DNA from: Thermoplasmatales archaeon
GTDB taxonomy: Archaea > Thermoplasmatota > Thermoplasmata > Methanomassiliicoccales > Methanomethylophilaceae
Reading direction: 5' to 3'
NCBI GenBank assembly: GCA_012520845.1
Contig: JAAYNL010000003.1
Span: forward strand, 1 to 64,000
DNA: 64,000 bases
A program made the translations under genes and the position numbers. Below the pieces are notes generated by a model. The model was not told the origin of the DNA and made no database searches. It was given only the letters and a program-made list of their open reading frames with translations. This document shows positions 1-64,000 of the stretch, one piece after another (position 1 is the stretch's first letter; the number at the start of each line of letters is the position of its first letter).

Positions 1-137
1 AAAAAACTAAATATTTGAAAAACAAGGAAAAACGAGCGCTGATCCGTCGGGAACGGCGTGGGGGAACGGGGGAAACTGCTTCAAAACGGCCCTGGCGGGA
101 TCATCTGCCATTTACCGAACAGAGTACCCATTCAGCA

Positions 138-166
138 TTAATATTTGATAATGTAATGAGATTCGT
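138..166 (+). promoter_or_regulatory. putative promoter of the nucleotidyltransferase/DUF6602 unit
   Basis: A short AT-rich stretch (TTAATATTTG at about 138-147) lies 20-29 nt before the ATG at 167, the usual archaeal TATA distance for a leaderless or short-leader message. No clear Shine-Dalgarno motif precedes the start. The GC-rich DNA at 50-110 shows no gene I can support, and the end of any upstream gene is outside the window. Confidence 0.4.
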
Positions 167-937
167 ATGGTCACCGCACACGAATATCTCAAGGGCATCC
201 TGTCCAAATACAAACTGGACGAAGGGGAAGTAGAGCGTCTCATGAACATAAGGAGAGAGGTGGAAAAGAGCCTCATGTATCGTTACGGTTCGCATATCGA
301 GAAAATCCTTTATTCTGGGTCCTACGCAAAAAAAACTGCTATCAGCCTGAAATATGATTTGGATCTCTGCGTGATGTTTAAGCGCAGCGCATTCAGAACG
401 TTGGACTCGATGTACCTGGACGTCGGTGATTTCCTCAAGAGAAGTTTCGCCAGATACCGTCCAGTTGGCCAACGTGTCTCGTGGGGCATGACTCTTGCCG
501 ACGGCAGGGGCCTTGACATCGTGCCCGCGAGGAGTTTCGAGGACGGCACCGACGATGCGAACCTGTATGTCTCAAATGATGATACGTCCATCAAAACCAA
601 CATCAAAAAACACATAGAATACATCTCAGAATCTAGTGTCCGCCCCATAATCAAACTGATGAAGGTGTGGAAATTCCGCAATAAAGTGGATATAAAATCG
701 TTTACCCTGGAACTCGCCACCATCGAGGCTCTCAGAACGAACAAAGGCAATGACTACGCCGACATGGTGCGCACAACCCTCAGGTTCCTTGCTAATGAGT
801 TCGACACTACCCGACTCGTCGACCCCGCAAATTCGAACAATGTGGTCTCGAACTCCATGTCAGACTGGGAAAAACAGAAAGTCAAGGTGGCCGCGGCCGC
901 GTCACTGAACGGGGGATGGGAACAGGCCATCTGGTGA
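167..937 (+). CDS. CD-NTase-like nucleotidyltransferase (CBASS-type oligonucleotide cyclase family)
   Basis: This 256-aa protein has a Pol-beta nucleotidyltransferase core: G51-S52 followed by D64-x-D66, and a third acidic residue at D117 in LDIVPA. These are the metal and nucleotide ligands of the CD-NTase/OAS class. The C-terminal half (about 155-250) has the helical tRNA-NT/OAS-like substrate domain, including a KLMKVWKFRN stretch and a DPANSNNV motif typical of these cyclases. It may make a cyclic or linear oligonucleotide, or transfer NMP to a protein or RNA. The next gene begins 10 bp after the stop, so the two are probably co-transcribed. The family is clear; product and role are inferred. 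A minimal nucleotidylyltransferase antitoxin is the main alternative. Confidence 0.8.
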   Translation: MVTAHEYLKGILSKYKLDEGEVERLMNIRREVEKSLMYRYGSHIEKILYSGSYAKKTAISLKYDLDLCVMFKRSAFRTLDSMYLDVGDFLKRSFARYRPVGQRVSWGMTLADGRGLDIVPARSFEDGTDDANLYVSNDDTSIKTNIKKHIEYISESSVRPIIKLMKVWKFRNKVDIKSFTLELATIEALRTNKGNDYADMVRTTLRFLANEFDTTRLVDPANSNNVVSNSMSDWEKQKVKVAAAASLNGGWEQAIW

Positions 938-947
938 TGTCAGCCGA

Positions 948-1631
948 TTGCGTGGAAAATTCGAGGCCTGCCACAAAAAAATGGTATCGGACCTAGAATC
1001 GAACAAACACATCGAACATCCCACGGAGAAGGGCGACCACACAAACCGGAAGTGGATTGAGTGGTTCAGCAAATACTTGCCGGAAAGGTACTCCGTGACC
1101 AGTGCGTTCGTTTTCGATTCGCACGGGAACAGCAGCGATCAAATCGACGTCGTAATCTACGATCGCGTGTTCTCCCCGCCAATTATAAACGACGGCGGGT
1201 CCAAGCACATCACCGCCGAAAGCGTGTATGCCGTTTTCGAAGTCAAGCAAAAAATTACCAAGGCCGAGCTCGAATATGCGGCGAAAAAGGCTGCGTCCGT
1301 CAGGGCCCTCCGCAGGGAAGTCGCCGAATTCAGACATGCGATGGGGGTGGGCAAGACGGAACCCAAAGAAATCCTTGCGGGAATATTGGGTAACCGCCCC
1401 ACCAATATGGATGCCGATTTACCAAAGGGGCGTTCGGAAAATAGCAACCCGATGGAGACTATACAGTTTGGATGCGATTCTAAAGGTGCTTTTTTCAACG
1501 ATGGAAAAACAGTCAGGTTGAAAACCGGTGACACGGCCATCGTATGGTTTTTTTACAAGTTGCTCTCAGAACTGCAAAAAATAGGAAGCGCCCCGGCGAT
1601 AGACTACGAGAAGTACATCGCACAAATGTGA
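948..1631 (+). CDS. DUF6602-like protein with PD-(D/E)XK-like core, putative nuclease effector
   Basis: A 227-aa protein beginning at a TTG codon 10 bp after the nucleotidyltransferase stop; the ATG at 937 is in another frame. Residues 20-125 match my recollection of DUF6602: an H-P-T-E-K-G segment near 24-29, a DS(H)GN-SSDQ-IDVVIYD strand (D67) and ESVYAVFEVK (E91, E98, K100). The D...ExK arrangement fits a PD-(D/E)XK nuclease fold, so a nucleic-acid-cleaving effector is plausible. The C-terminal 90 residues are not recognised. No transmembrane segment and no known cyclic-nucleotide sensor (SAVED, for example) is visible. With the preceding gene it makes a compact two-gene cassette. Nuclease activity is inferred from the motif only. 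Confidence 0.65.
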   Translation: MRGKFEACHKKMVSDLESNKHIEHPTEKGDHTNRKWIEWFSKYLPERYSVTSAFVFDSHGNSSDQIDVVIYDRVFSPPIINDGGSKHITAESVYAVFEVKQKITKAELEYAAKKAASVRALRREVAEFRHAMGVGKTEPKEILAGILGNRPTNMDADLPKGRSENSNPMETIQFGCDSKGAFFNDGKTVRLKTGDTAIVWFFYKLLSELQKIGSAPAIDYEKYIAQM

Positions 1632-1689
1632 TTCAAATTGCCTGGTATTCAATTTCTCTAATATTACATAAATAGCAAATAATGCCTGC

Positions 1690-2091
1690 GAATAACTGAG
1701 GAAAATTTGAACTGGCCAAAACCGCCCGAGGCCGAAGGATCAACCCCTGGTTTTCCCTCGAAAGACCCAGCAAGGATTCCGTGCACGCCCTGTGGGTATA
1801 TGGGGAGAAGGGCATGCCCACGCCGAAGGAGATGATCCCATTGTGAAGAAACACGATCTCTGAATCGGTTCCGATGACGAGGCAAACAACTGATGAGTTT
1901 CTTGACAGTTACAAAAAACCAAAAAGGAAAATTACAGGATGACGCGGACCGACAGGATGAAATGTCAGCGCAACTAATCGAGAAATGGGTGAATGCGGGT
2001 TCATCGAAAAGAAGAAGAATGGGTACAGGCTCACCGAGGAAGGGGAAAACCTTGTAGACACATTTTACGTAGATTGACCAAATCCTGACCC
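1690..2091 (+). pseudogene. degenerate coding remnant with a winged-helix-like C-terminus
   Basis: No intact gene is present, but protein-like stretches appear in successive plus-strand frames. One lies near 1735-1840 and carries an ALWVYGEKGMPTPKE segment. Another, with TTDEFLDSYKKPKRK, lies near 1887-1935. A third starts at ATG 1962 (MSAQLIEKWVNAG), and after one frame change it continues as FIEKKKNGYRLTEEGENLV to a TGA at about 2089. The last part resembles the recognition wing of a winged-helix DNA-binding protein. The frame breaks and internal stops suggest an inactivated regulator-like gene. The parent family is not identified. Confidence 0.35.
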
Positions 2092-2417
2092 AGGCCATCG
2101 ATCCGCCGTTCGAATTTATCAAAGGTTGCAGGGAATCCTTTGGGGACCCAACGATATGCTGGACGATTCCCCAACCCGTTCCACGGGAAACGAGAGGACC
2201 ACCGCATCCTAAAGAGGGTGTCACAGGGACGTCCTAGCTTACGTAGAGAAAAGGCATTCCAGGCGGAATACATCGCAGGGTACGCCGAGAGGTTTAACGA
2301 TGCCGCGGGGCGTCTACAAAAACCCTTGCGACCTATGCCCCAGACATCCCTCAGTGTCACCACAACGTTGTTAACATCCCTAAAAACCTAATCTAGTGGT
2401 TCCTATAATAGACTAAA
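2092..2417. other. gap without a supportable gene
   Basis: About 325 bases between the degenerate remnant and the end of the DUF6270-Sel1 gene. An 83-codon plus-strand frame (2140-2391) and a 110-codon minus-strand frame (2031-2363) overlap each other. Neither shows a recognisable family, ribosome binding site or convincing codon use. It may be more decayed mobile or defence DNA. I see no terminal repeats or att-like duplication. Confidence 0.4.
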
Positions 2418-3935
2418 TCACTGAATTGATAGTCTTTCCAGTTCTTCCTTTGCGTGGGGAATCTTTTCGGAGGCCTTTCTCATCCATTCCGCGGCCTTGT
2501 CAAGGTCCTGTTCGACACCTTTGCCATCCCGGTACGCCCAACCAAGCCGCAGCATAGCACTTCCATCACCATTGGAGGCGTGATTTTTGGCTATGGAAAC
2601 CATCTCCTTACGAGACTCAGGGGTATCAATTCTCCAAAGAAGATCGAATAAATCATTCTTTGCCCGTCCAAGACCGCATGATGCTGATTGCCTCATCCAT
2701 TCCGCGGCCTTGTCAAGGTCCTGTTCGACACCTTTGCCATCCCGGTACGCCCAACCAAGCCTCAGCATAGCATTACTATTACCTTTCTTCGAATAAGTTC
2801 TTGCCACAGCCAACATTTCATCCAAGGCATCCTGCGTACCAATTTTACGGAGTATATCGAGCAATTCAGTAACAGCCCACCAAACATTTCCATCGACAGC
2901 CTTTCTCATCCATTCGGCTGCCTTTACTAAGTCCGCATCAACTCCATGCCCATCACGATACATACGCGCAAAATAGCCATAAGCTTCTGGAACGCCCTCC
3001 TCAACGAGAGAGCCTATCGTTCCCATAGCCTCTGACACCTCCCCGCTAAATAGTTGCGTTTCCGCCCTTTTTAGTGCGTTGTTTACTGAAAGCCTTTTCC
3101 TTCTACGAATGTTGGAAAAAGTTTCCACAGTTTCCATAAACATCATGTCAAGTTTGAGTTGAATGTCGGACCTGCTCTTTTTTCCGTGATTTTGCACAAT
3201 CTCTAAAATTGCATTGTAAGCATAATCATAATATTCGCTTATATAATGCGCAGGGGTTCCACCCCAAATATGATGACAGTCAGCAATTATGTTGAAAGGT
3301 GTTTTAATATAATAACAGTCTGTCAATTTAATAAAATCCAAACCTGTGGATTCTTCAAGAAAAACTGCATCTAAATCTGGGTTGTTAAATAAAAAAGAAC
3401 CGTCTTCACCAATCATATCAAAAGCTTCCCTCATGTCGATGAGGATTATTTTTTCTCCGTATTTCTTTTTTAAAAAAATGGCAAATTCATTGACGTATTT
3501 TTTCAAATCGACGTCTCGAATGTCAATTTTTTTTGAATCGAAATTGAGTCCTTTTCGTTTGAATACTTCAAATTTTTCTTTGTGTTCGCCAGTGGTGTAT
3601 CCAGTAATGCCGCTTCCAAAATCGAACTTCGTTATATCATACGTAAAACACCTAAGATCCACAACAACCCATTCTGAAACAGAATTTGATAATGTTTCTA
3701 AAACTGTTTTATTTATATCGGCTGAAAACCACTTTGCCCAGGAAAGCGTACGGTTACACGCTTCTATGAACTCGCCCACAGTAACCTCAGGCAAGTTTCC
3801 ATCACTAAACGCCACCACAGGAGAACATTCCTGAAAAAAATTATTTATCTTAAAATCGGGAGAATAAAAAGAAAAAATATCCCTAGAAACACAGCTACCC
3901 CATATGTCGATTTCAATTCTGTTATCCCCATGCAT
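2418..3935 (-). CDS. DUF6270 protein with C-terminal Sel1-like repeats
   Basis: A 505-aa protein. The N-terminal 250 residues look like DUF6270: a G13-S14-C15-V-S-R-D motif after the first beta strand and D219-C-H-H222 near the domain end. A Ser near the N-terminus with a late D-x-x-H is the layout of SGNH-type esterases/acyltransferases, so a glycan-modifying activity is possible but inferred. Residues about 300-500 are Sel1-like repeats with the AYRDGKGVEQDLDKAAEWM signature. There is no signal peptide, so it is probably cytosolic. It lies downstream of, and on the same strand as, the Sel1-tailed exporter ATPase, 177 bp away, which suggests a shared job in glycan assembly or export. The gene is AT-rich. 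Confidence 0.7.
   Translation of the reverse strand: MHGDNRIEIDIWGSCVSRDIFSFYSPDFKINNFFQECSPVVAFSDGNLPEVTVGEFIEACNRTLSWAKWFSADINKTVLETLSNSVSEWVVVDLRCFTYDITKFDFGSGITGYTTGEHKEKFEVFKRKGLNFDSKKIDIRDVDLKKYVNEFAIFLKKKYGEKIILIDMREAFDMIGEDGSFLFNNPDLDAVFLEESTGLDFIKLTDCYYIKTPFNIIADCHHIWGGTPAHYISEYYDYAYNAILEIVQNHGKKSRSDIQLKLDMMFMETVETFSNIRRRKRLSVNNALKRAETQLFSGEVSEAMGTIGSLVEEGVPEAYGYFARMYRDGHGVDADLVKAAEWMRKAVDGNVWWAVTELLDILRKIGTQDALDEMLAVARTYSKKGNSNAMLRLGWAYRDGKGVEQDLDKAAEWMRQSASCGLGRAKNDLFDLLWRIDTPESRKEMVSIAKNHASNGDGSAMLRLGWAYRDGKGVEQDLDKAAEWMRKASEKIPHAKEELERLSIQ
2479..2760. repeat. 69-bp perfect direct repeat inside the DUF6270-Sel1 gene
   Basis: Bases 2479-2547 are repeated identically at 2692-2760, an offset of 213 bp or 71 codons, which equals two Sel1-like repeats. 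Near-identity continues for about 10 more bases. Silent positions are also conserved, pointing to a recent in-frame duplication or gene conversion rather than protein-level selection alone. Confidence 0.9.
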
Positions 3936-4112
3936 AAAAAAACCAACGGCACATTATTGAAGATCCAGTACAAAAACCCTAACTTACAAATAAATTCAAA
4001 TATTCCAAAAAAATACTCCATACAAACCTTGATTGCTCACTACAATAGCCACAACAACTTATTTTCAAAAATATAGAATTTCCAATTAATGTCAAAACAA
4101 AGATCTAAAAAA
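3936..4112. other. AT-rich intergenic spacer
   Basis: 177 very AT-rich bases between the Sel1-tailed ATPase stop and the DUF6270-Sel1 start, both on the minus strand. It could hold a promoter for the DUF6270 gene, but the base composition makes any TATA assignment arbitrary. No repeats or small gene are evident. Confidence 0.5.
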
Positions 4113-6737
4113 TCATTGTTGAAGGGACTTTAATTTGTTTTTAGATGGATAATCACCCAATTTAGCACCTTTTTCAAACAGTAATTTGGCCTTTTCCACA
4201 TTTTTTGGAACAATTTTTCCCTCAAAATAAAGTATGCCGAGAGAGCGCATTGCAACAATGTTGCCACCTTCTGCAATCGATTCGAGACGTTTCAGAGCTT
4301 TGGAAAAAACATTATCATCACACATGCCCGCACCATATAGCTCGATTATCGCCATAATTGAAGCGTGGTATCCTCGTAGAGACGATAACTCATACCATTT
4401 TAGGGCCATCTGGATATCCTTTTCAACCGCAACCCCATATCTATATGCCTCGCCCAACAAATGTGCTGAATGCACATCACCAAACTCCGACGCCATTTCC
4501 AAATATTGTTTCGCCTTATTCGCGTCCACCTCTAACGAGACTCCATTCAAATAGAAATTTCCTAAAGTTTTCATTGCAAAAACATTTCCAGTCAAAGACA
4601 TTTTTTCTAAGCCATCAATTGCGTTTTTTAAATTTTCTTCACCGGCGTACCCTGCACCGTAAAGATTTACAATTGATATAGCAGACCCCGCATTGTTTAA
4701 CATTATACCTCTTTCAAACCATTTGATAGATTCTTCAATATCTTGATTCAAAATAATTCCGTCACGATACATAACACCTAATTTCTGGGCAGCTCCGGAA
4801 ATGGATGTGCCCGCAATACTTAGGTACTTAGCCGCTTTTTCTGCGTCAGGATCTCTCGTGTCGCCATTAGCGTATAGATTGCCAAGAGCGTTCGCGGCTA
4901 ATACATTACCATCCTTTACAAAGGAATCCAATGTTTGCACTGTTTCGTAAAAATCATTTTTTTCAATTAAATTAGACCGATACATATCAAATATGCGAAC
5001 TGCCGATTCGATATGCCCCTGATTTAGTGCAGATTTGAAAAGGGACAGAGCGGCCGCGGGATTCCTTTCACATCCCTTCCCTGCCATTTTTGCAACACCC
5101 AGCCGATATTTTGATTCTGCGTGATTACGCCTTGCGTTTTCTGAATACCACTTCACTCCGACGACGGGATTGTAAACACCGTTTTTCCCATGTGAAAAAG
5201 AATCCGCAAGAATATTTATATGACGAAAAAGACCGTGTTCCGCATAAAGTTTGAACCATCTATCAGATTCGGCCTTGTTTGCCTTCACGCCCTTCCCGTC
5301 CCTATACATCGTAGCAAGTTGGAAAATTGCATCGAGATTGTTATTTTTGGCCGCCTTTTCATACCATTTAAACGCTATAGATTCATCGCTATCCAGCCTG
5401 ATTCCGTCACGATACATATTACCGAGAGTAAGTTGAGCGAAAGTGTGACCCGCTTCCGCCGCCCTAGTTAGCCATTCCATGTGTTTAGTTTCGCTTGGAG
5501 TGATTCCGCCCCCATCACGGTAAAGAATGGACAATTGAAACATCGCATAAACGTTCCCACAACTGGCGGATTTTTCCAACGAATCGATAATCTCATCCAA
5601 ACCCTCTCCGCCCCATCGGTTTTTTAACAAAAGATCCGCATAATCAAAATAAATATGAGGATTTTTGGACGGTAACAATTTTTTGAAATCCTCTATCACC
5701 TCCCTGCCCATATCGGGGTAATCGACTGTCAATATCCTAGATAATTTCGTTCGTGCTTCTTTATTGCCCTTTTGAGCCGCGCTTGCATACAACATTGAAA
5801 CGCGATCTTTGTTCTCCGACAACCCGTCTGCGACAAGCATATCGGCAAGATTTATTTTTGCCTCGTCAAAATCTCGATTCGCTGCTTCTTCAAACCAATA
5901 TTTTGCAAGATCCCTGTCTGCGTCCACTTTATCGCCATCACGATACATGCGGCCTAGCAAATTTTGCGATGAGGGAACACCTGATTTAGCCAATTCCATA
6001 ACCACTTCAAACGAATTGGCAAGTTCAGCTTCGAAACGTCCGCAAACAACGTTTGGTGGGCCGATTTCTCTGATTCTCCCCTGGTCTATCCATGCCACCC
6101 TATCGCACATATCACGTATTGTACTCATAGAATGAGTAACCAGAACTATCGTTTTTCCTTCACTTTTCATATTTGAAAAATGCGCTTTGGATTTCATGCC
6201 AAAAGCTAAATCCCCAGTCGATAACACCTCATCAAGGACAACTATATCGGCATCCACATTGATCATTATTGAGAATGCTAACCGGGAAGACATCCCAGAA
6301 GAATATACTCTGACGGGCAAATCTATGTAATCTGCCAGTTCTGCATAATTAATAATATTGTCAATTCTCTCATCAATTTCCCCTTTGGTAAAACCATACA
6401 TTGACCCTTTCAGATAGATGTTCTCTCTACCGCTAAGGTCTTGATGAAAACCCATTCCCAGTTCAAGTATACTTGCAAGGTTTCCATTAATATCCACAGT
6501 ACCGGAGTCAGGCTTCATGATTTTAGAAATAATTTTTAAAAATGTACTTTTACCCGACCCGTTTCTACCAATTATTCCAAAAACTTCTCCTTTTTTTATA
6601 TTAAAACTGAGATTATTGAGTACGTTTTGAGTAAATTTCTTGCTTTTTCTAAACAATTTATCGCTTTCGCCTGCAATTGCCCTGGTTGTAAAAGATTTGC
6701 TTATGTTTTTTACAACAATCGCGTTTTCAACCATCAT
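4113..6737 (-). CDS. ABC exporter ATPase (TagH/Wzt-like) fused to a long Sel1-repeat domain
   Basis: An 874-aa protein. Residues 1-240 are a complete polysaccharide/polyol-phosphate export ATPase: Walker A GRNGSGKST (57-65), signature YSSGM (145-149), Walker B VVLDE (166-170) and switch His202. The remaining roughly 630 residues are a solenoid of Sel1-like repeats of about 35 aa, many reading MYRDG...D...A..W or a variant. Typical Wzt/TagH proteins end with a small carbohydrate-binding or unrelated domain, so a Sel1 tail of this length is unusual. The start overlaps the permease stop by 4 bp, so the two halves of the transporter are translationally coupled. The tail may dock glycan-assembly enzymes at the membrane; that role is inferred. 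Confidence 0.88.
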   Translation of the reverse strand: MMVENAIVVKNISKSFTTRAIAGESDKLFRKSKKFTQNVLNNLSFNIKKGEVFGIIGRNGSGKSTFLKIISKIMKPDSGTVDINGNLASILELGMGFHQDLSGRENIYLKGSMYGFTKGEIDERIDNIINYAELADYIDLPVRVYSSGMSSRLAFSIMINVDADIVVLDEVLSTGDLAFGMKSKAHFSNMKSEGKTIVLVTHSMSTIRDMCDRVAWIDQGRIREIGPPNVVCGRFEAELANSFEVVMELAKSGVPSSQNLLGRMYRDGDKVDADRDLAKYWFEEAANRDFDEAKINLADMLVADGLSENKDRVSMLYASAAQKGNKEARTKLSRILTVDYPDMGREVIEDFKKLLPSKNPHIYFDYADLLLKNRWGGEGLDEIIDSLEKSASCGNVYAMFQLSILYRDGGGITPSETKHMEWLTRAAEAGHTFAQLTLGNMYRDGIRLDSDESIAFKWYEKAAKNNNLDAIFQLATMYRDGKGVKANKAESDRWFKLYAEHGLFRHINILADSFSHGKNGVYNPVVGVKWYSENARRNHAESKYRLGVAKMAGKGCERNPAAALSLFKSALNQGHIESAVRIFDMYRSNLIEKNDFYETVQTLDSFVKDGNVLAANALGNLYANGDTRDPDAEKAAKYLSIAGTSISGAAQKLGVMYRDGIILNQDIEESIKWFERGIMLNNAGSAISIVNLYGAGYAGEENLKNAIDGLEKMSLTGNVFAMKTLGNFYLNGVSLEVDANKAKQYLEMASEFGDVHSAHLLGEAYRYGVAVEKDIQMALKWYELSSLRGYHASIMAIIELYGAGMCDDNVFSKALKRLESIAEGGNIVAMRSLGILYFEGKIVPKNVEKAKLLFEKGAKLGDYPSKNKLKSLQQ

Positions 6738-7531
6738 ATCCTCTCCGCGAATCCATCTTTAAGTCTGGCAAAAACGATTACACCGACTAAAAACATTACA
6801 ATTGCCAAAATCGTACAAGCCAAAATTATCCCCATATCAGGAATGATTCCTAAATAAAAAATGTCGTGCATACCTTCTACGTAGTAAGTCAGTGGATTAA
6901 TCCAGATAATCCTAGAAAGAATCCCTGCCAATATGTCGGTTGTGTAAATAATTGGCGTAATCCAAAACAAAATGCGCGACAAAGCTGTTACAAGGTATTC
7001 AAAATCACGGGAATACACCGATATTGCGGAAGTTAACAATATCGTTCCTAACGAGAAAAGAAACATCGTGGCTGCCACTATAGGAAAAGCCAACAAAGAC
7101 TGTGGGTTGAGTGGCATTCCCACGAGAATCATTAGAACAATTACAATTGCATAAGCTATCAAGAAGATGACAAAGGTGTAAGTTACTTGAGAAAGCGGCA
7201 GTATTTCACGGGGGAAATGCATTTTTTTTACCATCGAACTGTTTGAAGTAATGCTCGATGCTCCGCCTGCCAAGTTAGTATTCATGAACGTAAAAGGAAA
7301 CATACCTATGCAAAGATACGCCCAATAATTTGGGATTTCCCGACCCATGAAATTTTCAAAAACAACGAAAAATAGTAATATCGATACGGCAGGCGTTATA
7401 AAATTCCAAAGAAATCCTAACACGGAATTTTTATATTTGCCATACAAGCTTCTTTTCACTAAAGACTGGTATAAATACCTGTATGCATAAAGTTCATTAA
7501 ATTTACCTTTTAATATATTCCAGAAAGACAT
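6734..7531 (-). CDS. ABC-2 type polysaccharide export permease (TagG/Wzm-like)
   Basis: A 265-aa membrane protein with six predicted transmembrane segments. It has the N-terminal amphipathic stretch and the LGFLWNFITP motif typical of TagG/Wzm/KpsM-type permeases. It should form a dimeric channel energised by the overlapping downstream ATPase and move a lipid-linked or phospho-polymer across the cytoplasmic membrane. Its length matches the family. The gene is AT-rich and diverges from kdsA across about 200 bp. Confidence 0.92.
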   Translation of the reverse strand: MSFWNILKGKFNELYAYRYLYQSLVKRSLYGKYKNSVLGFLWNFITPAVSILLFFVVFENFMGREIPNYWAYLCIGMFPFTFMNTNLAGGASSITSNSSMVKKMHFPREILPLSQVTYTFVIFLIAYAIVIVLMILVGMPLNPQSLLAFPIVAATMFLFSLGTILLTSAISVYSRDFEYLVTALSRILFWITPIIYTTDILAGILSRIIWINPLTYYVEGMHDIFYLGIIPDMGIILACTILAIVMFLVGVIVFARLKDGFAERI

Positions 7532-7735
7532 GATTGACGACCTTTTTAAACCACAGCAAAAATCAGCATTCTATGCAGATATATAATTTAGTACATCATT
7601 CAAAAAGTAATCATGGCACAAATTGCTAAAATCTACAACATCTCCTCTATTTCTCGCTAATACATTTTTTAACCACATCTCTTAATATGCTATGCCCATC
7701 ACCAAATGGTAATAAAATAACCCTGGGTGTAATCC
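7532..7735. promoter_or_regulatory. divergent promoter region between exporter and KDO genes
   Basis: 204 AT-rich bases separate the start codons of the exporter permease (minus) and kdsA (plus). A TATA-like AATAAAATA at about 7709-7717 lies some 22 nt before the kdsA ATG. No ordered repeats are seen. Confidence 0.4.
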
Positions 7736-8530
7736 ATGTCAAAAAACGGATTGTTTCTAGTTGCTGGACCTTGCGTAATCGAATCACAGGATTGTTTGAA
7801 TGTTGTTGCCAAGGAAATGAAAAAAGTGACGAATGCACTGAAACTTGAATATTACTTCAAAGCGTCTTTTGACAAAGCTAATCGAACATCACTAAATTCA
7901 TACCGAGGCCCAGGTTTGGAAATAGGGTTAGAAATGCTTCAAGAAGTGAAAAAAAAATTTGGTTTAAAAATAGCCACCGACATACATGAACCGTGGCAGG
8001 CAGAGTATGTTGCCGAAGTTGCCGACATCGTTCAGATTCCCGCATTCCTTTGCCGCCAAACAGATCTATTGACAGCCGCTGCCAAAACTGGCAAGATTAT
8101 CAATGTAAAAAAAGGACAGTTTCTGTCCCCCTGGGATATGAAAAACGTAATCGAAAAACTTACTTCGTCAGGTGCAAATAAAATCATTCTTTGCGAACGG
8201 GGGTCTTCATTCGGATACAATAATTTGGTTGTAGATATGACCGGCATAATTGAAATGAAAAAATTTGGGTTCCCCGTGATGTTTGACGCTACCCATAGTG
8301 TTCAGAAACCAGGGGGAAGAGGAACGAGCTCCGGCGGAAACCGAGATTATGTCGAACCCCTGGCAAAAGCTGCGATATCCGTCGGGGCCGATGCACTATT
8401 CATGGAGGTTCACCCAAATCCAGACAACGCTTTGTCAGATGGGCCCAACATGGTCAAACTCTCAAACGTGGAAGGTATTTTATCTAGGCTCTCTACCCTC
8501 TACAATGTTGTAAGAGGTCTTAATTCATGA
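7736..8530 (+). CDS. kdsA: 3-deoxy-8-phosphooctulonate (KDO-8-P) synthase
   Basis: A 264-aa DAHP/KDO synthase-type TIM barrel that condenses phosphoenolpyruvate with arabinose-5-phosphate. It starts with VAGPCVIES, carries the family GTSSGGNRDYVEPLA motif and ends with the MEVHPNPD...SDGPNM segment that separates KdsA from DAHP synthases. The Cys in AGPC (residue 13) marks the metal-dependent KdsA class, as in Aquifex, rather than the E. coli Asn class. It overlaps kdsD by 4 bp (ATGA), so the two are translationally coupled. KDO synthesis is classically a Gram-negative and plant trait, so this is notable in an archaeon. The low GC fits lateral transfer. Confidence 0.93.
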   Translation: MSKNGLFLVAGPCVIESQDCLNVVAKEMKKVTNALKLEYYFKASFDKANRTSLNSYRGPGLEIGLEMLQEVKKKFGLKIATDIHEPWQAEYVAEVADIVQIPAFLCRQTDLLTAAAKTGKIINVKKGQFLSPWDMKNVIEKLTSSGANKIILCERGSSFGYNNLVVDMTGIIEMKKFGFPVMFDATHSVQKPGGRGTSSGGNRDYVEPLAKAAISVGADALFMEVHPNPDNALSDGPNMVKLSNVEGILSRLSTLYNVVRGLNS

Positions 8531-9495
8531 AATACCTTGATGACGGCCGACGGGTTTTTGATTTAGAGATAAAGGCCCTAATGGATACGAAAGACAGTCT
8601 CGACGAAAGTTTTTCTTTATTCGCAGATTCTCTTTGCAAATGTGAAGGCAGAGTGATTTTTTCTGGTATTGGAAAAAGCGGCCATATAGCAAAGAAGATT
8701 ACTGCAACTATGCAAAGCCTGGGGATAAAATCATATTTCATGCATCCTGCTGAGGCGCTACATGGGGATCTGGGGATGATTACCAAAGAGGATACTATAG
8801 TTGCGATAAGCAACAGTGGGGAGACCGACGAGATTCTTAATTTAATACCCACGATAAACAAAGTTGGTACAGAGTTGTTATGCATAACTGGAAGGAATAA
8901 TTCAACTCTGGCGAGAAATTCGAAGATGTCTATTATACTCCCGCCCATGGAAGAGGCGTACCTAGATTCTGTTCCCACAAGCAGCACTACCGCAACCCTT
9001 GCGGTCGGTGATGCGCTTGCGGTTTCCATTGCCAAAAACAGAGGATTCGAAGTAAAGGAATTCAGCGTTTTCCATCCAAAAGGCACATTAGGAAAGAGAA
9101 TGACATTGAAAGTAGAAGGGATGATGAAAAAGAATAGTGAAAACCCGTCGATACTATCTGGCTCTACCGTGAAAGATGCTGTTCTTGAAATGTGTAAAAA
9201 ACCCATTGGCGGCACCAACATAGTCGATTCTAATGGCGTTCTCCTAGGCGTTTTCACAGATGGCGATCTCAGAAGATTGTTCAACAGAAACCCAGAAAAT
9301 GCGATGAGTTCTACCATAGACGATGTGATGACGAAAGAACCCGTATGTATCAGCCCAAACATCCTTGTATATGACTCAATAGACCTAATCAAAGAGAAGG
9401 GGCTCTCCTTTTTCCCGGTTGTTGACGATGATAAAAAACTGCTGGGGACTATTAGATTAATGGATGTTGTAAAAAGCGGACTTATGGAGGATTGA
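8527..9495 (+). CDS. kdsD: arabinose-5-phosphate isomerase (KdsD/KpsF type)
   Basis: A 322-aa protein with an N-terminal SIS domain (about 35-170; FSGIGKSGHIAKK and SNSGETDE motifs bind the sugar phosphate) and two C-terminal CBS domains (about 205-320). This is the standard KdsD/KpsF/GutQ architecture and length. It converts ribulose-5-phosphate to arabinose-5-phosphate, the KdsA substrate. It is coupled to kdsA by a 4-bp overlap and followed one base later by kdsC. Confidence 0.93.
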   Translation: MKYLDDGRRVFDLEIKALMDTKDSLDESFSLFADSLCKCEGRVIFSGIGKSGHIAKKITATMQSLGIKSYFMHPAEALHGDLGMITKEDTIVAISNSGETDEILNLIPTINKVGTELLCITGRNNSTLARNSKMSIILPPMEEAYLDSVPTSSTTATLAVGDALAVSIAKNRGFEVKEFSVFHPKGTLGKRMTLKVEGMMKKNSENPSILSGSTVKDAVLEMCKKPIGGTNIVDSNGVLLGVFTDGDLRRLFNRNPENAMSSTIDDVMTKEPVCISPNILVYDSIDLIKEKGLSFFPVVDDDKKLLGTIRLMDVVKSGLMED

Positions 9496-9496
9496 A

Positions 9497-9982
9497 ATGA
9501 CAATTAGGATGCTTGTCATGGACGTTGATGGCACACTGACCGATGGCAGAATACACATTGGCGCCGATGGGGAATTGTTCAAATCTTTCGATGTAAAAGA
9601 CGGATACGGGATAAAACAGATATGCAAAAAGTATGGAATCATTACAGTGATTATCACTGGCAGAGAGTCAAAAATTGTTGAGATTCGTTCCAATGAATTA
9701 GAAATTGACGAGGTTCATCAAGCCGTGTCCGATAAAAAAAGTGTTTTAATTGCTTTGTCTTCCAAATACGGGTTAAAACCGATTCAAATAGCATACGTCG
9801 GAGATGATTTGAATGACTTGTCGGCTATTGAATACGTCGGGACTTCCTTCGCTCCGTCTGACTCCCACCCGAAAGTAAAAGAAAGAGTGAATCATGTTTT
9901 ACATTCTGCCGGAGGTCACGGTGCAGTTAGAGAATGTATCGATATCATCATAGATGATATTGAAAATCCAAAAACGAATTAA
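9497..9982 (+). CDS. kdsC: KDO-8-phosphate phosphatase (HAD, KdsC type)
   Basis: A 161-aa cap-less C0-type HAD phosphatase with D-x-D nucleophile motif DVDGTLTDG near residue 9, Thr in the second motif (IITGRES) and a third motif GDDLNDL. Size and sequence match KdsC, which releases Pi from KDO-8-phosphate, probably as a tetramer. It is third in the kdsA-kdsD-kdsC operon. Close relatives act on KDN-9-P or N-acylneuraminate-9-P, so context decides the name. Confidence 0.9.
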   Translation: MTIRMLVMDVDGTLTDGRIHIGADGELFKSFDVKDGYGIKQICKKYGIITVIITGRESKIVEIRSNELEIDEVHQAVSDKKSVLIALSSKYGLKPIQIAYVGDDLNDLSAIEYVGTSFAPSDSHPKVKERVNHVLHSAGGHGAVRECIDIIIDDIENPKTN

Positions 9983-10075
9983 ACTTCATCAATATAATTA
10001 TTGAATAATTTAATTGATACTCCCTTGCCTACGTCATCCCGCTCCAATACTGTTTACTGTATGTATTAAAATAAA

Positions 10076-11977
10076 TCAACAGGGTTGGTCTTTGAGGATT
10101 GTGATTTTCACAGAGGATTTTTGTTCCTTGAATCTTTGAATCAATTCATTTGTGCAAAATTCAAATCTCGGATTTTCAACCAATTCACCAAATATTCTTA
10201 ATTTGATTTCTTTGGCCCCAGCGTACACAAGAAACTGTAATGCGTCCAATATCATAAACCCGGAACGGTGTATTATATAACGATTGTCGAACACCAATTG
10301 TTTGTAATCTTTAACATCTACAGGCGCCACCTCATACAACACGAGGTTTTCATTACGATAATTGCCCTCGTTTGCGCGGGTTATCTGGTTTTTCTGCAGA
10401 TTGGGTTTATATTCACTGTTAAAAACAATGTCTGAAAAAAGCACGTGTCCTAAATTTGTGACAACGGCAGAAAAATCATATTTTTCAGTTTCGGATCTGT
10501 AATCTACATTAGAAAGAAGAATTGTTTTTTTCTTAATCGCGCCCGCAAGTCTATTAATCGATTTTTCATTGATTGAAGAATGACGGTCCACGTCTATTCC
10601 ATTTTTCACAAATTGCTCATCGAATAACTTCGCATAGCGTTCATAATAACATTTCTTGGAAAAATAATTATTAAATACAGATGCATTCTTTTGCCCTAGC
10701 TCTTTCTTATCATATTTGCATAGTCTTTTTACAGCGGGTAAAACGTTGTCAAAATCGACGAGAATAATATTGTCCTCCTTATTGAAATCCGTGTTGCCAG
10801 GGATGTCGGATAGAATAACAGCAGCGGATGCGCGCATCGCTTCCAAAGTTGCAAGATCGAATATGGAGTGCCTATGCGCCATAATATAATAATCGGTAAA
10901 ATCCATTAATGCTAGAATTGTATCATGTTTTATCCTTTCTCCATGCAAATACGATTCGAAAGACCACGAACCTCTTTCTGAAATCAATTTTTCATAAATC
11001 CCAGCACTTAACTTTTTACCAAAGGCAATCCAAATCGCCTTCCTTCCTGACTTACGACAGTATTCTTCAATAAATGCAGGTATCCGATCAAGACCTTTGC
11101 TCTGGCTATAATCCCCAATGCTTAGGAAGACGTCAGTAGTCTTTCTGTCAATAGGTGGAAGGTTGATTTCCGATATCAACCCATTAATATCCATCTTGGG
11201 TTTTTCCGGTATAGTGTTGTAAAGAGGTTCTTCAGAAATATTGATTTTGGACACGTCCATCTCAGTGGTCTCTAAAAATGAATATTCTGCGCCATGACTT
11301 GGAAAATACACTTTTTCCGCATTTGAAAAAACCAAGTCCTCTATTTTATTTGCCAACTCTATATCTTGGGACGTCAAAATGTCTCCATTGGATTTCCTTT
11401 CAAACACCAACGCCCCTTGTTGATGATATACCAAGACATATTTGCATCCCCTCAGGTACGCTCCGTATGCCACCCCCACGTCGTGACAAATAAAGAAAAA
11501 ATCATTATGTGGACCATAGCGTTCCCAATCCACTAAACCATTTTCTATGGCATAAGATGCCACGAAATACCTCATAGAAATTGGAGCATCCAACAAAATT
11601 TTAGAAAAATGCCTGGCACGAGCGGGCTTATTTTCAAATATGTAATTAATTCGAGCTCCGCGATATTTGGAGCCCATAACTTCCCTTATTGTCGCAACGA
11701 CAGTTCCAGGGCCGCCCACATTCCCTTTTGAAGGGTTATAGGTGGTATTGGCGCATACGAAAAATTCAATTGTTTTAGAAAGCTCATCTTCTGCACACAA
11801 CAATTCTGGTAATTTGTAACTTCTTGTATCGATGCCACTGAGTACATGTTTAACTGGAGGATTTTTTTTTCTAAAAAGAAGATCGTATACTGTTTCAACG
11901 GTCTTTTTTAAACCATTTTTTTTCAAATGCGCAATGCCCTGATTGAATGCATGGGTAATTTCTCTTTTCTTACTCAT
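10076..11977 (-). CDS. large two-part glycosyltransferase (GT4-like with C-terminal extension)
   Basis: A 633-aa protein from ATG 11977; a GTG at 11986 is an alternative. Residues about 60-440 look like a GT-B glycosyltransferase: FLSIGDYSQSKGLDRIP is the start of the donor domain, and EAMRASAAVILSDIPGN matches the GT4 acidic/loop region. Residues about 470-633 form a second region containing HRSGFMILDALQFLVYAGAKEI. This recalls Rossmann-like MptE/DUF115 or glycan-transfer domains, but I cannot assign it. It is the last gene of a minus-strand operon, overlaps the upstream transferase by 8 bp, and converges on kdsC. Acceptor and donor are unknown. Confidence 0.65.
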   Translation of the reverse strand: MSKKREITHAFNQGIAHLKKNGLKKTVETVYDLLFRKKNPPVKHVLSGIDTRSYKLPELLCAEDELSKTIEFFVCANTTYNPSKGNVGGPGTVVATIREVMGSKYRGARINYIFENKPARARHFSKILLDAPISMRYFVASYAIENGLVDWERYGPHNDFFFICHDVGVAYGAYLRGCKYVLVYHQQGALVFERKSNGDILTSQDIELANKIEDLVFSNAEKVYFPSHGAEYSFLETTEMDVSKINISEEPLYNTIPEKPKMDINGLISEINLPPIDRKTTDVFLSIGDYSQSKGLDRIPAFIEEYCRKSGRKAIWIAFGKKLSAGIYEKLISERGSWSFESYLHGERIKHDTILALMDFTDYYIMAHRHSIFDLATLEAMRASAAVILSDIPGNTDFNKEDNIILVDFDNVLPAVKRLCKYDKKELGQKNASVFNNYFSKKCYYERYAKLFDEQFVKNGIDVDRHSSINEKSINRLAGAIKKKTILLSNVDYRSETEKYDFSAVVTNLGHVLFSDIVFNSEYKPNLQKNQITRANEGNYRNENLVLYEVAPVDVKDYKQLVFDNRYIIHRSGFMILDALQFLVYAGAKEIKLRIFGELVENPRFEFCTNELIQRFKEQKSSVKITILKDQPC

Positions 11978-13025
11978 TGGAACCACTGTCTATTATGTTG
12001 ATAACCCAATCATTAAGATAGTTACGGTACCTGTTAAGATACCCTATGGGTAATTTTTCTTTTTTACAAACATTTTCTATTACATCAATTGAAGACGAAT
12101 GAATGGCCACGGCTTTTTCAAAAAACAAGTTGGGGTGGAAGTTGTATGCTTCAGTAGGTACAAAACGATCCAAAACCACTACACCTTCCATTTTCGAATA
12201 ATCTGTTTTGTCCCTCGGGTGGGGTTTTAAATATATGCGGTTGCCATTTCCCTTGTACTCATCTATCAATTTTGAATAAATCTCTTTTTGATTTTCCTCA
12301 GTTTTCACATATTTATCTATAAAAAGAGGAATCGTAAGAATTAGAATTTTCTTTTCAAATGTGTCAAACTCTACACTGCTTGAAACAAAAATCTTATAAA
12401 TCATGTTTTTCTGCGATGGCAGCAATGTTTGATATAATATTTTTTTAGGAAGAGTGTGAATTTTCTTACTTGGAATCTGGATATCCTTTGAATCGTTTAC
12501 CTCAATAGATTGGCAAAATCTGTTTTGACCGCAAAAAATATACCCTATGTTTAGGAATTTCTTCAGAAAAAACCTAAAACCAGAGAATTTTTCTAACATA
12601 AAAGAAGATGGCGTGGTGTCTATCACCTTATAGAAATCAAGCCCGTCTTCTATCAGATGATATTTAGTACGGGTATCCATCAAGTACCTACCCAATTTCG
12701 TTCCATCGTGAAAAATATAAATTCGATCATATCTTGTGAAATCGATTTTCAATTCACGTTCTATAATTTTTCTATGGTGTGCATGACGCCCAAAGCACCT
12801 TTTAAAAAGCCCCTCGGGATTGTATCCGGGACATCTAGAATTGTTAAAAAGATAAACGTGGCGGAAAATCTTTGATTTATACAGAGAATGTTGCAACTCA
12901 GCGTATTTAGGAATATCATCGCAAAGAATTACGTCTACGTCTTGTTTTTCGATTAGACATTTTGATAATGTCACAAAAACATGGTGATATGTGCTACAGA
13001 TGTATAATGCGGATTTTAATTTCAT
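11970..13025 (-). CDS. GT-B transferase of the GT52/polysialyltransferase type (CMP-sugar user)
   Basis: A 351-aa protein starting MKLKSALYICSTYHHV, which resembles GT52 lipooligosaccharide sialyltransferases. Two short signatures of CMP-sugar GT-B transferases are visible: an HP motif in YLKPHPRD near residue 274, and a serine motif in IHSSSIDVIEN near 317. Known families with these motifs use CMP-activated acidic sugars. The operon also encodes a CMP-sugar synthetase and KDO genes lie close by, so transfer of KDO or a related ulosonic acid is the best inference. It lies between a GlfT2-like gene and a large transferase, with 1-8 bp spacing or overlap. Confidence 0.65.
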   Translation of the reverse strand: MKLKSALYICSTYHHVFVTLSKCLIEKQDVDVILCDDIPKYAELQHSLYKSKIFRHVYLFNNSRCPGYNPEGLFKRCFGRHAHHRKIIERELKIDFTRYDRIYIFHDGTKLGRYLMDTRTKYHLIEDGLDFYKVIDTTPSSFMLEKFSGFRFFLKKFLNIGYIFCGQNRFCQSIEVNDSKDIQIPSKKIHTLPKKILYQTLLPSQKNMIYKIFVSSSVEFDTFEKKILILTIPLFIDKYVKTEENQKEIYSKLIDEYKGNGNRIYLKPHPRDKTDYSKMEGVVVLDRFVPTEAYNFHPNLFFEKAVAIHSSSIDVIENVCKKEKLPIGYLNRYRNYLNDWVINIIDSGSNE

Positions 13026-13026
13026 C

Positions 13027-14811
13027 TCATATCCCCAAATATTTTTTCCAAAACGCTTCGTTGACCATTTTTGTTAAATTGACATTATACGAATAAAGAA
13101 CTTCATGGTACTGCTTAGCAAGTTTTCTACAAACGTTTCTACACCAAAAGGTGAGGCGCACAAATCTTGAAAAGCTCTTCTTTTCACTGTATGCAAGACC
13201 TGTCGAAGCATTGTAGAAAAACACTTCATTGAAATCCATGAACAATGCCTCATCTTGGATATTAATAGGGACTACGCCTACCTTCTTTGAAAAAGAAAAC
13301 AGATGTCCATTCATTGTTAAACGATTTTTTAACGTCAGTCTCGTTGCATTATTTTTGCAATCCCGACAATCGGCGCCGTCCCGCCTGTCGATGATCTCAT
13401 TATCGAAAGGAATTTGTTTGATTGTTTTGCCCCTTAGTGTCTGATGAAGGTCGGTAACATCCGTTTCCATAAGCCACCTATATCCTTTCAAAAAATCTTC
13501 GACACCCAGCAGATACATTTCTGCAAGGCAATACCTGCGGGATTTTATATACCCGCTGACAACGCGGCGAACTTCATCGATGATTTCTGGCAACTGCCTA
13601 TCTGGAAAATGAATAGCATTTAATATTAAGTTATTACGCGCCTGATAATATGTATTCTCAAAAGAGAATTTTTTCAAATAATGTTCGTGCCAAACACCAA
13701 TTCCATTAAACAATATGGTTTTTGATTTGTTTCGGTAACAGAATTCAATATCATCCCTTTTTATAAAAATTGGCAATGTGTATCCATTATCCAAAAATTT
13801 TCTTGGAAAGCAACAATACCACCATCCAAAATAATCATAATCCGGAACTGGACTGTGTAACAAACTTGATAATTCATTTAACCTTTTATTCGTGTTTTGA
13901 GCAATTGGGTCTCCCTCCCTGATTCTGCCTCCGGCCTCAACCTGGACACAGGGCTTATCAATATCCAGAAATGACCCGCCTACAAAATAGTTGGAAATCT
14001 CGTCTTTTATGCAGGATATGAAATTATAAGTTTTTACTAAAACCTCGGGATCGATCAAAATATCGTCATCCATTACGAGCACGTGCGTATGATTCCTACC
14101 AGACCTGACTAACTCAATAAATCCTCTTGTAAACCCGCCTGAGCCACCAGCATTTTTATTGGGATACACGTGGACATTATCGTAATCTATCCTTTTGACT
14201 TCGAGGCTGTTACCGTTATCAGAGATGTATATTTCCACCCCATCGCATAAATTCAACTCACTTAGGCGGGCACATATATTTTTGATATTACCATAAACAT
14301 GGTCTTCCCTTTTGAACGTACAGATAACGACCGCCAACCTAGCAGGAATTACTGGTACACCTGTGTTATATCTGAGCGTTCCCCCGAAAAAACAACCGCC
14401 CTCACAAAAGGATCTGATTTTATAATAAATCAGGTAATTCCCATCAACAGGCACCCTGAAGCTCACAATTGTTTTTTCTTTCTCATTTAAATCAAGTATG
14501 GAAGAAACCGTATCGTTGATTTTGTTTTTATTTTTAGTAACTCTATGAATTTCTATTCTAAGATTACCAGAAACCTCAAGCTGTATTTCCACAGAAGTTA
14601 TTTTAGTATAATCCTTTAACTGAGCTACATTTATGCTATTAAAATATGTACCACAGTCCAAAATTGAATTCTCACCTAAACACACTGTTTTTTTCTCAAA
14701 ATCGATATCAATTAAACCTTGTTCAGTTTTAAAATACAAATCTCTGCTACCAGGATTCCCAGGTAAAGGAAACTGTATTTCATTGTAAAAATAGTCTGTT
14801 TGCATTGTCAT
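13027..14811 (-). CDS. GlfT2-like galactofuranosyltransferase (GT2)
   Basis: A 594-aa protein. I chose ATG 14811 because it overlaps the previous stop as ATGA; ATG 14835 is also in frame. An N-terminal beta-rich domain (about 1-160) precedes a GT-A fold with VVICTFKRE, the metal-binding VMDDDILIDP, an acceptor-site KRDDIEFCYR and a WHEHYLKK histidine motif, as in mycobacterial GlfT2. A C-terminal helical region follows. It should add galactofuranose from UDP-Galf, which the nearby glf gene supplies. A GC-rich relative with the same architecture sits at 17613-19190. Confidence 0.85.
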   Translation of the reverse strand: MTMQTDYFYNEIQFPLPGNPGSRDLYFKTEQGLIDIDFEKKTVCLGENSILDCGTYFNSINVAQLKDYTKITSVEIQLEVSGNLRIEIHRVTKNKNKINDTVSSILDLNEKEKTIVSFRVPVDGNYLIYYKIRSFCEGGCFFGGTLRYNTGVPVIPARLAVVICTFKREDHVYGNIKNICARLSELNLCDGVEIYISDNGNSLEVKRIDYDNVHVYPNKNAGGSGGFTRGFIELVRSGRNHTHVLVMDDDILIDPEVLVKTYNFISCIKDEISNYFVGGSFLDIDKPCVQVEAGGRIREGDPIAQNTNKRLNELSSLLHSPVPDYDYFGWWYCCFPRKFLDNGYTLPIFIKRDDIEFCYRNKSKTILFNGIGVWHEHYLKKFSFENTYYQARNNLILNAIHFPDRQLPEIIDEVRRVVSGYIKSRRYCLAEMYLLGVEDFLKGYRWLMETDVTDLHQTLRGKTIKQIPFDNEIIDRRDGADCRDCKNNATRLTLKNRLTMNGHLFSFSKKVGVVPINIQDEALFMDFNEVFFYNASTGLAYSEKKSFSRFVRLTFWCRNVCRKLAKQYHEVLYSYNVNLTKMVNEAFWKKYLGI

Positions 14812-15452
14812 ACATCCATCTTTGAATGAAGACACGCTAAAACATAATCATCTTCATCGTCAATGTCTATCGCCTCCATACTCGTCACAACACATGGGTA
14901 TGGATTATCCCCTATGCGACGCCTATCCCTTATCACTTCCTTCGTGAAAATATAAAAACCGCTTGTTTCAACAAACACAGGTTCTATATCCTGGGTACGA
15001 GGAATGTCCGTCAAATTATAATTCAGCGGGTGCCCTTTATACCATACAAATGTTTTCAATTCCTGAACAGAAAACGCGGAATCATATTTTCCAGATTTCA
15101 CCAAATCTATAGCGGAATCAATTGATTGTTGAGTAACGAACGGAGATGTCGTATGTACCAAAACATATATGTCTGCATCAATTTCCTTGACAAATTCTGA
15201 ATAAATCTCCATACCTTTTACCTTATTTCCATCTAATCTAGAATCTCTTTTTAGAAATGTGATTCCTCTACTTGGCATGTATTTTTTTATAGAAACGTCG
15301 CTACAATAAACAAACAACTCGTCAATGTTCTTACATGCAAGCAAAGTGTCCATAATATGTCGACACAATGGCTTGTCTCCCACGGGCAATATGTTTTTGT
15401 TGGGCAACCTCTGACTATTCAATTTAATCGGTATAAACGCAACGACCTTCAT
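14808..15452 (-). CDS. CMP-sugar synthetase (NeuA/KdsB-type cytidylyltransferase)
   Basis: A 214-aa protein of the acylneuraminate cytidylyltransferase family. The CTP-binding IPIKLNSQRLPNKN at the N-terminus contains the Arg/Lys-rich loop, and HTTSPF and ETSGFYIF segments follow. It looks more like NeuA-type enzymes than canonical KdsB, but no sialic- or pseudaminic-acid synthase is seen here while kdsA/D/C are 5 kb away. It is therefore the best candidate for making CMP-KDO. It is the first gene of the four-gene minus-strand operon. Substrate is inferred from context. Confidence 0.75.
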   Translation of the reverse strand: MKVVAFIPIKLNSQRLPNKNILPVGDKPLCRHIMDTLLACKNIDELFVYCSDVSIKKYMPSRGITFLKRDSRLDGNKVKGMEIYSEFVKEIDADIYVLVHTTSPFVTQQSIDSAIDLVKSGKYDSAFSVQELKTFVWYKGHPLNYNLTDIPRTQDIEPVFVETSGFYIFTKEVIRDRRRIGDNPYPCVVTSMEAIDIDDEDDYVLACLHSKMDV

Positions 15453-15514
15453 ACGTTCCGCCCCATCTCCTCATGAATGTTCCTAATCCCAATGAGTCGA
15501 ACAGTAATTTTACC

Positions 15515-16606
15515 TTATATGTTTTGGCACAGTGCAATTGCTGCAGAAATGGTCTTATCCATGTCGAAATATTTGTAAAGACCCAGCCTCCCGCCGAAAA
15601 TGACGTCTTCCTCCTTTTCGGCGAGTTCCCGGTATTTCTCATACAGGGCGTTGTTCCTCTCGTCGTTCATGGGATAATAGGCTTCCAGACCTGGCTCCCA
15701 TGCCTGGGGGTATTCCTTGGTGACCACGGTCCTCGATTGCTTCCCGAACTCAAAATGCTTGTGTTCGATGACCCTGGTGTAAGGGACCTCCGTGCCCGTG
15801 TAGTTGACGACGGCGACGCCCTGGTGGTTCTCCTCGTCCAACGTTTCCGATTCGAACCTCAGGGACCGGTATTCCAGATGACCCAGGCGATAGTCGAAGT
15901 ATTCGTCGATCATGCCCGTGTATAGCAGTTTGTCGGCGACTTCCTTGAAGTCCCTGTGCTCCTTGAAGAAATCGCAGTTCAGCTTCACGTCGATGCCCTC
16001 GAGCATCCTTTCCACCATCTTTGTGTATCCCCCGATGGGTATCCCCTGGTGCGGGTCGTTGAAATAATTGTTGTCATATATGAATCTAAGCGGCAACCGC
16101 CTGATTATGAATGCCGGAAGCTCGTCGCACGGCCGCCCCCACTGCTTCTCGGTGTATCCCTTCACCAGTTTCTCGTAGACGTCCCTGCCCACGAGGGAGA
16201 GCGCCTGTTCCTCCAAATTCCTGGGTTCCCCGTCCAATTTCGGTATCTGGCTCCTTATCTTCGCCTTCGCCTCCTCCGGCGTGGCCACGCCCCACATCTT
16301 GCTGAAGGTGTTCATGTTGAAGGGCATGTTGTACGTCTCGTCCCCTATGCGGGCTATGGGCGAGTTGACGTAATGGTTGAACCTGGCGAATCTGTTTACG
16401 TATTCCCAGACCCCGTCGTCCGAGGTGTGGAATATGTGCGCCCCGTAAACGTGGACGTTGATCCCCTCCACCTCCCTGGTGTACGCGTTGCCCCCGACGT
16501 GGTCCCGCCTGTCGATGACCAGGCACCTCTTTCCTTTCTCCTTCATCCGTTGCGCGAACGTGGCGCCGAACAGTCCCGCGCCGACCACGAGGTAATCGTA
16601 TCTCAT
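15515..16606 (-). CDS. glf: UDP-galactopyranose mutase
   Basis: A 363-aa flavoprotein with an N-terminal FAD-binding GAGLFGATFA glycine motif and the Glf-specific GGNAYTREVEGINVHVYGAHIFHT stretch (split here only as key features: RDHVGGN and YGAHIFHT). It interconverts UDP-galactopyranose and UDP-galactofuranose, the donor for the GlfT2-like transferases on either side. The length matches bacterial Glf. It is immediately downstream of galE (1 bp gap). GC content rises sharply at this gene compared with the island to its left. Confidence 0.95.
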   Translation of the reverse strand: MRYDYLVVGAGLFGATFAQRMKEKGKRCLVIDRRDHVGGNAYTREVEGINVHVYGAHIFHTSDDGVWEYVNRFARFNHYVNSPIARIGDETYNMPFNMNTFSKMWGVATPEEAKAKIRSQIPKLDGEPRNLEEQALSLVGRDVYEKLVKGYTEKQWGRPCDELPAFIIRRLPLRFIYDNNYFNDPHQGIPIGGYTKMVERMLEGIDVKLNCDFFKEHRDFKEVADKLLYTGMIDEYFDYRLGHLEYRSLRFESETLDEENHQGVAVVNYTGTEVPYTRVIEHKHFEFGKQSRTVVTKEYPQAWEPGLEAYYPMNDERNNALYEKYRELAEKEEDVIFGGRLGLYKYFDMDKTISAAIALCQNI

Positions 16607-16607
16607 T

Positions 16608-17591
16608 TCAAACCTTCCTAGAATGCCATTTCCATGCGGTTTCTACGATGTTGTCCAGGGACGATTTTTCAGGGACCCAGCCGAGGATTTCCCTGGCCTT
16701 TCTGTTGTCCGCGACCAAGACCGCCGGGTCCCCCGGCCTTCTGGCCTCCATCGCGACCTTCAGTTTTTTCCCGGTTATCCTTTCCACGGCGTCGACGAGT
16801 TCCAGGACGGAAATCCCGTCGCCCGTGCCGAGGTTGAACGCGTCCGTCCTCCCGCCCTTGAACAGGTATTCCAAGGCGGCGATGTGCGCGTCCGCGAGGT
16901 CGGTGACGTGGACGTAATCCCTGATGCAGGAACCGTCCCGCGTGTCGTAATCCGTGCCGAACACCGAGAACCCCGGCCTCTTGCCCAGGGCCACCTCCAA
17001 CAGGATGGGTATGACGTGGGTCTCCGGGTCGTGCATCTCGCCGATTTCGCCGTCTTCGTCGGCACCGGCGGCGTTGAAGTACCTCAACGACACCGATCTC
17101 AGTCCGTATGCGGCGTCGTAGTCCCTGAGTATCCGCTCGAAAAACAATTTGGTCCAGCCGTATGGGTTGATTGGTACCTGGGTCTCCCCCTCGTCGATGG
17201 GTATGGCATCCGGGACGCCGTACGTGGCACATGAGGAAGAGAACACGATTTTGTCCACGCCCGCGTCCATCAGGCCGTCCAAGAGCCCCATCCCGGCCAG
17301 GACGTTGTTCCTGTAGTATTTCCGGGGATCCCTCACGGACTCCGCGACCTGGGCGGAGGCGGCGAAATGCACCACGGCGTCTATCTCGCGCCCTTCCAGG
17401 ATTTCCCGCACCTTGGGCGTGTCGCCGATGTCGGCCTCTACGAAATCCACGTCGAACGGCAGCGGGTTCCCGTTCTCCATGTTGTCCAACACCGTGACGG
17501 CGTATCCCCTCTCCAGGAGACGCTTCACGGTATGGGACCCGATATACCCGGCGCCGCCGGTCACCAGAATCCTTTTCGGCATCGTTGTCAC
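16608..17591 (-). CDS. galE: UDP-glucose 4-epimerase
   Basis: A 327-aa extended short-chain dehydrogenase. It has an NAD-binding GGAGYIGSH motif near residue 12, the catalytic Ser/Tyr pair in SSSCATYG and the Y-x-x-x-K context of NPYGWTK, and the RYFNAAGA segment of GalE. It supplies UDP-galactose to the adjacent Glf. Compact spacing (1 bp to glf) and shared function indicate one operon. Confidence 0.95.
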   Translation of the reverse strand: MTTMPKRILVTGGAGYIGSHTVKRLLERGYAVTVLDNMENGNPLPFDVDFVEADIGDTPKVREILEGREIDAVVHFAASAQVAESVRDPRKYYRNNVLAGMGLLDGLMDAGVDKIVFSSSCATYGVPDAIPIDEGETQVPINPYGWTKLFFERILRDYDAAYGLRSVSLRYFNAAGADEDGEIGEMHDPETHVIPILLEVALGKRPGFSVFGTDYDTRDGSCIRDYVHVTDLADAHIAALEYLFKGGRTDAFNLGTGDGISVLELVDAVERITGKKLKVAMEARRPGDPAVLVADNRKAREILGWVPEKSSLDNIVETAWKWHSRKV

Positions 17592-17612
17592 TTAAAGCAT
17601 TATGCTTATTTA

Positions 17613-19190
17613 TTACGTATCTTGGTCGCGAGCGTCGTCGAAAAACCTTTTTTCCCAGGATCTGGGGGTCACGAGACCCCCCCAACCGTGCCGAATTGAG
17701 AAACGGGCCCCGCCGGACTCCCTCAGGTAGCGGATGAACAACCTGAGCGATTCCAGGACGTTCCCGAAGAACCTCTTGCTAAACAGGTTCCCTAGCATAT
17801 GACCCAGACCGTTTCCTAAGAGCGTTGACTCCCTCGGCGATTGCGCCATTTCCGAAATTTTCCCGTGATTTGCCTCGCCGTCGACGGTTTCCAAAAATCC
17901 GATCCCGTCGAGATAGTCTTCGACGGCTTGTCTGAAAATACGCAACGAATCGTAGTTCGAGGAGAGTGCCAGATAGATGGTTTTATACCAATATCTGACG
18001 GCAAACGGATGGGGTCTTACACCGTGCATGGACCACAGGTAAAGGGTGTTCCTCTCCGTGTAATAGTGTTCCACGGCCTTGTTCGCCCTTCCCTCGAACC
18101 TGTCGTGCCAAACCCCGATCCCGTTCATGACGATGCGCAGACCCGGGTTACGCAACCCGAACTCCACGTCGTCCACCCTGATGAAGAACGGCATCGGCAG
18201 ATTGTCCTCAGCCAAACTTGTCGGGAAACACAGATACCACCACGCCCCGTAGTCTATGGGCTCCTCCGACTCGTTCTCGGCAAGCGAGGACCCGCCCCTG
18301 AAATCCAAATCCCCCTTCAGCCTCCTCAGATTCCTCGACCCGGCCTCGTATTGGACGGCGGGATCGTCGTTGAGGAGCATCCCACCCAGGATCTGTGCGT
18401 CGCGGTATTCGTCCTTCAGCACCCTTAGCAGGTTCAGGGTTTTGTACAGGACGTTGGGGTCGACGGTCTCGTCGTCGTCCATGAGGAGCGTGTGCGTCCT
18501 GCCCCGCCCGATAGCCTCCAGCATCCCCCTGGCGAACCCCCCGCTTCCGCCGAGGTTCCTGTTGGGCAACAGCGCCATGTCCGGATGCCCCTCCCAGGAA
18601 TCGGACAAAGAACGGCCGTTGTCCACGACGATCACCTGGATCTCGCCGTCGAGCCCGTAGCCCGGGTCTTCCAACATTCCCCGTATCCTCGACAGAGTCT
18701 CCTTCACGTGGGGTTCCCTGTTGAACGTGCATATGACGGCGGCCATGCTGACGTCCCCAGGAATCGCGTCGCAATGGAATCCCCCCGCGTCATGGACTAT
18801 TGAGGCGTCCAATGCCTCGAACGAGACGTAATGCCTTGCGGGGGCGCCGTCGGCGAGCCCCGCGATTTCGAATCCGAACGATACTTCCGTGGGTTCGTCG
18901 GAAACGATCCTCTTCTCGCCGACCGTCCTCTCCGAACCCCCCCTGACCTCGTGGAGCCTTACCGCGAGATTCCCGGAAACGGTCGCGGAATAGGTGACCT
19001 CCTCGACGACGGTGTACCTGTCGTATTTCCCGCTTGAGAAGGAGTTGAAGTATGTGTCGAGGGAAACCCTTGCGCCTTTCCCCAGCGTCAACGCGCCCCC
19101 GTCGACGCTTACGTCGCCCTCCGGCCTGACGTAAAGGGCCTCGCCGCCTTCCGGCGCCCATTCCCCGAGGGAAATCTTGAAAAGCTCCAT
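17613..19190 (-). CDS. GlfT2-like galactofuranosyltransferase (GT2), second copy
   Basis: A 525-aa protein from ATG 19190. The open frame continues to 19361, but that extension would overlap the divergent rmlA start and lacks family similarity. The architecture is the same as at 13027-14811: beta-rich N-terminus, VICTFNRE, metal-binding LLMDDDETVDP, RVDDVEFGLR and WHDRF. With galE and glf it completes a galactofuranose unit. It is GC-rich while its relative is AT-rich, so they are likely separate acquisitions or ancient paralogues rather than a recent duplication. Confidence 0.87.
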   Translation of the reverse strand: MELFKISLGEWAPEGGEALYVRPEGDVSVDGGALTLGKGARVSLDTYFNSFSSGKYDRYTVVEEVTYSATVSGNLAVRLHEVRGGSERTVGEKRIVSDEPTEVSFGFEIAGLADGAPARHYVSFEALDASIVHDAGGFHCDAIPGDVSMAAVICTFNREPHVKETLSRIRGMLEDPGYGLDGEIQVIVVDNGRSLSDSWEGHPDMALLPNRNLGGSGGFARGMLEAIGRGRTHTLLMDDDETVDPNVLYKTLNLLRVLKDEYRDAQILGGMLLNDDPAVQYEAGSRNLRRLKGDLDFRGGSSLAENESEEPIDYGAWWYLCFPTSLAEDNLPMPFFIRVDDVEFGLRNPGLRIVMNGIGVWHDRFEGRANKAVEHYYTERNTLYLWSMHGVRPHPFAVRYWYKTIYLALSSNYDSLRIFRQAVEDYLDGIGFLETVDGEANHGKISEMAQSPRESTLLGNGLGHMLGNLFSKRFFGNVLESLRLFIRYLRESGGARFSIRHGWGGLVTPRSWEKRFFDDARDQDT

Positions 19191-19293
19191 CCCGACCGTC
19201 CCCCTATCGGCACGGGGATTAAACCTATTGCTGGTAAACGGCCATCGGGAAAATGAATAAACGTATAACGCCATCCGAACGCAGGTGCGCAGA

Positions 19294-20157
19294 ATGAAAG
19301 GCATCATCCTAGCGGGGGGATCCGGCACCAGGTTGCACCCGGCCTCCGCCCCAATCTCCAAAATCCTCCTTCCCGTCTACGACAAGCCGATGATATACTA
19401 TCCGTTGTCCGCCCTCCTCACGGCGGGCATTAGGGACGTCCTGGTGATAACCAACGAGGGCGACCACGGGAACTTCAAAAAAGTCCTGGGCGACGGTTCC
19501 CATCTCGGCATAAGGATAACGTACGAGATACAGTACGTCCCAAAGGGAATCGCTGACGCGTTCATTATCGGCGAGGAATTCATAGCGGGCGACGACGTCG
19601 TCCTCATCCTCGGGGACAACATATTCCATTCGGAAAACCTTGGCGAGATACTCTCCGGCGCGTTTTCCTCACGCGGCGGCGCCACGGTTTTCGGCTACCC
19701 GGTCAAGGATCCAGAGAGGTTTGGCGTCGTGGAGTTCGACGATTCCGGGAAAGCCATATCCCTTGAGGAAAAGCCCAAGCATCCGAAATCGAACCACGCC
19801 GTCATCGGCCTTTACGCCTACGACGGCAGGGTCTGCGAGATTGCCAAGACCCTCAAGCCCTCGGCCCGCGGCGAGTTGGAGATTACCGACCTGAACAGGG
19901 CCTACCTGGAAACGGGCGACCTGGACGTTGTCAGGCTGGGCGAGGATTTCGTGTGGATGGACGCGGGCACCTTCGATTCCCTCCTGGAATCCTCCGTCGC
20001 CGTCAGGGACATCCAGGCGCGGACCGGGAAAATGGTGTCCTGCCCGGAGGAGATTGCCCTGGAAAGGGGATTCGTCTCCAAAGACGGATTGAGAAAATAC
20101 CTCAGGGACAAAAAAGACAACGAATACTACGATTACCTGCGGCGCCTAATCGGTTGA
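19294..20157 (+). CDS. rmlA: glucose-1-phosphate thymidylyltransferase
   Basis: A 287-aa nucleotidyltransferase beginning MKGIILAGGSGTRLHP, the RmlA/RfbA signature. ILGDNIFH and EEKPKHPKSNHAV motifs follow, with the WMDAGTFDSL segment near the C-terminus. It makes dTDP-glucose from glucose-1-P and dTTP. I start at ATG 19294; a GTG at 19285 is also possible. The rest of the dTDP-rhamnose pathway (rmlB-D) is not in the window. The end overlaps the convergent GT2 gene by 25 bp. Confidence 0.92.
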   Translation: MKGIILAGGSGTRLHPASAPISKILLPVYDKPMIYYPLSALLTAGIRDVLVITNEGDHGNFKKVLGDGSHLGIRITYEIQYVPKGIADAFIIGEEFIAGDDVVLILGDNIFHSENLGEILSGAFSSRGGATVFGYPVKDPERFGVVEFDDSGKAISLEEKPKHPKSNHAVIGLYAYDGRVCEIAKTLKPSARGELEITDLNRAYLETGDLDVVRLGEDFVWMDAGTFDSLLESSVAVRDIQARTGKMVSCPEEIALERGFVSKDGLRKYLRDKKDNEYYDYLRRLIG

Positions 20158-21197
20158 AGGCCGCGCCTTTTCCCCGCCTTGGTATCGAACAGCCTGGCAT
20201 CTTTGTAGTAGAAGAATTTCAGGAACAGGTTCACGGCGATATGGTAAAGGGTGGGCATCAGGGCCGCCGCCACGCCCTCCGGGCTGACCGGGTCCCGGAG
20301 GTGCCTGTCGGACATCCTCTTCCGCTCGTCGCTCCGCATGTACTCCAGGAAATTCTCCCTGTCCATGTGCGTCGCGGACCTTATCCTCATCAGCGCGGAC
20401 CTCTGCCCGAAGAACTCGTGGAATTCCGGGTTCCTCGATGAGAAGTACCCGTCCAATTCCGTGTACGCGGCGACTTCCCCCCAACCGCGGCTGTTCTGAT
20501 TCAGGAAACACATCGAGCCCTCGTTCTGGTGGTACAGGTACAGCGGTTTGTCATAATAGCAGAGTTTGTTGCAGGCGTCCAGCGCCCTATAGGTGTGGTC
20601 GATGTCCTCGCAGAACCGCCCGGTGGCGAAGTAAATGCCGTTGTCGACGAGGAAGTCCCTCCTGAACACGAAGGACCACGACGTTATCGGCGTGATCTCC
20701 GACGCCCTGTTGTGCAACGCCTCCGCGGAATCCATCACCTTGACCGCGTATCTCCCCTTGGGCATCTCGAGGCCCAGGTCGCTCGACCTGACGAAGTTGC
20801 ATTGGGCGACGTCGGCGCCGTGCTCGTCCGCGAGGGAAACCAGCGCCTCCAGGAATTCGGGGTAGGGCCTGTCGTCGGAATCGAGGAACCACACGTATTC
20901 CCCCGCGGCGGCGTCCAGGCCCATGTTCCTTGCCTCGCCCAGCCCGCCTTGGGTTTCCTGGATTATGACGCTCCAGCGCCCGAGGGCGGGGGCGTGCCTC
21001 TCGACCGCGCCCAAGGTGCCGTCGTCCGATCTGGAGTCGACCACGAAAACCGTCTCGAAGTCCCTGAACGCCTGTTCACCGAGGAACGAGACCAGGTTCC
21101 CGATGTTGTCCGCAGAGTTGTAAACCGGCACGACCACGGTCACTTTGGGGCATTCGCCAACCACGTCCATCCTTACCATGGACACCATCCCATCCAA
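20133..21197 (-). CDS. family 2 glycosyltransferase
   Basis: A 354-aa GT-A protein with VTVVVPVYNSADNI at about 19-32 and the metal-binding LDSDDRPYPEF at about 108. A helical C-terminal part has no obvious membrane span. Several in-frame ATGs lie within the first 10 codons (21197, 21188, 21179, 21170). It probably transfers a hexose in the surrounding envelope-glycan cluster; donor and acceptor are not evident. It is convergent with rmlA. Confidence 0.8.
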   Translation of the reverse strand: MDGMVSMVRMDVVGECPKVTVVVPVYNSADNIGNLVSFLGEQAFRDFETVFVVDSRSDDGTLGAVERHAPALGRWSVIIQETQGGLGEARNMGLDAAAGEYVWFLDSDDRPYPEFLEALVSLADEHGADVAQCNFVRSSDLGLEMPKGRYAVKVMDSAEALHNRASEITPITSWSFVFRRDFLVDNGIYFATGRFCEDIDHTYRALDACNKLCYYDKPLYLYHQNEGSMCFLNQNSRGWGEVAAYTELDGYFSSRNPEFHEFFGQRSALMRIRSATHMDRENFLEYMRSDERKRMSDRHLRDPVSPEGVAAALMPTLYHIAVNLFLKFFYYKDARLFDTKAGKRRGLQPIRRRR

Positions 21198-21274
21198 GTT
21201 GAATAGGACAGGGGGATTAATATCCCTTGCCTACGAAATCGGTTTAACCCTTGCGGTAGATTGCCCTCGGGAAC

Positions 21275-22297
21275 ATGCGAAGGGTCGCTATCCTAAGGAG
21301 GCCGCCGGAGAGGGAGGAGGAGACCTCCGGCGTCGGCGCGTATTCCGACATGCTTGAGGAGGGTCTCGCGCGGCACGGCGTCGGTTGCGACCGGATCGTC
21401 GTCAACCCAAGCGTCCGGTACGGCGTCTGGAGGCTCGTCACGGACGGTTTCGTCAGGCCTTTCCTCAAATCCCTGGGCGCCGGGTACGACGCCATACACG
21501 CCACGGACGAATTCTGCTGCCTCTACTTCCCGTTGATGAAAGGAAGGAAGGTGGTGACCTTCCACCACATCTCGAAGGGGATGGAAGGGAAATCACCATT
21601 CTACATGCTGGTCTGGCGCATCATCTCGAAAATCGCCGTGAGGCAGGCGCATACGATCGTCGCGGTGTCCGAACAGACCAGGGACGAATTGATTACCGAT
21701 TACGGCGTCCCGCCCGAAAAGATAAAGGTCTTGACCCACGCACCGCCTTACGATTTCAATAACCTGGGTCTTGAACGCGACAGGGTAATCGGATGCGTCT
21801 CCTCCCTCATAGAACGCAAAAACGTAGCCGGCGCGATAAGGGCGTTCTGGCACTTCACCAAACTCCCGGGCACCGAGGGCTATAGGTTCGTGATATGCGG
21901 CAACGGCCCACTGCGGCCGCAGCTTGAGGGGTTGGCCAAGGAACTGGGCATCGCGGACAGGGTGGAATTCGTTTCCGATCTGTCCCGGGACGAATTGGAA
22001 AGGTTCTACAACACCATGGCCGTGTACGCCAACCCGTCGATGCACGAGGGCCTCGGCCTGACGCCGTTGGAGGCCCAGACCTGCGGCACCCCCGTCGTTT
22101 CCTTCGCCGACGCGAAGATCCCCGCGGAAGTCTCGGGCGGCTTCGTCAAATCCTCGGACGAGGAGGGGTTCGCAAGGAACATGCACCTGCTGGTCACAAA
22201 CGCCGCGTTTAGGGAAAATGTCGTCTCCGATCTTGGCCGCGACCCCGATTTCGGGGACGGATACCTGAAAAGACTCGTGGAAATTTATTTTGAATGA
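21275..22297 (+). CDS. family 4 glycosyltransferase
   Basis: A 340-aa GT-B enzyme. The C-terminal donor domain has GCVSSLIERKNVAGAI, CGNGPLRPQLEGLAKELGI and the EX7E-type region HEGLGLTPLEAQTCGTPVV. An N-terminal Rossmann domain starts RRVAILRRPPE. It is a retaining transferase using a nucleotide-sugar donor. It stands alone between the divergent GT2 gene and the Fic operator region. Confidence 0.85.
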   Translation: MRRVAILRRPPEREEETSGVGAYSDMLEEGLARHGVGCDRIVVNPSVRYGVWRLVTDGFVRPFLKSLGAGYDAIHATDEFCCLYFPLMKGRKVVTFHHISKGMEGKSPFYMLVWRIISKIAVRQAHTIVAVSEQTRDELITDYGVPPEKIKVLTHAPPYDFNNLGLERDRVIGCVSSLIERKNVAGAIRAFWHFTKLPGTEGYRFVICGNGPLRPQLEGLAKELGIADRVEFVSDLSRDELERFYNTMAVYANPSMHEGLGLTPLEAQTCGTPVVSFADAKIPAEVSGGFVKSSDEEGFARNMHLLVTNAAFRENVVSDLGRDPDFGDGYLKRLVEIYFE

Positions 22298-22311
22298 GTC
22301 TGAAATGAAGC

Positions 22312-22422
22312 GTCAAGAAAAACTTTTGAAAGTCATTTCAGTAATCCGCTTCAAAATCCCAAGGGAAAATGCCGTTGGAAATCGCAATGTCAAGAAAAAC
22401 TTTTGAAAGTCATTTCAGTAAT
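22312..22422. repeat. two perfect 34-bp direct repeats upstream of the Fic gene (operator-like)
   Basis: Bases 22312-22345 and 22389-22422 are identical, 77 bp apart (start to start). Each contains a dyad TGAAA-GTCA-TTTCA (22327-22340 and 22404-22417). The second copy ends at the first base of the TATA-like element of the Fic gene. Paired sites abutting a promoter look like binding sites for a repressor or activator, possibly the Fic protein's own C-terminal DNA-binding domain. Confidence 0.75.
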
Positions 22423-22431
22423 TCTAATATA
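22422..22431 (+). promoter_or_regulatory. TATA-box-like promoter of the Fic gene
   Basis: TTCTAATATA lies 20-30 nt before the ATG at 22452, the position expected for a nearly leaderless archaeal transcript. It directly touches the downstream copy of the 34-bp repeat. Confidence 0.55.
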
Positions 22432-22451
22432 CCGCAAACCAATGCTGGCAC

Positions 22452-23780
22452 ATGAGAAAGGTGGAGCGGGCCCCCACATTCCAGGAGATATTCGAATCCA
22501 AGTCGCACAAAGGGCCGTATTCCAGGGAAGACGTTGAGCTCGCCAGGGATTTCAACAAGAGATACCTGCATTGGGACGAATTGAAATTCAAGACCGACGA
22601 CGAGGAACACCGCCGTAAGATATGGGCCCTGATGAAGATACTCAGGGCCCAGGATTACAGGGCTGTCACGATTGGAAAGGAAAAGTACCTGTATTCCGTG
22701 ATGCCCCAGTTTATGGAATCCCTTCACTTCATCGACACCCACGCCGCGGGATACACGACCGTGGAAGGCGAACCCATCGGCCAAAAGGAAGCCAACCGCT
22801 ACGTCATAAGCTCATTGATGGAGGAAGCCATTTCCTCGAGCCAGCTCGAGGGCGCCGCCGTGACGCGGTTGGACGCGAAAAAGATGTTGCGCGAGGGCAG
22901 AAAACCGAAAACCCGGGACGAGGCGATGATACTCAACAACTACCGCACAATGGAGCACATAAAGACCGTTTCAAACGAGAAACTGACCCCGGACCTCATC
23001 CGTTCCATGCACAAAATGATAACGGACGGCACCCTTGACCCCGACCGGGAATGGGAGGGGCGGTACAGGGAAAGCGACGACGTGGTCGTCGGCGATCCTT
23101 TGGACGAGGACAACGTATACCACGTCCCCCCGCCCTACGACGAAATACCCGCGTTGGTGGAGGGTCTCTGCGAGTTCGCAAACCGGAACGAAGGGGAGTT
23201 CATACACCCCATCCTAAAGGGGATCGTGATCCATTTCATGATCGGCTACATCCACCCGTTCGTCGACGGGAACGGGCGGTTGGCCCGCTCCCTGTTTTAT
23301 TGGCACTCCATAAAGAACGGTTACTGGATAATGGAGTACGCTGCCGTGTCCAAAGCCATCAAAGCGCGCAGAAAAAAATACACCTATTCCTACATCTACT
23401 CGGAAAACGATGAAAACGATTTGACGTATTTCATAAAATACAACCTCGAAAGCGTGCAGAAGGCCTTGGTCGACTTGAACGCCTATATAAAAAGAAAACT
23501 GCGCGAGCAGAAAAGCTCGTACAGATTCATCGAGGCCCATCCCGACCTCAACCACAGGCAGGCGACCATACTCCGGGACTACGTGAAGGGCGGCGTCCCG
23601 TTCTCCATCCCGGAATTGAAAAACCGGTATAAGATTGCGTATCAGACAGCCCGGTTGGACGTGCGGCGCCTGCAGGAGCTGGGTCTCGTGCGCGCCGTAT
23701 ACAAAAAGGGGAAAAGGGTGTCCTACGCCGTGAACAAGGACGCGCTCGTCGGCGAAAACGGAAACGCGCGCCTGTTTTGA
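22452..23780 (+). CDS. Fic family protein (AMP transferase) with C-terminal winged helix
   Basis: A 442-aa protein. The Fic catalytic loop is intact: HPFVDGNGRLAR at 268-279, with catalytic His268. The N-terminal part carries an inhibitory-helix motif S129-x-x-x-E133-G134, which places it in the self-inhibited (class II) group. A Fic N-terminal domain occupies about 30-100, and about 375-435 looks like a winged helix-turn-helix. It should transfer AMP to a hydroxyl residue of an unknown target. The repeats at its promoter suggest autoregulation. It lies just upstream of tRNA-Lys, which is on the other strand. Confidence 0.9.
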   Translation: MRKVERAPTFQEIFESKSHKGPYSREDVELARDFNKRYLHWDELKFKTDDEEHRRKIWALMKILRAQDYRAVTIGKEKYLYSVMPQFMESLHFIDTHAAGYTTVEGEPIGQKEANRYVISSLMEEAISSSQLEGAAVTRLDAKKMLREGRKPKTRDEAMILNNYRTMEHIKTVSNEKLTPDLIRSMHKMITDGTLDPDREWEGRYRESDDVVVGDPLDEDNVYHVPPPYDEIPALVEGLCEFANRNEGEFIHPILKGIVIHFMIGYIHPFVDGNGRLARSLFYWHSIKNGYWIMEYAAVSKAIKARRKKYTYSYIYSENDENDLTYFIKYNLESVQKALVDLNAYIKRKLREQKSSYRFIEAHPDLNHRQATILRDYVKGGVPFSIPELKNRYKIAYQTARLDVRRLQELGLVRAVYKKGKRVSYAVNKDALVGENGNARLF

Positions 23781-23784
23781 GTGG

Positions 23785-23861
23785 TGGCGGGCCTGAAGGG
23801 ATTCGAACCCTTGGCCACCTGATTAAGAGTCAGGCGCTCCACCTAGCTGAGCTACAGGCCC
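23785..23861 (-). tRNA. tRNA-Lys (anticodon CUU)
   Basis: A full cloverleaf on the minus strand: acceptor GGGCCTG/CAGGCCC, D-arm GCTC...GAGC, anticodon stem CCTGA/TCAGG with loop CTCTTAA (CUU at positions 34-36), and T-arm AAGGG-TTCGAAT-CCCTT. Discriminator G is followed by an encoded CCA (23785-23787). There is no intron. Confidence 0.95.
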
Positions 23862-23883
23862 CTTTATGCCTTGAACGCTTTTT

Positions 23884-23894
23884 TTTATATAAAT
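23884..23894 (-). promoter_or_regulatory. TATA box of tRNA-Lys
   Basis: The near-symmetric TTTATATAAAT lies 23-33 nt upstream of the tRNA 5' end, the expected archaeal spacing. Being symmetric, it could also serve the membrane-protein gene on the plus strand at 23951. Confidence 0.6.
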
Positions 23895-23950
23895 GTGCCC
23901 CCGGGCGAAAGTACCAGAAAATAATTAGTACCCGCGACCATGACCCGGGC

Positions 23951-24430
23951 GTGCTTACCCTCGACGACGTTTTCCTGGCGTTGCTAATAGCCGCCGTCAT
24001 AACGACGGTGTTCTCCGTGCCGGGCATATTCATGACCGTGTACAGGTCCTCCAGGAACCTGAAGCGCTACAAGGTGATCCGCTCCATAGAGGGCATGGGC
24101 GTCCTTCCCGCGGAACTGATGGCGGAATGGGAGAGCGTCAAGAGCACCATGGCGTATTCGTCGATGATCTCCGACGAGCTCGAGAGGCTCGGGGCCCTCA
24201 GGCCAGCGCTGTTCCAGACGACCGTTTCCGCCGCGTTGCTGGCGATCATCGCCGCGTTCTCCGAGATGGAAACCGCGGCGTTTGCCGTCGTCGTTGCCCT
24301 GCTGGTCGTGGCGGTGTTCTCCGTCCTGTTCGGAAGGTCGAATTCCATCAGGTACGCCCACGAGTACGAAGGGCTCCTGAAGGAGCTGGAGTCCAACGGC
24401 CAGGAATCCTGCGGCAGCATGTACGCCTGA
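23951..24430 (+). CDS. hypothetical membrane protein
   Basis: A 159-aa protein from GTG 23951; an upstream extension of the frame would run through the tRNA gene and is rejected. It has one predicted transmembrane helix at about 5-28 and a central hydrophobic stretch (about 95-125) that can form one or two more, separated by a charged segment. No family is recognised. It precedes the cyclophilin gene by 50 bp. Confidence 0.6.
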   Translation: MLTLDDVFLALLIAAVITTVFSVPGIFMTVYRSSRNLKRYKVIRSIEGMGVLPAELMAEWESVKSTMAYSSMISDELERLGALRPALFQTTVSAALLAIIAAFSEMETAAFAVVVALLVVAVFSVLFGRSNSIRYAHEYEGLLKELESNGQESCGSMYA

Positions 24431-24480
24431 GTCGCCGCGTCGGACGGCAACCGTTAATTACGCCGCTGCGATTGCGCCCC

Positions 24481-24966
24481 ATGGCAAGCGTCACTCTAAA
24501 AACGACGGCGGGGAACATCAAGATCGACCTGTACGACGACATGCCCGTCACGGCCGGCAACTTCATCAAGCTGGCCAGGGAAGGTTTCTACAACGGCACC
24601 GTCTTCCACAGGGTCATAGACGGTTTCATGATACAGGGCGGCTGCCCGGAGGGCACCGGGCGCGGCGGCCCCGGCTATACGATCGAGGACGAGTTGGTCC
24701 ACGGCCACCCGAACAACCGCGGCACCGTCTCCATGGCCAACACCGGCCAGCCGAACAGCGGCGGCAGCCAATTCTTCATAAACCTGGTGAACAACAACTA
24801 CCTGGACTGGGACAACCCCAAGGCACCCTATTCCCACCCCGTCTTCGGGGAGGTGGCCGACGACGCGAGCATGGCCGTGGTGGACGCCATCGGCAGGATG
24901 GAGACGGACAGGAAGGACCGCCCCGTCGAGGACGTCGTCGTGAAGAGCGTCGTCATAGAGGAGTGA
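24481..24966 (+). CDS. peptidyl-prolyl cis-trans isomerase (cyclophilin)
   Basis: A 161-aa single-domain cyclophilin with the active-site stretch FHRVIDGFMIQGGCPEGTG and SMANTGQPNSGGSQFFI; the catalytic Arg (FHR) and Gln (FMIQGG) are present. There is no signal peptide, so it is a cytoplasmic foldase. Its stop overlaps the ATG of the marker-8 gene (TGATG), so the two are co-transcribed. Confidence 0.95.
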   Translation: MASVTLKTTAGNIKIDLYDDMPVTAGNFIKLAREGFYNGTVFHRVIDGFMIQGGCPEGTGRGGPGYTIEDELVHGHPNNRGTVSMANTGQPNSGGSQFFINLVNNNYLDWDNPKAPYSHPVFGEVADDASMAVVDAIGRMETDRKDRPVEDVVVKSVVIEE

Positions 24967-25814
24967 TGCGGATGCCCGGGAAGGAGAGTCGCAAAGGCGG
25001 CCGCCACGTCATGGAGGCCCTCGGGATGTCCAGGGTGGTCATCGAGGACGGCAAGGTCGTCGAGATAAGCGAACCAATCGTGAAATACTGCCCACTGTTC
25101 CACAAGCACAGGGGCATCGAGGAGCTCAACGAGGAATCCATCCGGAAGAACATGCAGTTCCGCGTCGACGACTTCGGGATGTGCACCGACTCCCGCGAGA
25201 TCCGCCTCGGCTACTTCCTGAATTTCGGCATCTCCGAGATAATGAGCCTCGCCGTCTCGAGGGGTTTGCTGGACGCCGTCGTGATAGCCGCCGACGGTTG
25301 CGGCACCGCCGTCCTGAGGGACCCGGAAATCATACAGGGCATGGGCGGCAGGATCTCCGGCATCGTGGAGACGTGCCCCGAGCCCTCCGTCATAGAGGGG
25401 ATCGGTCCGGAGAACGTCCTTTCGCCGGAGACGGCCGAGATAAACCAGTTCGGCGGCGTGCACAAGGCCTTCGCCATGGGGAACAAGCGCGTCGGCGTCA
25501 CCGTCGCCTCCGCCGGGGACGCCCGGGCGATCAGGGACTGTTTCGGCGACAACGTCGTCATATTCGCCGTCCATACCACGGGGGTGACGGAAGAAGAGGC
25601 GGGCGTGCTGTACGACGTCTGCGACGTCATCACGTCCTGCGCCTCCAAACCCATCAGGGAACTGGCCAAGGAGAGGGCCGTCCTGCAGGCCGGCACGAAG
25701 GTCCCGGTCTACGCCGCGTCCCAACGGGGCGCCGAGCTCATGAAGGCGAAGCTCGACGAACTGGGCAGGGAACCCGACACGGTGCTGGAAAGCAGCCCCG
25801 AACCCCTTATCTGA
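24966..25814 (+). CDS. methanogenesis marker protein 8 (DUF2099)
   Basis: A 282-aa protein matching the DUF2099/methanogenesis-marker-8 family as I know it. It has VMEALGMSRVVIEDGKV at the start, KYCPLFHKHRGIEELN, a DFGMCT segment with conserved Cys, and CASKPIRELAKE near the end. The family is restricted mainly to methanogens and its biochemical role is unknown. Start ATG 24966 overlaps the cyclophilin stop; GTG 24963 and ATG 24972 are alternatives. It is the best evidence in this window that the organism is a methanogen. Confidence 0.85.
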   Translation: MRMPGKESRKGGRHVMEALGMSRVVIEDGKVVEISEPIVKYCPLFHKHRGIEELNEESIRKNMQFRVDDFGMCTDSREIRLGYFLNFGISEIMSLAVSRGLLDAVVIAADGCGTAVLRDPEIIQGMGGRISGIVETCPEPSVIEGIGPENVLSPETAEINQFGGVHKAFAMGNKRVGVTVASAGDARAIRDCFGDNVVIFAVHTTGVTEEEAGVLYDVCDVITSCASKPIRELAKERAVLQAGTKVPVYAASQRGAELMKAKLDELGREPDTVLESSPEPLI

Positions 25815-26166
25815 CGTCCTCGACCACAAGGTGGGTGCCCGACCTGAGGTAGATGAGCGGCACGCGGTTCTCCCTGAGCACGCGCCTGAGCTCCTTGTCG
25901 TTGGTCAGGACATAGCCGCCAGTTTCCAAGGCGAGCTCGACGACCGCCCCGTCCCCGTCCGCCTCGGTCTGCACTATGTCGTAGGTCCTCGCCAGCTTGA
26001 GGGCGGCCTTCGCGTACCTGTGGTCCAGTTTCTTCAGTTCGCCGATCATCGGCCCCGGGACGACTATGCGGGCCTCGCCCACCAGCTCCCTGATGGCCAG
26101 GTCTATGTTCAGCCTGATTTCGAAGGGCATCAGGAGGGCGTTCGTATCCAGAATCACGGTGGGCAT
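25807..26166 (-). CDS. PIN-domain ribonuclease (FCF1/VapC9-like)
   Basis: A 119-aa PIN protein with acidic residues of the metal site: D7 in ILDTNALLMPF, a central Glu (IGELKKLD), and D69/D88-type residues in EADGDGAVVELA and LTNDKELR. It sits 1 bp after the aIF2 gamma gene, a gene order common in archaea. A role in rRNA processing or RNA turnover linked to translation is more likely than toxin activity, as no antitoxin is adjacent. Confidence 0.85.
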   Translation of the reverse strand: MPTVILDTNALLMPFEIRLNIDLAIRELVGEARIVVPGPMIGELKKLDHRYAKAALKLARTYDIVQTEADGDGAVVELALETGGYVLTNDKELRRVLRENRVPLIYLRSGTHLVVEDVR

Positions 26167-26167
26167 G

Positions 26168-27397
26168 TCACTGCTCGACTATGCCGTAGCCGATGAGCCT
26201 CCACTTGCTGGAAATCCTGCGGGATATGGCGACCCTCTGCCCCTCCAGGACGCAGACGGGGATCTTGAGGTTGACCTCCACGGAATCCGGTTTGCCGCTG
26301 GTCACGACGCCCACGGTGGTGGCGGTGCCTATGCTCAGCATGAGCGGCTCGCCGGTCTTGATGTCGTCCACCTTGAGGTCGGACGTGGCGCCCACCACCC
26401 TGTCGAGGAGGTGGATGCCCATCGAGAAGCTGTGGGCCACCTCGGGCATATGGCCAGGCACTCCGACCATCCTACCGGTCAGGCCGTCCGATTTCGTGAG
26501 CGAGGGGTCGAGGCTCGTCCCTATGGAGATGAGGCCGCCCGGCCCCACCTCATCCACCGCGTGGCCGCCGGCGAACAGGGACGTGACCTTGGTGGGCACC
26601 GTGACCCATTCAGGTTTCCCGCCCACGTCCATCTTGATGCCCGGGGCGATCTCGATGTCGTCGCCGACGCGCAGCGTGCCCCTGATCAGGGAACCGCCTA
26701 TCACGCCGCCGCGGAGCCCCTCGGGCTTCACGCCCGGCGAATTGATGTCGAAGGACCTGGCCACGTGCATCAGGGGCTTGGAGTCCCTGTCCCTGGCCAC
26801 CTTGGCGATGATGTGCTCCTCTATCGCGGCCACGAGCTTGTCCATGTTCACGCCGCTGTTGGCCGATATGGGTATCACGGGGGCGTCCTCGGCTATGGTG
26901 CCCTTGACGAATTTCTTGATTTCCCTGTAGTTGACAGTCGCCTCCTCGCGGGTGACGATGTCGATCTTGTTCTGGACTATGACTATCCTCTCAATGCCGA
27001 TGATCGAGAGCGCCATCAGGTGTTCCTTGGTCTGGGGCTGGGGACACTTCTCGTTCGCCGCCACCAGGAGAATGGCGCCGTCCATCAGCGCGGCGCCGGA
27101 AAGCATGGTGGCCATCAGGGTCTCGTGGCCCGGGGCGTCGACGAACGAGACGGAACGGACGTACTCGGCCTCGCCGCCGCACGCCTCGCACACTTCCTTT
27201 GTGCCGTAGCCGCCGCAGCCGCCGCATCTGTAGAAGTTGACGTCGGCGTAGCCAAGGCGGATGGATATGCCGCGCTTGATCTCCTCGGAGTGCCTGTCGG
27301 TCCACTCACCGCTGAGAGCCCTGGTCAGGGTGGTCTTCCCGTGGTCGACATGGCCGATCATCCCGATGTTGAACTCGGGTTGCCTACGGGGTTTCAT
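26168..27397 (-). CDS. translation initiation factor 2 subunit gamma
   Basis: A 409-aa GTPase that carries initiator Met-tRNA to the ribosome. It has [10 protein letters not shown] (G1), DAPGHETLM (G3) and QNKIDIV (G4) motifs, plus a Cys-rich zinc knuckle (about 58-75, CGGCGGYG...CEACGG). Domains II and III follow. It overlaps the S6e gene by 4 bp (ATGA), forming an S6e-aIF2 gamma-PIN operon. Confidence 0.97.
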
Positions 27398-27801
27398 TGG
27401 CCGTCAGATCCCTCTTCGGCCGGGGGCGCCAGGGTCTCCTCGATGGACCTGGGCCCGTATTCTGCGACGGCCATGTTCACCTGGACGATTTCCGAGGAGA
27501 TGGCGGTGCCGCGGACGGCGACCCTCTTCCTCTGCCCGGGGGACTTCTCGCGGAAGCCCTTGCTGTCCGAGAGGAGGACTTTCCTCCTCCTGTTGCCGGG
27601 CACGCCCACCTTCATGGGGGTGCCGTTGCCGTCGCTGCCGCCGGTGATTTTGAGTTTGTACCCGGGGAGGCCGACGAATATACCGTCCACGACCTCTCCG
27701 ACGTTCTTACCGATCAGAGAGTTCGCATGGTGGCCCGTCACGAGGACGTTGTAGGATTTACCCGTCCTGACGTCATTCACTATGGTTTTGAATTCTGCCA
27801 T
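27394..27801 (-). CDS. ribosomal protein S6e
   Basis: A 135-aa archaeal S6e starting [17 protein letters not shown], with the GMP-like [11 protein letters not shown] and [15 protein letters not shown] segments of the family. The long in-frame extension to 28578 has no family features and crosses the next gene, so the start is ATG 27801. It is first in the S6e-aIF2 gamma-PIN operon. Confidence 0.95.
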
Positions 27802-27860
27802 TTGAACACCTGTGCACACGCCTATTAAGGGATGGCTTATAAACCTTGTGTAGGCGCCTA

Positions 27861-28913
27861 TCACTTCTTTTTCTGGCGGCCGCGGGAGAAGAGTTGGGCG
27901 AGCCGCTGCTTGAACGTGACGATGGATTTGATTTCCGCGGGGTCGACGCCGGTGGTGTACGCCAGATACAGGGACACGTAGTCGCCGATCATGACGGACC
28001 TCAGCGTCCGCTCCATGACGCTCCTGCCCTTGATGTTGACGATGATTGGCCTGACGCCCTTGGATCTCATCACGGAAATGGACGTGTCCACGGACTCCTT
28101 CATTTCCTTGCTCATCCTCTGCTCGTACAGGATCACGGGGACGCAGTACGACCTGCGCTCCTCGTCCACCCATGCCTCTATCTCGTTGTGGTTGACCTCC
28201 GGCACGATGCTGTTGAATGCGATCATCTTGGAGTTCTCGTTGATCTGGGTCTTCCACCTCACTGCGGAGGCGGCGAGCTGGGGCGTCGAATAGATTATCG
28301 GTGCCCTGTCGCCGATTTTCTTGGAAATCATGTATGAGAGGTTCTTGGGGTTTGTGGTGTCTGAAAGGTTGTCCCTGAGCTTCTTCATGCTTCCCAGATG
28401 GGATTTCATCTCCGACTTCATCTTCGGGCCGCCGATGGTCTCGACGACGTTCGCTATCGACCCGAGCATCTGCCCGAGGGCACTGCGGGGCTGGGCACCT
28501 GGTTTCAATTTGATGTGCGTGTCTCCGTATTCCTTGGCCATGTCCCTGATTGTGCCGCCGACGGAAAGGGTGATGCACTGGGCCCCCTTTGCCTTAACCG
28601 TCTCGTACATCTCGATGGTTTCCTTGGTGTTGCCGGAATAGCTGATTATGAAGGCCAGGGTCCTCTTGCCCACCCAAGCCGGAACCTCCGGGAAATTGAG
28701 GATGACCATCGGGATCCTGGATTCGTTGAAGGCGCAATCCGCTATGATCTCCCCGCCTATTGACGAGCCGCCCATGCCGCAGAAGACGATGTTCCTGAAC
28801 TCCCCCTGAACCTTGAACCTCTTCCTCAGGTACTCCTCCATGTCGTCGACGAAGTTGTAGACTTCCGTCTTCATGTCCGTCGGGTCCTTGATTATCTCGT
28901 GGTCCATCGGCAC
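27861..28913 (-). CDS. bifunctional phosphoglucose/phosphomannose isomerase
   Basis: A 350-aa SIS-fold isomerase of the archaeal PGI/PMI family. The FCGMGGSSIGGEI motif near residue 45 binds the sugar phosphate, and the ISYSGNTKETIEM segment carries the T/S pair thought to allow both glucose-6-P and mannose-6-P as substrates. It links gluconeogenesis with the mannose-derived sugars needed by the glycosylation genes nearby. It sits 4 bp after the aIF5B gene. Confidence 0.92.
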   Translation of the reverse strand: MPMDHEIIKDPTDMKTEVYNFVDDMEEYLRKRFKVQGEFRNIVFCGMGGSSIGGEIIADCAFNESRIPMVILNFPEVPAWVGKRTLAFIISYSGNTKETIEMYETVKAKGAQCITLSVGGTIRDMAKEYGDTHIKLKPGAQPRSALGQMLGSIANVVETIGGPKMKSEMKSHLGSMKKLRDNLSDTTNPKNLSYMISKKIGDRAPIIYSTPQLAASAVRWKTQINENSKMIAFNSIVPEVNHNEIEAWVDEERRSYCVPVILYEQRMSKEMKESVDTSISVMRSKGVRPIIVNIKGRSVMERTLRSVMIGDYVSLYLAYTTGVDPAEIKSIVTFKQRLAQLFSRGRQKKK

Positions 28914-28917
28914 GGCC

Positions 28918-30672
28918 TCACATCCCCCAGAAGGGCTCTTCCCTTCTCTTGATCGCGACGACCTCCTGCATGGCCATCGTCTCGTCCTCGTTCAGGTCGG
29001 CGGCGGGCGCGACGGATTTGACGAACCCCTCGTGCAAATCCACCAGGAGGACGTCCCCCTCCTTCGCCTGCCTGCCGATGGTGACGTCGTCGATGGCAAT
29101 CGCCACCTCGTCCCCCTGCACGGACTCCCTGACGGCGTCCTCGCCGGAACGTATGCTCCTGATTTTGCCGATGACCCTGCCGTCCGTCGAAAGCAGGCGC
29201 TGGTTGGGCCTAATCCTGCCCGCGAGGACCCTGACGCCCACGATGGCGGGCTTGCTGACCCTGAACACGCAGTTCGGCATTATCATCACCTTCCCCGGGA
29301 ACGGGTACGAGGAACGCAGGTCGGTGTCGCTCTTGCGCTTGGCCTCCTCGGACCATTCCACGTATTCCTCCATCAGCCTGTAGACCACGGGGTTGGTGAA
29401 CACGTTCACCTCCAGCCCCTCCATGGCCGTCTCGGCATCCTTGGAAAGGGCGACGTTGAACCCCAGTATCGTGCGGTTGAGTAGGTCCCCGTGGGCAGCC
29501 GCGTCCACGACGTCCCTGCGGGTGATGTTCCCTATACCGTACTTCCTGACGGGTATGCCGGCGGCCTTGGCCTCGTAGGCCAACGCTTCCAGGGAGCCTA
29601 TGGCGTCCGCCTTTATGCAGACTCCCTTTTCCTCCGTCTCGACGTTGATGGCCGTCTCCTCGGTAAGCTCCCTTATCGCCTCGTCCTCGGAACCGACTAC
29701 GGCGACCATCGGGGCGCCGGACATGACGCCCTCCACCGATTGGCAGGCTATCTTGACGCCGGCGGCGGCATGCAGTTCGTCGACGAAGTCGAACCTGTCC
29801 CTCGGGTCCCTGATCTCGTCCAGGGGCTTGGGCTTCAGTATCGCCTTGACCCTGGTGATCAGCGGCTCGCCGCTTTCGGTGCCGATGGCGACGGCGTCCC
29901 CCTTCCTGAGCGTCCCCGTGTAAAGAATCGTGTCGAGGGTGTGCCCGAGGCCCTTCTCCTCCTTGATCTCGAGGACTGTGCCGCGGGCCACGTCGTCCTT
30001 CTGGGCCAGCCGGCCCTCGAGGAACCTCTGCGCCAAGCCTATCAGGACGAGGAGCAGGTCCTGCACGCCCTCCTCCTCCTTGGCGCTCAGCGGCACCAGG
30101 GCGACCGTCTTCGTGAAATCCTCAATTCGGTCGTACCTGTCGGCGTTGATGCCTTCGGTGGAAAGGTCGCCGATGATTTTATACATCCTCTCGTTGAACG
30201 TTTCCAGCGCCCGTTCGCCCTGGCTTCTCTCGGAGATTACGAAGGGCGTGCCGGGCATCGATTTCCAGCCCGGGATTGCGTCGATCTTGTTGAGGGCGAC
30301 GACGAAGGGCGTCCTGTGCTGCCTCAGTATCCTGATGGACTCGATGGTCTGGGGCTTCAGCCCCTCCCTCACGTCTATCACCAGGACGGCTATGTCGGCC
30401 AGGGAGCCGCCCCTGGCCCGCAGGGTCATGAACGAGTGGTGCCCCGGGGTGTCTATGAACAGCAGCCCGGGGACGGCGAACCTCTTCTTGCCTATCAGCT
30501 TGGAGCAGACCCTGTGGATGTGGTCTATGGGCACCTCGGTGGCACCGATGTGCTGGGTGATCGACCCGGCCTCCCGGGACCGCACCGACGTGCCCCTGAT
30601 CGCGTCCAACAGCCTGGTCTTGCCGTGGTCGACATGACCCAGGACGCTGACGACGGGTTGCCTGATAGCCAT
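28918..30672 (-). CDS. infB: translation initiation factor aIF5B
   Basis: A 584-aa GTPase promoting ribosomal subunit joining. It has [12 protein letters not shown] (G1), DTPGHHSF (G3) and NKIDAIPGW (G4), then domain II, the alpha/beta domain III and the C-terminal domain. ATG 30672 is preferred over the in-frame TTG at 30678. No intein interrupts the G-domain. It is last but one in the L7Ae-S28e-L24e-Ndk-aIF5B run. Confidence 0.96.
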   Translation of the reverse strand: MAIRQPVVSVLGHVDHGKTRLLDAIRGTSVRSREAGSITQHIGATEVPIDHIHRVCSKLIGKKRFAVPGLLFIDTPGHHSFMTLRARGGSLADIAVLVIDVREGLKPQTIESIRILRQHRTPFVVALNKIDAIPGWKSMPGTPFVISERSQGERALETFNERMYKIIGDLSTEGINADRYDRIEDFTKTVALVPLSAKEEEGVQDLLLVLIGLAQRFLEGRLAQKDDVARGTVLEIKEEKGLGHTLDTILYTGTLRKGDAVAIGTESGEPLITRVKAILKPKPLDEIRDPRDRFDFVDELHAAAGVKIACQSVEGVMSGAPMVAVVGSEDEAIRELTEETAINVETEEKGVCIKADAIGSLEALAYEAKAAGIPVRKYGIGNITRRDVVDAAAHGDLLNRTILGFNVALSKDAETAMEGLEVNVFTNPVVYRLMEEYVEWSEEAKRKSDTDLRSSYPFPGKVMIMPNCVFRVSKPAIVGVRVLAGRIRPNQRLLSTDGRVIGKIRSIRSGEDAVRESVQGDEVAIAIDDVTIGRQAKEGDVLLVDLHEGFVKSVAPAADLNEDETMAMQEVVAIKRREEPFWGM

Positions 30673-30699
30673 ACACAACCCCCTTCCGGGAGAGCCGGT

Positions 30700-31149
30700 T
30701 TACTCGTAGATCCACCTTTCGACGGACCTCTCGTACTGGACGAGCTCCTCCGGTTTGAAGAATATTCCTATTTCCCTCTCGGCGGACTCGGGGGAGTCCG
30801 AGCCGTGGATCACGTTGACGCCCAGGTCCATCCCGTAGTCGCCGCGGATGGTGCCCGGGGCGGAGTCCTGGGGGTCGGTCTTCCCCATCATCGCCCTGCA
30901 CACGGAGACGGCGTTCTTGCCCTCCCACACCATCGCCAGGACGGGCCCGGAGGTGATGTAGGAGATGAGGGAGTCGTAGAACTTCTTGCCCTTGTGCTCC
31001 CCGTAGTGCCTCTCGGCGGTCGCCTTGGGGATGAGCATGAACTTCATCGCTATGAGCTTCAGCCCCTTCCTCTCGAATCTGGAAATGATCTCGCCGCAGA
31101 GGCCGCGCTGGACCGCGTCCGGCTTGAGCATCAGGTAGGTCCTTTCCAC
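30700..31149 (-). CDS. ndk: nucleoside diphosphate kinase
   Basis: A 149-aa Ndk with the active-site [16 protein letters not shown] motif and the N-terminal [15 protein letters not shown]. Start GTG 31149 gives the family N-terminus with a GGAG 8 nt upstream; GTG 31158, overlapping the L24e stop, is possible. It equilibrates NTP pools and is embedded in the ribosomal/initiation-factor operon, a common archaeal order. Confidence 0.95.
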
Positions 31150-31154
31150 GGGGA

Positions 31155-31373
31155 TCACTCCTTCTTCTCCACCGCCCTCAGGCGGGCCGACTTCTCCTCG
31201 GCGTACTTGGCGGTCCATTCCGTGGTCCTCGGGACCCTCTTGAGCTCCACCATGTTCTTGAAGCATTTCTTGGTGCAGAAGTTCAGGACGTTGCCGTCCC
31301 TCCTGACGTGCATCCTCCCCGTGCCGCGCTCTATCTCGGCGCCGCAGAAGGAGCATATCTTCGCCTCAGCCAT
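31155..31373 (-). CDS. ribosomal protein L24e
   Basis: A 72-aa zinc-ribbon ribosomal protein with CSFCG near residue 7 and a second Cys pair in FCTKKCFKN. The length matches archaeal L24e. It lies 4 bp after S28e in the operon. Confidence 0.95.
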
Positions 31374-31377
31374 GCAA

Positions 31378-31590
31378 TCACCTCGTGCCCATCTTGCGGG
31401 CTTCCCTGGAGGTCTCCCTGAGCATCAGGATGTCGCCCATCCTGACGGGGCCCATTATGTTCCTGGTAATTATCCTGCCCTTGTCCCGGCCGTCCAGTAC
31501 GCGGACCTTGACCTGGGTGGCCTCCCCGGTCATGCCGGTGCGGCCTATTATCTCGACAACCTCCGAGGGGATGCTGTCCATGTCAGACAT
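31378..31590 (-). CDS. ribosomal protein S28e
   Basis: A 70-aa OB-fold ribosomal protein with [17 protein letters not shown] and the conserved C-terminal [13 protein letters not shown]. It follows L7Ae by 13 bp and L24e follows it by 4 bp. Confidence 0.96.
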
Positions 31591-31603
31591 TCGGAATCAC
31601 CCC

Positions 31604-31969
31604 TCAGTTCCTGAGCTCTTTCACCGCGGCCGCGATCTCGTCCCTGAGCGCCTTGCCCTTGCCTAGGTCGACGATGGCGACGGAAGCCGTGGGCTTCTCG
31701 ATGCCGATGGCGTTGCCGAGCTCCACCCTGCTGGGCACGTAGACGAAGGGGACCTTCCTCTCGTCGCACAGCGCGGGCATGTGGGCCAGGATCTCCGGGG
31801 GGTCCACGTCGGTCGCCATTATGACGATGGACGCGTCGCCCCTCTCCACGGCCTTGGTCACCTCGTTGGTCCCCTTCTTGACCTTCCCGCTGTCCCTGGC
31901 GGCCTCCGCCAGGTTGTAAGCTTTGTCCGAAAGTTCCTTGGGGGTCTCAAATTTCACGAAAACAGACAT
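31604..31969 (-). CDS. ribosomal protein L7Ae
   Basis: A 121-aa kink-turn RNA-binding protein with the [19 protein letters not shown] motif. It is part of the large ribosomal subunit and also of C/D and H/ACA guide RNPs and archaeal RNase P. ATG 31969 has a GAGGTG 5 nt upstream, so I prefer it over GTG 31975. First gene of the operon, with a leader of about 60 nt. Confidence 0.95.
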
Positions 31970-31983
31970 ATCCACACCTCATT

Positions 31984-32000
31984 CGGGCCCTTGCGGGCCT
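31984..32000 (-). promoter_or_regulatory. hairpin in the L7Ae mRNA leader
   Basis: A 5-bp GGCCC/GGGCC stem (31986-31990 with 31995-31999) with a 4-nt loop lies 15 nt before the L7Ae start. It is flanked by GA steps in the transcript (GAA before, GAATGAGG after). Archaeal L7Ae is known to bind kink-turns in its own leader, so this is a weak candidate for autoregulation; the A/C mismatch next to the stem argues against a canonical kink-turn. Confidence 0.3.
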
Positions 32001-32047
32001 TCACTATTCATCGGCTCCTTTGAGCGAACCCCTGCTATCCCGTCTCG

Positions 32048-32055
32048 ATATATAA
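32048..32055 (-). promoter_or_regulatory. TATA box of the L7Ae operon
   Basis: ATATATAA on the plus strand reads TTATATAT upstream of L7Ae, about 80 nt before its start. That allows a leader of roughly 50-60 nt. Confidence 0.5.
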
Positions 32056-32071
32056 CGTTAAGCCAAAGGGA

Positions 32072-32713
32072 TCAGCCGGAAGCGAAGGCCACTAGGCGGG
32101 CGAGTTTGGGCGAGAGCCGGAGCCTTTCCACTATGCCGTCGTACCCGTGCTTCTTCACGTAGAAATACGCCGGGACGGCGACCGCTACGGAGCCCGCGAG
32201 GTCGCTGGCCAGGTCCCTGACGGTGTCCCAGGGGCTGTACTGCATGTTCAGGCCCCACATGCTGTCCGCGAACAGCTCGAACACCTCCCAGACCGCGCCG
32301 AAGGCCATCATGATCACGACGGTCGCGACGGCGAGGAAGCCGGGCGTCATCTCGACATCCTCGTTCACCTCGTTCACTATCAGCAGCACGACGAAGATGC
32401 ATATCGCTATCGTCACCGACGAGATGGTGTGGGTGACGGTGTCCCAGGCCATGATGTAGTCGTACTTCAGGAGCAACACCCCGTAGCCGTGCAGGAAGAT
32501 CGACGCCTCGATCATCAGCACCAGCGGCAGCGGGAACGTGATGAGCCTCGCCCTCTTGAGGAGCATCGGCAGCAGGCAGAAAAAGGCGGAGAACAGCCCT
32601 GTGTTCACCTGATAGTTGAGGCGGACGTCCTCAACGTAGGCTATGACGGACATGGCTATGAGCACCAGGAACGTCGCCACCGAGATGATGTCGACCAGAT
32701 CGACCCTACGCAC
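32072..32713 (-). CDS. DUF2238/YjdF-like integral membrane protein
   Basis: About 213 aa from GTG 32713; a TTG at 32731 is alternative. Six hydrophobic helices are visible. Motifs DTVTH (about 95), AFGAVWEVFELFAD and DTVRDLASDLAG recall the DUF2238/YjdF family, whose function is unknown. It overlaps or abuts the preceding membrane-protein gene, so the two may form a complex. Confidence 0.6.
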   Translation of the reverse strand: MRRVDLVDIISVATFLVLIAMSVIAYVEDVRLNYQVNTGLFSAFFCLLPMLLKRARLITFPLPLVLMIEASIFLHGYGVLLLKYDYIMAWDTVTHTISSVTIAICIFVVLLIVNEVNEDVEMTPGFLAVATVVIMMAFGAVWEVFELFADSMWGLNMQYSPWDTVRDLASDLAGSVAVAVPAYFYVKKHGYDGIVERLRLSPKLARLVAFASG

Positions 32714-33311
32714 CGCCGCCACCCCTCGCAAGGTAGGTCCTCACCACGACGGAATACACGATGACGGCGGGCATCCCGAAGACCATCGGCATCATCAGCG
32801 TCCAGTTGACCGGGTCGTTGTCCAGGCCGGTGCCCTCGTAGTGCCAGTTGTAGATGGGCTCCCCCATGAAGTCCATGTACGCGAAGACGCCGAACACGGC
32901 GAAGGACGTAACGGCCCACCCGGCGGCCACGGACATCAGGATGGCCCACCTGCCCGTGATGGCGTACCCTCCGTGGCGCATCAGGGACATGGCGTAGAAC
33001 GCCAGGGAGAATCCGGCGCACCCGAACAGGGCGAGACCGGTTTCGTAAGCGTACGGCACCGCGGCAACGTAGTCGACGGCCATCAAGACGGCGTAGGCGA
33101 CGTAGGGGAACAGGAACACCGGGTAGGCGCGGGACGGCGTGTCCATGCCCGTCATCGGGGGGACCATGGCCGCGAAACCGGAGATCAGGGAAACGGCGGC
33201 CCAGTTCCAATCCTCGGCAAGGGCGGCCAGCCCCGCGGCGGTGAACACCAAGAAGGGCGCCACGAACGGCACCGGGTTACCATAGGCTTTCCCGCTCACT
33301 GAACCCCCCAC
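32706..33311 (-). CDS. hypothetical integral membrane protein
   Basis: A 201-aa protein starting at GTG 33311 or GTG 33299, with about five transmembrane helices and a soluble loop near 145-165 rich in aromatic residues (IYNWHYEGTGLDNDP). No family is recognised. It is coupled to the DUF2238-like gene and lies downstream of a GT4 gene on the same strand, 13 bp away. Confidence 0.6.
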   Translation of the reverse strand: MGGSVSGKAYGNPVPFVAPFLVFTAAGLAALAEDWNWAAVSLISGFAAMVPPMTGMDTPSRAYPVFLFPYVAYAVLMAVDYVAAVPYAYETGLALFGCAGFSLAFYAMSLMRHGGYAITGRWAILMSVAAGWAVTSFAVFGVFAYMDFMGEPIYNWHYEGTGLDNDPVNWTLMMPMVFGMPAVIVYSVVVRTYLARGGGGA

Positions 33312-33324
33312 ATGGCCCCATCGT

Positions 33325-34419
33325 TTAAAACTGTCGGCCCGTGGCCGCGTTTTCCAGGATCTCCTCGAGCCTGCCTATGTGCAGCCCCCAGTCGTACCTC
33401 TCCGCCTGGGCCCTGGCCTTGGCGCCCAATTCCCTCCTCAGGCCGGCATCGGACAGCAGCGCGTTCATGGCCCCGGACAGCGCCTCAGGGTCCTTCGGGT
33501 CGACAGCGATCCCGCCCTCCCCCACCGTGTGCGGGAGGCCGCTGACGTTGCTGCACACCACCGGCCGGCCGTAGGACATCAGCTCCACGGCGGCTAGACC
33601 CAGCGACTCGAATATCGACGGCATGACGAAGAATTTGCAGGTGGACATCAGCCGGTTTTTCTCCTCCTCGGAAACCCAGCCGCGCATCTCCACCCTGTCC
33701 CCCACGCCCCGCTTCCTTATGCGCCTGGCCAGCCTGTCCCCATCCGGGCCCTTGCCGCATATTATCAGCTTGGCGTCGACGTCGACCATCGCGTCTATGA
33801 GGTAATCGAGGCCCTTGGTCCTGACGAGCCTGCCCAGGGACAGTATGAAGTCGCCCTCTTCCGCCCCGACCTCGGGAAACCCCCTGAGGCAGTTGGGTAT
33901 CGTGGTGACCCAGTCCGGGTCGTATCCCCTGGCTATCAGGTCGTCCCTGACGAAATCGCTCACCGCGATGACGTGGTCGAACCCGGGCAGGTACTTCCTG
34001 CCGAACCTGCGGTCGTTCATCCCGGACAGGACCGCCTGCAGGCCTATGCCCTCGCCCCACAAGTTGTGGTACGTGAAGACCTTCGGGCCGTCGTACCTGG
34101 CCAGATCCCTGCTGTAGGACGGCGCCCACCTGTAGTTGAAATTGACGACGTCCGCGTCCAGCGACTCCAGGGCCTCCAGCACGCCCTTGGACGAGATGAA
34201 CGGCGGGTTGTACAGGGATAACTGCCTAGACGGCAGCCGGACTATCCTGTAGCCGTCCTGTGTCTTTTCCTCCTCCGCCGTGCCCTCTAGCCGCCCGGTG
34301 AGCACGGTTACCTCATGGCCGCGCTCCGCCAGCAGCTTGCTCGTATCGTGCATCCTGTGCTCTATTCCGCCCAAAAACGGGTAAAAATACGGGTTGACGT
34401 CAACAATTCTCAGCCTCAT
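33325..34419 (-). CDS. family 4 glycosyltransferase
   Basis: A 364-aa GT-B enzyme with the N-terminal YFYPFLGGIEHRMHDTSKLLAERGHEVTVLTG glycine loop (key residues GG-IE-H), donor-domain LSLGRLVRTKGLDYLIDAM, CGKGPDGDRLARR and FESLGLAAVELMSYGRPVV. It resembles PIG-A-like and archaeal cell-surface glycosyltransferases. It overlaps the DedA-like gene by 20 bp. Its substrate is unknown. Confidence 0.85.
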   Translation of the reverse strand: MRLRIVDVNPYFYPFLGGIEHRMHDTSKLLAERGHEVTVLTGRLEGTAEEEKTQDGYRIVRLPSRQLSLYNPPFISSKGVLEALESLDADVVNFNYRWAPSYSRDLARYDGPKVFTYHNLWGEGIGLQAVLSGMNDRRFGRKYLPGFDHVIAVSDFVRDDLIARGYDPDWVTTIPNCLRGFPEVGAEEGDFILSLGRLVRTKGLDYLIDAMVDVDAKLIICGKGPDGDRLARRIRKRGVGDRVEMRGWVSEEEKNRLMSTCKFFVMPSIFESLGLAAVELMSYGRPVVCSNVSGLPHTVGEGGIAVDPKDPEALSGAMNALLSDAGLRRELGAKARAQAERYDWGLHIGRLEEILENAATGRQF

Positions 34420-34990
34420 CGACCTCCTTTTTCTTGAGATAGGCGACGGCGCCGCTCGCCGCGAGCACGGCGATCACCGCCAGCAACGTGTACTTCTGGG
34501 CCTCGTCCGCCGGGAACGCCGTGAAGAAATACAGCCCCGTCAGCATCAGCAGGCCGTATTTCAGCACGCATCCCACTACGACGTAGAACAGCGCCCTCGG
34601 GAGCCTCCAATCGGGCATCACGCTTATGAACACCCCGGCGAAGGGCAGCATCGGCGCGAACCTGTTGACCAACAGCATGCGCTCGTCGCTCACGATCAGG
34701 AAATTGCAATATTTCTCCACAGCCCCCTTGATCCTGTTCGGTATGCGGACGTTCTCCGCAAACAGGTACAGGGCGGTCACCCCCACGATCTCGGCCACGA
34801 CCACCGCCGCCAGCAGCGCCAGGCCGAACTCCAGGGTCCTGTCGTACATGAAGCCGATTATGAAGAAGACCTCGGGCAGCGTGGGGAAGAATATCGCGTC
34901 TATAAGGAATATCAGGAACACGAAGAGTACGATGCCCCACCACCCGTGGGGGCCGAAGACAGACAGGAGCCAGTCGCCTATGGCCTGCAT
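34400..34990 (-). CDS. DedA/SNARE-associated (VTT) family membrane protein
   Basis: A 196-aa protein with about five hydrophobic segments, including a re-entrant-like FPTLPEVFFIIG region and the NRFAPMLPFAGVF segment of the DedA/VTT family. Relatives flip lipids or lipid-linked sugars, which would suit a gene between two GT4 transferases. Start ATG 34990 overlaps the stop of the upstream GT4 (TGATG). Confidence 0.6.
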   Translation of the reverse strand: MQAIGDWLLSVFGPHGWWGIVLFVFLIFLIDAIFFPTLPEVFFIIGFMYDRTLEFGLALLAAVVVAEIVGVTALYLFAENVRIPNRIKGAVEKYCNFLIVSDERMLLVNRFAPMLPFAGVFISVMPDWRLPRALFYVVVGCVLKYGLLMLTGLYFFTAFPADEAQKYTLLAVIAVLAASGAVAYLKKKEVDEAENC

Positions 34991-36126
34991 CACCTCACCC
35001 CCTTGACGGCGTCGGCGTACAGCGCCGCCGTCCTCTCGACCGCCCCTGTGTACGAATGGGCCCTCGCGGTGTCGACGGCGCCCCTGGAGAGGTTTTCCCT
35101 GTCCAGGAGGCATTTGGCCACCGCCTCGGCGCAGGATTCCGGCGTAGACCCGAAGAAATGGCCGTTCACGCCCTCCACGACGAAGTCCCTGTACCCCTCC
35201 GCCATGGCGCAGGCCGCGGGGAGGCCGCAGGCCATGGATTCCAGTATCGCCAGGCCCTGGGTCTCGAACTCCGACGCCGACACGGCGACGTCGCCGGCAG
35301 CGATGTGCGCCAACAACTCCGCATCCTGCACAAAACCGGTGAAGACTATCCTGTCCCCGACGCCGGATTCCCTCGCCCGGGCCTTCAGATCCTCGAGGGC
35401 GGGGCCCTTGCCGACCACCATCAGCGCGCAATCCTCCGGCATCAGTTTCAGGGCGTCGATCAGCAGGTCGATTTTCTTCTCGAACGCCACCCTGCTGACG
35501 TTGACGAGCACCCTCTTCCCGGCGAGGCCGTACCTTTCCCTGATTTCCTCCCTGCCGGGAACGTCGGGATTGAACCTGGAGGTGTCCACGCCCATCGGTA
35601 TCACCTCGTACCGCTTCGGCCTCACGCCCTTGGACAGCACCGCCTCGGCGGCGCTCTCCGACGGGAAGACCACGGCGTACGGCCTTTTCAGGTAATTCCT
35701 GACGTACGTCCAGACGAGCCTGTCCCTGGTTTCCGGGGAGAATCTGATCGGCGAGTAGAAGTCCATGGCCCTATCCACCATGGTGTGGAACGTGGCCACC
35801 GTCGGTATGCCGAGCGCCCTGGCCGCGATCAGGGCCTTGACCGCCATAACGGCTATGCCGTGGATGTGTATCACGTCCGGGGCTATCTCCTCGAGCACCT
35901 GGACCTTGTTCGACGGGAAAACCGGCACGTAGTACCCCGGGTACTGCCTGAATTCCTTCGCCGGGAAATAGCGGACCCCCTCCAACCTGTGCGCCTCCCC
36001 GGGGTCCGGGGCGACGACGGTCACCTCGTGCCCCATCTCCCTGAGCCCCTTCTCCAGAAGGGACACGACGGTGACGACCCCGTCCCTCGTCGGGAAATAG
36101 CTGTCGGTGACCATCGCAATCCTCAT
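34990..36126 (-). CDS. family 4 glycosyltransferase (glycolipid type)
   Basis: A 378-aa GT-B enzyme starting MRIAMVTDSYFPTRDGVVTVV, with NVSRVAFEKKIDLLIDAL, VGKGPALEDLKARARE and SEFETQGLAILESMACGLP. Sequence and length resemble MgtA/diglucosyl-diacylglycerol synthase-type enzymes, so a lipid-linked acceptor such as archaetidyl-glycerol or -inositol is plausible. It is coupled with the DedA-like and second GT4 genes. Confidence 0.85.
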   Translation of the reverse strand: MRIAMVTDSYFPTRDGVVTVVSLLEKGLREMGHEVTVVAPDPGEAHRLEGVRYFPAKEFRQYPGYYVPVFPSNKVQVLEEIAPDVIHIHGIAVMAVKALIAARALGIPTVATFHTMVDRAMDFYSPIRFSPETRDRLVWTYVRNYLKRPYAVVFPSESAAEAVLSKGVRPKRYEVIPMGVDTSRFNPDVPGREEIRERYGLAGKRVLVNVSRVAFEKKIDLLIDALKLMPEDCALMVVGKGPALEDLKARARESGVGDRIVFTGFVQDAELLAHIAAGDVAVSASEFETQGLAILESMACGLPAACAMAEGYRDFVVEGVNGHFFGSTPESCAEAVAKCLLDRENLSRGAVDTARAHSYTGAVERTAALYADAVKGVR

Positions 36127-36167
36127 CGTTTCCCCTCGTTAACCTCGGTTCCTTTCAACGTGATTCC

Positions 36168-37151
36168 TCACGGGAATGAAAAACACTTCCCCCGGGTCGA
36201 CAGTTGGCCGCCCAGGTAAGCATAGACGGTGGTCGTGCCCCCGTGGGCGGAAATGGTGAGCACGTCGGAAACGGCGCCTTTGCCCACGTTGCCGTGGGAA
36301 ACGCCGAGCAGTGCCGTGTCCGGGGTCACCCCGGCCGCCAACGCCTGGACCATGTCCACGCGCGCCAACCCGCCGCCGCCCATGGACAGCGCGGTTATCG
36401 AACCGAGCCCGATGGGCACCGAGACGGCGGTGCCATAGCCATCCGCGCTCCTCCCGAATGACAGGGCGCCGGGCAGGTCCTCGGACAGGCCGTACTTCAT
36501 GTTGTTGGACGTCAGCGACAGCGCCTCGCCCACATCCGCCACCGGCCCGTGGGATTTTCCATTGCCCTCGTAAACCGCGTCGGCCACGCCGAAGATCGCT
36601 TCCGAATACCCTTGGACGACGCTTGTGCCGTCGGAATCCGCCGAATATTTGCCGATCGGCCCGCCGGACCAGTACAGCCTGCCGCCCAATCCAACCCACT
36701 TGAGAAGGGGCGACTCGGGCGTGCCGTCGTAGGCCTCCCGGGGCAGCACGCCCGCAATCGCCAAAAGAACCGCTTTTTCGTTGGCTGGGTCCCCTATCAG
36801 GCCCATCAGGCCGGCGGTGTCGACCCTCTTCAGATCGCAGCCCCGGTTCTCCAGCTCGTGGGTCATGTTCCGCAGCTCGGAATCGATGCCCGGCCAGGAA
36901 ACCCTGTCCCCGCCGCACTTCCCGTCGTAGAACGCGTACGCCGTCTTCGGCGCCTCGGACCCGGCGAAGGCGGCCACGGAATACCTTGTGGCGTAATTGG
37001 ACCAGACCGAATAGGACAGTTCGTCCCCCTCCATACCAGCGGAGGCCTCCCAATCGAAGACGCCGGGGCAGTACGACGCGGCCTGGCCTACAACCATGAC
37101 GGCGACCGTCAGCGTCAATATCAAGACGGGGTCACGCAGCGTCCGCGGCAT
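36168..37151 (-). CDS. secreted or membrane-anchored hypothetical protein
   Basis: A 327-aa protein from ATG 37151. A hydrophobic stretch at about 8-27 (VLILTLTVAVMVVGQAAS) looks like a signal peptide or N-terminal anchor. The rest is soluble, glycine-rich and has the feel of an extracellular beta-rich or ThuA-like domain, with scattered Cys (about 30, 79, 98 in the mature region). No family is recognised. The start overlaps the upstream GT-C gene by 20 bp, so the product may be tied to the same envelope pathway. Confidence 0.6.
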   Translation of the reverse strand: MPRTLRDPVLILTLTVAVMVVGQAASYCPGVFDWEASAGMEGDELSYSVWSNYATRYSVAAFAGSEAPKTAYAFYDGKCGGDRVSWPGIDSELRNMTHELENRGCDLKRVDTAGLMGLIGDPANEKAVLLAIAGVLPREAYDGTPESPLLKWVGLGGRLYWSGGPIGKYSADSDGTSVVQGYSEAIFGVADAVYEGNGKSHGPVADVGEALSLTSNNMKYGLSEDLPGALSFGRSADGYGTAVSVPIGLGSITALSMGGGGLARVDMVQALAAGVTPDTALLGVSHGNVGKGAVSDVLTISAHGGTTTVYAYLGGQLSTRGKCFSFP

Positions 37152-38532
37152 ACGTTCCCCCCCTCCTGTGTTCCAGGAAACCCTTGACAAGCAGCAGCCA
37201 TATCCCCGCCATCTGCAACGCCCCCGCCGCGACCACGAGGAACAGCATCCTCGGCAGGCCGAACGCGAGCGTGGCGTCCATCCAACCGATTATGGACAAT
37301 ACCGTCTCCGTCCCTATGAGCCCGGTCTGCTTCGAGAAGGACAGCAGCATCGTGAAATTGCACATGAAGAACCCCGCGAAGGCCGCGCCGAACCCGATCA
37401 TCAGGAACGGCCTCAGGTATCCGCCGTCGACGACGGCGACGTGGTACGCCAATAAGGGCAACAGCACCAGCAGGTATTGCGGGGAGGACGGCCACGCGAA
37501 GGCCAGCGCCAGGCTGAACATGCAGACCTTCAGGAAACCCCCGTCCACGTCCGGGTTGTCCGAGTCGTAGAGGCGGTACGCCGCATAGACGACGAAGCCT
37601 ATGATGATCGGCTGGACCAGGAACACCATGGACGTCAGGAGGGTCATGATTGGCACCGCCTGCTCCCCGGTCCCCGAATACATTGCCCTCCCTAACCTGT
37701 CCGTAAAGAACAGGAAGGATTCCGACACGGTGCTCTGGGCGATTACCGGGGCGTAGATCAACAGGGTCATCCCGATAAACCCCAGCGCCGCCAGCCCGAG
37801 GAATCTGGCCATCCCGGCGCGGTCCCCCCTGTGCTTCCTAATCACGTAGGCAATGAGGGCGAACGCGATGTAGATTGGGAAAAACTTCGTCAGAACGGCG
37901 ACGGAGAAAGCCGCGCCGGCAAGAAGGTAATTGCCCCTGTAAGCGAGGATTACGGTCAGAAGCGTGAACAACACGGAAATCGTGTCGAACATCCCCTGGC
38001 CCGCGGACATGTACACGACTATGGGGCAGAACAGCCACAGGGCCATCCCGGCCAGCGCCTTGCTTGCGTCCCCCGTCCTGTCCTTGACGAGCCAGTACAC
38101 GAGGTACCCGACCAGGAAGTCGCATACGACCAACGGGGTCTTCACCATGACGTTGAAGGCCGTGCCCGTGAGGTTGGCGACGTAATAGGGCCACCAAGTG
38201 TCCTCCACAACAAGGAGATCGTCAAACCTGACCACGGACGTGTCGACGCCCAGGACGCCGCAGACCTTTCCCACAGCCCCGAGGAAATAGCCCCACACCG
38301 GCGTGTAGTAATAGCCACTGACCTCGTAGAGGCCGTTCCCAGCCTGGATGTTCCTTATTATCAGCGCCCAATAGGAAACGTCGTAGTTGTACGTCAGGAC
38401 CGGCATGATCACCAGCCTGACGGCCAGCGCCATGACCATCACCACGGTGAACGGGTGCAGCAAGATTCCCCTGACCCTGTCCAACGCGGCGCCCACCGAG
38501 TGGCGGTTCCCGACCGCCCCCTCCTCAGACAT
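37132..38532 (-). CDS. GT-C type polyprenyl-sugar glycosyltransferase
   Basis: A 466-aa integral membrane protein with about 10-11 helices. An acidic residue in the first loop (YNYDVSYWALIIRNI) and a GQGMFDTISVLF segment are typical of GT-C mannosyltransferases (GT87/DUF2029-like). It probably uses a dolichol-phosphate sugar on the outer face of the membrane. It overlaps ilvE by 8 bp and the secreted protein gene by 20 bp. Confidence 0.7.
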   Translation of the reverse strand: MSEEGAVGNRHSVGAALDRVRGILLHPFTVVMVMALAVRLVIMPVLTYNYDVSYWALIIRNIQAGNGLYEVSGYYYTPVWGYFLGAVGKVCGVLGVDTSVVRFDDLLVVEDTWWPYYVANLTGTAFNVMVKTPLVVCDFLVGYLVYWLVKDRTGDASKALAGMALWLFCPIVVYMSAGQGMFDTISVLFTLLTVILAYRGNYLLAGAAFSVAVLTKFFPIYIAFALIAYVIRKHRGDRAGMARFLGLAALGFIGMTLLIYAPVIAQSTVSESFLFFTDRLGRAMYSGTGEQAVPIMTLLTSMVFLVQPIIIGFVVYAAYRLYDSDNPDVDGGFLKVCMFSLALAFAWPSSPQYLLVLLPLLAYHVAVVDGGYLRPFLMIGFGAAFAGFFMCNFTMLLSFSKQTGLIGTETVLSIIGWMDATLAFGLPRMLFLVVAAGALQMAGIWLLLVKGFLEHRRGGTYAADAA

Positions 38533-39445
38533 AATCGAGCCAGGCTTCGTACTTGGGGTTCTTGCCCCTGACGATGTCGGCGAACCTGTCGTGCAGCGCC
38601 GTGGTGACCGGGCCGGGCTTCCCGTTGCCGACGGGCCTCCTGTCTATGGAGGTGACCGAGACGACCTCGGCGGCGGTGCCGGTCATCCACACCTCGTCGG
38701 AGGTGAGCATCTCCACCCTGCTGACGTCCGTCTCGACGACCTCGTAACCCATATCCCTGGCAACCTCCATGACGGAGTTGCGGGTGATGCCCTCCAGGAT
38801 GCTGTTGGACGGTTTCGGCGTGAGGATTTTGCCGTTCCTGTAAAAGAATATGTTCTCGCCGGTGCACTCGGCCACGTAGCCGTTGGAGTTGAGCATCACG
38901 GCCTCGTCGGCGCCCTGCTCGACGGCTTCCCTCTTGGCGAGGCAGGAGGTGACGTAGGCGCCGTTGACCTTCGCCCCGGCGGGGCTGCATAGGTTGTCCG
39001 GCCTGTGCCACGACGACGTGATGAGCGAGGCGCCGGCGCCGACCTCCCCGAGGTAGGCGCCCATGTGCACGCCCGTGATGGCCATGCTCGCCGGGACGTT
39101 GACGGGGTTCAGGCCGACGTTCTCGCCGCGCAGGAACACGCAGGGCTTGACGTAGTCGACGCCCTTGTTGACCCTGGCCACCTCCTTTATCGCCTCGAAG
39201 ATTTCGTCGTAGCCGTACTTCCTGCCGCCGAACTCCAAGGGAATCGCCATGACCTTGCAGCCGTTGATCAGTCTCCTGACGTGGTCCTTCAGCCTGAATA
39301 TGGACAGGCCCTTGCCGGTCTCGTACACCCTAATGCCTTCGAACACGCCCGTGCCGTAATTCAGCCCGTGGGCCAAAACATGTACCTTGGCGTCGTCCCA
39401 CTTCACGAGCTTGCCGTCCAACCAAATCTTCTCTGTCTTCTTCAT
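38525..39445 (-). CDS. ilvE: branched-chain amino acid aminotransferase
   Basis: A 306-aa fold-type IV PLP enzyme. HGLNYGTGVFEGIRVY near residue 26 and the PLP-lysine in GAKVNGAYVTS (about 155) are present, with the EVWMTGTAAEVVSVTSID C-terminal motif. It interconverts Val/Leu/Ile with their keto acids. Start ATG 39445 gives the family N-terminus. ilvN lies 11 bp upstream. Confidence 0.95.
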   Translation of the reverse strand: MKKTEKIWLDGKLVKWDDAKVHVLAHGLNYGTGVFEGIRVYETGKGLSIFRLKDHVRRLINGCKVMAIPLEFGGRKYGYDEIFEAIKEVARVNKGVDYVKPCVFLRGENVGLNPVNVPASMAITGVHMGAYLGEVGAGASLITSSWHRPDNLCSPAGAKVNGAYVTSCLAKREAVEQGADEAVMLNSNGYVAECTGENIFFYRNGKILTPKPSNSILEGITRNSVMEVARDMGYEVVETDVSRVEMLTSDEVWMTGTAAEVVSVTSIDRRPVGNGKPGPVTTALHDRFADIVRGKNPKYEAWLDYV

Positions 39446-39456
39446 TTGGGCCACCT

Positions 39457-39819
39457 TCACAGCGCGTTGAGCGCCTTGACGTATTTCTCGGGCTTGGTCC
39501 TCTCGATTATCTCCTCGACCTGGTCCGACCCGCCGACCACGCCGACGTTGCCGCTGGACGTGTACAGCAGCGCGTAGGCGGACTGGCCGCCCTCCTCCAC
39601 CAGGTGGGCGCTGTAGACGTCCTGGAGCCTTTCCAGGCGACCTATGGCAGTCTCCGCGGAATCCTTCCCCATGACGGACAGGACGATCCTCGCCCTGCCC
39701 GGGGTCTCGCACTTGCCGACGACGATGGTCTCCACGTTGATCTTGTTCCGGGTGAATTCGCCCATCACGCGCTGCATGACGCCGAACTCGTTCTTCACGA
39801 CGAGGGAAATAACGTGCAT
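39457..39819 (-). CDS. ilvN: acetolactate synthase small (regulatory) subunit
   Basis: A 120-aa ACT-domain protein (HVISLVVKNEFGVMQRVMGEF) with feedback-type ligand binding, paired with ilvE. The catalytic subunit ilvB is not in the window. Length is short for IlvN (usually about 160), with the C-terminal domain reduced, so an ACT-only regulator is an alternative. Confidence 0.7.
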   Translation of the reverse strand: MHVISLVVKNEFGVMQRVMGEFTRNKINVETIVVGKCETPGRARIVLSVMGKDSAETAIGRLERLQDVYSAHLVEEGGQSAYALLYTSSGNVGVVGGSDQVEEIIERTKPEKYVKALNAL

Positions 39820-39885
39820 TGAGGCCAACCCTGCCCCATATTATTGCGCATGTATGATATAGTCCTTCGCTCGTTGCGAAACGGG

Positions 39886-40629
39886 ATGGAAATGGAGGAT
39901 TGCACCGTCATATTGCCCACCTACAACGAGGCGGACAACATCGGGAAAATGGTGTCCTCGCTGAGAGCGCTTTATCCACGGTGCGGCATCCTCGTCATGG
40001 ACGACCGCTCCGAGGACGGGACGGACGAAATCGTCCGCGGCATGATGGCGGACGACCCGCTTCTGGGTCTTGTGGTCAGGGACCCTTCCGACAAGGGCCT
40101 TTCCGCCAGCGTCATGGACGGGATCTCCAAGGTGGAAACCAAGTACTTCATCAACATGGACTCCGACTTCCAGCATCCCCCGGAAGCCTTGGCGGGCATC
40201 CATTCCGAGCTCGGGAAGGGCGCGGACCTGTGCGTCGGGGTCAGGAAGGACAGGACGTCCCTCTCCTCCTTCGGCAGGTGGGTGGGCTCCTGGGGCGCCC
40301 AATTCCTCGCCGCGCTCACCCTGAGGCTGAACGGCAAACCCGTTTCCCGCGATATAATGAGCGGCCTGTTCGGCGGGAAGACCGCCGTCTATTCCAAAGT
40401 TGTGGAGGAGCATGGGCACGCCTTCGAGAGGAAGGGGTTCAAAATTCTCTTCGATTTGATGAAGCACGGCCCCGCCGACGCAAAGGTCTCGGAAAGCGTT
40501 TTCGAGTTCGGCGAGCGGGCCGGCGGCGAATCCAAAATCAGCGGGAGGGTCGTCCTGTCGATACTGAACCAGTGCGACGGGTGGGGCCGGTTCGTCGCGA
40601 AACTGGCCAAACCGTTCCTCAAGGCCTGA
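39886..40629 (+). CDS. family 2 glycosyltransferase (dolichol-phosphate sugar synthase type)
   Basis: A 247-aa GT-A protein with VILPTYNEADNIGKMVSS at the N-terminus, DDRSEDGTDEI, and metal-binding MDSDFQHPPE. These match the DPM1/dolichol-phosphate mannose/glucose synthase group. It has no C-terminal membrane anchors. A TATA-like CATATTATT at about 39837-39845 favours the starts at ATG 39886 or 39892. It may charge polyprenyl phosphate for the GT-C enzyme upstream. Confidence 0.8.
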   Translation: MEMEDCTVILPTYNEADNIGKMVSSLRALYPRCGILVMDDRSEDGTDEIVRGMMADDPLLGLVVRDPSDKGLSASVMDGISKVETKYFINMDSDFQHPPEALAGIHSELGKGADLCVGVRKDRTSLSSFGRWVGSWGAQFLAALTLRLNGKPVSRDIMSGLFGGKTAVYSKVVEEHGHAFERKGFKILFDLMKHGPADAKVSESVFEFGERAGGESKISGRVVLSILNQCDGWGRFVAKLAKPFLKA

Positions 40630-40676
40630 ACGGGCGTTCCCATCATAAATTAATAAACGGGCGGCCATTGCGGGAC

Positions 40677-41567
40677 GTGGAACCCGTCACAATTGGGATA
40701 TGCGCCTACAACGAGGAGCGCAACATCGAAAATTCCATCGACTCGGCCTTCGCGCAGGAGCAGAAATCCTTCCGCATCGAGGAGGTCATCGTGGTTTCCA
40801 GCGGCAGCACCGACGCCACGGACGACATCGTGCGCGGGCTCACCGGGAAATATCCCAACCTCAGGCTGATCGTGGAGGAGGAACGCCGGGGGAAGAACTC
40901 GGCGATAAACCTTCTGCTCGACAGCAAGTCCACGGACATCGTCGTCCTGCTGAACGCGGACAACGTCCTGAACGACGGGGACACCCTCGAAAACCTCGTC
41001 TCCAAACTGCTAACCGACTCAATCCCACCCGTCGGCATCGTGGGCGGGCGGCCCATCCCAACCAATGACCCAAACACTCCCGTCGGCTTCGCCACGCAGA
41101 TGCTGTGGGCCATGCACCACGAGGTTGCCCTGGTCTACCCCAAGATAGGAGAGTTGGTGGCTTTCAAGGACATCGGCACCCGCCTCCCCCTGGATTCCCA
41201 GTCCGACGAGGACATACTCAGGATGAGGCTCGAGGAAAGGGGCTACGTCGGCGCCTACGCCGAGGACGCCGTGGTGCGCAACAGGGGACCGGAGACGGTG
41301 AGCGACTTCCTCAAGCAACGCACCAGGGTGAACGTCGGGGAGGTGTACATGAGGAAAATCCACGGCTACAGCATCCCGACCTGGAACCCGCGCCTCCTCT
41401 ACAACGCCCTCCTGAGGACCATGAAGTCCCTCGGCGTGCACCCCTTCCGCATGGCGTTCACCGTCGTGCTGGAGATGGTCTCCAGGGCCAGGGCGGTGAA
41501 CCACGTCCGCAGGGGCATGGGCGACCTGAACGTCTGGGACCAGGTCGGCACCACGAAGAAATTATGA
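40677..41567 (+). CDS. family 2 glycosyltransferase
   Basis: A 296-aa GT-A enzyme from GTG 40677 (TTG 40668 possible) with ICAYNEERNIENSIDSA, a VSSGSTDATDDIV loop and the metal-site NADNV (a variant of DxD). A hydrophobic-amphipathic C-terminal third has no clear span. TATA-like TAAATTAATAAA lies about 25 nt upstream. It is convergent with the gmhAB fusion gene. Substrate unknown. Confidence 0.75.
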   Translation: MEPVTIGICAYNEERNIENSIDSAFAQEQKSFRIEEVIVVSSGSTDATDDIVRGLTGKYPNLRLIVEEERRGKNSAINLLLDSKSTDIVVLLNADNVLNDGDTLENLVSKLLTDSIPPVGIVGGRPIPTNDPNTPVGFATQMLWAMHHEVALVYPKIGELVAFKDIGTRLPLDSQSDEDILRMRLEERGYVGAYAEDAVVRNRGPETVSDFLKQRTRVNVGEVYMRKIHGYSIPTWNPRLLYNALLRTMKSLGVHPFRMAFTVVLEMVSRARAVNHVRRGMGDLNVWDQVGTTKKL

Positions 41568-42596
41568 TCCGAGAATCCGGGAAACCGCCTCGGCGAATCC
41601 CCCGGGGCCCTCGACCTTGATGGATTCCCGGCACCCGAGCCTTTTCCCGAATTCGACGTCCGAATCGGAGTTCCCGACCATGAAGGATTTCCTTGGGTCG
41701 ATGCCCAGTTCGTAGACGGCGTCGTACCCCATGCCTATCTCCGGCTTCCTGCACCCGCACCCGTCGTCCGGGTGGTGGGGGCAATGGTACACCCCGTCGA
41801 TCCTGCCGCCGCCCGCCTCGACCAGGGCGCGCATCTTGGCATGGACGGCGTCGAGGTCCGATTCGGAGAACTTGCCGCGGGCCAGCCCGGATTGGTTGGT
41901 GACCACGACGACCAGGTACCCGGCGGCGTTGAGTTTCGCTATCTCCCCGGGGACCCCGGGGAAAAACTCGAACCTGTCCGGACTGGGACAGTAGGGAACG
42001 TCGGGCGCTATCGTGTCGTCCCTGTCTATGAAGACCGCCTTCTTCCCGTAGACGCCCCTCTCCACGAGCCCGCAGATGGCGTGGCCCGCCGCCAGGCATC
42101 CCTCTTGGATCCTGGGCGTCCGGGTGGACGGGATCTCGAGCGCGTAATCGGCGATTTCCCTCATCCTGCCCCGGGGGCCGGAGAACGATATGGTCACGGC
42201 GCCGATTTCCTTGGCCTTCTCCATCGCCAGGATCACGTTCCTCGAGTTCCCGGAGGTGGAGATGCCCACGACGGCGTCACCCTTCCTGCAGTAGGCCTCC
42301 ACCTGGCGGACGAAGACCGTGTCGTAGGAGTAGTCGTTTCCTATTGCCGTTATGGCGGCCACGTTGGACAGGTTCATGCCCGCCATGGCGGGGCGCTCCA
42401 ACAGATACCTGCCCGAGAATTCGGCGGATAGGTGCTGGGCGTCCGCCGACGAGCCGCCGTTCCCCATGAAGATTACCTGGCCGCCCGCCTTGACGACGCC
42501 TATGAGGGCGTCGGCTATGTCGAGCACCTGTTTCGGGTCGATCGAGGAGATGACCCGGGCGCTCTCGCCGAGTTCCGCGGATACCGTCTCAATCAT
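41562..42596 (-). CDS. fused sedoheptulose-7-P isomerase / heptose bisphosphate phosphatase (GmhA-GmhB)
   Basis: A 344-aa fusion. Residues 1-183 are a GmhA-type SIS isomerase (GNGGSSADAQHLSAEF at 46-60; STSGNSRN at 113). Residues 186-344 are a HAD phosphatase of the GmhB type: D191-x-D193 nucleophile region (DRDDTI, where most GmhB have DRDGTI), TNQSG, and the zinc loop C272-P-H-H...C280-G-C282-RKP. It would make D-glycero-manno-heptose-7-P and remove the C7 phosphate from the bisphosphate. Start ATG 42596 overlaps the hddA stop by 8 bp. The two enzymes are usually separate proteins. Confidence 0.88.
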   Translation of the reverse strand: MIETVSAELGESARVISSIDPKQVLDIADALIGVVKAGGQVIFMGNGGSSADAQHLSAEFSGRYLLERPAMAGMNLSNVAAITAIGNDYSYDTVFVRQVEAYCRKGDAVVGISTSGNSRNVILAMEKAKEIGAVTISFSGPRGRMREIADYALEIPSTRTPRIQEGCLAAGHAICGLVERGVYGKKAVFIDRDDTIAPDVPYCPSPDRFEFFPGVPGEIAKLNAAGYLVVVVTNQSGLARGKFSESDLDAVHAKMRALVEAGGGRIDGVYHCPHHPDDGCGCRKPEIGMGYDAVYELGIDPRKSFMVGNSDSDVEFGKRLGCRESIKVEGPGGFAEAVSRILGS

Positions 42597-43605
42597 CCCT
42601 CGCCCTCCAGGACACGGCGCCGTTGGCCTCGAACATGAAGTTCGTGGTCCTCGCCCCACGCTTGATAAGTTCCTTGCCCACCATGTGCCTCTTGTCGTAC
42701 TCGCAGATGAAATACATGAATCCCCCGCCGCCGGCGCCGGACACCTTGCCGCCGATGGCCCCGGCGGCCTTGGCGGCGTCGTATATCCTGTCGATGGCCC
42801 GGTTGGTGACCTTTGGCGAAAACCTCTTCTTCTGGGCCCATCCCTCGTCCAGAATCTCCCCGACCTCCCGGATGGATCCGCCCTCGAGGGCGGCGGCCAT
42901 TTCACCGGCTATCCTCTTGGTCTCGTCAAGCGCCTCCTCGTTGGAGCCTTCCTTGAAACCCTTCACCTGGGACTCTATGATGCCGGCGGACTCCCTGGTG
43001 TCGCCGGTGTAGCACAGCAGGGAGCAGTACTGCAGCTCGTTCACGACGTCCGGGTCGAGCCCCAGGGGCCTGACCCTCGTGCCGTCGGCGGTGAACTCCA
43101 TCAGGTTGAAGCCGCCGAAGGCGGCGGCGTACTGGTCCTGCTTCCCGCCCTTCAGGCCGATCTTCTCCCTCTCGAGAACGTAGGCCAGGTGGCTCTTCTC
43201 GTATTTGCCGAGGTCGATGCCCTTCCAGGCCGCTATCGCGGTGATTATCGACACGATGACCGTGGACGACCCGCCCAGGCCGGAGCCGGGCGGCGCGTCA
43301 GAGTGGATGAACATGTCGAAGCCCTCGGTGATGTTGAAGTGGTTGGTCACCGCCTTTATCAGGTCCATGTTACCGTCGTAGGGCAGCGGCCCGCCGTCCA
43401 GCGGCGCAACGTAATTGCCGTAGTCCAGCGAGACGACGGACATGCTGTTCCCGTCCCTGGGGGCGACGGTGCAATAGGCGTATTTGTCGATGGTGGCGTT
43501 GAGCACCAAGCCACCCTTCTCCGAGGCGTACGGGTCGACGTCGGTGCCGCCGCCGGCCAGCCCAATCCTGAGCGGGGCCCTCGCCCTGTACGCCCACCCG
43601 GTCAC
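42589..43605 (-). CDS. hddA: D-glycero-alpha-D-manno-heptose 7-phosphate kinase (HddA-like GHMP kinase)
   Basis: A 338-aa GHMP kinase beginning RARAPLRIGLAGGGTDVDPY, the HddA signature, with ATP loop PPGSGLGGSSTVIVSI at about 108 and the C-terminal KVSGAGGGGFMYF motif. It phosphorylates heptose-7-P at C1 (alpha anomer), as in the GDP-heptose route of Aneurinibacillus. It is coupled to both gmhAB and hddC by short overlaps. Confidence 0.88.
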   Translation of the reverse strand: MTGWAYRARAPLRIGLAGGGTDVDPYASEKGGLVLNATIDKYAYCTVAPRDGNSMSVVSLDYGNYVAPLDGGPLPYDGNMDLIKAVTNHFNITEGFDMFIHSDAPPGSGLGGSSTVIVSIITAIAAWKGIDLGKYEKSHLAYVLEREKIGLKGGKQDQYAAAFGGFNLMEFTADGTRVRPLGLDPDVVNELQYCSLLCYTGDTRESAGIIESQVKGFKEGSNEEALDETKRIAGEMAAALEGGSIREVGEILDEGWAQKKRFSPKVTNRAIDRIYDAAKAAGAIGGKVSGAGGGGFMYFICEYDKRHMVGKELIKRGARTTNFMFEANGAVSWRARDD

Positions 43606-44624
43606 GGCACCCTCACCCCGTCGAGGATCGTGCCCCTTTCGAGCATGGTCCCGTCCCCGAGCACGCAGCCTTTAATTACGCAGCCCGGCGGCACGACGCA
43701 GCCCTCGCCCAGAACGCTGTCGATTATGTCGGAACCCTCCACGTCGCAACCCGGGAACACTATGGAGCCCCTGATATTTGAACCGCTTACCCCGCAGGAT
43801 GCCATCACGACAGACCCAGATAGGGAACCGCCGACGACCCTGGATCCTTTCCCGACGTATACCGGGGCCTCCGTTTCCGCGCCGTCGATGACGCCCGGGA
43901 AGGACCCGGCTTTGGTGGCCGCGACAAGGTTAGCCCCTATAAGGTCCGAGGGTCTGCCAACGTCCCTCCAGGCCCCCTTCAGCGTGTGCCCCTGGAGCCT
44001 CTCCCCGCGTCCCATGAGCAGGGGAAACAGGTCCTTGGAGAAATCGTAGGGCTTTCCCTCGGGCACGAGGGCCATCACCCTCCTTTCCACGACGTAGACC
44101 CCGGCGTTGATCAGGTTGGAAAAGACCTCCTCCGGCTTCGGTTTCTCCTTGAACTCGGTTATCCTCCCGTCGTCCCCTATCCTGGCGGTGCCGAACTCCG
44201 TGGGGTTCCCCACCGGCGTCAGCGATATGGTTACGGCGGCCCCGCTGCGGAAGTGCTCCGCCACCTGCTCCGACAGATCGATGTCGGCGAACACGTCGCC
44301 GTTGGCCGCGACGAACGTGTCGTCAAGCCTGCCCTCCAACAGCTTGATGGCGCCGCCGGTGCCCATGGGCTCGTCCTCGTACGAATATTCAATGTCGATG
44401 CCGAGGTCGGAGCCGTCGCCTATGGCCTCGACCATCTGGTCGGACCTGTAGCCGCACGCCAGGATGACCTCCTCTATGCCGCCGCGGGCGAACGACTCGA
44501 TCAGATACGAGAGGCACGGCCTGTCCAGGACCGGCAGTATCGGCTTCGGCCTCGTCTCCGTCAGAGGCCTGAGCCTGGTGCCCTGGCCGCCGACCATTAT
44601 CACAGCTTGCCTTACTTTTCCCAT
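43602..44624 (-). CDS. sugar-1-phosphate nucleotidyltransferase (HddC-like)
   Basis: A 340-aa protein with N-terminal nucleotidyltransferase (MVGGQGTRLRPLT, 10-22; ANGDVFADID with the metal Asp) and a C-terminal left-handed beta-helix (about 255-340). HddC makes GDP-D-glycero-alpha-D-manno-heptose from the 1-phosphate; the operon position supports that. Mannose-1-P guanylyltransferase is the close alternative. It overlaps hddA by 4 bp. Confidence 0.8.
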   Translation of the reverse strand: MGKVRQAVIMVGGQGTRLRPLTETRPKPILPVLDRPCLSYLIESFARGGIEEVILACGYRSDQMVEAIGDGSDLGIDIEYSYEDEPMGTGGAIKLLEGRLDDTFVAANGDVFADIDLSEQVAEHFRSGAAVTISLTPVGNPTEFGTARIGDDGRITEFKEKPKPEEVFSNLINAGVYVVERRVMALVPEGKPYDFSKDLFPLLMGRGERLQGHTLKGAWRDVGRPSDLIGANLVAATKAGSFPGVIDGAETEAPVYVGKGSRVVGGSLSGSVVMASCGVSGSNIRGSIVFPGCDVEGSDIIDSVLGEGCVVPPGCVIKGCVLGDGTMLERGTILDGVRVP

Positions 44625-44636
44625 CTCATCCCGCCC

Positions 44637-45518
44637 TCACTCGTTGCTCCTTGCGGCGTACCTGACGACGTTGACCGCCATAGGCACGCCCAGCGACTCC
44701 GCGACGGGAGCGCATTTGCTCCTCAATAAATACACCGTCGGCACGCCCAGGTCCTGCCCGGTGAACGATTCGTAGTTTGCCATGCCCTTCGCCACGACCA
44801 GGTCGGCCTTGGACAGTTCCTCCCTGAGGTCGTCCCCGGCCGCCGCGATGTCGGCGCCTATGGCGAACTGGCCCGTGGTCACCAGGCCGTCCAGACTGTC
44901 AAGCAGGCCGATGCGCTTCGCGTCCTCCACCGTGACGTCGTTGAGTATCGGCTCGCCGCGCACCACGCCGACGACCTTGGGGCCCATCGACCTGATTTGG
45001 TCTATCAACAGGCGGTCGAACACGGACTCGCCGCAGTTGTCGAAGAAATACAGCACCCGCCCGGCCCCGGAAACGGCTTCCTTGAAAAGGCCCGTGTCGT
45101 CGGAACCGATGCCCTGGGACCTGAGCGCCTCGAACTCACCGCGGAACTCCTCCGGGCGGTCGATGGCGATGCCGGAGCCGAAGTCCATCACGTTGCCGAT
45201 CACCGCCATCAGCGCCGCCTCGTAAAACGGGTCGTCGGACTCGGCGATGGCCCTTTCGGCCTCCGAAACGAATTCCCCGGCCACGGCGTCCGACCTGACC
45301 TTCAGGTCCCTGTACGGGTCCCTGACCCCCATGGCGGCGTAGGCGGCTTTGTGCACTTCCGTGGATACCGCGGCGGACACCCTGCCTTTCCTGAACCCGT
45401 CGCGCAGGGCGCCTATGGCCGCGGCGACGGACTCGAATTCCCTGCCGTTGCCCGCCAGCCGCGCCTGGAACAGCACCCTTTCCAAAAGGCAGTGGGCGCA
45501 TTCCGCGTTGATGTCCAT
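44637..45518 (-). CDS. DUF89/ARMT1-like metal-dependent phosphatase
   Basis: A 293-aa protein with the DUF89 metal-site motif FFDNCGESVFDRLLI at about 150-165 and an N-terminal Cys pair, C8-A-H-C11, seen in archaeal members. Known relatives are damage-control phosphatases that hydrolyse misphosphorylated or reactive sugar phosphates. Its place 12 bp upstream of the heptose operon suggests it clears a wrong phospho-sugar of that pathway, though this is inferred. Confidence 0.8.
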   Translation of the reverse strand: MDINAECAHCLLERVLFQARLAGNGREFESVAAAIGALRDGFRKGRVSAAVSTEVHKAAYAAMGVRDPYRDLKVRSDAVAGEFVSEAERAIAESDDPFYEAALMAVIGNVMDFGSGIAIDRPEEFRGEFEALRSQGIGSDDTGLFKEAVSGAGRVLYFFDNCGESVFDRLLIDQIRSMGPKVVGVVRGEPILNDVTVEDAKRIGLLDSLDGLVTTGQFAIGADIAAAGDDLREELSKADLVVAKGMANYESFTGQDLGVPTVYLLRSKCAPVAESLGVPMAVNVVRYAARSNE

Positions 45519-45585
45519 GGGTGTTAAACCCCCCGTGCGATTAAACCCTTATCCATGGGACGCGTATCCGCCACGGCATTGTCAT

Positions 45586-45596
45586 TTAAATATATC
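45586..45596 (+). promoter_or_regulatory. TATA box of the zinc-ribbon/aEF1-beta operon
   Basis: TTTAAATATAT is centred about 24 nt before the ATG at 45615, consistent with a nearly leaderless transcript. Confidence 0.6.
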
Positions 45597-45614
45597 ATAG
45601 GGTATCGAGGGCTT

Positions 45615-45779
45615 ATGGCTGAAAAGAAATGCTCATCCTGTGGCATCGGGCTCCACGGCGAGGGTAACACTTATTTCAAGTGCCCCGAGTGCGGCGGCGA
45701 GGGCATCGGCAGGTGCGCCCAGTGCCGCGACCAGGGCGTGAAGTACGAATGCAAGAAGTGTGGCTTCGTGGGGCCCTGA
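45615..45779 (+). CDS. HVO_2753-family small zinc-finger protein
   Basis: A 54-aa protein with four C-x-x-C knuckles (CSSC, CPEC, CAQC, CKKC), the full length of this archaeal zinc-ribbon family. It lies 9 bp before aEF1-beta. That is a widely conserved pairing and points to a translation-related role. Its specific function is not established here. Confidence 0.85.
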   Translation: MAEKKCSSCGIGLHGEGNTYFKCPECGGEGIGRCAQCRDQGVKYECKKCGFVGP

Positions 45780-45788
45780 GGCGATACG

Positions 45789-46058
45789 ATGGGTGAGATA
45801 GCGGCCATCTACGACATAATGCCGGGCTCCGTCGACGTGGACCTCGAGGGCATCGTCGCCGAGCTTCCCTCCATCATCCCCGAGGGCGTGAGGATCATGG
45901 AGACGAGGATCGAGGCCGTCGCGTTCGGCCTCAGGAAGATCGTCGCCGGCTTCATCATTAACGACGAGGACGAGTCCATCGGCAGCAAGCTGGAGGCCGC
46001 CCTCGCCGGCATAAACGGCGTGGAGAACGTGGAGAACACGGCCACGACCAATCTTTGA
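45789..46058 (+). CDS. translation elongation factor 1 beta (aEF1-beta)
   Basis: An 89-aa nucleotide-exchange factor for aEF1A. The sequence (IMPGSVDVDLEGI..., VEAVAFGLRKIVAGFIIND, GVENVENTATTNL) and length match archaeal EF1-beta. It is followed by a strong hairpin terminator. Confidence 0.93.
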   Translation: MGEIAAIYDIMPGSVDVDLEGIVAELPSIIPEGVRIMETRIEAVAFGLRKIVAGFIINDEDESIGSKLEAALAGINGVENVENTATTNL

Positions 46059-46086
46059 AACTTTTTTGAAAATTCGGAAAAAATAT

Positions 46087-46110
46087 GGCGGGCGGGTTTC
46101 CCCGCCCGCC
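46087..46110. terminator. hairpin between convergent aEF1-beta and malic enzyme genes
   Basis: A perfect 10-bp GC stem (46087-46096 with 46101-46110) and a 4-nt loop. It is preceded by a T-rich run (about 46062-46068) and followed by TTT-rich sequence, so it may serve both directions. Confidence 0.65.
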
Positions 46111-46117
46111 CCTTTCC

Positions 46118-47485
46118 TCATTTGAAGGCTTTTTCCGCGTCGTCTATGTAACCGTTGGACATCATGTCCGCCGTCAAATTCCTGGAGCGCCTTATCATGA
46201 ACTCCGCCTTGTCGAAGAGTTCCTGGCGCGTCAGTTTCTTCAGGCGGGCGACGCCCTGCTTCTGGGCCTTCTGCGCGACGGCGACGGCGACCCTGGGGAA
46301 CACCTCCCACTCGCTCATCGTGGGTATGATGTAGTCCTCGGCAAGGCCTTTCTCCTCGGCACATTTGGCCAGCTCCTTGGCGGCGGCTATGCACATCTCG
46401 TCGGTGATCGTGGTCGCCCTCACGTCGAGCACCCCGCGGAAAATCGCGGGGAAGCCCATGGAGTTGTTGACCTGGTTGGGGAAGTCGGACCTGCCGGTCG
46501 CGACGATTTTCGCGCCGGCCTCCTTGGCCTCCCAGGGCCAGATTTCCGGGACCGGGTTGGCGGTGGCGAAGACGACGGGGTCGTCGGCCATGGACTTGAC
46601 GTACTCGGCGGGTATGGTGCCCGGCCCGGGTTTGGACGCCGCTATCACTATGTCGGCGCCCTCCATCGCCTCCTTCATGCCGCCGGTCTTGCCGGCGCCG
46701 TTGGTCTTGGTGCAGATCTCCCATTTCTGCCTGAAGGTGTCCATGAGCTCCTCCCTTTCCAGGTTGAGGATGCCCGTGGAGTCGCACATGCAGAGGTTCT
46801 GGGGCTTGAACCCGGTGGCCAGGAGCAGCCTGGCGATCGCTATGGACGCCGCGCCGGCGCCGATGATGCAGATGCTCGCCTCGTCCAGTTTCTTGCCGAC
46901 GTACTTCAGCGCGTTGATGGCCCCGGCCACCTCGACGGTGGCGGTGCCCTGCTGGTCGTCGTGCCAGACCGGTATCTTGCAGTCCTTCCTCAGCTCGTCA
47001 AGGATGTCGAAGCACTTGGGGTTGGAGATGTCCTCGAGGTTTATCCCGCCGAAGGACGGCGCGATGAGCCTGACCGTCTCGATGATCTTGTCGGGGTCCT
47101 TGGTGTCCAGGCATATCGGGACGCAGTCCACGCCGCCCAGGTACTTGAACAGCATGGCCTTCCCCTCCATGACGGGCATGGCGGCCTCGGGGCCGATGTC
47201 GCCCAGGCCGAGGACCCTGGTCCCGTCGGAAACGACGGCGACGGTGTTCCATTTCCACGTCATCTCGTAGACCATGTCCGGGTCCTTCGCGATTGCCTTG
47301 CACGGCTCCGCGACGCCGGGGGAATACCAGATGGCGAAGTCGTCGAAGGACCTCACGGCCGCCTTCGGGACGACCTCCACCTTGCCGCCGTAGTACTTGT
47401 GGAGGACCATGGCGTCCTCGCCGGGCTTCTTGGCCAGCGCCAGCCTCTCCTCCACCGTCAACTCCTTGTCTTTCTTGTTTTTCAT
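46118..47485 (-). CDS. NAD(P)-dependent malic enzyme
   Basis: A 455-aa protein with the malic enzyme N-terminal domain (YSPGVAEPCKAIAKDP, with the Lys and Asp region needed for metal binding and catalysis) and NAD-binding GAGAASIAIARLLLATG. It oxidatively decarboxylates malate to pyruvate. The length equals single-domain archaeal and bacterial enzymes without the phosphotransacetylase-like tail. It is a single gene. Confidence 0.93.
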   Translation of the reverse strand: MKNKKDKELTVEERLALAKKPGEDAMVLHKYYGGKVEVVPKAAVRSFDDFAIWYSPGVAEPCKAIAKDPDMVYEMTWKWNTVAVVSDGTRVLGLGDIGPEAAMPVMEGKAMLFKYLGGVDCVPICLDTKDPDKIIETVRLIAPSFGGINLEDISNPKCFDILDELRKDCKIPVWHDDQQGTATVEVAGAINALKYVGKKLDEASICIIGAGAASIAIARLLLATGFKPQNLCMCDSTGILNLEREELMDTFRQKWEICTKTNGAGKTGGMKEAMEGADIVIAASKPGPGTIPAEYVKSMADDPVVFATANPVPEIWPWEAKEAGAKIVATGRSDFPNQVNNSMGFPAIFRGVLDVRATTITDEMCIAAAKELAKCAEEKGLAEDYIIPTMSEWEVFPRVAVAVAQKAQKQGVARLKKLTRQELFDKAEFMIRRSRNLTADMMSNGYIDDAEKAFK

Positions 47486-47562
47486 GTCTAATACCCCGTC
47501 CGCGTTTCAATCCCTTCCCACGGTCCCGTGGAGCGCTGTCGGTACGGCCGTTCAACGGAGCC

Positions 47563-47576
47563 TATATTATTTATAG
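47563..47576 (+). promoter_or_regulatory. TATA box of the radical SAM gene
   Basis: TATATTATTTATAG is centred about 29 nt before the ATG at 47598. Confidence 0.55.
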
Positions 47577-47597
47577 TAACTGATTCACGGGAAAACG

Positions 47598-49211
47598 ATG
47601 CCCCGAGAACGTACGATAGCGATAGTCGACGGGTACGTCGACGACCCCGCCGCCCTCGGGGTCCCCCCTTACATCTCGCCGGTTTCCAGGGCGGCGTACG
47701 GGGCGGCCGTCGACGCGGGATGGGAACCGACGTACGTCACCGTGGACATGCTTCGCGCGGGGAAACCCCTGCCGAGGTGCGACGCCACCGTCCTTATTTC
47801 CGGAAACACCGTCCCGGGGAAATACCTGAGGTCGATGCCCATGTCGGGCAACGAGGCCCTCAGGCTCCTGCCCCGCATGGGCGGCGTGAAGATCCTCGGC
47901 GGGGGCTCGGCGGCGGGGGGCCTGTCCAAAAGGTTCGACCTCGTCGCCGCCAAAGACGTCGCCGCCATGGTTTACGACTTCGCCTCTGACAAAGACCCGG
48001 TGGACAGGTACAGGACGTTGGGCGAATGGAACCGATGGATGCTTTTGGGTGCCGAATCCGTCCTCGGGCACGGGGATTTCCCCGTGCCGCTCATCGCCGA
48101 GATCGAGACGTACAGGGGCTGCCACAGGCACGCGGGTGGCGGCTGCTCCTACTGCATCGAGCCCCTCAAGGGCAAACCCCTGCACAGGAAACCGTCCGAC
48201 ATCGTCGGGGAGGCGGCCAGGCTGAGGGAGTTGGGCGTGAGGCACGTCCGGGTCGGCGGGCAGACGTGCATAATGTCCTACGGCTCGAATTCCCGGGCCG
48301 ACCCGCCGAAACCCAATCCCGGCGCGGTCTCCGATCTCTTTTCCGGCCTTGGCGAACTGGGTTTCGACGTCCTCCACGTGGACAACGCGAACCCCTCCGT
48401 GATCGCCGACCATCCCGCCGAATCCCGCGAAATCCTCGAAGTCCTGGTGGAACGCTGCACCCCGGGTAACGTGCTGGCACTCGGCATGGAAAGTGCTGAC
48501 CCGGCCGTCATAGACGCGAACAACCTGAACAGCACCCCGGCGAAGGTAATGGAGGCCGTCCGCGCCATAAACGCGGCGGGCTCCGCAAGGGGGGCGAACG
48601 GCATGCCCACCCTCCTGCCGGGAATCAACCTCATCGCCGGCCTCGACGGCGAGACGTCGGCGACCTATTCCATGAACCTAGCATTCCTGCGCTCCGTGCT
48701 CGACGAGGGGTTGATGCTCCGACGCATAAACATCAGGCAGGTCATCCCGTCCAGGCGGGAGTTCCGGAAAAAGGTGGACGCCGGGAAATTCCGCAGGTTC
48801 AAGACGGCGGTCCGCGAGGAAATCGACCGTCCAATGCTCGAGCGGATGCTCCCCGTTGGCACCGTCCTAAGGGACGTCTACATGGAATTGCGGGACGGGG
48901 GCAACACCTTCGGCAGGCAAATCGGCTCCTACCCGATACTGGTGGGCGTGCCGTACCCGGTGGAAACGGAGAGATTCACGGACGTCGCAATCATAGGCTG
49001 GGGCTACAGGTCCGTCACCGGGATCGAATGCCCGTTCCGCGTCAACAGCGCGCCTTTGGCCGCCCTCGAGTCGCTCCCGGGCGTCGGCAAGAAAAGGACC
49101 GCCGCCATCGCCGCGGGAAGGCCGTTCCGGGACATGGGCGAACTGCTCTCCGCCCTCGGCGGCCTGGAGGGGTTCGGCCCCCTCGGCGACGCCCTGTCCT
49201 TCGACCCTTAA
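47598..49211 (+). CDS. radical SAM protein of the COG1031 type
   Basis: A 537-aa protein. An N-terminal Rossmann-like B12-domain-style segment (1-150) precedes a radical SAM core whose cluster Cys are C175, C183 and C186, spaced CX7CX2C rather than CX3CX2C. HVRVGGQTC, GMESADP and LIAGLDGET strands follow. The C-terminus (about 490-530) has a helix-hairpin-helix (LESLPGVGKKRTAAI), suggesting nucleic-acid binding. The reaction is unknown. It precedes priL by 25 bp. Confidence 0.8.
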   Translation: MPRERTIAIVDGYVDDPAALGVPPYISPVSRAAYGAAVDAGWEPTYVTVDMLRAGKPLPRCDATVLISGNTVPGKYLRSMPMSGNEALRLLPRMGGVKILGGGSAAGGLSKRFDLVAAKDVAAMVYDFASDKDPVDRYRTLGEWNRWMLLGAESVLGHGDFPVPLIAEIETYRGCHRHAGGGCSYCIEPLKGKPLHRKPSDIVGEAARLRELGVRHVRVGGQTCIMSYGSNSRADPPKPNPGAVSDLFSGLGELGFDVLHVDNANPSVIADHPAESREILEVLVERCTPGNVLALGMESADPAVIDANNLNSTPAKVMEAVRAINAAGSARGANGMPTLLPGINLIAGLDGETSATYSMNLAFLRSVLDEGLMLRRINIRQVIPSRREFRKKVDAGKFRRFKTAVREEIDRPMLERMLPVGTVLRDVYMELRDGGNTFGRQIGSYPILVGVPYPVETERFTDVAIIGWGYRSVTGIECPFRVNSAPLAALESLPGVGKKRTAAIAAGRPFRDMGELLSALGGLEGFGPLGDALSFDP

Positions 49212-49216
49212 TATAT
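49208..49216 (+). promoter_or_regulatory. TATA box of priL
   Basis: TTAATATAT overlaps the stop codon of the preceding gene and is centred 25 nt before the GTG start of priL, implying a leaderless transcript. Confidence 0.6.
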
Positions 49217-49236
49217 CCCCTGACCCATCTTCGGGC

Positions 49237-50262
49237 GTGGACCTGCTATTCGCCGCCAGATACCCTTTCGTCGACAGCGTCTCCGAGATACCGGAGATAA
49301 GTTCGGTGTCGGCGGAGGACGTCGTCTCCAGCCCCTACATGGAGGACGTCAGGAGGCGCGGCCTGTCCAGGGTCATGGAGGCCCTCGAGTCGGCGGAGAT
49401 CGGCACGCCTTCCCTCCTGGGCAAGAGCGACAGGTTCACCGAAATAATGTCGTACCCGTACGCCAGGATACTCGTCTCTTGCGTCAACGACCGCTACCTG
49501 ACGAAAAGGTACGCCCTGGCCGAGGCCTCCAGGGCGGCCGACTACCTCGAGGAGGAGGACCCGAAGAGGATAGACGCCATAGCCCGGACGGTCGGGGCGA
49601 AGACCCAGATAGTCGACGGCGAGTTCAAGATGCACTTCGCCGACTACCTCCGGCTGGCCTCTAGGATCAAGGGGTCGGAATGGAAACTGGTCAACCACGA
49701 CGTCGGCAAGGGCTTCGTCACGCTGCCCAAAGGCAAGTTCGTCAGGTTGCTGCAGAACGCCCTGCAGGACAGGATCGAATCCGAATTGCCGCTGGACGTG
49801 CCGAACGCCATCGCCAACGCGGTGCGGGGCGACGTCGACGCCATATCCTACATCCTGGCGGACAGGAAAAGCCGCTTCGCCACCGAGTTCACCGGCGACC
49901 TCAACCCCGACCACCTGCCGCCCTGCATCAGGGCGTTGCTCGGGGGCGCCCAGAGCGGCACAAACCTGCCCCACGCGGGCAGGTTCGCCCTCGTTTCGTT
50001 CCTGAACAACATAGGGATGGGGAGCGAGCAGATCCTGACGCTGTTCTCCCAGTCGCCGGACTTCGACGAATCGAAGTCCATCTACCAGATAAAGCACATC
50101 ACCGGCGAGCTTTACGGCCGGGAGGGCTACACCGCCCCCGAGTGCAAAACGATGAAAACCAACGGAATCTGCGTCAACGAGGACGACCTGTGCGCCCGGG
50201 AGAAGGTGAACCACCCGTTGATCTACTACAGGATTAAATCCGGCACGGGCAGGCGGGATTAG
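49237..50262 (+). CDS. priL: DNA primase large subunit PriL
   Basis: A 341-aa archaeal/eukaryotic primase large subunit, starting at GTG 49237. The C-terminal Fe-S domain keeps four cysteines: PPC (about 229), PEC (about 304), GIC (about 313) and LC (about 319). An N-terminal helical domain starts FAARYPFVDSV. It partners the catalytic PriS, which is not in the window, in making RNA/DNA primers. Confidence 0.9.
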   Translation: MDLLFAARYPFVDSVSEIPEISSVSAEDVVSSPYMEDVRRRGLSRVMEALESAEIGTPSLLGKSDRFTEIMSYPYARILVSCVNDRYLTKRYALAEASRAADYLEEEDPKRIDAIARTVGAKTQIVDGEFKMHFADYLRLASRIKGSEWKLVNHDVGKGFVTLPKGKFVRLLQNALQDRIESELPLDVPNAIANAVRGDVDAISYILADRKSRFATEFTGDLNPDHLPPCIRALLGGAQSGTNLPHAGRFALVSFLNNIGMGSEQILTLFSQSPDFDESKSIYQIKHITGELYGREGYTAPECKTMKTNGICVNEDDLCAREKVNHPLIYYRIKSGTGRRD

Positions 50263-50900
50263 GGATCCTCGCGGGACATGGCCCGCCAGGTCACGATGAC
50301 CCTCTGCACGGCGGTCAGGTTGCCGACGAGGGCGAACCAGCCCATCATGATTTCCATGACGGTGAACTCGAGCCCGTTCAGGACGAACGACCCCTGCCCG
50401 GCCTGCAGCGCCACGAACTGGAGTATCGGGAACAGGGTCATCAGGACTATCCTGTCAGCCCTCCCGAGCAGGCCGGCGTAAAGCCTCGGGGCGCCGACGG
50501 CCTGGGCCTGGGTCCCCATGTACGACGTCAGGAGCACGCCGACGAGGGCGAGCATGCCGAGGTACGGGTCGCACCAGGCGCTCACCGCCACGCCGCCTAT
50601 CATGAACACGTCGGCGAACCTGTCGAAGACGTGGTCAAGGTAATCGCCCCTGCGGGAGGCCTTGCCTGCCATCTTGGCGATCTTGCCGTCGAGGGCGTCG
50701 AAATAGCCGGAGACCAGAACGGCGACGGAGGCCGCTATGAGCAGCCAGTGGTTGTCGAAACTCAGGTAGAGCAGGGCGCCGGAAACGAAGGCCACGATCA
50801 ACGCGGCCCACGAGACGTGGTTGGGGTTGACGTCGATCATGCGCCTGGCCACCGGCTCGAGGAAACCCTCCGCCTTGTCCCTTTGCCCGTCTAGAACCAT
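50259..50900 (-). CDS. archaetidylinositol phosphate synthase (CDP-alcohol phosphatidyltransferase)
   Basis: A 213-aa membrane protein with about five helices and the CDP-alcohol phosphotransferase motif D-x2-D-G-x2-A...G-x3-D-x3-D, seen as FDALDGKIAKMAGKASRRGDYLDHVFDR (key Asp at 68, 71, 89, 93 approx.). It couples CDP-archaeol with inositol-1-phosphate. It is an archaeal membrane lipid gene, overlapping the AK6-like gene by 10 bp. Confidence 0.88.
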   Translation of the reverse strand: MVLDGQRDKAEGFLEPVARRMIDVNPNHVSWAALIVAFVSGALLYLSFDNHWLLIAASVAVLVSGYFDALDGKIAKMAGKASRRGDYLDHVFDRFADVFMIGGVAVSAWCDPYLGMLALVGVLLTSYMGTQAQAVGAPRLYAGLLGRADRIVLMTLFPILQFVALQAGQGSFVLNGLEFTVMEIMMGWFALVGNLTAVQRVIVTWRAMSREDP

Positions 50901-51421
50901 TTTTCCATCTCCCCCGACCAGTCGGTCCCCTTACCGGGGGCGTAATTCCCCTTTCCGGTCATAATCCCTTCCACGGTTTCCGCGACGGAAGCGGGCCCCG
51001 ACGACGTCGTGTCTATCTCGTAGACGGGGGCGCCGGATTCCAGGGATTCGCAGAAAATGACGTCGAGGATTTCCGCCGCCACGTTCTCGGAAACCTTCCC
51101 CTCGGCGTACCCCCGGGCCCGCAGCCTTGCGGCGAGTGCGTCCGGATGGCATCTCAAGACGACGATCTTGTCGCAGTCAAGGAAATGTGCCAGATGGCCT
51201 TCCGCCACCACGTTTCGGCCTTTGCCCAGGCCCGCCAGGGAATCCCTCAGCGCATCGACGTCCACGTCGGACGTGTCCCTCGCCTCGTCTCTCTCCCCGA
51301 GCAGGTCGTTCTCGGCCGCGTACCCGTTCAGATCCAAAACCTCGTGGCCCCTGAGCCTCAGTTCCCCGGCGACGGACGTCTTGCCCGTGCCGGGGGTCCC
51401 CGTCAAGGCGACCAGGGCCAT
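50891..51421 (-). CDS. adenylate kinase 6 / Fap7-like NTPase
   Basis: A 176-aa P-loop kinase with GTPGTGKTSV (8-17), NVVAEGHLAHFLDC and RLRARGYAEGKVSENVAAEIL (lid and NMP-binding region). These match archaeal/eukaryal AK6 (hCINAP/Fap7), known to assist small-subunit maturation as well as phosphotransfer. It is coupled by a 10-bp overlap to the phospholipid gene and abuts the PfkB kinase. Confidence 0.88.
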   Translation of the reverse strand: MALVALTGTPGTGKTSVAGELRLRGHEVLDLNGYAAENDLLGERDEARDTSDVDVDALRDSLAGLGKGRNVVAEGHLAHFLDCDKIVVLRCHPDALAARLRARGYAEGKVSENVAAEILDVIFCESLESGAPVYEIDTTSSGPASVAETVEGIMTGKGNYAPGKGTDWSGEMEKWF

Positions 51422-52348
51422 TCACTCCCTTCCCAGGAGCCCGTCGGCCCTTTCCATCACCGAATCCCAGTCGGGCACGTTGGAAAGCGCGCCCACCTTC
51501 TCCACTATGAACGACGAGACGGTGGACGCTATTATCAGGGAATCGCGGAACCCGTACCCCCTGTACAGCCCGGCGTAGTACCCGGCGCGGAATGCGTCGC
51601 CTGCGCCGGTGGCGTCGACGACGCCGTTGCCCTCGATTACCGGGATCTCGTGTCTCTCGCCGTTGTGCCAGGCGACGGAACCGCGGGCGCCGAGGGTGCA
51701 GACCGTCGTCTTGCCCGGGACGGGCATCGGGTGCCCGAGGTAGCGCTCGGCGGTGGCCATCTCGACGGTGTTGCAGAAAAAGACGTCGGAAAGACCCAGC
51801 GCCTCGGAGAAGGTGTCCCTGTCCCAAATCCTGTGGATTTCCTGGGCGGGGTCAAAACCTATGCTCGGGCCCCCTTGGAGCTTTTCCATGATGCCGATGT
51901 AGTAGCGCGGCTCGCCGGTGCAAAAATGCACGTGCTCGGATTTCCTGGCCATGCCTATCAGCTCTATGCCTATCTCGGTGGCGAACCCCTGGGGCCCCTG
52001 GAAGAAATAGACGACCTGGTCGAATTTCCCGTCGTTCACCACTATCGCGGAGGACGCGTCGTAACCCCCCACGCGCACGAACTCGTCCATCATCAAGCCT
52101 GATGCCTCCATTTCCCGCTCGAACTCCGCGGGGAAATCGGAGCCGACCAGCGCGCAGATGGCCGTGGGCACCCCCAGGGTGGCCGCGACCGTCGCTATGT
52201 TGGCCCCGGTGCCGCCCAGCAGCGTTGTCTTCGACAGGGCGTCGACGGTGGTGTTCAAATCCGGGAATTTGTCGACGGCCATTATCTGGTCTATGGAGAC
52301 GTGACCGTAAACGGAAAGGAAGGGTTTGCTCAGGTGCCTTCCTCCCAT
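51422..52348 (-). CDS. PfkB-family sugar or nucleoside kinase
   Basis: A 308-aa ribokinase-like kinase. Start ATG 52348 overlaps the SAH hydrolase stop by 19 bp; the frame upstream of it belongs to other genes. GTGANIATVAATLG is the substrate motif and DATGAGDAFRAGYYAG the anion-hole/catalytic Asp motif. Substrate is not evident; being coupled to SAH hydrolase, adenosine or inosine is an attractive guess, and fructose/ribose-type sugars remain possible. Confidence 0.8.
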   Translation of the reverse strand: MGGRHLSKPFLSVYGHVSIDQIMAVDKFPDLNTTVDALSKTTLLGGTGANIATVAATLGVPTAICALVGSDFPAEFEREMEASGLMMDEFVRVGGYDASSAIVVNDGKFDQVVYFFQGPQGFATEIGIELIGMARKSEHVHFCTGEPRYYIGIMEKLQGGPSIGFDPAQEIHRIWDRDTFSEALGLSDVFFCNTVEMATAERYLGHPMPVPGKTTVCTLGARGSVAWHNGERHEIPVIEGNGVVDATGAGDAFRAGYYAGLYRGYGFRDSLIIASTVSSFIVEKVGALSNVPDWDSVMERADGLLGRE

Positions 52349-53577
52349 CCCTCGATGTATTCCCTCTGCTCGTCGGAGAGGGCGTCGATCTCGATGCCCA
52401 TCGACGCCAGCTTGGTCCTGGCGATGGCCTCGTCGATTTCCGGCGGCACCCCGTGCACGCCCTTGGCCATCTTGGAATGGTTCCTGACCATGTGTTCCAA
52501 CGCCAACGCCTGGACCGAGAAGCTCATGTCCATGATCTCGGCGGGATGCCCCTGCCCGGCCGCGAGGTTCACCAACCTGCCGTCGGCTATCAAGTGGATT
52601 TCCCTGCCGTCCTCGAAGGTGTACCTGTCGACGAAATCCCTCACCCTCTCGACCTTCCGGGACATGGCCGCGAGGGCCTCCTTGTCGATCTCGTTGTCGA
52701 AGTGTCCCGCGTTGGACAGGATGCAGCCGTCCTTCATCGCCTTCAGTTCGGCGGGGCCGATGACGCCCTTGCAACCGGTGACGGTTATCACGGCGTCCGC
52801 CGTGCGGACGGCGTCGACCATCCTGGCCACGGAAAAGCCGTCCATCCTGGCCTCTATCGCCTTTATCGGGTCCACCTCGGTGACCGTGACGTTCGCCCCG
52901 AGGCCCGCGGCCCTCATGGCCACGCCCTTGCCGCACCAGCCGTAGCCCGCGACGACCACGCTCTTGCCCGACACCATCAGGTTTGTGGCGTTCATCCACC
53001 CGTCGAAGGTGGACTGGCCGGTGCCGTAGCGGTTGTCGAACAGGAACTTCATCTTGGCGTCGTTCACGGCGATGACCGGGAACTCCAGCTTCCCGGCGGA
53101 GGCCATGGACCTAAGGCGTATCACCCCGGTGGTAGTTTCCTCGTTGGCGCCCTTGACGTTCTTCAGCGCGTCCCTCCTCGAGGTGTGCAGCATCGCTATG
53201 AGGTCGGCGCCGTCGTCGACGACGTAGTCGGGGCCCATGTCCAGGACGCTGTTCAGGTTCCCGTAGTACTCCTCCTGGGTCTCCCCCTTCTTGGCGAAGA
53301 CCTCCATGCCGTGGATCTCCCTGAGGGCGAGGGCGACGGAGTCGTCCGTGGAAAGCGGGTTGCAGCTCGCCAGCCTCACCCGCGCGCCCCCGGCGGCGAT
53401 CGTCAGCGCCAGGACCCCCGTCTTGGCCTCCGTGTGTAGGGCCATCCCCACCTTCAATCCCTCGAACGGCTTTTCCCTCTCGAACCTGGCCCTTATCGCT
53501 TTGAGCACCGGCATGTTCGCCGCCGCCCACTCAAGCCTCAGCCTGCCCTTCTCCAGCATCCCTTCCCTGTCCATCAA
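52330..53577 (-). CDS. ahcY: adenosylhomocysteinase (or S-inosylhomocysteine hydrolase)
   Basis: A 415-aa NAD-dependent hydrolase with LSTDDSVALAL (N-terminal substrate region), DDGADLIAMLH, NLMVSGKSVVVAGYGWCGKG (NAD-binding) and C-terminal FSVQALALEHM. It splits SAH, produced by methyltransferases, into homocysteine and adenosine. Some methanogen homologues prefer S-inosylhomocysteine, so specificity is open. Start at ATG 53577 overlaps the DUF137 stop by 4 bp (ATGA). Confidence 0.93.
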   Translation of the reverse strand: MMDREGMLEKGRLRLEWAAANMPVLKAIRARFEREKPFEGLKVGMALHTEAKTGVLALTIAAGGARVRLASCNPLSTDDSVALALREIHGMEVFAKKGETQEEYYGNLNSVLDMGPDYVVDDGADLIAMLHTSRRDALKNVKGANEETTTGVIRLRSMASAGKLEFPVIAVNDAKMKFLFDNRYGTGQSTFDGWMNATNLMVSGKSVVVAGYGWCGKGVAMRAAGLGANVTVTEVDPIKAIEARMDGFSVARMVDAVRTADAVITVTGCKGVIGPAELKAMKDGCILSNAGHFDNEIDKEALAAMSRKVERVRDFVDRYTFEDGREIHLIADGRLVNLAAGQGHPAEIMDMSFSVQALALEHMVRNHSKMAKGVHGVPPEIDEAIARTKLASMGIEIDALSDEQREYIEGWEEGT

Positions 53578-54317
53578 ACATACCTCGAAAGAAACCCTAT
53601 TATCTCCCCGACCACGGATTGACGCGAACGTTCGGCCGAATAAGATTCTATCGCGGACCTAGCCGCGCCTTCGTCGCCGCGCATCTCCCTGGCAAACCCG
53701 ATCATGTTGGCCGTCGCCCTCGAAATCTCGTCGGATATCGGGACCGTGGCCACCCTCGACGTCCTGGACAGCGGGTTCAGGTCTATCGATATCACGGTCT
53801 TGCCCATGGCAACCAGGGCCTCCGCCCTGTCCCCATCCTCTATCGGCACCAGGATCGCGTCCGAAGAAAAGATGCCTTCGCGGGTGCATAGCGCCCTGTC
53901 CGATCCCAGACCAGGTATCCTGGCGTCCGGCTCGCGCCCCAGGACGTTCTCTGCGCCGAGCGACTCCAGGTAATCGATGAGCAGGGACATCCTCTCCTCC
54001 GTCCTGTGGAATATGTTCACCTCAATCTTCGAACCCGTCAGCTTCGCCAACTCAATCAGGTTGGGCGCGTCCAGGGCGGCGGCGTTGCCATTTACGCAGA
54101 CCACAGGGTTCTCCGCAAGAAGCAGGTGCGCGGCGGCGGCCCTTTCCGCCTCCAGGGACGCGGGGAGCGTCCTCTCGCCCATCATGTAGTCGAAGGCCTC
54201 GCCCCTCCCCTGGGAAACCAGCCCGGTCGGGGTCACGAGGCCGCGCCCGACCATCTCGGCCAGCCTCTCGCGCCTCATCAGCGATTCGTACCGCGGGTGG
54301 TTCTTCGGGACGGTCAC
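53574..54317 (-). CDS. 4-phosphopantoate--beta-alanine ligase (DUF137)
   Basis: A 247-aa protein of the archaeal phosphopantothenate synthetase family. NHPRYESLMRRERL, GRGEAFDYMMGE, AAAAHLLLAENPVVCVNGN and NIFHRTEERM are the family motifs. GTG 54317 gives the typical N-terminus; the frame opens up to 54413. It forms 4'-phosphopantothenate for coenzyme A. It is coupled to ahcY, and the trio shares a promoter region upstream. Confidence 0.88.
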   Translation of the reverse strand: MTVPKNHPRYESLMRRERLAEMVGRGLVTPTGLVSQGRGEAFDYMMGERTLPASLEAERAAAAHLLLAENPVVCVNGNAAALDAPNLIELAKLTGSKIEVNIFHRTEERMSLLIDYLESLGAENVLGREPDARIPGLGSDRALCTREGIFSSDAILVPIEDGDRAEALVAMGKTVISIDLNPLSRTSRVATVPISDEISRATANMIGFAREMRGDEGAARSAIESYSAERSRQSVVGEIIGFLSRYV

Positions 54318-54628
54318 GCCCGGGCCAATGGCTTGCCACGTTTTAGGGATATCGGCTTGTCGGGCGAAACATGCGCCGAATTGCATCAAGGGATTTCGAA
54401 ACGGCACACCCAATCGCCTGCCCTTTCGTCATTTTCAAAACCATGTTAAAAATTGTTTCCATAACGTTTCTGGCTTCCGCATACTTTAGTGTTTGGCGGT
54501 GTTTTACTTTAAGATTCGGCGGTGTTTTACTTTAAGGATTGGCGGAATTCAGTTGAAGCGTTTAATGACTGCCGGCAGGATGTCGACCATTACGCAACCT
54601 TAATTACTGATTCCCCGCTTGGAGGGGC
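54318..54628. other. gap with tandem repeat, between DUF137 and trmJ-like genes
   Basis: About 311 bases without a supportable gene. It contains the tandem repeat at 54495-54559 and AT-rich promoter-like DNA for divergent transcription. An in-frame extension of the DUF137 gene covers 54318-54413 but lacks family similarity. Confidence 0.5.
54495..54559. repeat. 23-bp-period tandem repeat
   Basis: A 19-bp perfect core recurs at 54495-54513 and 54518-54536, starting with GGCGGTGTTTTACTTTAAG, and a third decayed copy (GGCGGAATTCAGTTGAAG) lies at about 54541-54559. The period is 23 bp, about two helical turns, so the sites face one side of the DNA. Part of the core (CTTAAAGTAAA, reverse complement) also appears at 62979-62989 before another promoter. 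Confidence 0.7.
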
Positions 54629-55330
54629 GTGCTCGACGCCAGGATAGTGTTGGTGGAACCCAAATTCGAGGGGAACGTGGGCGCCGTCGCCCGTTCCATG
54701 ACCAACTTCGGCTTTTCCGAGCTCTACCTGGTAAACCCCTGCGAGATCGGCGACGACGCCTGGCGCAGGGCGAAGCACGGGTCCCACATCCTGGAATCCG
54801 CCGTGATCGTGGACACTTTCGAGGAAGCCGTCGAGGATTGCTTCTTCATCGCCGGGTCCAGCGGCAAGATCACCATGGGCGACAAGAATTACGCCCGGGT
54901 CCCAATATCGGCGGAAGGCTTCGCGGACAAAATGGACGGGTACGGGGAAAAGGTGGCCGTGGCCTTCGGCAGGGAGGACTACGGCCTGTACCAGGAGGAG
55001 CTGGAGAGGTGCGACGTCCTGGTCCACATACCCGCGGAGCGGAGCCACCCCACGCTGAACATCTCCCACGCCGCCGCCATCGTCATGTACGAGTTGCACG
55101 GGAAGGGGCTGAAGAGGCCCGCCCCCGCCGACCAGTCCGAGAAAGAGAGGATGTTTGGGTTCTTCGACGAGCTCCTCGCGGAGATCGACTACCCGGAGCA
55201 CCGCCGGGAGATCACGTCGCTGATGTTCAGGCGGATGATGGGCCGGTCGGTGCCGACGAAGTGGGAATACAACACGATAATGGGCGTATTCAAGGACGCG
55301 TCCAAGCTGATACGCGGGAAGGATCACTGA
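54629..55330 (+). CDS. SpoU-family RNA methyltransferase (TrmJ-like)
   Basis: A 233-aa SPOUT methyltransferase with VLVEPKFEGNVGAVARSMTNFG (N-terminal motif 1), AFGREDYGLYQEEL (motif 2) and PTLNISHAAAIVMYEL (motif 3). Length and C-terminal tail fit TrmJ, which 2'-O-methylates C32 of tRNA. Start GTG 54629. It converges on and overlaps by 7 bp the ribbon-helix-helix gene. Confidence 0.85.
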   Translation: MLDARIVLVEPKFEGNVGAVARSMTNFGFSELYLVNPCEIGDDAWRRAKHGSHILESAVIVDTFEEAVEDCFFIAGSSGKITMGDKNYARVPISAEGFADKMDGYGEKVAVAFGREDYGLYQEELERCDVLVHIPAERSHPTLNISHAAAIVMYELHGKGLKRPAPADQSEKERMFGFFDELLAEIDYPEHRREITSLMFRRMMGRSVPTKWEYNTIMGVFKDASKLIRGKDH

Positions 55331-55635
55331 TCTTCCTGTTTTTTGATGCGGTTCCTGGTGTACTCGCGAACGGCGTTGCGTATGGCGTCGTCCAGGGAGA
55401 CCGAGTCCCCCTCGTCGATCAGGTGCTGCAGGTCGTTGACGTTCCCCTTGGGCAGGTCGACGGTTATCTTGAGTATGTTCTCGGGGGTGAAGCGCGCCTC
55501 TATGAATTCGTCCACCGCCTTCCTCAGGACGTCGGAAAGGTTCTCGAACTCCCCGTCCTCGACGAGGCTCTGCAAAACGGCCAACGTCTCTTTGGACAAC
55601 CTTATCGAAACCCTGCCGCTGGATGGTGATGACAT
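55324..55635 (-). CDS. tandem ribbon-helix-helix DNA-binding protein
   Basis: A 103-aa protein from ATG 55635. Two RHH units follow one another: VSIRLSKETLAVLQSLVEDGEFENLSDVLRKAV (key strand SIRLS) at about 9-45, and LKITVDLPKGNVNDLQHLI...SLDDAIRNAVREY at about 54-95. A single chain could thus act as the dimer that a normal CopG/Arc protein needs. A TATA-like TTAAATAT lies about 30 nt upstream. Its target is unknown; no toxin is adjacent. Confidence 0.7.
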   Translation of the reverse strand: MSSPSSGRVSIRLSKETLAVLQSLVEDGEFENLSDVLRKAVDEFIEARFTPENILKITVDLPKGNVNDLQHLIDEGDSVSLDDAIRNAVREYTRNRIKKQEDQ

Positions 55636-55746
55636 GTTTCCGTCCCGTCCGTCGGACAATCGTCCGTAGGGATATTTAAGTATTGTATGACCGGGCCGAA
55701 AAAATATTGGCAATAAGGGGTTTGGCAGACAGCGTTTCCGGAAAGA

Positions 55747-56061
55747 TCATCCGAAAAGGGCGCTGAGGCCGGCCGCGGCCTCCTCTTCGCTGACCTCTTC
55801 CTCTTCCTCCTCCACCGCGGCTGCGGCGGCGGGGGCAGAGGCGTCGGCTGCGGCCGCCACGGGGGCGGCGGGGGCGGCGGACATCATGGAAGCGCTGGCT
55901 ATGGCTTCCTCGATGTTGACGCCCTCGAGGGATGCGGTCAGTGCCTTGACTTTGGCTGCGTCAGCCTCCACGCCCGCGGCCTTGAGGATCGCGATGATCG
56001 CGTCATCGGTGATCTCCTTGCCGGCGGAGTGAAGGACCATTGCACTGTAGATGTACTCCAT
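55747..56061 (-). CDS. ribosomal protein L12 (P1)
   Basis: A 104-aa acidic stalk protein: N-terminal dimerisation domain ([22 protein letters not shown]), Ala/Pro-rich hinge and charged [12 protein letters not shown] tail ending GLSALFG. It binds L10 and recruits translation factors. It is last in the L1-L10-L12 operon. Confidence 0.95.
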
Positions 56062-56074
56062 TCTATCCTTCTCC

Positions 56075-57082
56075 TTATCCAAACAATGACCCAAGGAAGG
56101 AGGCTGTCTCCTCCTCGCTGGGTTGGTCGTCTTTCTCGTCCTCCTCCTTCTCCTCGGCCTTCGCCTCGGGAGCCGCCGCCGGCGCGGGCGCGGCCGCCGC
56201 CTTGGACGCGGCCTTGGCCGCTATGGCGTCGGACGTGTAGCCCGCGGCGGCCGACAGGGCCACCATCTGGCTCTCCGCCTTGGAGAGGAGCAGTTCTATG
56301 CTGTCTTTGGTCGGTATCGCGGCGGACACCGCGAGGCCGAGGGCCTCGCCGTATGCCTTCGCTATGAGGCGCGGTACGGTTTCCACTGTGGGGAACGCGA
56401 TCGCGACGCCCAGGGCGAGGGCGTTGTAGCCTGCCGTGGCGAACATATCGTGGTAATAGTTCTCAGGGATGTCCAGGACCTCGGGGCCATATATGGTCCC
56501 GTCCTCGAAGGCGGACCTGAACCCAAGCCCGACGATCATCGGCAGGATCTCCAGCTTGGGGAGCATCTTCGCGATGTTCGCCGGGAAGGGCTCGCCCTCC
56601 TTGACGAGGGTCGTGTCCTTCCTGATAACTATCTTCCCGCCCTCGATGGCGGCGGGAAGGCCGATCTTCTGAAGCTCACCGATGATTGGGCCCGGCCCGA
56701 ACGGCGTGGGCCCCTTGGGGACCACGATGTCGTGGGGCGCGATTTCGCCCGCCTTGGCGGCGGCGGGGGTCATGGTCGCGTCCAGCTGCTTGAACAGCCT
56801 GAACGGGTTGAGGTCCGAGGTCACTATAGCGCACTGCCCGTGGATCTCCTCCTTGAGTCCCTCGATTCCAGGTTTGGACTTCGAGGCCTCGTCGAGGGCC
56901 AGGAGCATCAGGTTGTTCTTGGCCATCCTGACGGTCGCGTGGCCCCTGAGGGTCGCCCTCATGGACTGCAGCTGCGGACCCTGGATCCCGTGCATGTCGA
57001 CGACCGCCACGAGGGGGCTGTCGACCATGGACTGGACCATATCCTTCACCAGTTCCTTCTTCCAAGTTGCGACGTGTGCCAT
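56075..57082 (-). CDS. ribosomal protein L10 (P0)
   Basis: A 335-aa stalk base protein with an N-terminal rRNA-binding domain ([13 protein letters not shown]..., [16 protein letters not shown]) and a C-terminal helical spine that binds L12 dimers, ending in the same acidic-ALFG type tail ([12 protein letters not shown]) as L12. It lies 12 bp after L1. Confidence 0.96.
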
Positions 57083-57094
57083 CCATGAACCTCC

Positions 57095-57733
57095 TCAGAA
57101 CAACCTCTCTGCCGGACCCATGGTGGTCTTGACGTACGTGGACGCGATGTTCATCTTGCCCTTCTCGAGCTTGGATTCGACGCGCTTCAGCACGGTGTCG
57201 ACGTTCTCGGCGATCTTGCTCGCCTCCATGTCGACGGTCCCCACGGGTACGTGGAATGTCTTCTTGTCCCTGGTCCTGACGGAAACAGTGTTGCGGAGGC
57301 CCTCGATCATGGGGGCCGGGTCCGCGCCGGGCGCGATGGGTTTGGGCATCTTGCCGCGGGGCCCGAGGACGATGCCCAACCTCTTGCCGACGACCGCCAT
57401 GAGCGGCGCCTCGGCGATGAAGTAGTCAACGTCCCCGGCCAGTTTCTTGGCCTGTTTCTTGTCGTCCGCGATCACCTGGAGCTCCTCCGGGGTGATCACC
57501 ACGTCGGCAACCTCCTTGGCCTTGTGTGCGAGTTCGCCACCACCAATCACGCAGACGCGGACCTTCCTCCCGCGGCCGTGGGGCAGGATTATATCATCCT
57601 GGATACGGTTCTTGGGAATGGTCAAGTCTATGTCCTTGAGATTGATGGCCAACTCAACCGTCTCGACAAAATTGCGCTTCTTGGCGCTTTCCAGCGCCTT
57701 CTGCACAGTTGCTACGGTTGACGGTTCTGCCAA
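57095..57733 (-). CDS. ribosomal protein L1
   Basis: A 212-aa L1 starting at TTG 57733 behind a GAGGAGG ribosome binding site. It contains KNRIQDDIILPHGRGRKVRVC and GKRLGIVLGPRGKMPKP. Archaeal L1 proteins are known to repress their own mRNA by binding a mimic of the 23S site, so the 50-nt leader could be an operator. First gene of the L1-L10-L12 operon. Confidence 0.95.
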   Translation of the reverse strand: MAEPSTVATVQKALESAKKRNFVETVELAINLKDIDLTIPKNRIQDDIILPHGRGRKVRVCVIGGGELAHKAKEVADVVITPEELQVIADDKKQAKKLAGDVDYFIAEAPLMAVVGKRLGIVLGPRGKMPKPIAPGADPAPMIEGLRNTVSVRTRDKKTFHVPVGTVDMEASKIAENVDTVLKRVESKLEKGKMNIASTYVKTTMGPAERLF

Positions 57734-57803
57734 TTCAATTCCTCCTCGTAGTGCGTGCGGGCCTTACGGCCCTCCTACAAGTAAGACACGCTAATAAGGC
57801 GGT

Positions 57804-57813
57804 CTTATTTAAA
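57804..57813 (-). promoter_or_regulatory. TATA box of the L1-L10-L12 operon
   Basis: TTTAAATAAG on the minus strand, about 70-80 nt before the L1 start. The intervening leader contains GGGCCGTAAGGCCC, able to form a short stem. Confidence 0.55.
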
Positions 57814-57892
57814 GGAAACGCATGGAAACGCAACGACCCAATCCTGAGCCGATTCTCATCCTCAAGACGATGAGCAGTGTTTTTCAACAACC

Positions 57893-57987
57893 TCCATCGG
57901 AATGGAAATCAAACCAGATTCCCAAATAGTTTCCATCGGAATGGAAACTAATCGATATTTTTCAACGGTTTCCATTGTAATGGAAAC
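57893..57987. repeat. three TTTCCAT-n-ATGGAAA palindromes at 39-bp period
   Basis: Dyads are centred at about 57899, 57938 and 57977: TCCATCGGAATGGA (57893-57906), GTTTCCATCGGAATGGAAAC (57929-57948) and GTTTCCATTGTAATGGAAAC (57968-57987). Spacing is exactly 39 bp. Related ATGGAAAC sequence also occurs once at 57822-57829. The remaining spacer sequence differs, apart from TTTTTCAAC before the first and third copies. Confidence 0.85.
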
Positions 57988-58164
57988 TGAACTTACTCGT
58001 AGAATAGCGTGTCGTGGTGCGAAAAATCGCATCTCCTCCCCCGGCGGTAGGAAACGACCTCCCCGAATTGTGCTGTCCACGGGTTCAATTTCAGCCGCAA
58101 CGGCATCACGCACAAAAACATCGTTGATTGGCTGTTGGAAGCCTGATCCGTGGGAAGGGTCGGG

Positions 58165-58189
58165 GCGCGCCGGGAAAGCCCCGGCGCGC
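58165..58189 (-). terminator. hairpin downstream of the L11 gene
   Basis: A 10-bp stem (58165-58174 with 58180-58189) and a 5-nt loop begin 11 nt after the L11 stop (minus strand). No long T-run follows. It probably helps end or stabilise the SecE-Spt5-L11 transcript. Confidence 0.55.
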
Positions 58190-58199
58190 GTAAGGGTTT

Positions 58200-58673
58200 T
58201 CAGACCAGCTGGTCGTCGTACATCCCGGCCTTGACGTCCTTCTGGAACGCCTTGGCCGCCTTGCCGTCGATGTGGACGCCCATTGTGACGCAGGCGCCGG
58301 CGACCTCGAGGACCCTCGCCTTGACGTCGACGCCCAGGAGGTCGTCCTTTTTCATCTCGGCAAGCCTCTTCGCCTGGTCAACGGTCATGTCGGCAACCTT
58401 GGTGGTGAGGGCGTTGTCGGAGCCCTTCTGCAGACCCAGCTCGCTCTTTATGAGCGCGGACATCGGCGGGGTGCCCACCTTGATGTCGAAGGATTTGTCG
58501 TCGGCGATTATCACCTTGACGGGCACCTTCATGCCGGAAAACGCCTTGGTCTTCTCATTGATGGCCGCTATGACCTGCCCTATGTTCACTCCCGCGGGGC
58601 CCAGGGCGGGGCCCAGGGGCGGACCGGCGGAGGCCTTGCCCCCGTCGACCAATGCCTCAACTACACTAGCCAT
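58200..58673 (-). CDS. ribosomal protein L11
   Basis: A 157-aa L11 with the classic GGKASAGPPLGPALGPAGVNIGQ motif and the C-terminal RNA-binding domain. It sits at the GTPase-associated centre. Start ATG 58673 is 2 bp after the Spt5 stop; an ATG 2 codons upstream (58679) is alternative. It ends the SecE-Spt5-L11 unit. Confidence 0.96.
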   Translation of the reverse strand: MASVVEALVDGGKASAGPPLGPALGPAGVNIGQVIAAINEKTKAFSGMKVPVKVIIADDKSFDIKVGTPPMSALIKSELGLQKGSDNALTTKVADMTVDQAKRLAEMKKDDLLGVDVKARVLEVAGACVTMGVHIDGKAAKAFQKDVKAGMYDDQLV

Positions 58674-58675
58674 TC

Positions 58676-59485
58676 TCACAACTCCTTTTCGATAACTCTC
58701 ACGCTGTCGCCTTTGACCGTGACCGGGATTGGGACCATCGCCTCGATGAGTTCCACGGTGATCTCCTCTTTGCTCTGCTCGATGCTTTGGACCCTGGCCT
58801 TCTCGCCCTTGAAGGGGCCGTCGATCAGCTCGACGAGGTCGCCCTCCACTATGCCCTCAACCGTGGATAGCGGGGTCAGGTACGGCGATATCTCCTCTAT
58901 GGAGGTCTCGCCGTCGATGAAGGACCTGGCCTTCCTGATGTCCCTCGTCTTCTCCCTCATGCGCTCCGTGTTCATGCCCTCGACGAACACGTAGCCGCGG
59001 AGGTTGTTGGGGCTCAGCATGGCGTAGATGTCCTTCTCGCCCTCGTCGGACTTGGACAGAAGGCTGTCTATGACGCTCCTCTCCTGGCCTATCTGGGTCT
59101 TGAGGATCATTATGGACTGGGTCGCGCGGGCGTTGAACGTCATGGAATCGCTCGCGCCGTCGGACGTCGCGACGACCTTGACCGTGACGGTGTCGCCGTA
59201 CCTCGCGCCGCCGGGGCAGATGATCTCGAGGAAAAGCTCCTTGGCCTCCTTGCCGGGAACGTCCACCTTGACCTCGGTCCTGCTCCTGTAGTTGTCCCAG
59301 AGTTCCCCGTGGGCGTCCGAGAAGGACACGAACCACTCGGGGGCCTCGTCCGGGTTGGGGCCCATGGCGATCTCGAAGGCGACGGTGGCCTTGTCCCCCT
59401 CGCACTCGATTTGGAGGGGCCATTTCACCGCGGCCCCCGCATGCACGTCCATGGGCACGTTCTCGCTTGTGATCGTTACGGGCAT
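58676..59485 (-). CDS. spt5: transcription elongation factor Spt5 (NusG) with Ig-like N-terminal extension
   Basis: A 269-aa protein. The conserved part is at the C-terminus: an NGN domain from about 124 (SIMILKTQIGQE...NLRGYVFVEG) and a KOW domain from about 212 (VEGDLVELIDGPFKGEKARV). The first 120 residues are an extra beta-rich region (WPLQIECEGDKATVAFEI, VDVPGKEAKELFLEIICPGGARYGD) that resembles NEW3/Ig-like domains usually found outside cells. Archaeal Spt5 is typically about 150 aa. It lies between secE and rpl11, the standard order. Confidence 0.9.
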   Translation of the reverse strand: MPVTITSENVPMDVHAGAAVKWPLQIECEGDKATVAFEIAMGPNPDEAPEWFVSFSDAHGELWDNYRSRTEVKVDVPGKEAKELFLEIICPGGARYGDTVTVKVVATSDGASDSMTFNARATQSIMILKTQIGQERSVIDSLLSKSDEGEKDIYAMLSPNNLRGYVFVEGMNTERMREKTRDIRKARSFIDGETSIEEISPYLTPLSTVEGIVEGDLVELIDGPFKGEKARVQSIEQSKEEITVELIEAMVPIPVTVKGDSVRVIEKEL

Positions 59486-59494
59486 CTCGATACC

Positions 59495-59713
59495 TCAGAA
59501 ATAGCCGGGCAGGTAGTTCATCAGCCACATGATGGCGAAGCCGAGCGCCCCCAGGAGAATGATGCCTATCCCGGTTATCGCGATGGTTTTCTTGTATTCG
59601 TCGGGGGTGGGCGTCCTGGCCATCTTCAGGATGCGGCCGTACTTGCCCTTGCCGATGTTGCGGAACCTGTTTTCCACCGATTCCTGGAGTCCGGAGAACT
59701 TGCCTGCGTCCAT
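59495..59713 (-). CDS. secE: preprotein translocase subunit SecE
   Basis: A 72-aa single-span protein (helix at about 45-66, IAITGIGIILLGALGFAIMW) with a cytosolic N-terminal amphipathic helix, as in archaeal SecE/Sec61 gamma. Its position before Spt5 and L11 is conserved. It lies 9 bp upstream of Spt5. Confidence 0.92.
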   Translation of the reverse strand: MDAGKFSGLQESVENRFRNIGKGKYGRILKMARTPTPDEYKKTIAITGIGIILLGALGFAIMWLMNYLPGYF

Positions 59714-59913
59714 GTCTATCTTCCCTTCGTTCCGCGCGTCCGCGCTGACATCTCGTTGCCACTAGGGCAATAAGATGTAATTAGGTCCCCTAGTCAGCAT
59801 TACCATTTTAAAGGTTTCCTTGGACAATCGTGCCATCCGCCGCGATGATGTTGTTATCGGAGCGGTTTTGCTGGGAAAAGGTTATCCGTGCCGGACCCCG
59901 ATTCATTGCGACA

Positions 59914-60936
59914 ATGCAATGCGAGGAAGGTGAGTGGAAGTATGCCGTGTACGGCTACGACACGAACAACATCGGCGACGACATACAGAGCGTCGCCTCA
60001 ATGAGGTTCCTGCCCAAAGTGGATTTCGTGATCGACAGAGAGAAGATACACAGGTTCCAAGGGCCAAGGTCCAAGGCCATACTGAACGCCTTCTACATAG
60101 ATTCCGCCAAACACTTTCCCCCGTCGGGGCAGATCGACCCGCTGCTCACGTCCATCCACGTGACCCCGAGCAGAAGGGATGCGTTCCTGAAGACGTCCAA
60201 GGACTATCTCGTCGAGCATGGCCCCGTGGGGTGCAGGGACCTCACTACCCTGGAATGGCTGGAGGACAACGGCGTACCCGCCTATTTCTCGGGATGCCTG
60301 ACGCTGACCCTGCAGCCCAACCCCGGCATCAAACGGAAGAACCACGTTCTGGCCGTCGACGTCGACGAGAAGACCGTGGAGGCCCTGAGGAAGAACACCG
60401 ACGCCCCGATATACACGCTGTCCCACTTCCTCGACGGGCCCTTCAGGCGGAGGTACGGGATGAGGGACCGGTTGAGGTTTGCCAAGATCCTGCTGTCCAT
60501 GTACAATTCCGCGAAATGCGTGATTTCCAGAAGGCTGCACGTAGCGTACCCCTCCCTGGCCATGGGCACGCCGACGCTTCTGCTGGACGCCGACACGGAG
60601 ACCTATCCCGGCAGGTTCGATGGCATGCTCGATTTCGTCAACCACATGTCGTCCGAGGAACTGCTCGCGGGGGCGTATGACCTGGATTCTCCCCCCGGCA
60701 ACCCCACCAGGCATTTGCGCTACAGAGAGGAATTAGTCAAGACCTGCTCCGGATTCACTGGGTACGACTCGCCCGTTTCCCCCGTCCCTGTATCCCATCT
60801 GCACGATCTGATCCCGATGGTTACCGGGGATACGGCCGACACCCGGGAAATCTACATCTCGGAGATGATCAAAAGGGCGGTCGGCAAAGTTGTGGACAGG
60901 TTTGTCCTCGGCAAGAGGGAACCCGACTACGAATGA
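59914..60936 (+). CDS. polysaccharide pyruvyl transferase family protein
   Basis: A 340-aa protein of the PF04230-like family: YGYDTNNIGDDIQSVASMRF near the start, EHGPVGCRDLTTLEWLE, PAYFSGCLTLTL and SRRLHVAYPSLAMGTP near the middle/C-terminus. Members add ketal pyruvate to glycans, and some act on other donors. I chose ATG 59914; the frame is open to 59830. It is alone on its strand after secE. Confidence 0.8.
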   Translation: MQCEEGEWKYAVYGYDTNNIGDDIQSVASMRFLPKVDFVIDREKIHRFQGPRSKAILNAFYIDSAKHFPPSGQIDPLLTSIHVTPSRRDAFLKTSKDYLVEHGPVGCRDLTTLEWLEDNGVPAYFSGCLTLTLQPNPGIKRKNHVLAVDVDEKTVEALRKNTDAPIYTLSHFLDGPFRRRYGMRDRLRFAKILLSMYNSAKCVISRRLHVAYPSLAMGTPTLLLDADTETYPGRFDGMLDFVNHMSSEELLAGAYDLDSPPGNPTRHLRYREELVKTCSGFTGYDSPVSPVPVSHLHDLIPMVTGDTADTREIYISEMIKRAVGKVVDRFVLGKREPDYE

Positions 60937-61029
60937 GGCGCGTCGCCTCCCGGGCCCCGCGGAGGGGTGCAACAGTCATTAAATACAGGGTCCTTATTTG
61001 GAACAGACTGTCCCCGGGAGGGCGATTTG

Positions 61030-61194
61030 ATGGAAGAACTTTTGTGCAACGTGGAAATTGTCAAGGACAACACCCTTTTCGTGGCGAGGATCCAGAGTGC
61101 CCTCGGCGGCGTGAGGGAATACAGCGCCGATAACTTCGAGGACCTCCTGGACCAGTTCGTCATCGACCTCCAAGAGGAGTTCGACACTTTCTGA
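61030..61194 (+). CDS. small conserved hypothetical acidic protein
   Basis: A 54-aa protein, MEELLCNVEIVK...QEEFDTF, with a beta-beta-alpha look and strong acidity. TATA-like CATTAAATAC lies about 45-55 nt upstream and GGGAGGGCG precedes the start. It is 11 bp before the UPF0147 gene. Function unknown; the upstream frame to 60967 is likely untranslated leader. Confidence 0.6.
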   Translation: MEELLCNVEIVKDNTLFVARIQSALGGVREYSADNFEDLLDQFVIDLQEEFDTF

Positions 61195-61205
61195 GAGGTG
61201 TTCCC

Positions 61206-61481
61206 TTGTCGAAGAACGTAGAGACAAAAATCAAGAAAATCGTCAGCGAGATGGAAGGCCGCCTCGGCAACGACCCCGGCATCCCCCGGAACATCAAGAG
61301 GAGCATCCAGGACGCCAGCGCCTACCTCCTCGACGCCTCTAAGGACACGGACCTGCGCGTCTCCGGCGCCATCAGCATACTCGCCGACGTCTCCAACGAC
61401 GTCAACATGCCCATGGACTCCTGGAGCACAATTATGCAGATCCTTTCCGAATTGGAAATCGTCCTCAAATCCCTCAACTGA
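61206..61481 (+). CDS. UPF0147 family protein
   Basis: A 91-aa helical protein of the archaeal UPF0147 family (AYLLDASKDTDLRVSGAISILADVSND; SELEIVLKSLN). Start TTG 61206 behind GAGAGGTG. Function unknown; the small upstream gene is probably co-transcribed. Confidence 0.85.
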   Translation: MSKNVETKIKKIVSEMEGRLGNDPGIPRNIKRSIQDASAYLLDASKDTDLRVSGAISILADVSNDVNMPMDSWSTIMQILSELEIVLKSLN

Positions 61482-61502
61482 GCCCGTTCGTCCCCGCGGG
61501 GG

Positions 61503-62444
61503 TCATTCCCATTCTATGGTGCCCGGGGGCTTGTCGGTGACGTCGTAGACGACCCTCGTCACGTCGGGCACCGAACCCGTTATCCTGCGGGAAATCGCGT
61601 CCAGCACGTCCAGCGGTATCCTGGAGTGCCTGGCGGTCATCGCGTCCGTCGATTCCACGGCCCTCACTACCACGGTCATGCCGTAGGCGCGGGATCCCTT
61701 GACCACGCCCACGGACCTGGTCGGCAGAAGCACCGCGAAGTATTGCCACGGCAACGCCATCCTGCCATCGGTGGCGGCCTTCGAGATCTCCTCCTCCACT
61801 ATGTGGCACGCCTCCCTGACTATGGCAATCTTCTCCGGCGTGACCTCCCCCAGGCACCTGACCGCCAGGGCGGGCCCGGGGAACGGCTGCCTCTCGGAGG
61901 ATTTCACGCCGAGGTGCCTGCCGACGGCCCTGACTTCCTCCTTGTACAGGTCTATGAGCGGTTCGCACAGCTTGAGCCCCATCTTCTCCGGCAGCCCGCC
62001 CACGTTGTGATGGGACTTGACGCTGCCCGACTCGATCACATCCGGGGCGATGGTCCCCTGCACCAGGAACCCTGCGCCGAACCCCTTGGCCTCCCTCTCG
62101 AAGACCCTGATGAACAGCTCGCCGATGATCTTCCTCTTCGCCTCCGGGTCCTCGACCCCGGACAGGGCCTTGAAGAATTCCGCCGACGCGTCGATTATTC
62201 TGTGGTTCAGGCCGGCATCCCCCATCATGCCGCGGACCTCGTCCGTCTCCCCCTTCCTCATCAAGCCGGTGTCGACGTACACGGCGAGCAGGTTGTCTCC
62301 GAGGGCCCTGCTGGCGATGGCGGCGGATACCATGCTGTCCACGCCGCCGGAGCATGCGATTATCGCTTTGGCGTCGCCGACGGTTTCCCTCATCTCGGCG
62401 ATCTTCCCGTCTGAGAACGATACGGGATCGAACATCTCACTCAA
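61503..62444 (-). CDS. guaAB: GMP synthase subunit B (ATP pyrophosphatase)
   Basis: A 313-aa protein with the PP-loop CSGGVDS motif (31-37), the [15 protein letters not shown] segment and a C-terminal dimerisation domain ending TVVVRAVES...GTIEWE. It adenylates XMP for amination; the glutaminase subunit is encoded elsewhere, as is usual in archaea. It overlaps purE by 8 bp. Confidence 0.93.
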
Positions 62445-62901
62445 TCCCCTTGGAATCCTCCAACACCCTGGATTCCATCCCTTCCCTGTGTGCCCTGAGT
62501 TTTTTCGTAATGTCTGGGTCTTTCACTGCGAGAATCTGCGCCGCGAGTATCGCGGCGTTGTCCCCCCTGTCGAGACCCACGGCGGCGACGGGTATCCCCG
62601 GGGGCATCTGCACCACGGACAGGACGGCGTCCATGCTGATCTTCCCGGAAACCGGGACGCCTATTACGGGTTTCAGCGTGAACGACGCCACGACACCCGG
62701 GAGAGCGGCGGAAAGGCCGGCGATGGCGATGAAAACGTCCGCGTCGGATCCCTTTACCAGGCTCTCGACCCTGGCGGGGGTCCTGTGGGCCGACGCGACG
62801 AAGACGTCGGACGCTATCCCGAACTCCTTCAACAGACCGATTGCCTTTTCGGCGACTGGCATATCGCTCTTGCTGCCCATGACGACGGTGACCTTTGCCA
62901 T
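62437..62901 (-). CDS. purE: N5-carboxyaminoimidazole ribonucleotide mutase / AIR carboxylase
   Basis: A 154-aa PurE with the substrate loop [13 protein letters not shown] at the start, ASAHRTP, the catalytic His region and [23 protein letters not shown]. The [10 protein letters not shown] stretch resembles the CO2-using (class II) type more than E. coli PurE, so no purK partner is needed. First gene of purE-guaAb. Confidence 0.92.
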
Positions 62902-62990
62902 TGCTCGTAGAACCTGCCATATCCGATATAAACCCACCGAGCCCGGGGCCGGGGCCGGCGGTCGCGCCCCGGGTTTGCCTTAAAGTAAAG

Positions 62991-63000
62991 TTATATAACG
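62991..63000 (+). promoter_or_regulatory. TATA box of the small membrane-protein gene
   Basis: TTATATAACG is about 73 nt before the ATG at 63073. A CTTAAAGTAAA just upstream (62979-62989) is shared with the 54.5-kb tandem repeat. Confidence 0.5.
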
Positions 63001-63072
63001 GTTGTTGTTAATCCCATTGCAGGTTTTCGGTTGGGATGCACCCGACTGGAGCAAAAAAAGGAGAAACGGAAA

Positions 63073-63375
63073 ATGGATTGGATGTCAGTATTGACAGTGA
63101 TGGTCTTCGTTTTCGCGCTCGTCATCCTACTGGCCGGTGTCTTCACCGCCTACTTTGGCAGCGGGAAAAGCAGGACGGTCGGCATCGTTCTCCTCCTCGT
63201 CGGATTGGTCGTGGGTTTCCTCTGGGCATATCTGATTGGGTGGAGCGGCATAGAGCCTTTCGCGTCGGTCAACGGGTGGGACGTCGTCTACGACGCCGCC
63301 ATCAACCTGATTGCGGCACTCGTCGGTGCGCTCATCGCGGTCGGCATATTCCTCGTGGCCGTCATGAAAAGCTGA
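63073..63375 (+). CDS. small hypothetical membrane protein
   Basis: A 100-aa protein with three hydrophobic helices (about 5-28, 34-55, 74-98). A GGAG lies 10 nt before ATG 63073. No family is recognised. A GGGGC-GCGA-GCCCC hairpin (63383-63396) follows the stop. Confidence 0.6.
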   Translation: MDWMSVLTVMVFVFALVILLAGVFTAYFGSGKSRTVGIVLLLVGLVVGFLWAYLIGWSGIEPFASVNGWDVVYDAAINLIAALVGALIAVGIFLVAVMKS

Positions 63376-63382
63376 ACCCCAG

Positions 63383-63396
63383 GGGGCGCGAGCCCC
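63383..63396 (+). terminator. short hairpin after the small membrane-protein gene
   Basis: A 5-bp stem with GCGA tetraloop begins 8 nt after the stop. It is short, so it is only a possible terminator. Confidence 0.35.
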
Positions 63397-63497
63397 TTAA
63401 GGGTTTGGCGGTAAACCATTTAAAAAAAACCCTAACATTTTAATATAGGGTATGTTTTGGCTTTCCCAGAGGACCACGGTCCAAAAGTAGGGTTTTT

Positions 63498-63752
63498 ATG
63501 GATTTTTTGGGAAACGTCACACTTGCGCCCGGGGATGGCACCGTCCTTGCTATCGGTTCCGTCGCCCCGGAGATCGGGGATGCCGTGTACGATTCCAAAA
63601 AGAAGAAAATCGGTTCCGTGAGGAGGGTTTTCGGGCCCGTCGACTCCCCCTACGTCAGCGTCAAGCTGAGCGGGAAAACGTCTCCGGGAGACGGGAAACT
63701 CTACTACGCCAAGGAGGGCAAACATGGCATCAAAAGAAAAACACGAGATTGA
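63498..63752 (+). CDS. H/ACA RNP protein Gar1-like
   Basis: An 84-aa small beta-barrel protein ([42 protein letters not shown], shown only as key pieces: [16 protein letters not shown]). It assists Cbf5 in rRNA pseudouridylation. The gene overlaps tfb by 29 bp, a standard archaeal pairing. A TATA-like TTTTAATATAGGG lies at about 63439-63450. Confidence 0.88.
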
Positions 63753-64000
63753 GGAGGTCGAGGTCTGCACCGAATGCGGCAGCAGCCACCTGGTCAGGGA
63801 CTACGAGAGAGGGGAACTGCTTTGCGAGGACTGCGGCCTCGTGCTGGATGACCATTTCATCGACCAGGGGCCCGAATGGAGGGCATTCGACGTGGAGCAG
63901 GGCGAGAAGAGGGCGCGTACCGGCGCCCCGATGACATTGACCATCCACGACAAGGGCCTTTCGACGGAGATTTCGTGGAAAAACAAGGACAGCTACGGTA
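63724..64000 (+). CDS. tfb: transcription initiation factor TFB (N-terminal part, runs off the window)
   Basis: 92 residues are present, beginning [15 protein letters not shown]. The zinc ribbon has C-T-E-C at 15-18 and C-E-D-C at 34-37, followed by the B-reader region (PEWRAFD...[17 protein letters not shown]). It recruits RNA polymerase to TBP-bound promoters. The gene overlaps gar1 by 29 bp and is truncated only by the window edge. Confidence 0.93.

Follow-up and report, generated by a model that had tools for sequence, protein, structure and literature searches.

The 466-bp gap between the genes for ribosomal proteins L11 and L1 (positions 57734-58199 of the window, which is the whole 64,000-nucleotide stretch of DNA analysed) holds three TTTCCAT-N4-ATGGAAA palindromes in an exact 39-bp register. 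The array is real and not an effect of chance, it occupies a single locus, and it appears to be specific to this lineage; our leading reading, which is unproven, is that it forms a local operator cluster for a putative dimeric DNA-binding protein (probability about 0.38). A sequence-only reading of this DNA had described three near-identical palindromes spaced exactly 39 bp, and this description was borne out, with two mismatches in copy 1 (Table 1).

Table 1. Features in and around the L11-L1 gap, by window position.
Feature	Position	Strand	Remarks
Ribbon-helix-helix (RHH) protein	55324-55713	-	PF01402; follows L12 as the L1 operon ends
Ribosomal protein L1	57095-57733	-	PF00687; TTG start
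Shine-Dalgarno sequence GGAGG	57741-57745	-	after the L1 leader hairpin
L1 leader hairpin (CTTGTAGGAG..CTAC)	57745-57781	-	candidate L1 autoregulatory site
TATA box TTTAAATA of the L1-L10-L12 operon	57806-57813	-	no other minus-strand TATA match in the gap
10-bp direct repeat, GGAAACGCATGGAAAC	57814-57829	none	abuts the L1 TATA box on its upstream side; carries an extra ATGGAAA half-site (57822-57828)
Open frame of 83 aa spanning the array	57862-58113	-	judged non-coding
Palindrome copy 1	57891-57908	none	CCTCCAT-CGGA-ATGGAAA, two mismatches
Palindrome copy 2	57930-57947	none	TTTCCAT-CGGA-ATGGAAA, perfect 7-bp arms
Palindrome copy 3	57969-57986	none	TTTCCAT-TGTA-ATGGAAA, perfect 7-bp arms
GC hairpin, strong	58165-58189	-	just 3' of the L11 stop codon; -24.2 kcal/mol, z -3.6
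Ribosomal protein L11	58200-58679	-	PF03946/PF00298

The units of the array are 18-24 bp long, and the intervening spacers measure about 21 bp. Copy 2 widens to a perfect dyad with 10-bp arms (TAGTTTCCAT-N4-ATGGAAACTA, 57927-57950), and the arms of copy 3 widen to 57968-57987. Among the three copies, 12 of 14 columns are invariant in the arms versus 8 of 25 in the rest of the 39-bp unit (Fisher p = 0.0015); the spacers have thus drifted while the 39-bp spacing was kept. Palindromes with 7-bp arms average 0.23 per dinucleotide-shuffled 466-bp gap, and a repeated palindrome arm was found in none of 2000 such shuffles. The half-sites TTTCCAT/ATGGAAA number six in the gap, while 0.19 would be expected from intergenic density, and the extra half-site lies 8 bp from the L1 TATA box. 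Across the window, nine matches to the palindrome at up to three mismatches were obtained (3.1 expected).

Analysis of the genome (1.38 Mb, 27 contigs, 94% complete; 1,381,915 of 1,382,810 bases examined), which has a McrA gene and, to judge from this and the pattern of its relatives, probably belongs to the Methanomassiliicoccales, revealed the palindrome array at one locus only, and no second copy of the L11-L1 gap DNA was found in it. All 12 of the other sites examined (1-2 mismatches) fall within open frames, only one of them (C7:106147) being outside gene calls. Palindromes sharing the same arms and lying 10-200 bp apart occur genome-wide in only two other places, namely a 66-bp tandem repeat of 2.2 copies (positions 2750-2895 of its stretch) with the palindrome ATGCGGG-N4-CCCGCAT, and a short AATCGAT run. 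The sequence-only reading had set a genome search for the palindrome as its refuting check, and the motif proved to be confined to the L11-L1 gap, with no scattered repeat. A dispersed intergenic repeat of the REP or MITE type, which requires many copies, was rejected on this single locus.

The exact palindrome is present in none of 100 relatives, and an order-wide search at one mismatch gave no array among the matches listed. Comparison of the gap DNA with the family returned short chance matches only, and none of 29 relatives showed a repeated palindrome in the region upstream of L1. These searches for palindrome, array and gap DNA rule out an element conserved among the relatives; because the 100 relatives lack exact copies, the array is, as far as such comparison reaches, lineage-specific. 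The surrounding gene order is common to the family, with SecE-Spt5-L11 on one side and L1-L10-L12 on the other, the latter mostly followed by the RHH gene and a TrmJ-like gene. In the 24 relatives with both genes located, L11 and L1 are anywhere between 88 bp and about 2.9 kb apart, and no such array occurs in any of them. The array had earlier been said to split the L11 and L1 operons, which does not hold: L1 is served by a TATA box and a leader hairpin of its own, and relatives without the array also separate the two genes. In the family, the L11 and L1 operons form separate units.

Relatives have a TATA-like box at the place equivalent to that of the L1 promoter. In an alignment of the L1 leader hairpin from 30 genomes of the order, 94% of the cells are paired, and 28 cells have changed on both sides, compared with 9.8 in shuffles. 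When the leader was set beside the 23S rRNA of the same genome, by eye only, both showed a GGAG at the 5' side of an asymmetric internal loop. In bacteria as well as archaea, uL1 has been established to regulate itself by binding a mimic of its 23S rRNA site in its own mRNA (PMC10931766), so that the hairpin is predicted to be, most likely, an L1 autoregulatory site of this kind. No Rfam family matched it, and a survey that describes novel ribosomal leaders (PMC7247131) makes no mention of uL1. As a covarying leader found in all 30 aligned genomes and lacking an Rfam match, it is useful for annotation. The array, being upstream of the L1 promoter, is not expected to form part of the L1 message. 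At the other end of the operon, the RHH gene follows L12 in most family relatives that were examined; its sequence varies (33-66% identity), and its product is, by position only, a candidate binder of the array. Another intergenic stretch of the window carries a 23-bp tandem repeat of 2.8 copies (TACTTTAAGGTTTGGCGGTGTTT, 54482-54545).

In favour of an operator, the array consists of three dyads that are perfect or nearly so, each with a 4-bp centre, upstream of the L1 promoter. The preservation of arms over spacers and the half-site beside the TATA box fit a local operator and a dimer that binds DNA, and because the gap has a single minus-strand TATA box, that of L1, the nearest target is the L1 promoter. 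The three evenly spaced dyads and this half-site would together make up a lineage-specific cis-acting site, which a dimeric protein would presumably bind as double-stranded DNA. The bound protein may then modulate transcription from the L1-L10-L12 promoter, in a direction that, like the target itself, we infer, while translation of the operon would be controlled separately, most likely by L1 on the leader hairpin. Several points count against this. Retention of sites at orthologous promoters, which is supportive of an operator but not strictly defining, was not seen, the array being absent although the relatives share the operon, the promoter and, in most cases, the RHH gene; a lineage-specific operator is possible despite this absence. 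Furthermore, 39 bp corresponds to 3.7 helical turns, so successive sites would not lie on the same face of the DNA, and the main array sits about 105-200 bp ahead of the point where transcription is inferred to begin, which is far for an archaeal regulator. The conservation of the arms also rests on few columns, from three copies in one genome. The operator cluster suggested at the outset remains the best of the three readings then offered, being supported by the uniqueness of the palindrome to this locus and the extra half-site beside the L1 TATA box, but it is kept in no relative.

Almost as likely is a neutral or near-neutral local repeat: a 39-bp unit carrying a hairpin would have been triplicated between two independent operons, in a gap that tolerates insertions, and would now be decaying. 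The wide variation of the L11-L1 distance in the family would suit such a history, as would the occurrence of the array in a single species among those compared, and spacers 1 and 3 agree at 13 of 21 positions, as expected for old duplicates. Unrelated bacteria also have species-specific tandem arrays with the same arms, at spacings of 21-30 bp. Against this reading, the arms are significantly more conserved than the spacers, and the genome has no other such array apart from the two unlike cases above. If the array is neutral, it is an example of an inter-operon gap collecting hairpin repeats.

It is unlikely, though with some support, that the array acts as RNA, either as tandem hairpins in the 3' untranslated part of the L11 transcript or as a small RNA on the L11/L1 strand. 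The minus-strand RNA does fold well below shuffles (z about -4), but the z of the array is similar on both strands, the plus strand folding nearly as well, and in the minimum-energy fold the copies pair with one another and do not make three hairpins of their own. Copy 1 has A-U in place of G-C as its outer pair, and its two remaining changes read as G-U pairs in minus-strand but not in plus-strand RNA; with one compensated pair and two G-U pairs, a minus-strand hairpin could still form, although the G-U pattern amounts to two bases only. The L11 transcript may end at the GC hairpin next to the L11 stop codon, no separate promoter was seen in the gap, and no Rfam match was obtained for the array.

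A gene for a peptide with a 13-residue repeat (VSIxMET...), also suggested earlier, is very improbable, and a protein-coding repeat gene was ruled out by codon use unlike that of the genes of this genome and by the lack of convincing homologues. Open frames do exist on both strands as claimed (83 aa on the minus strand, 110 aa on the plus strand), the spacing is a multiple of three and SIxME recurs in each unit; nevertheless these frames are unremarkable, as an ORF of at least 83 aa is present in 36% of shuffled gaps. The codon score of the 83-aa frame is -0.35 bits per codon, compared with +0.38 to +0.51 for L1, L10, L12, L11 and Spt5, and none of 605 ORFs of at least 300 aa scores below -0.3 bits per codon. 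The best matches in relatives reach E values of at least 0.02 at 30-34% identity, mostly with internal stop codons, no Pfam or NCBIfam family was matched, and the sole minus-strand TATA box in the gap belongs to L1. A CRISPR remnant, in line with the mini-array remnant proposed earlier, would suit regular palindromic repeats with unlike spacers but can be dismissed, because CRISPR arrays combine cas genes with repeats of some 23-50 bp and spacers of comparable length, while here the repeats are 18-24 bp, the spacers 21 bp, Cas1 is absent from the genome (94% complete) and no other copy exists in it. Searches also gave no PADLOC match for a defence gene, no paired palindrome match in viral contigs for a viral origin, and no match to a known RNA family.

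To our knowledge, dedicated transcriptional operators of archaeal ribosomal-protein operons have seldom been described, which makes a clean array of dyads at one locus well suited as a test case, and our literature search found nothing direct on the motif or on archaeal operators of such kind. Returning to the operator cluster, the broader proposal that a recently evolved array puts a methanogen-type archaeal ribosomal-protein operon under a local transcriptional regulator, besides the old translational feedback by L1, is rather unlikely.

Species genomes were also scanned for pairs of consecutive palindromes of this sort. The scan, which demanded TTTCCAT-N4-ATGGAAA arms and found look-alikes for that reason, returned arrays in Bacteroidales, Prevotella, Chitinophagaceae and Lachnospiraceae; most have spacings of 21 to 30 bp, most lie outside long genes, and in one Lachnospiraceae genome a palindrome pair falls within an ORF of 573 aa. 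One Bacteroidales genome has an intergenic element at two places, with TTTCCATCAC-type palindromes and matching ends (CGATGAATTTCC...GGAAATTCATCG). These species-specific intergenic arrays share the same arms in tandem with the archaeal one, but differ in spacing and have no flanks in common with it; as the arms were required by the scan, no kinship is claimed, and the bacterial arrays show only that such arrays arise elsewhere. The leader hairpin of the same operon looks like an L1 autoregulatory leader, and it differs from the array in being downstream of the promoter and conserved through the order. Clustered dyad operators of archaeal transcription regulators are exemplified by the MsvR boxes, TTCGTA-N4-TACGAA. 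Although the array differs from these in half-site sequence, in its position farther upstream and in having no regulon in the genome, it resembles them in its inverted half-sites 4 bp apart, which occur more than once upstream of a promoter.
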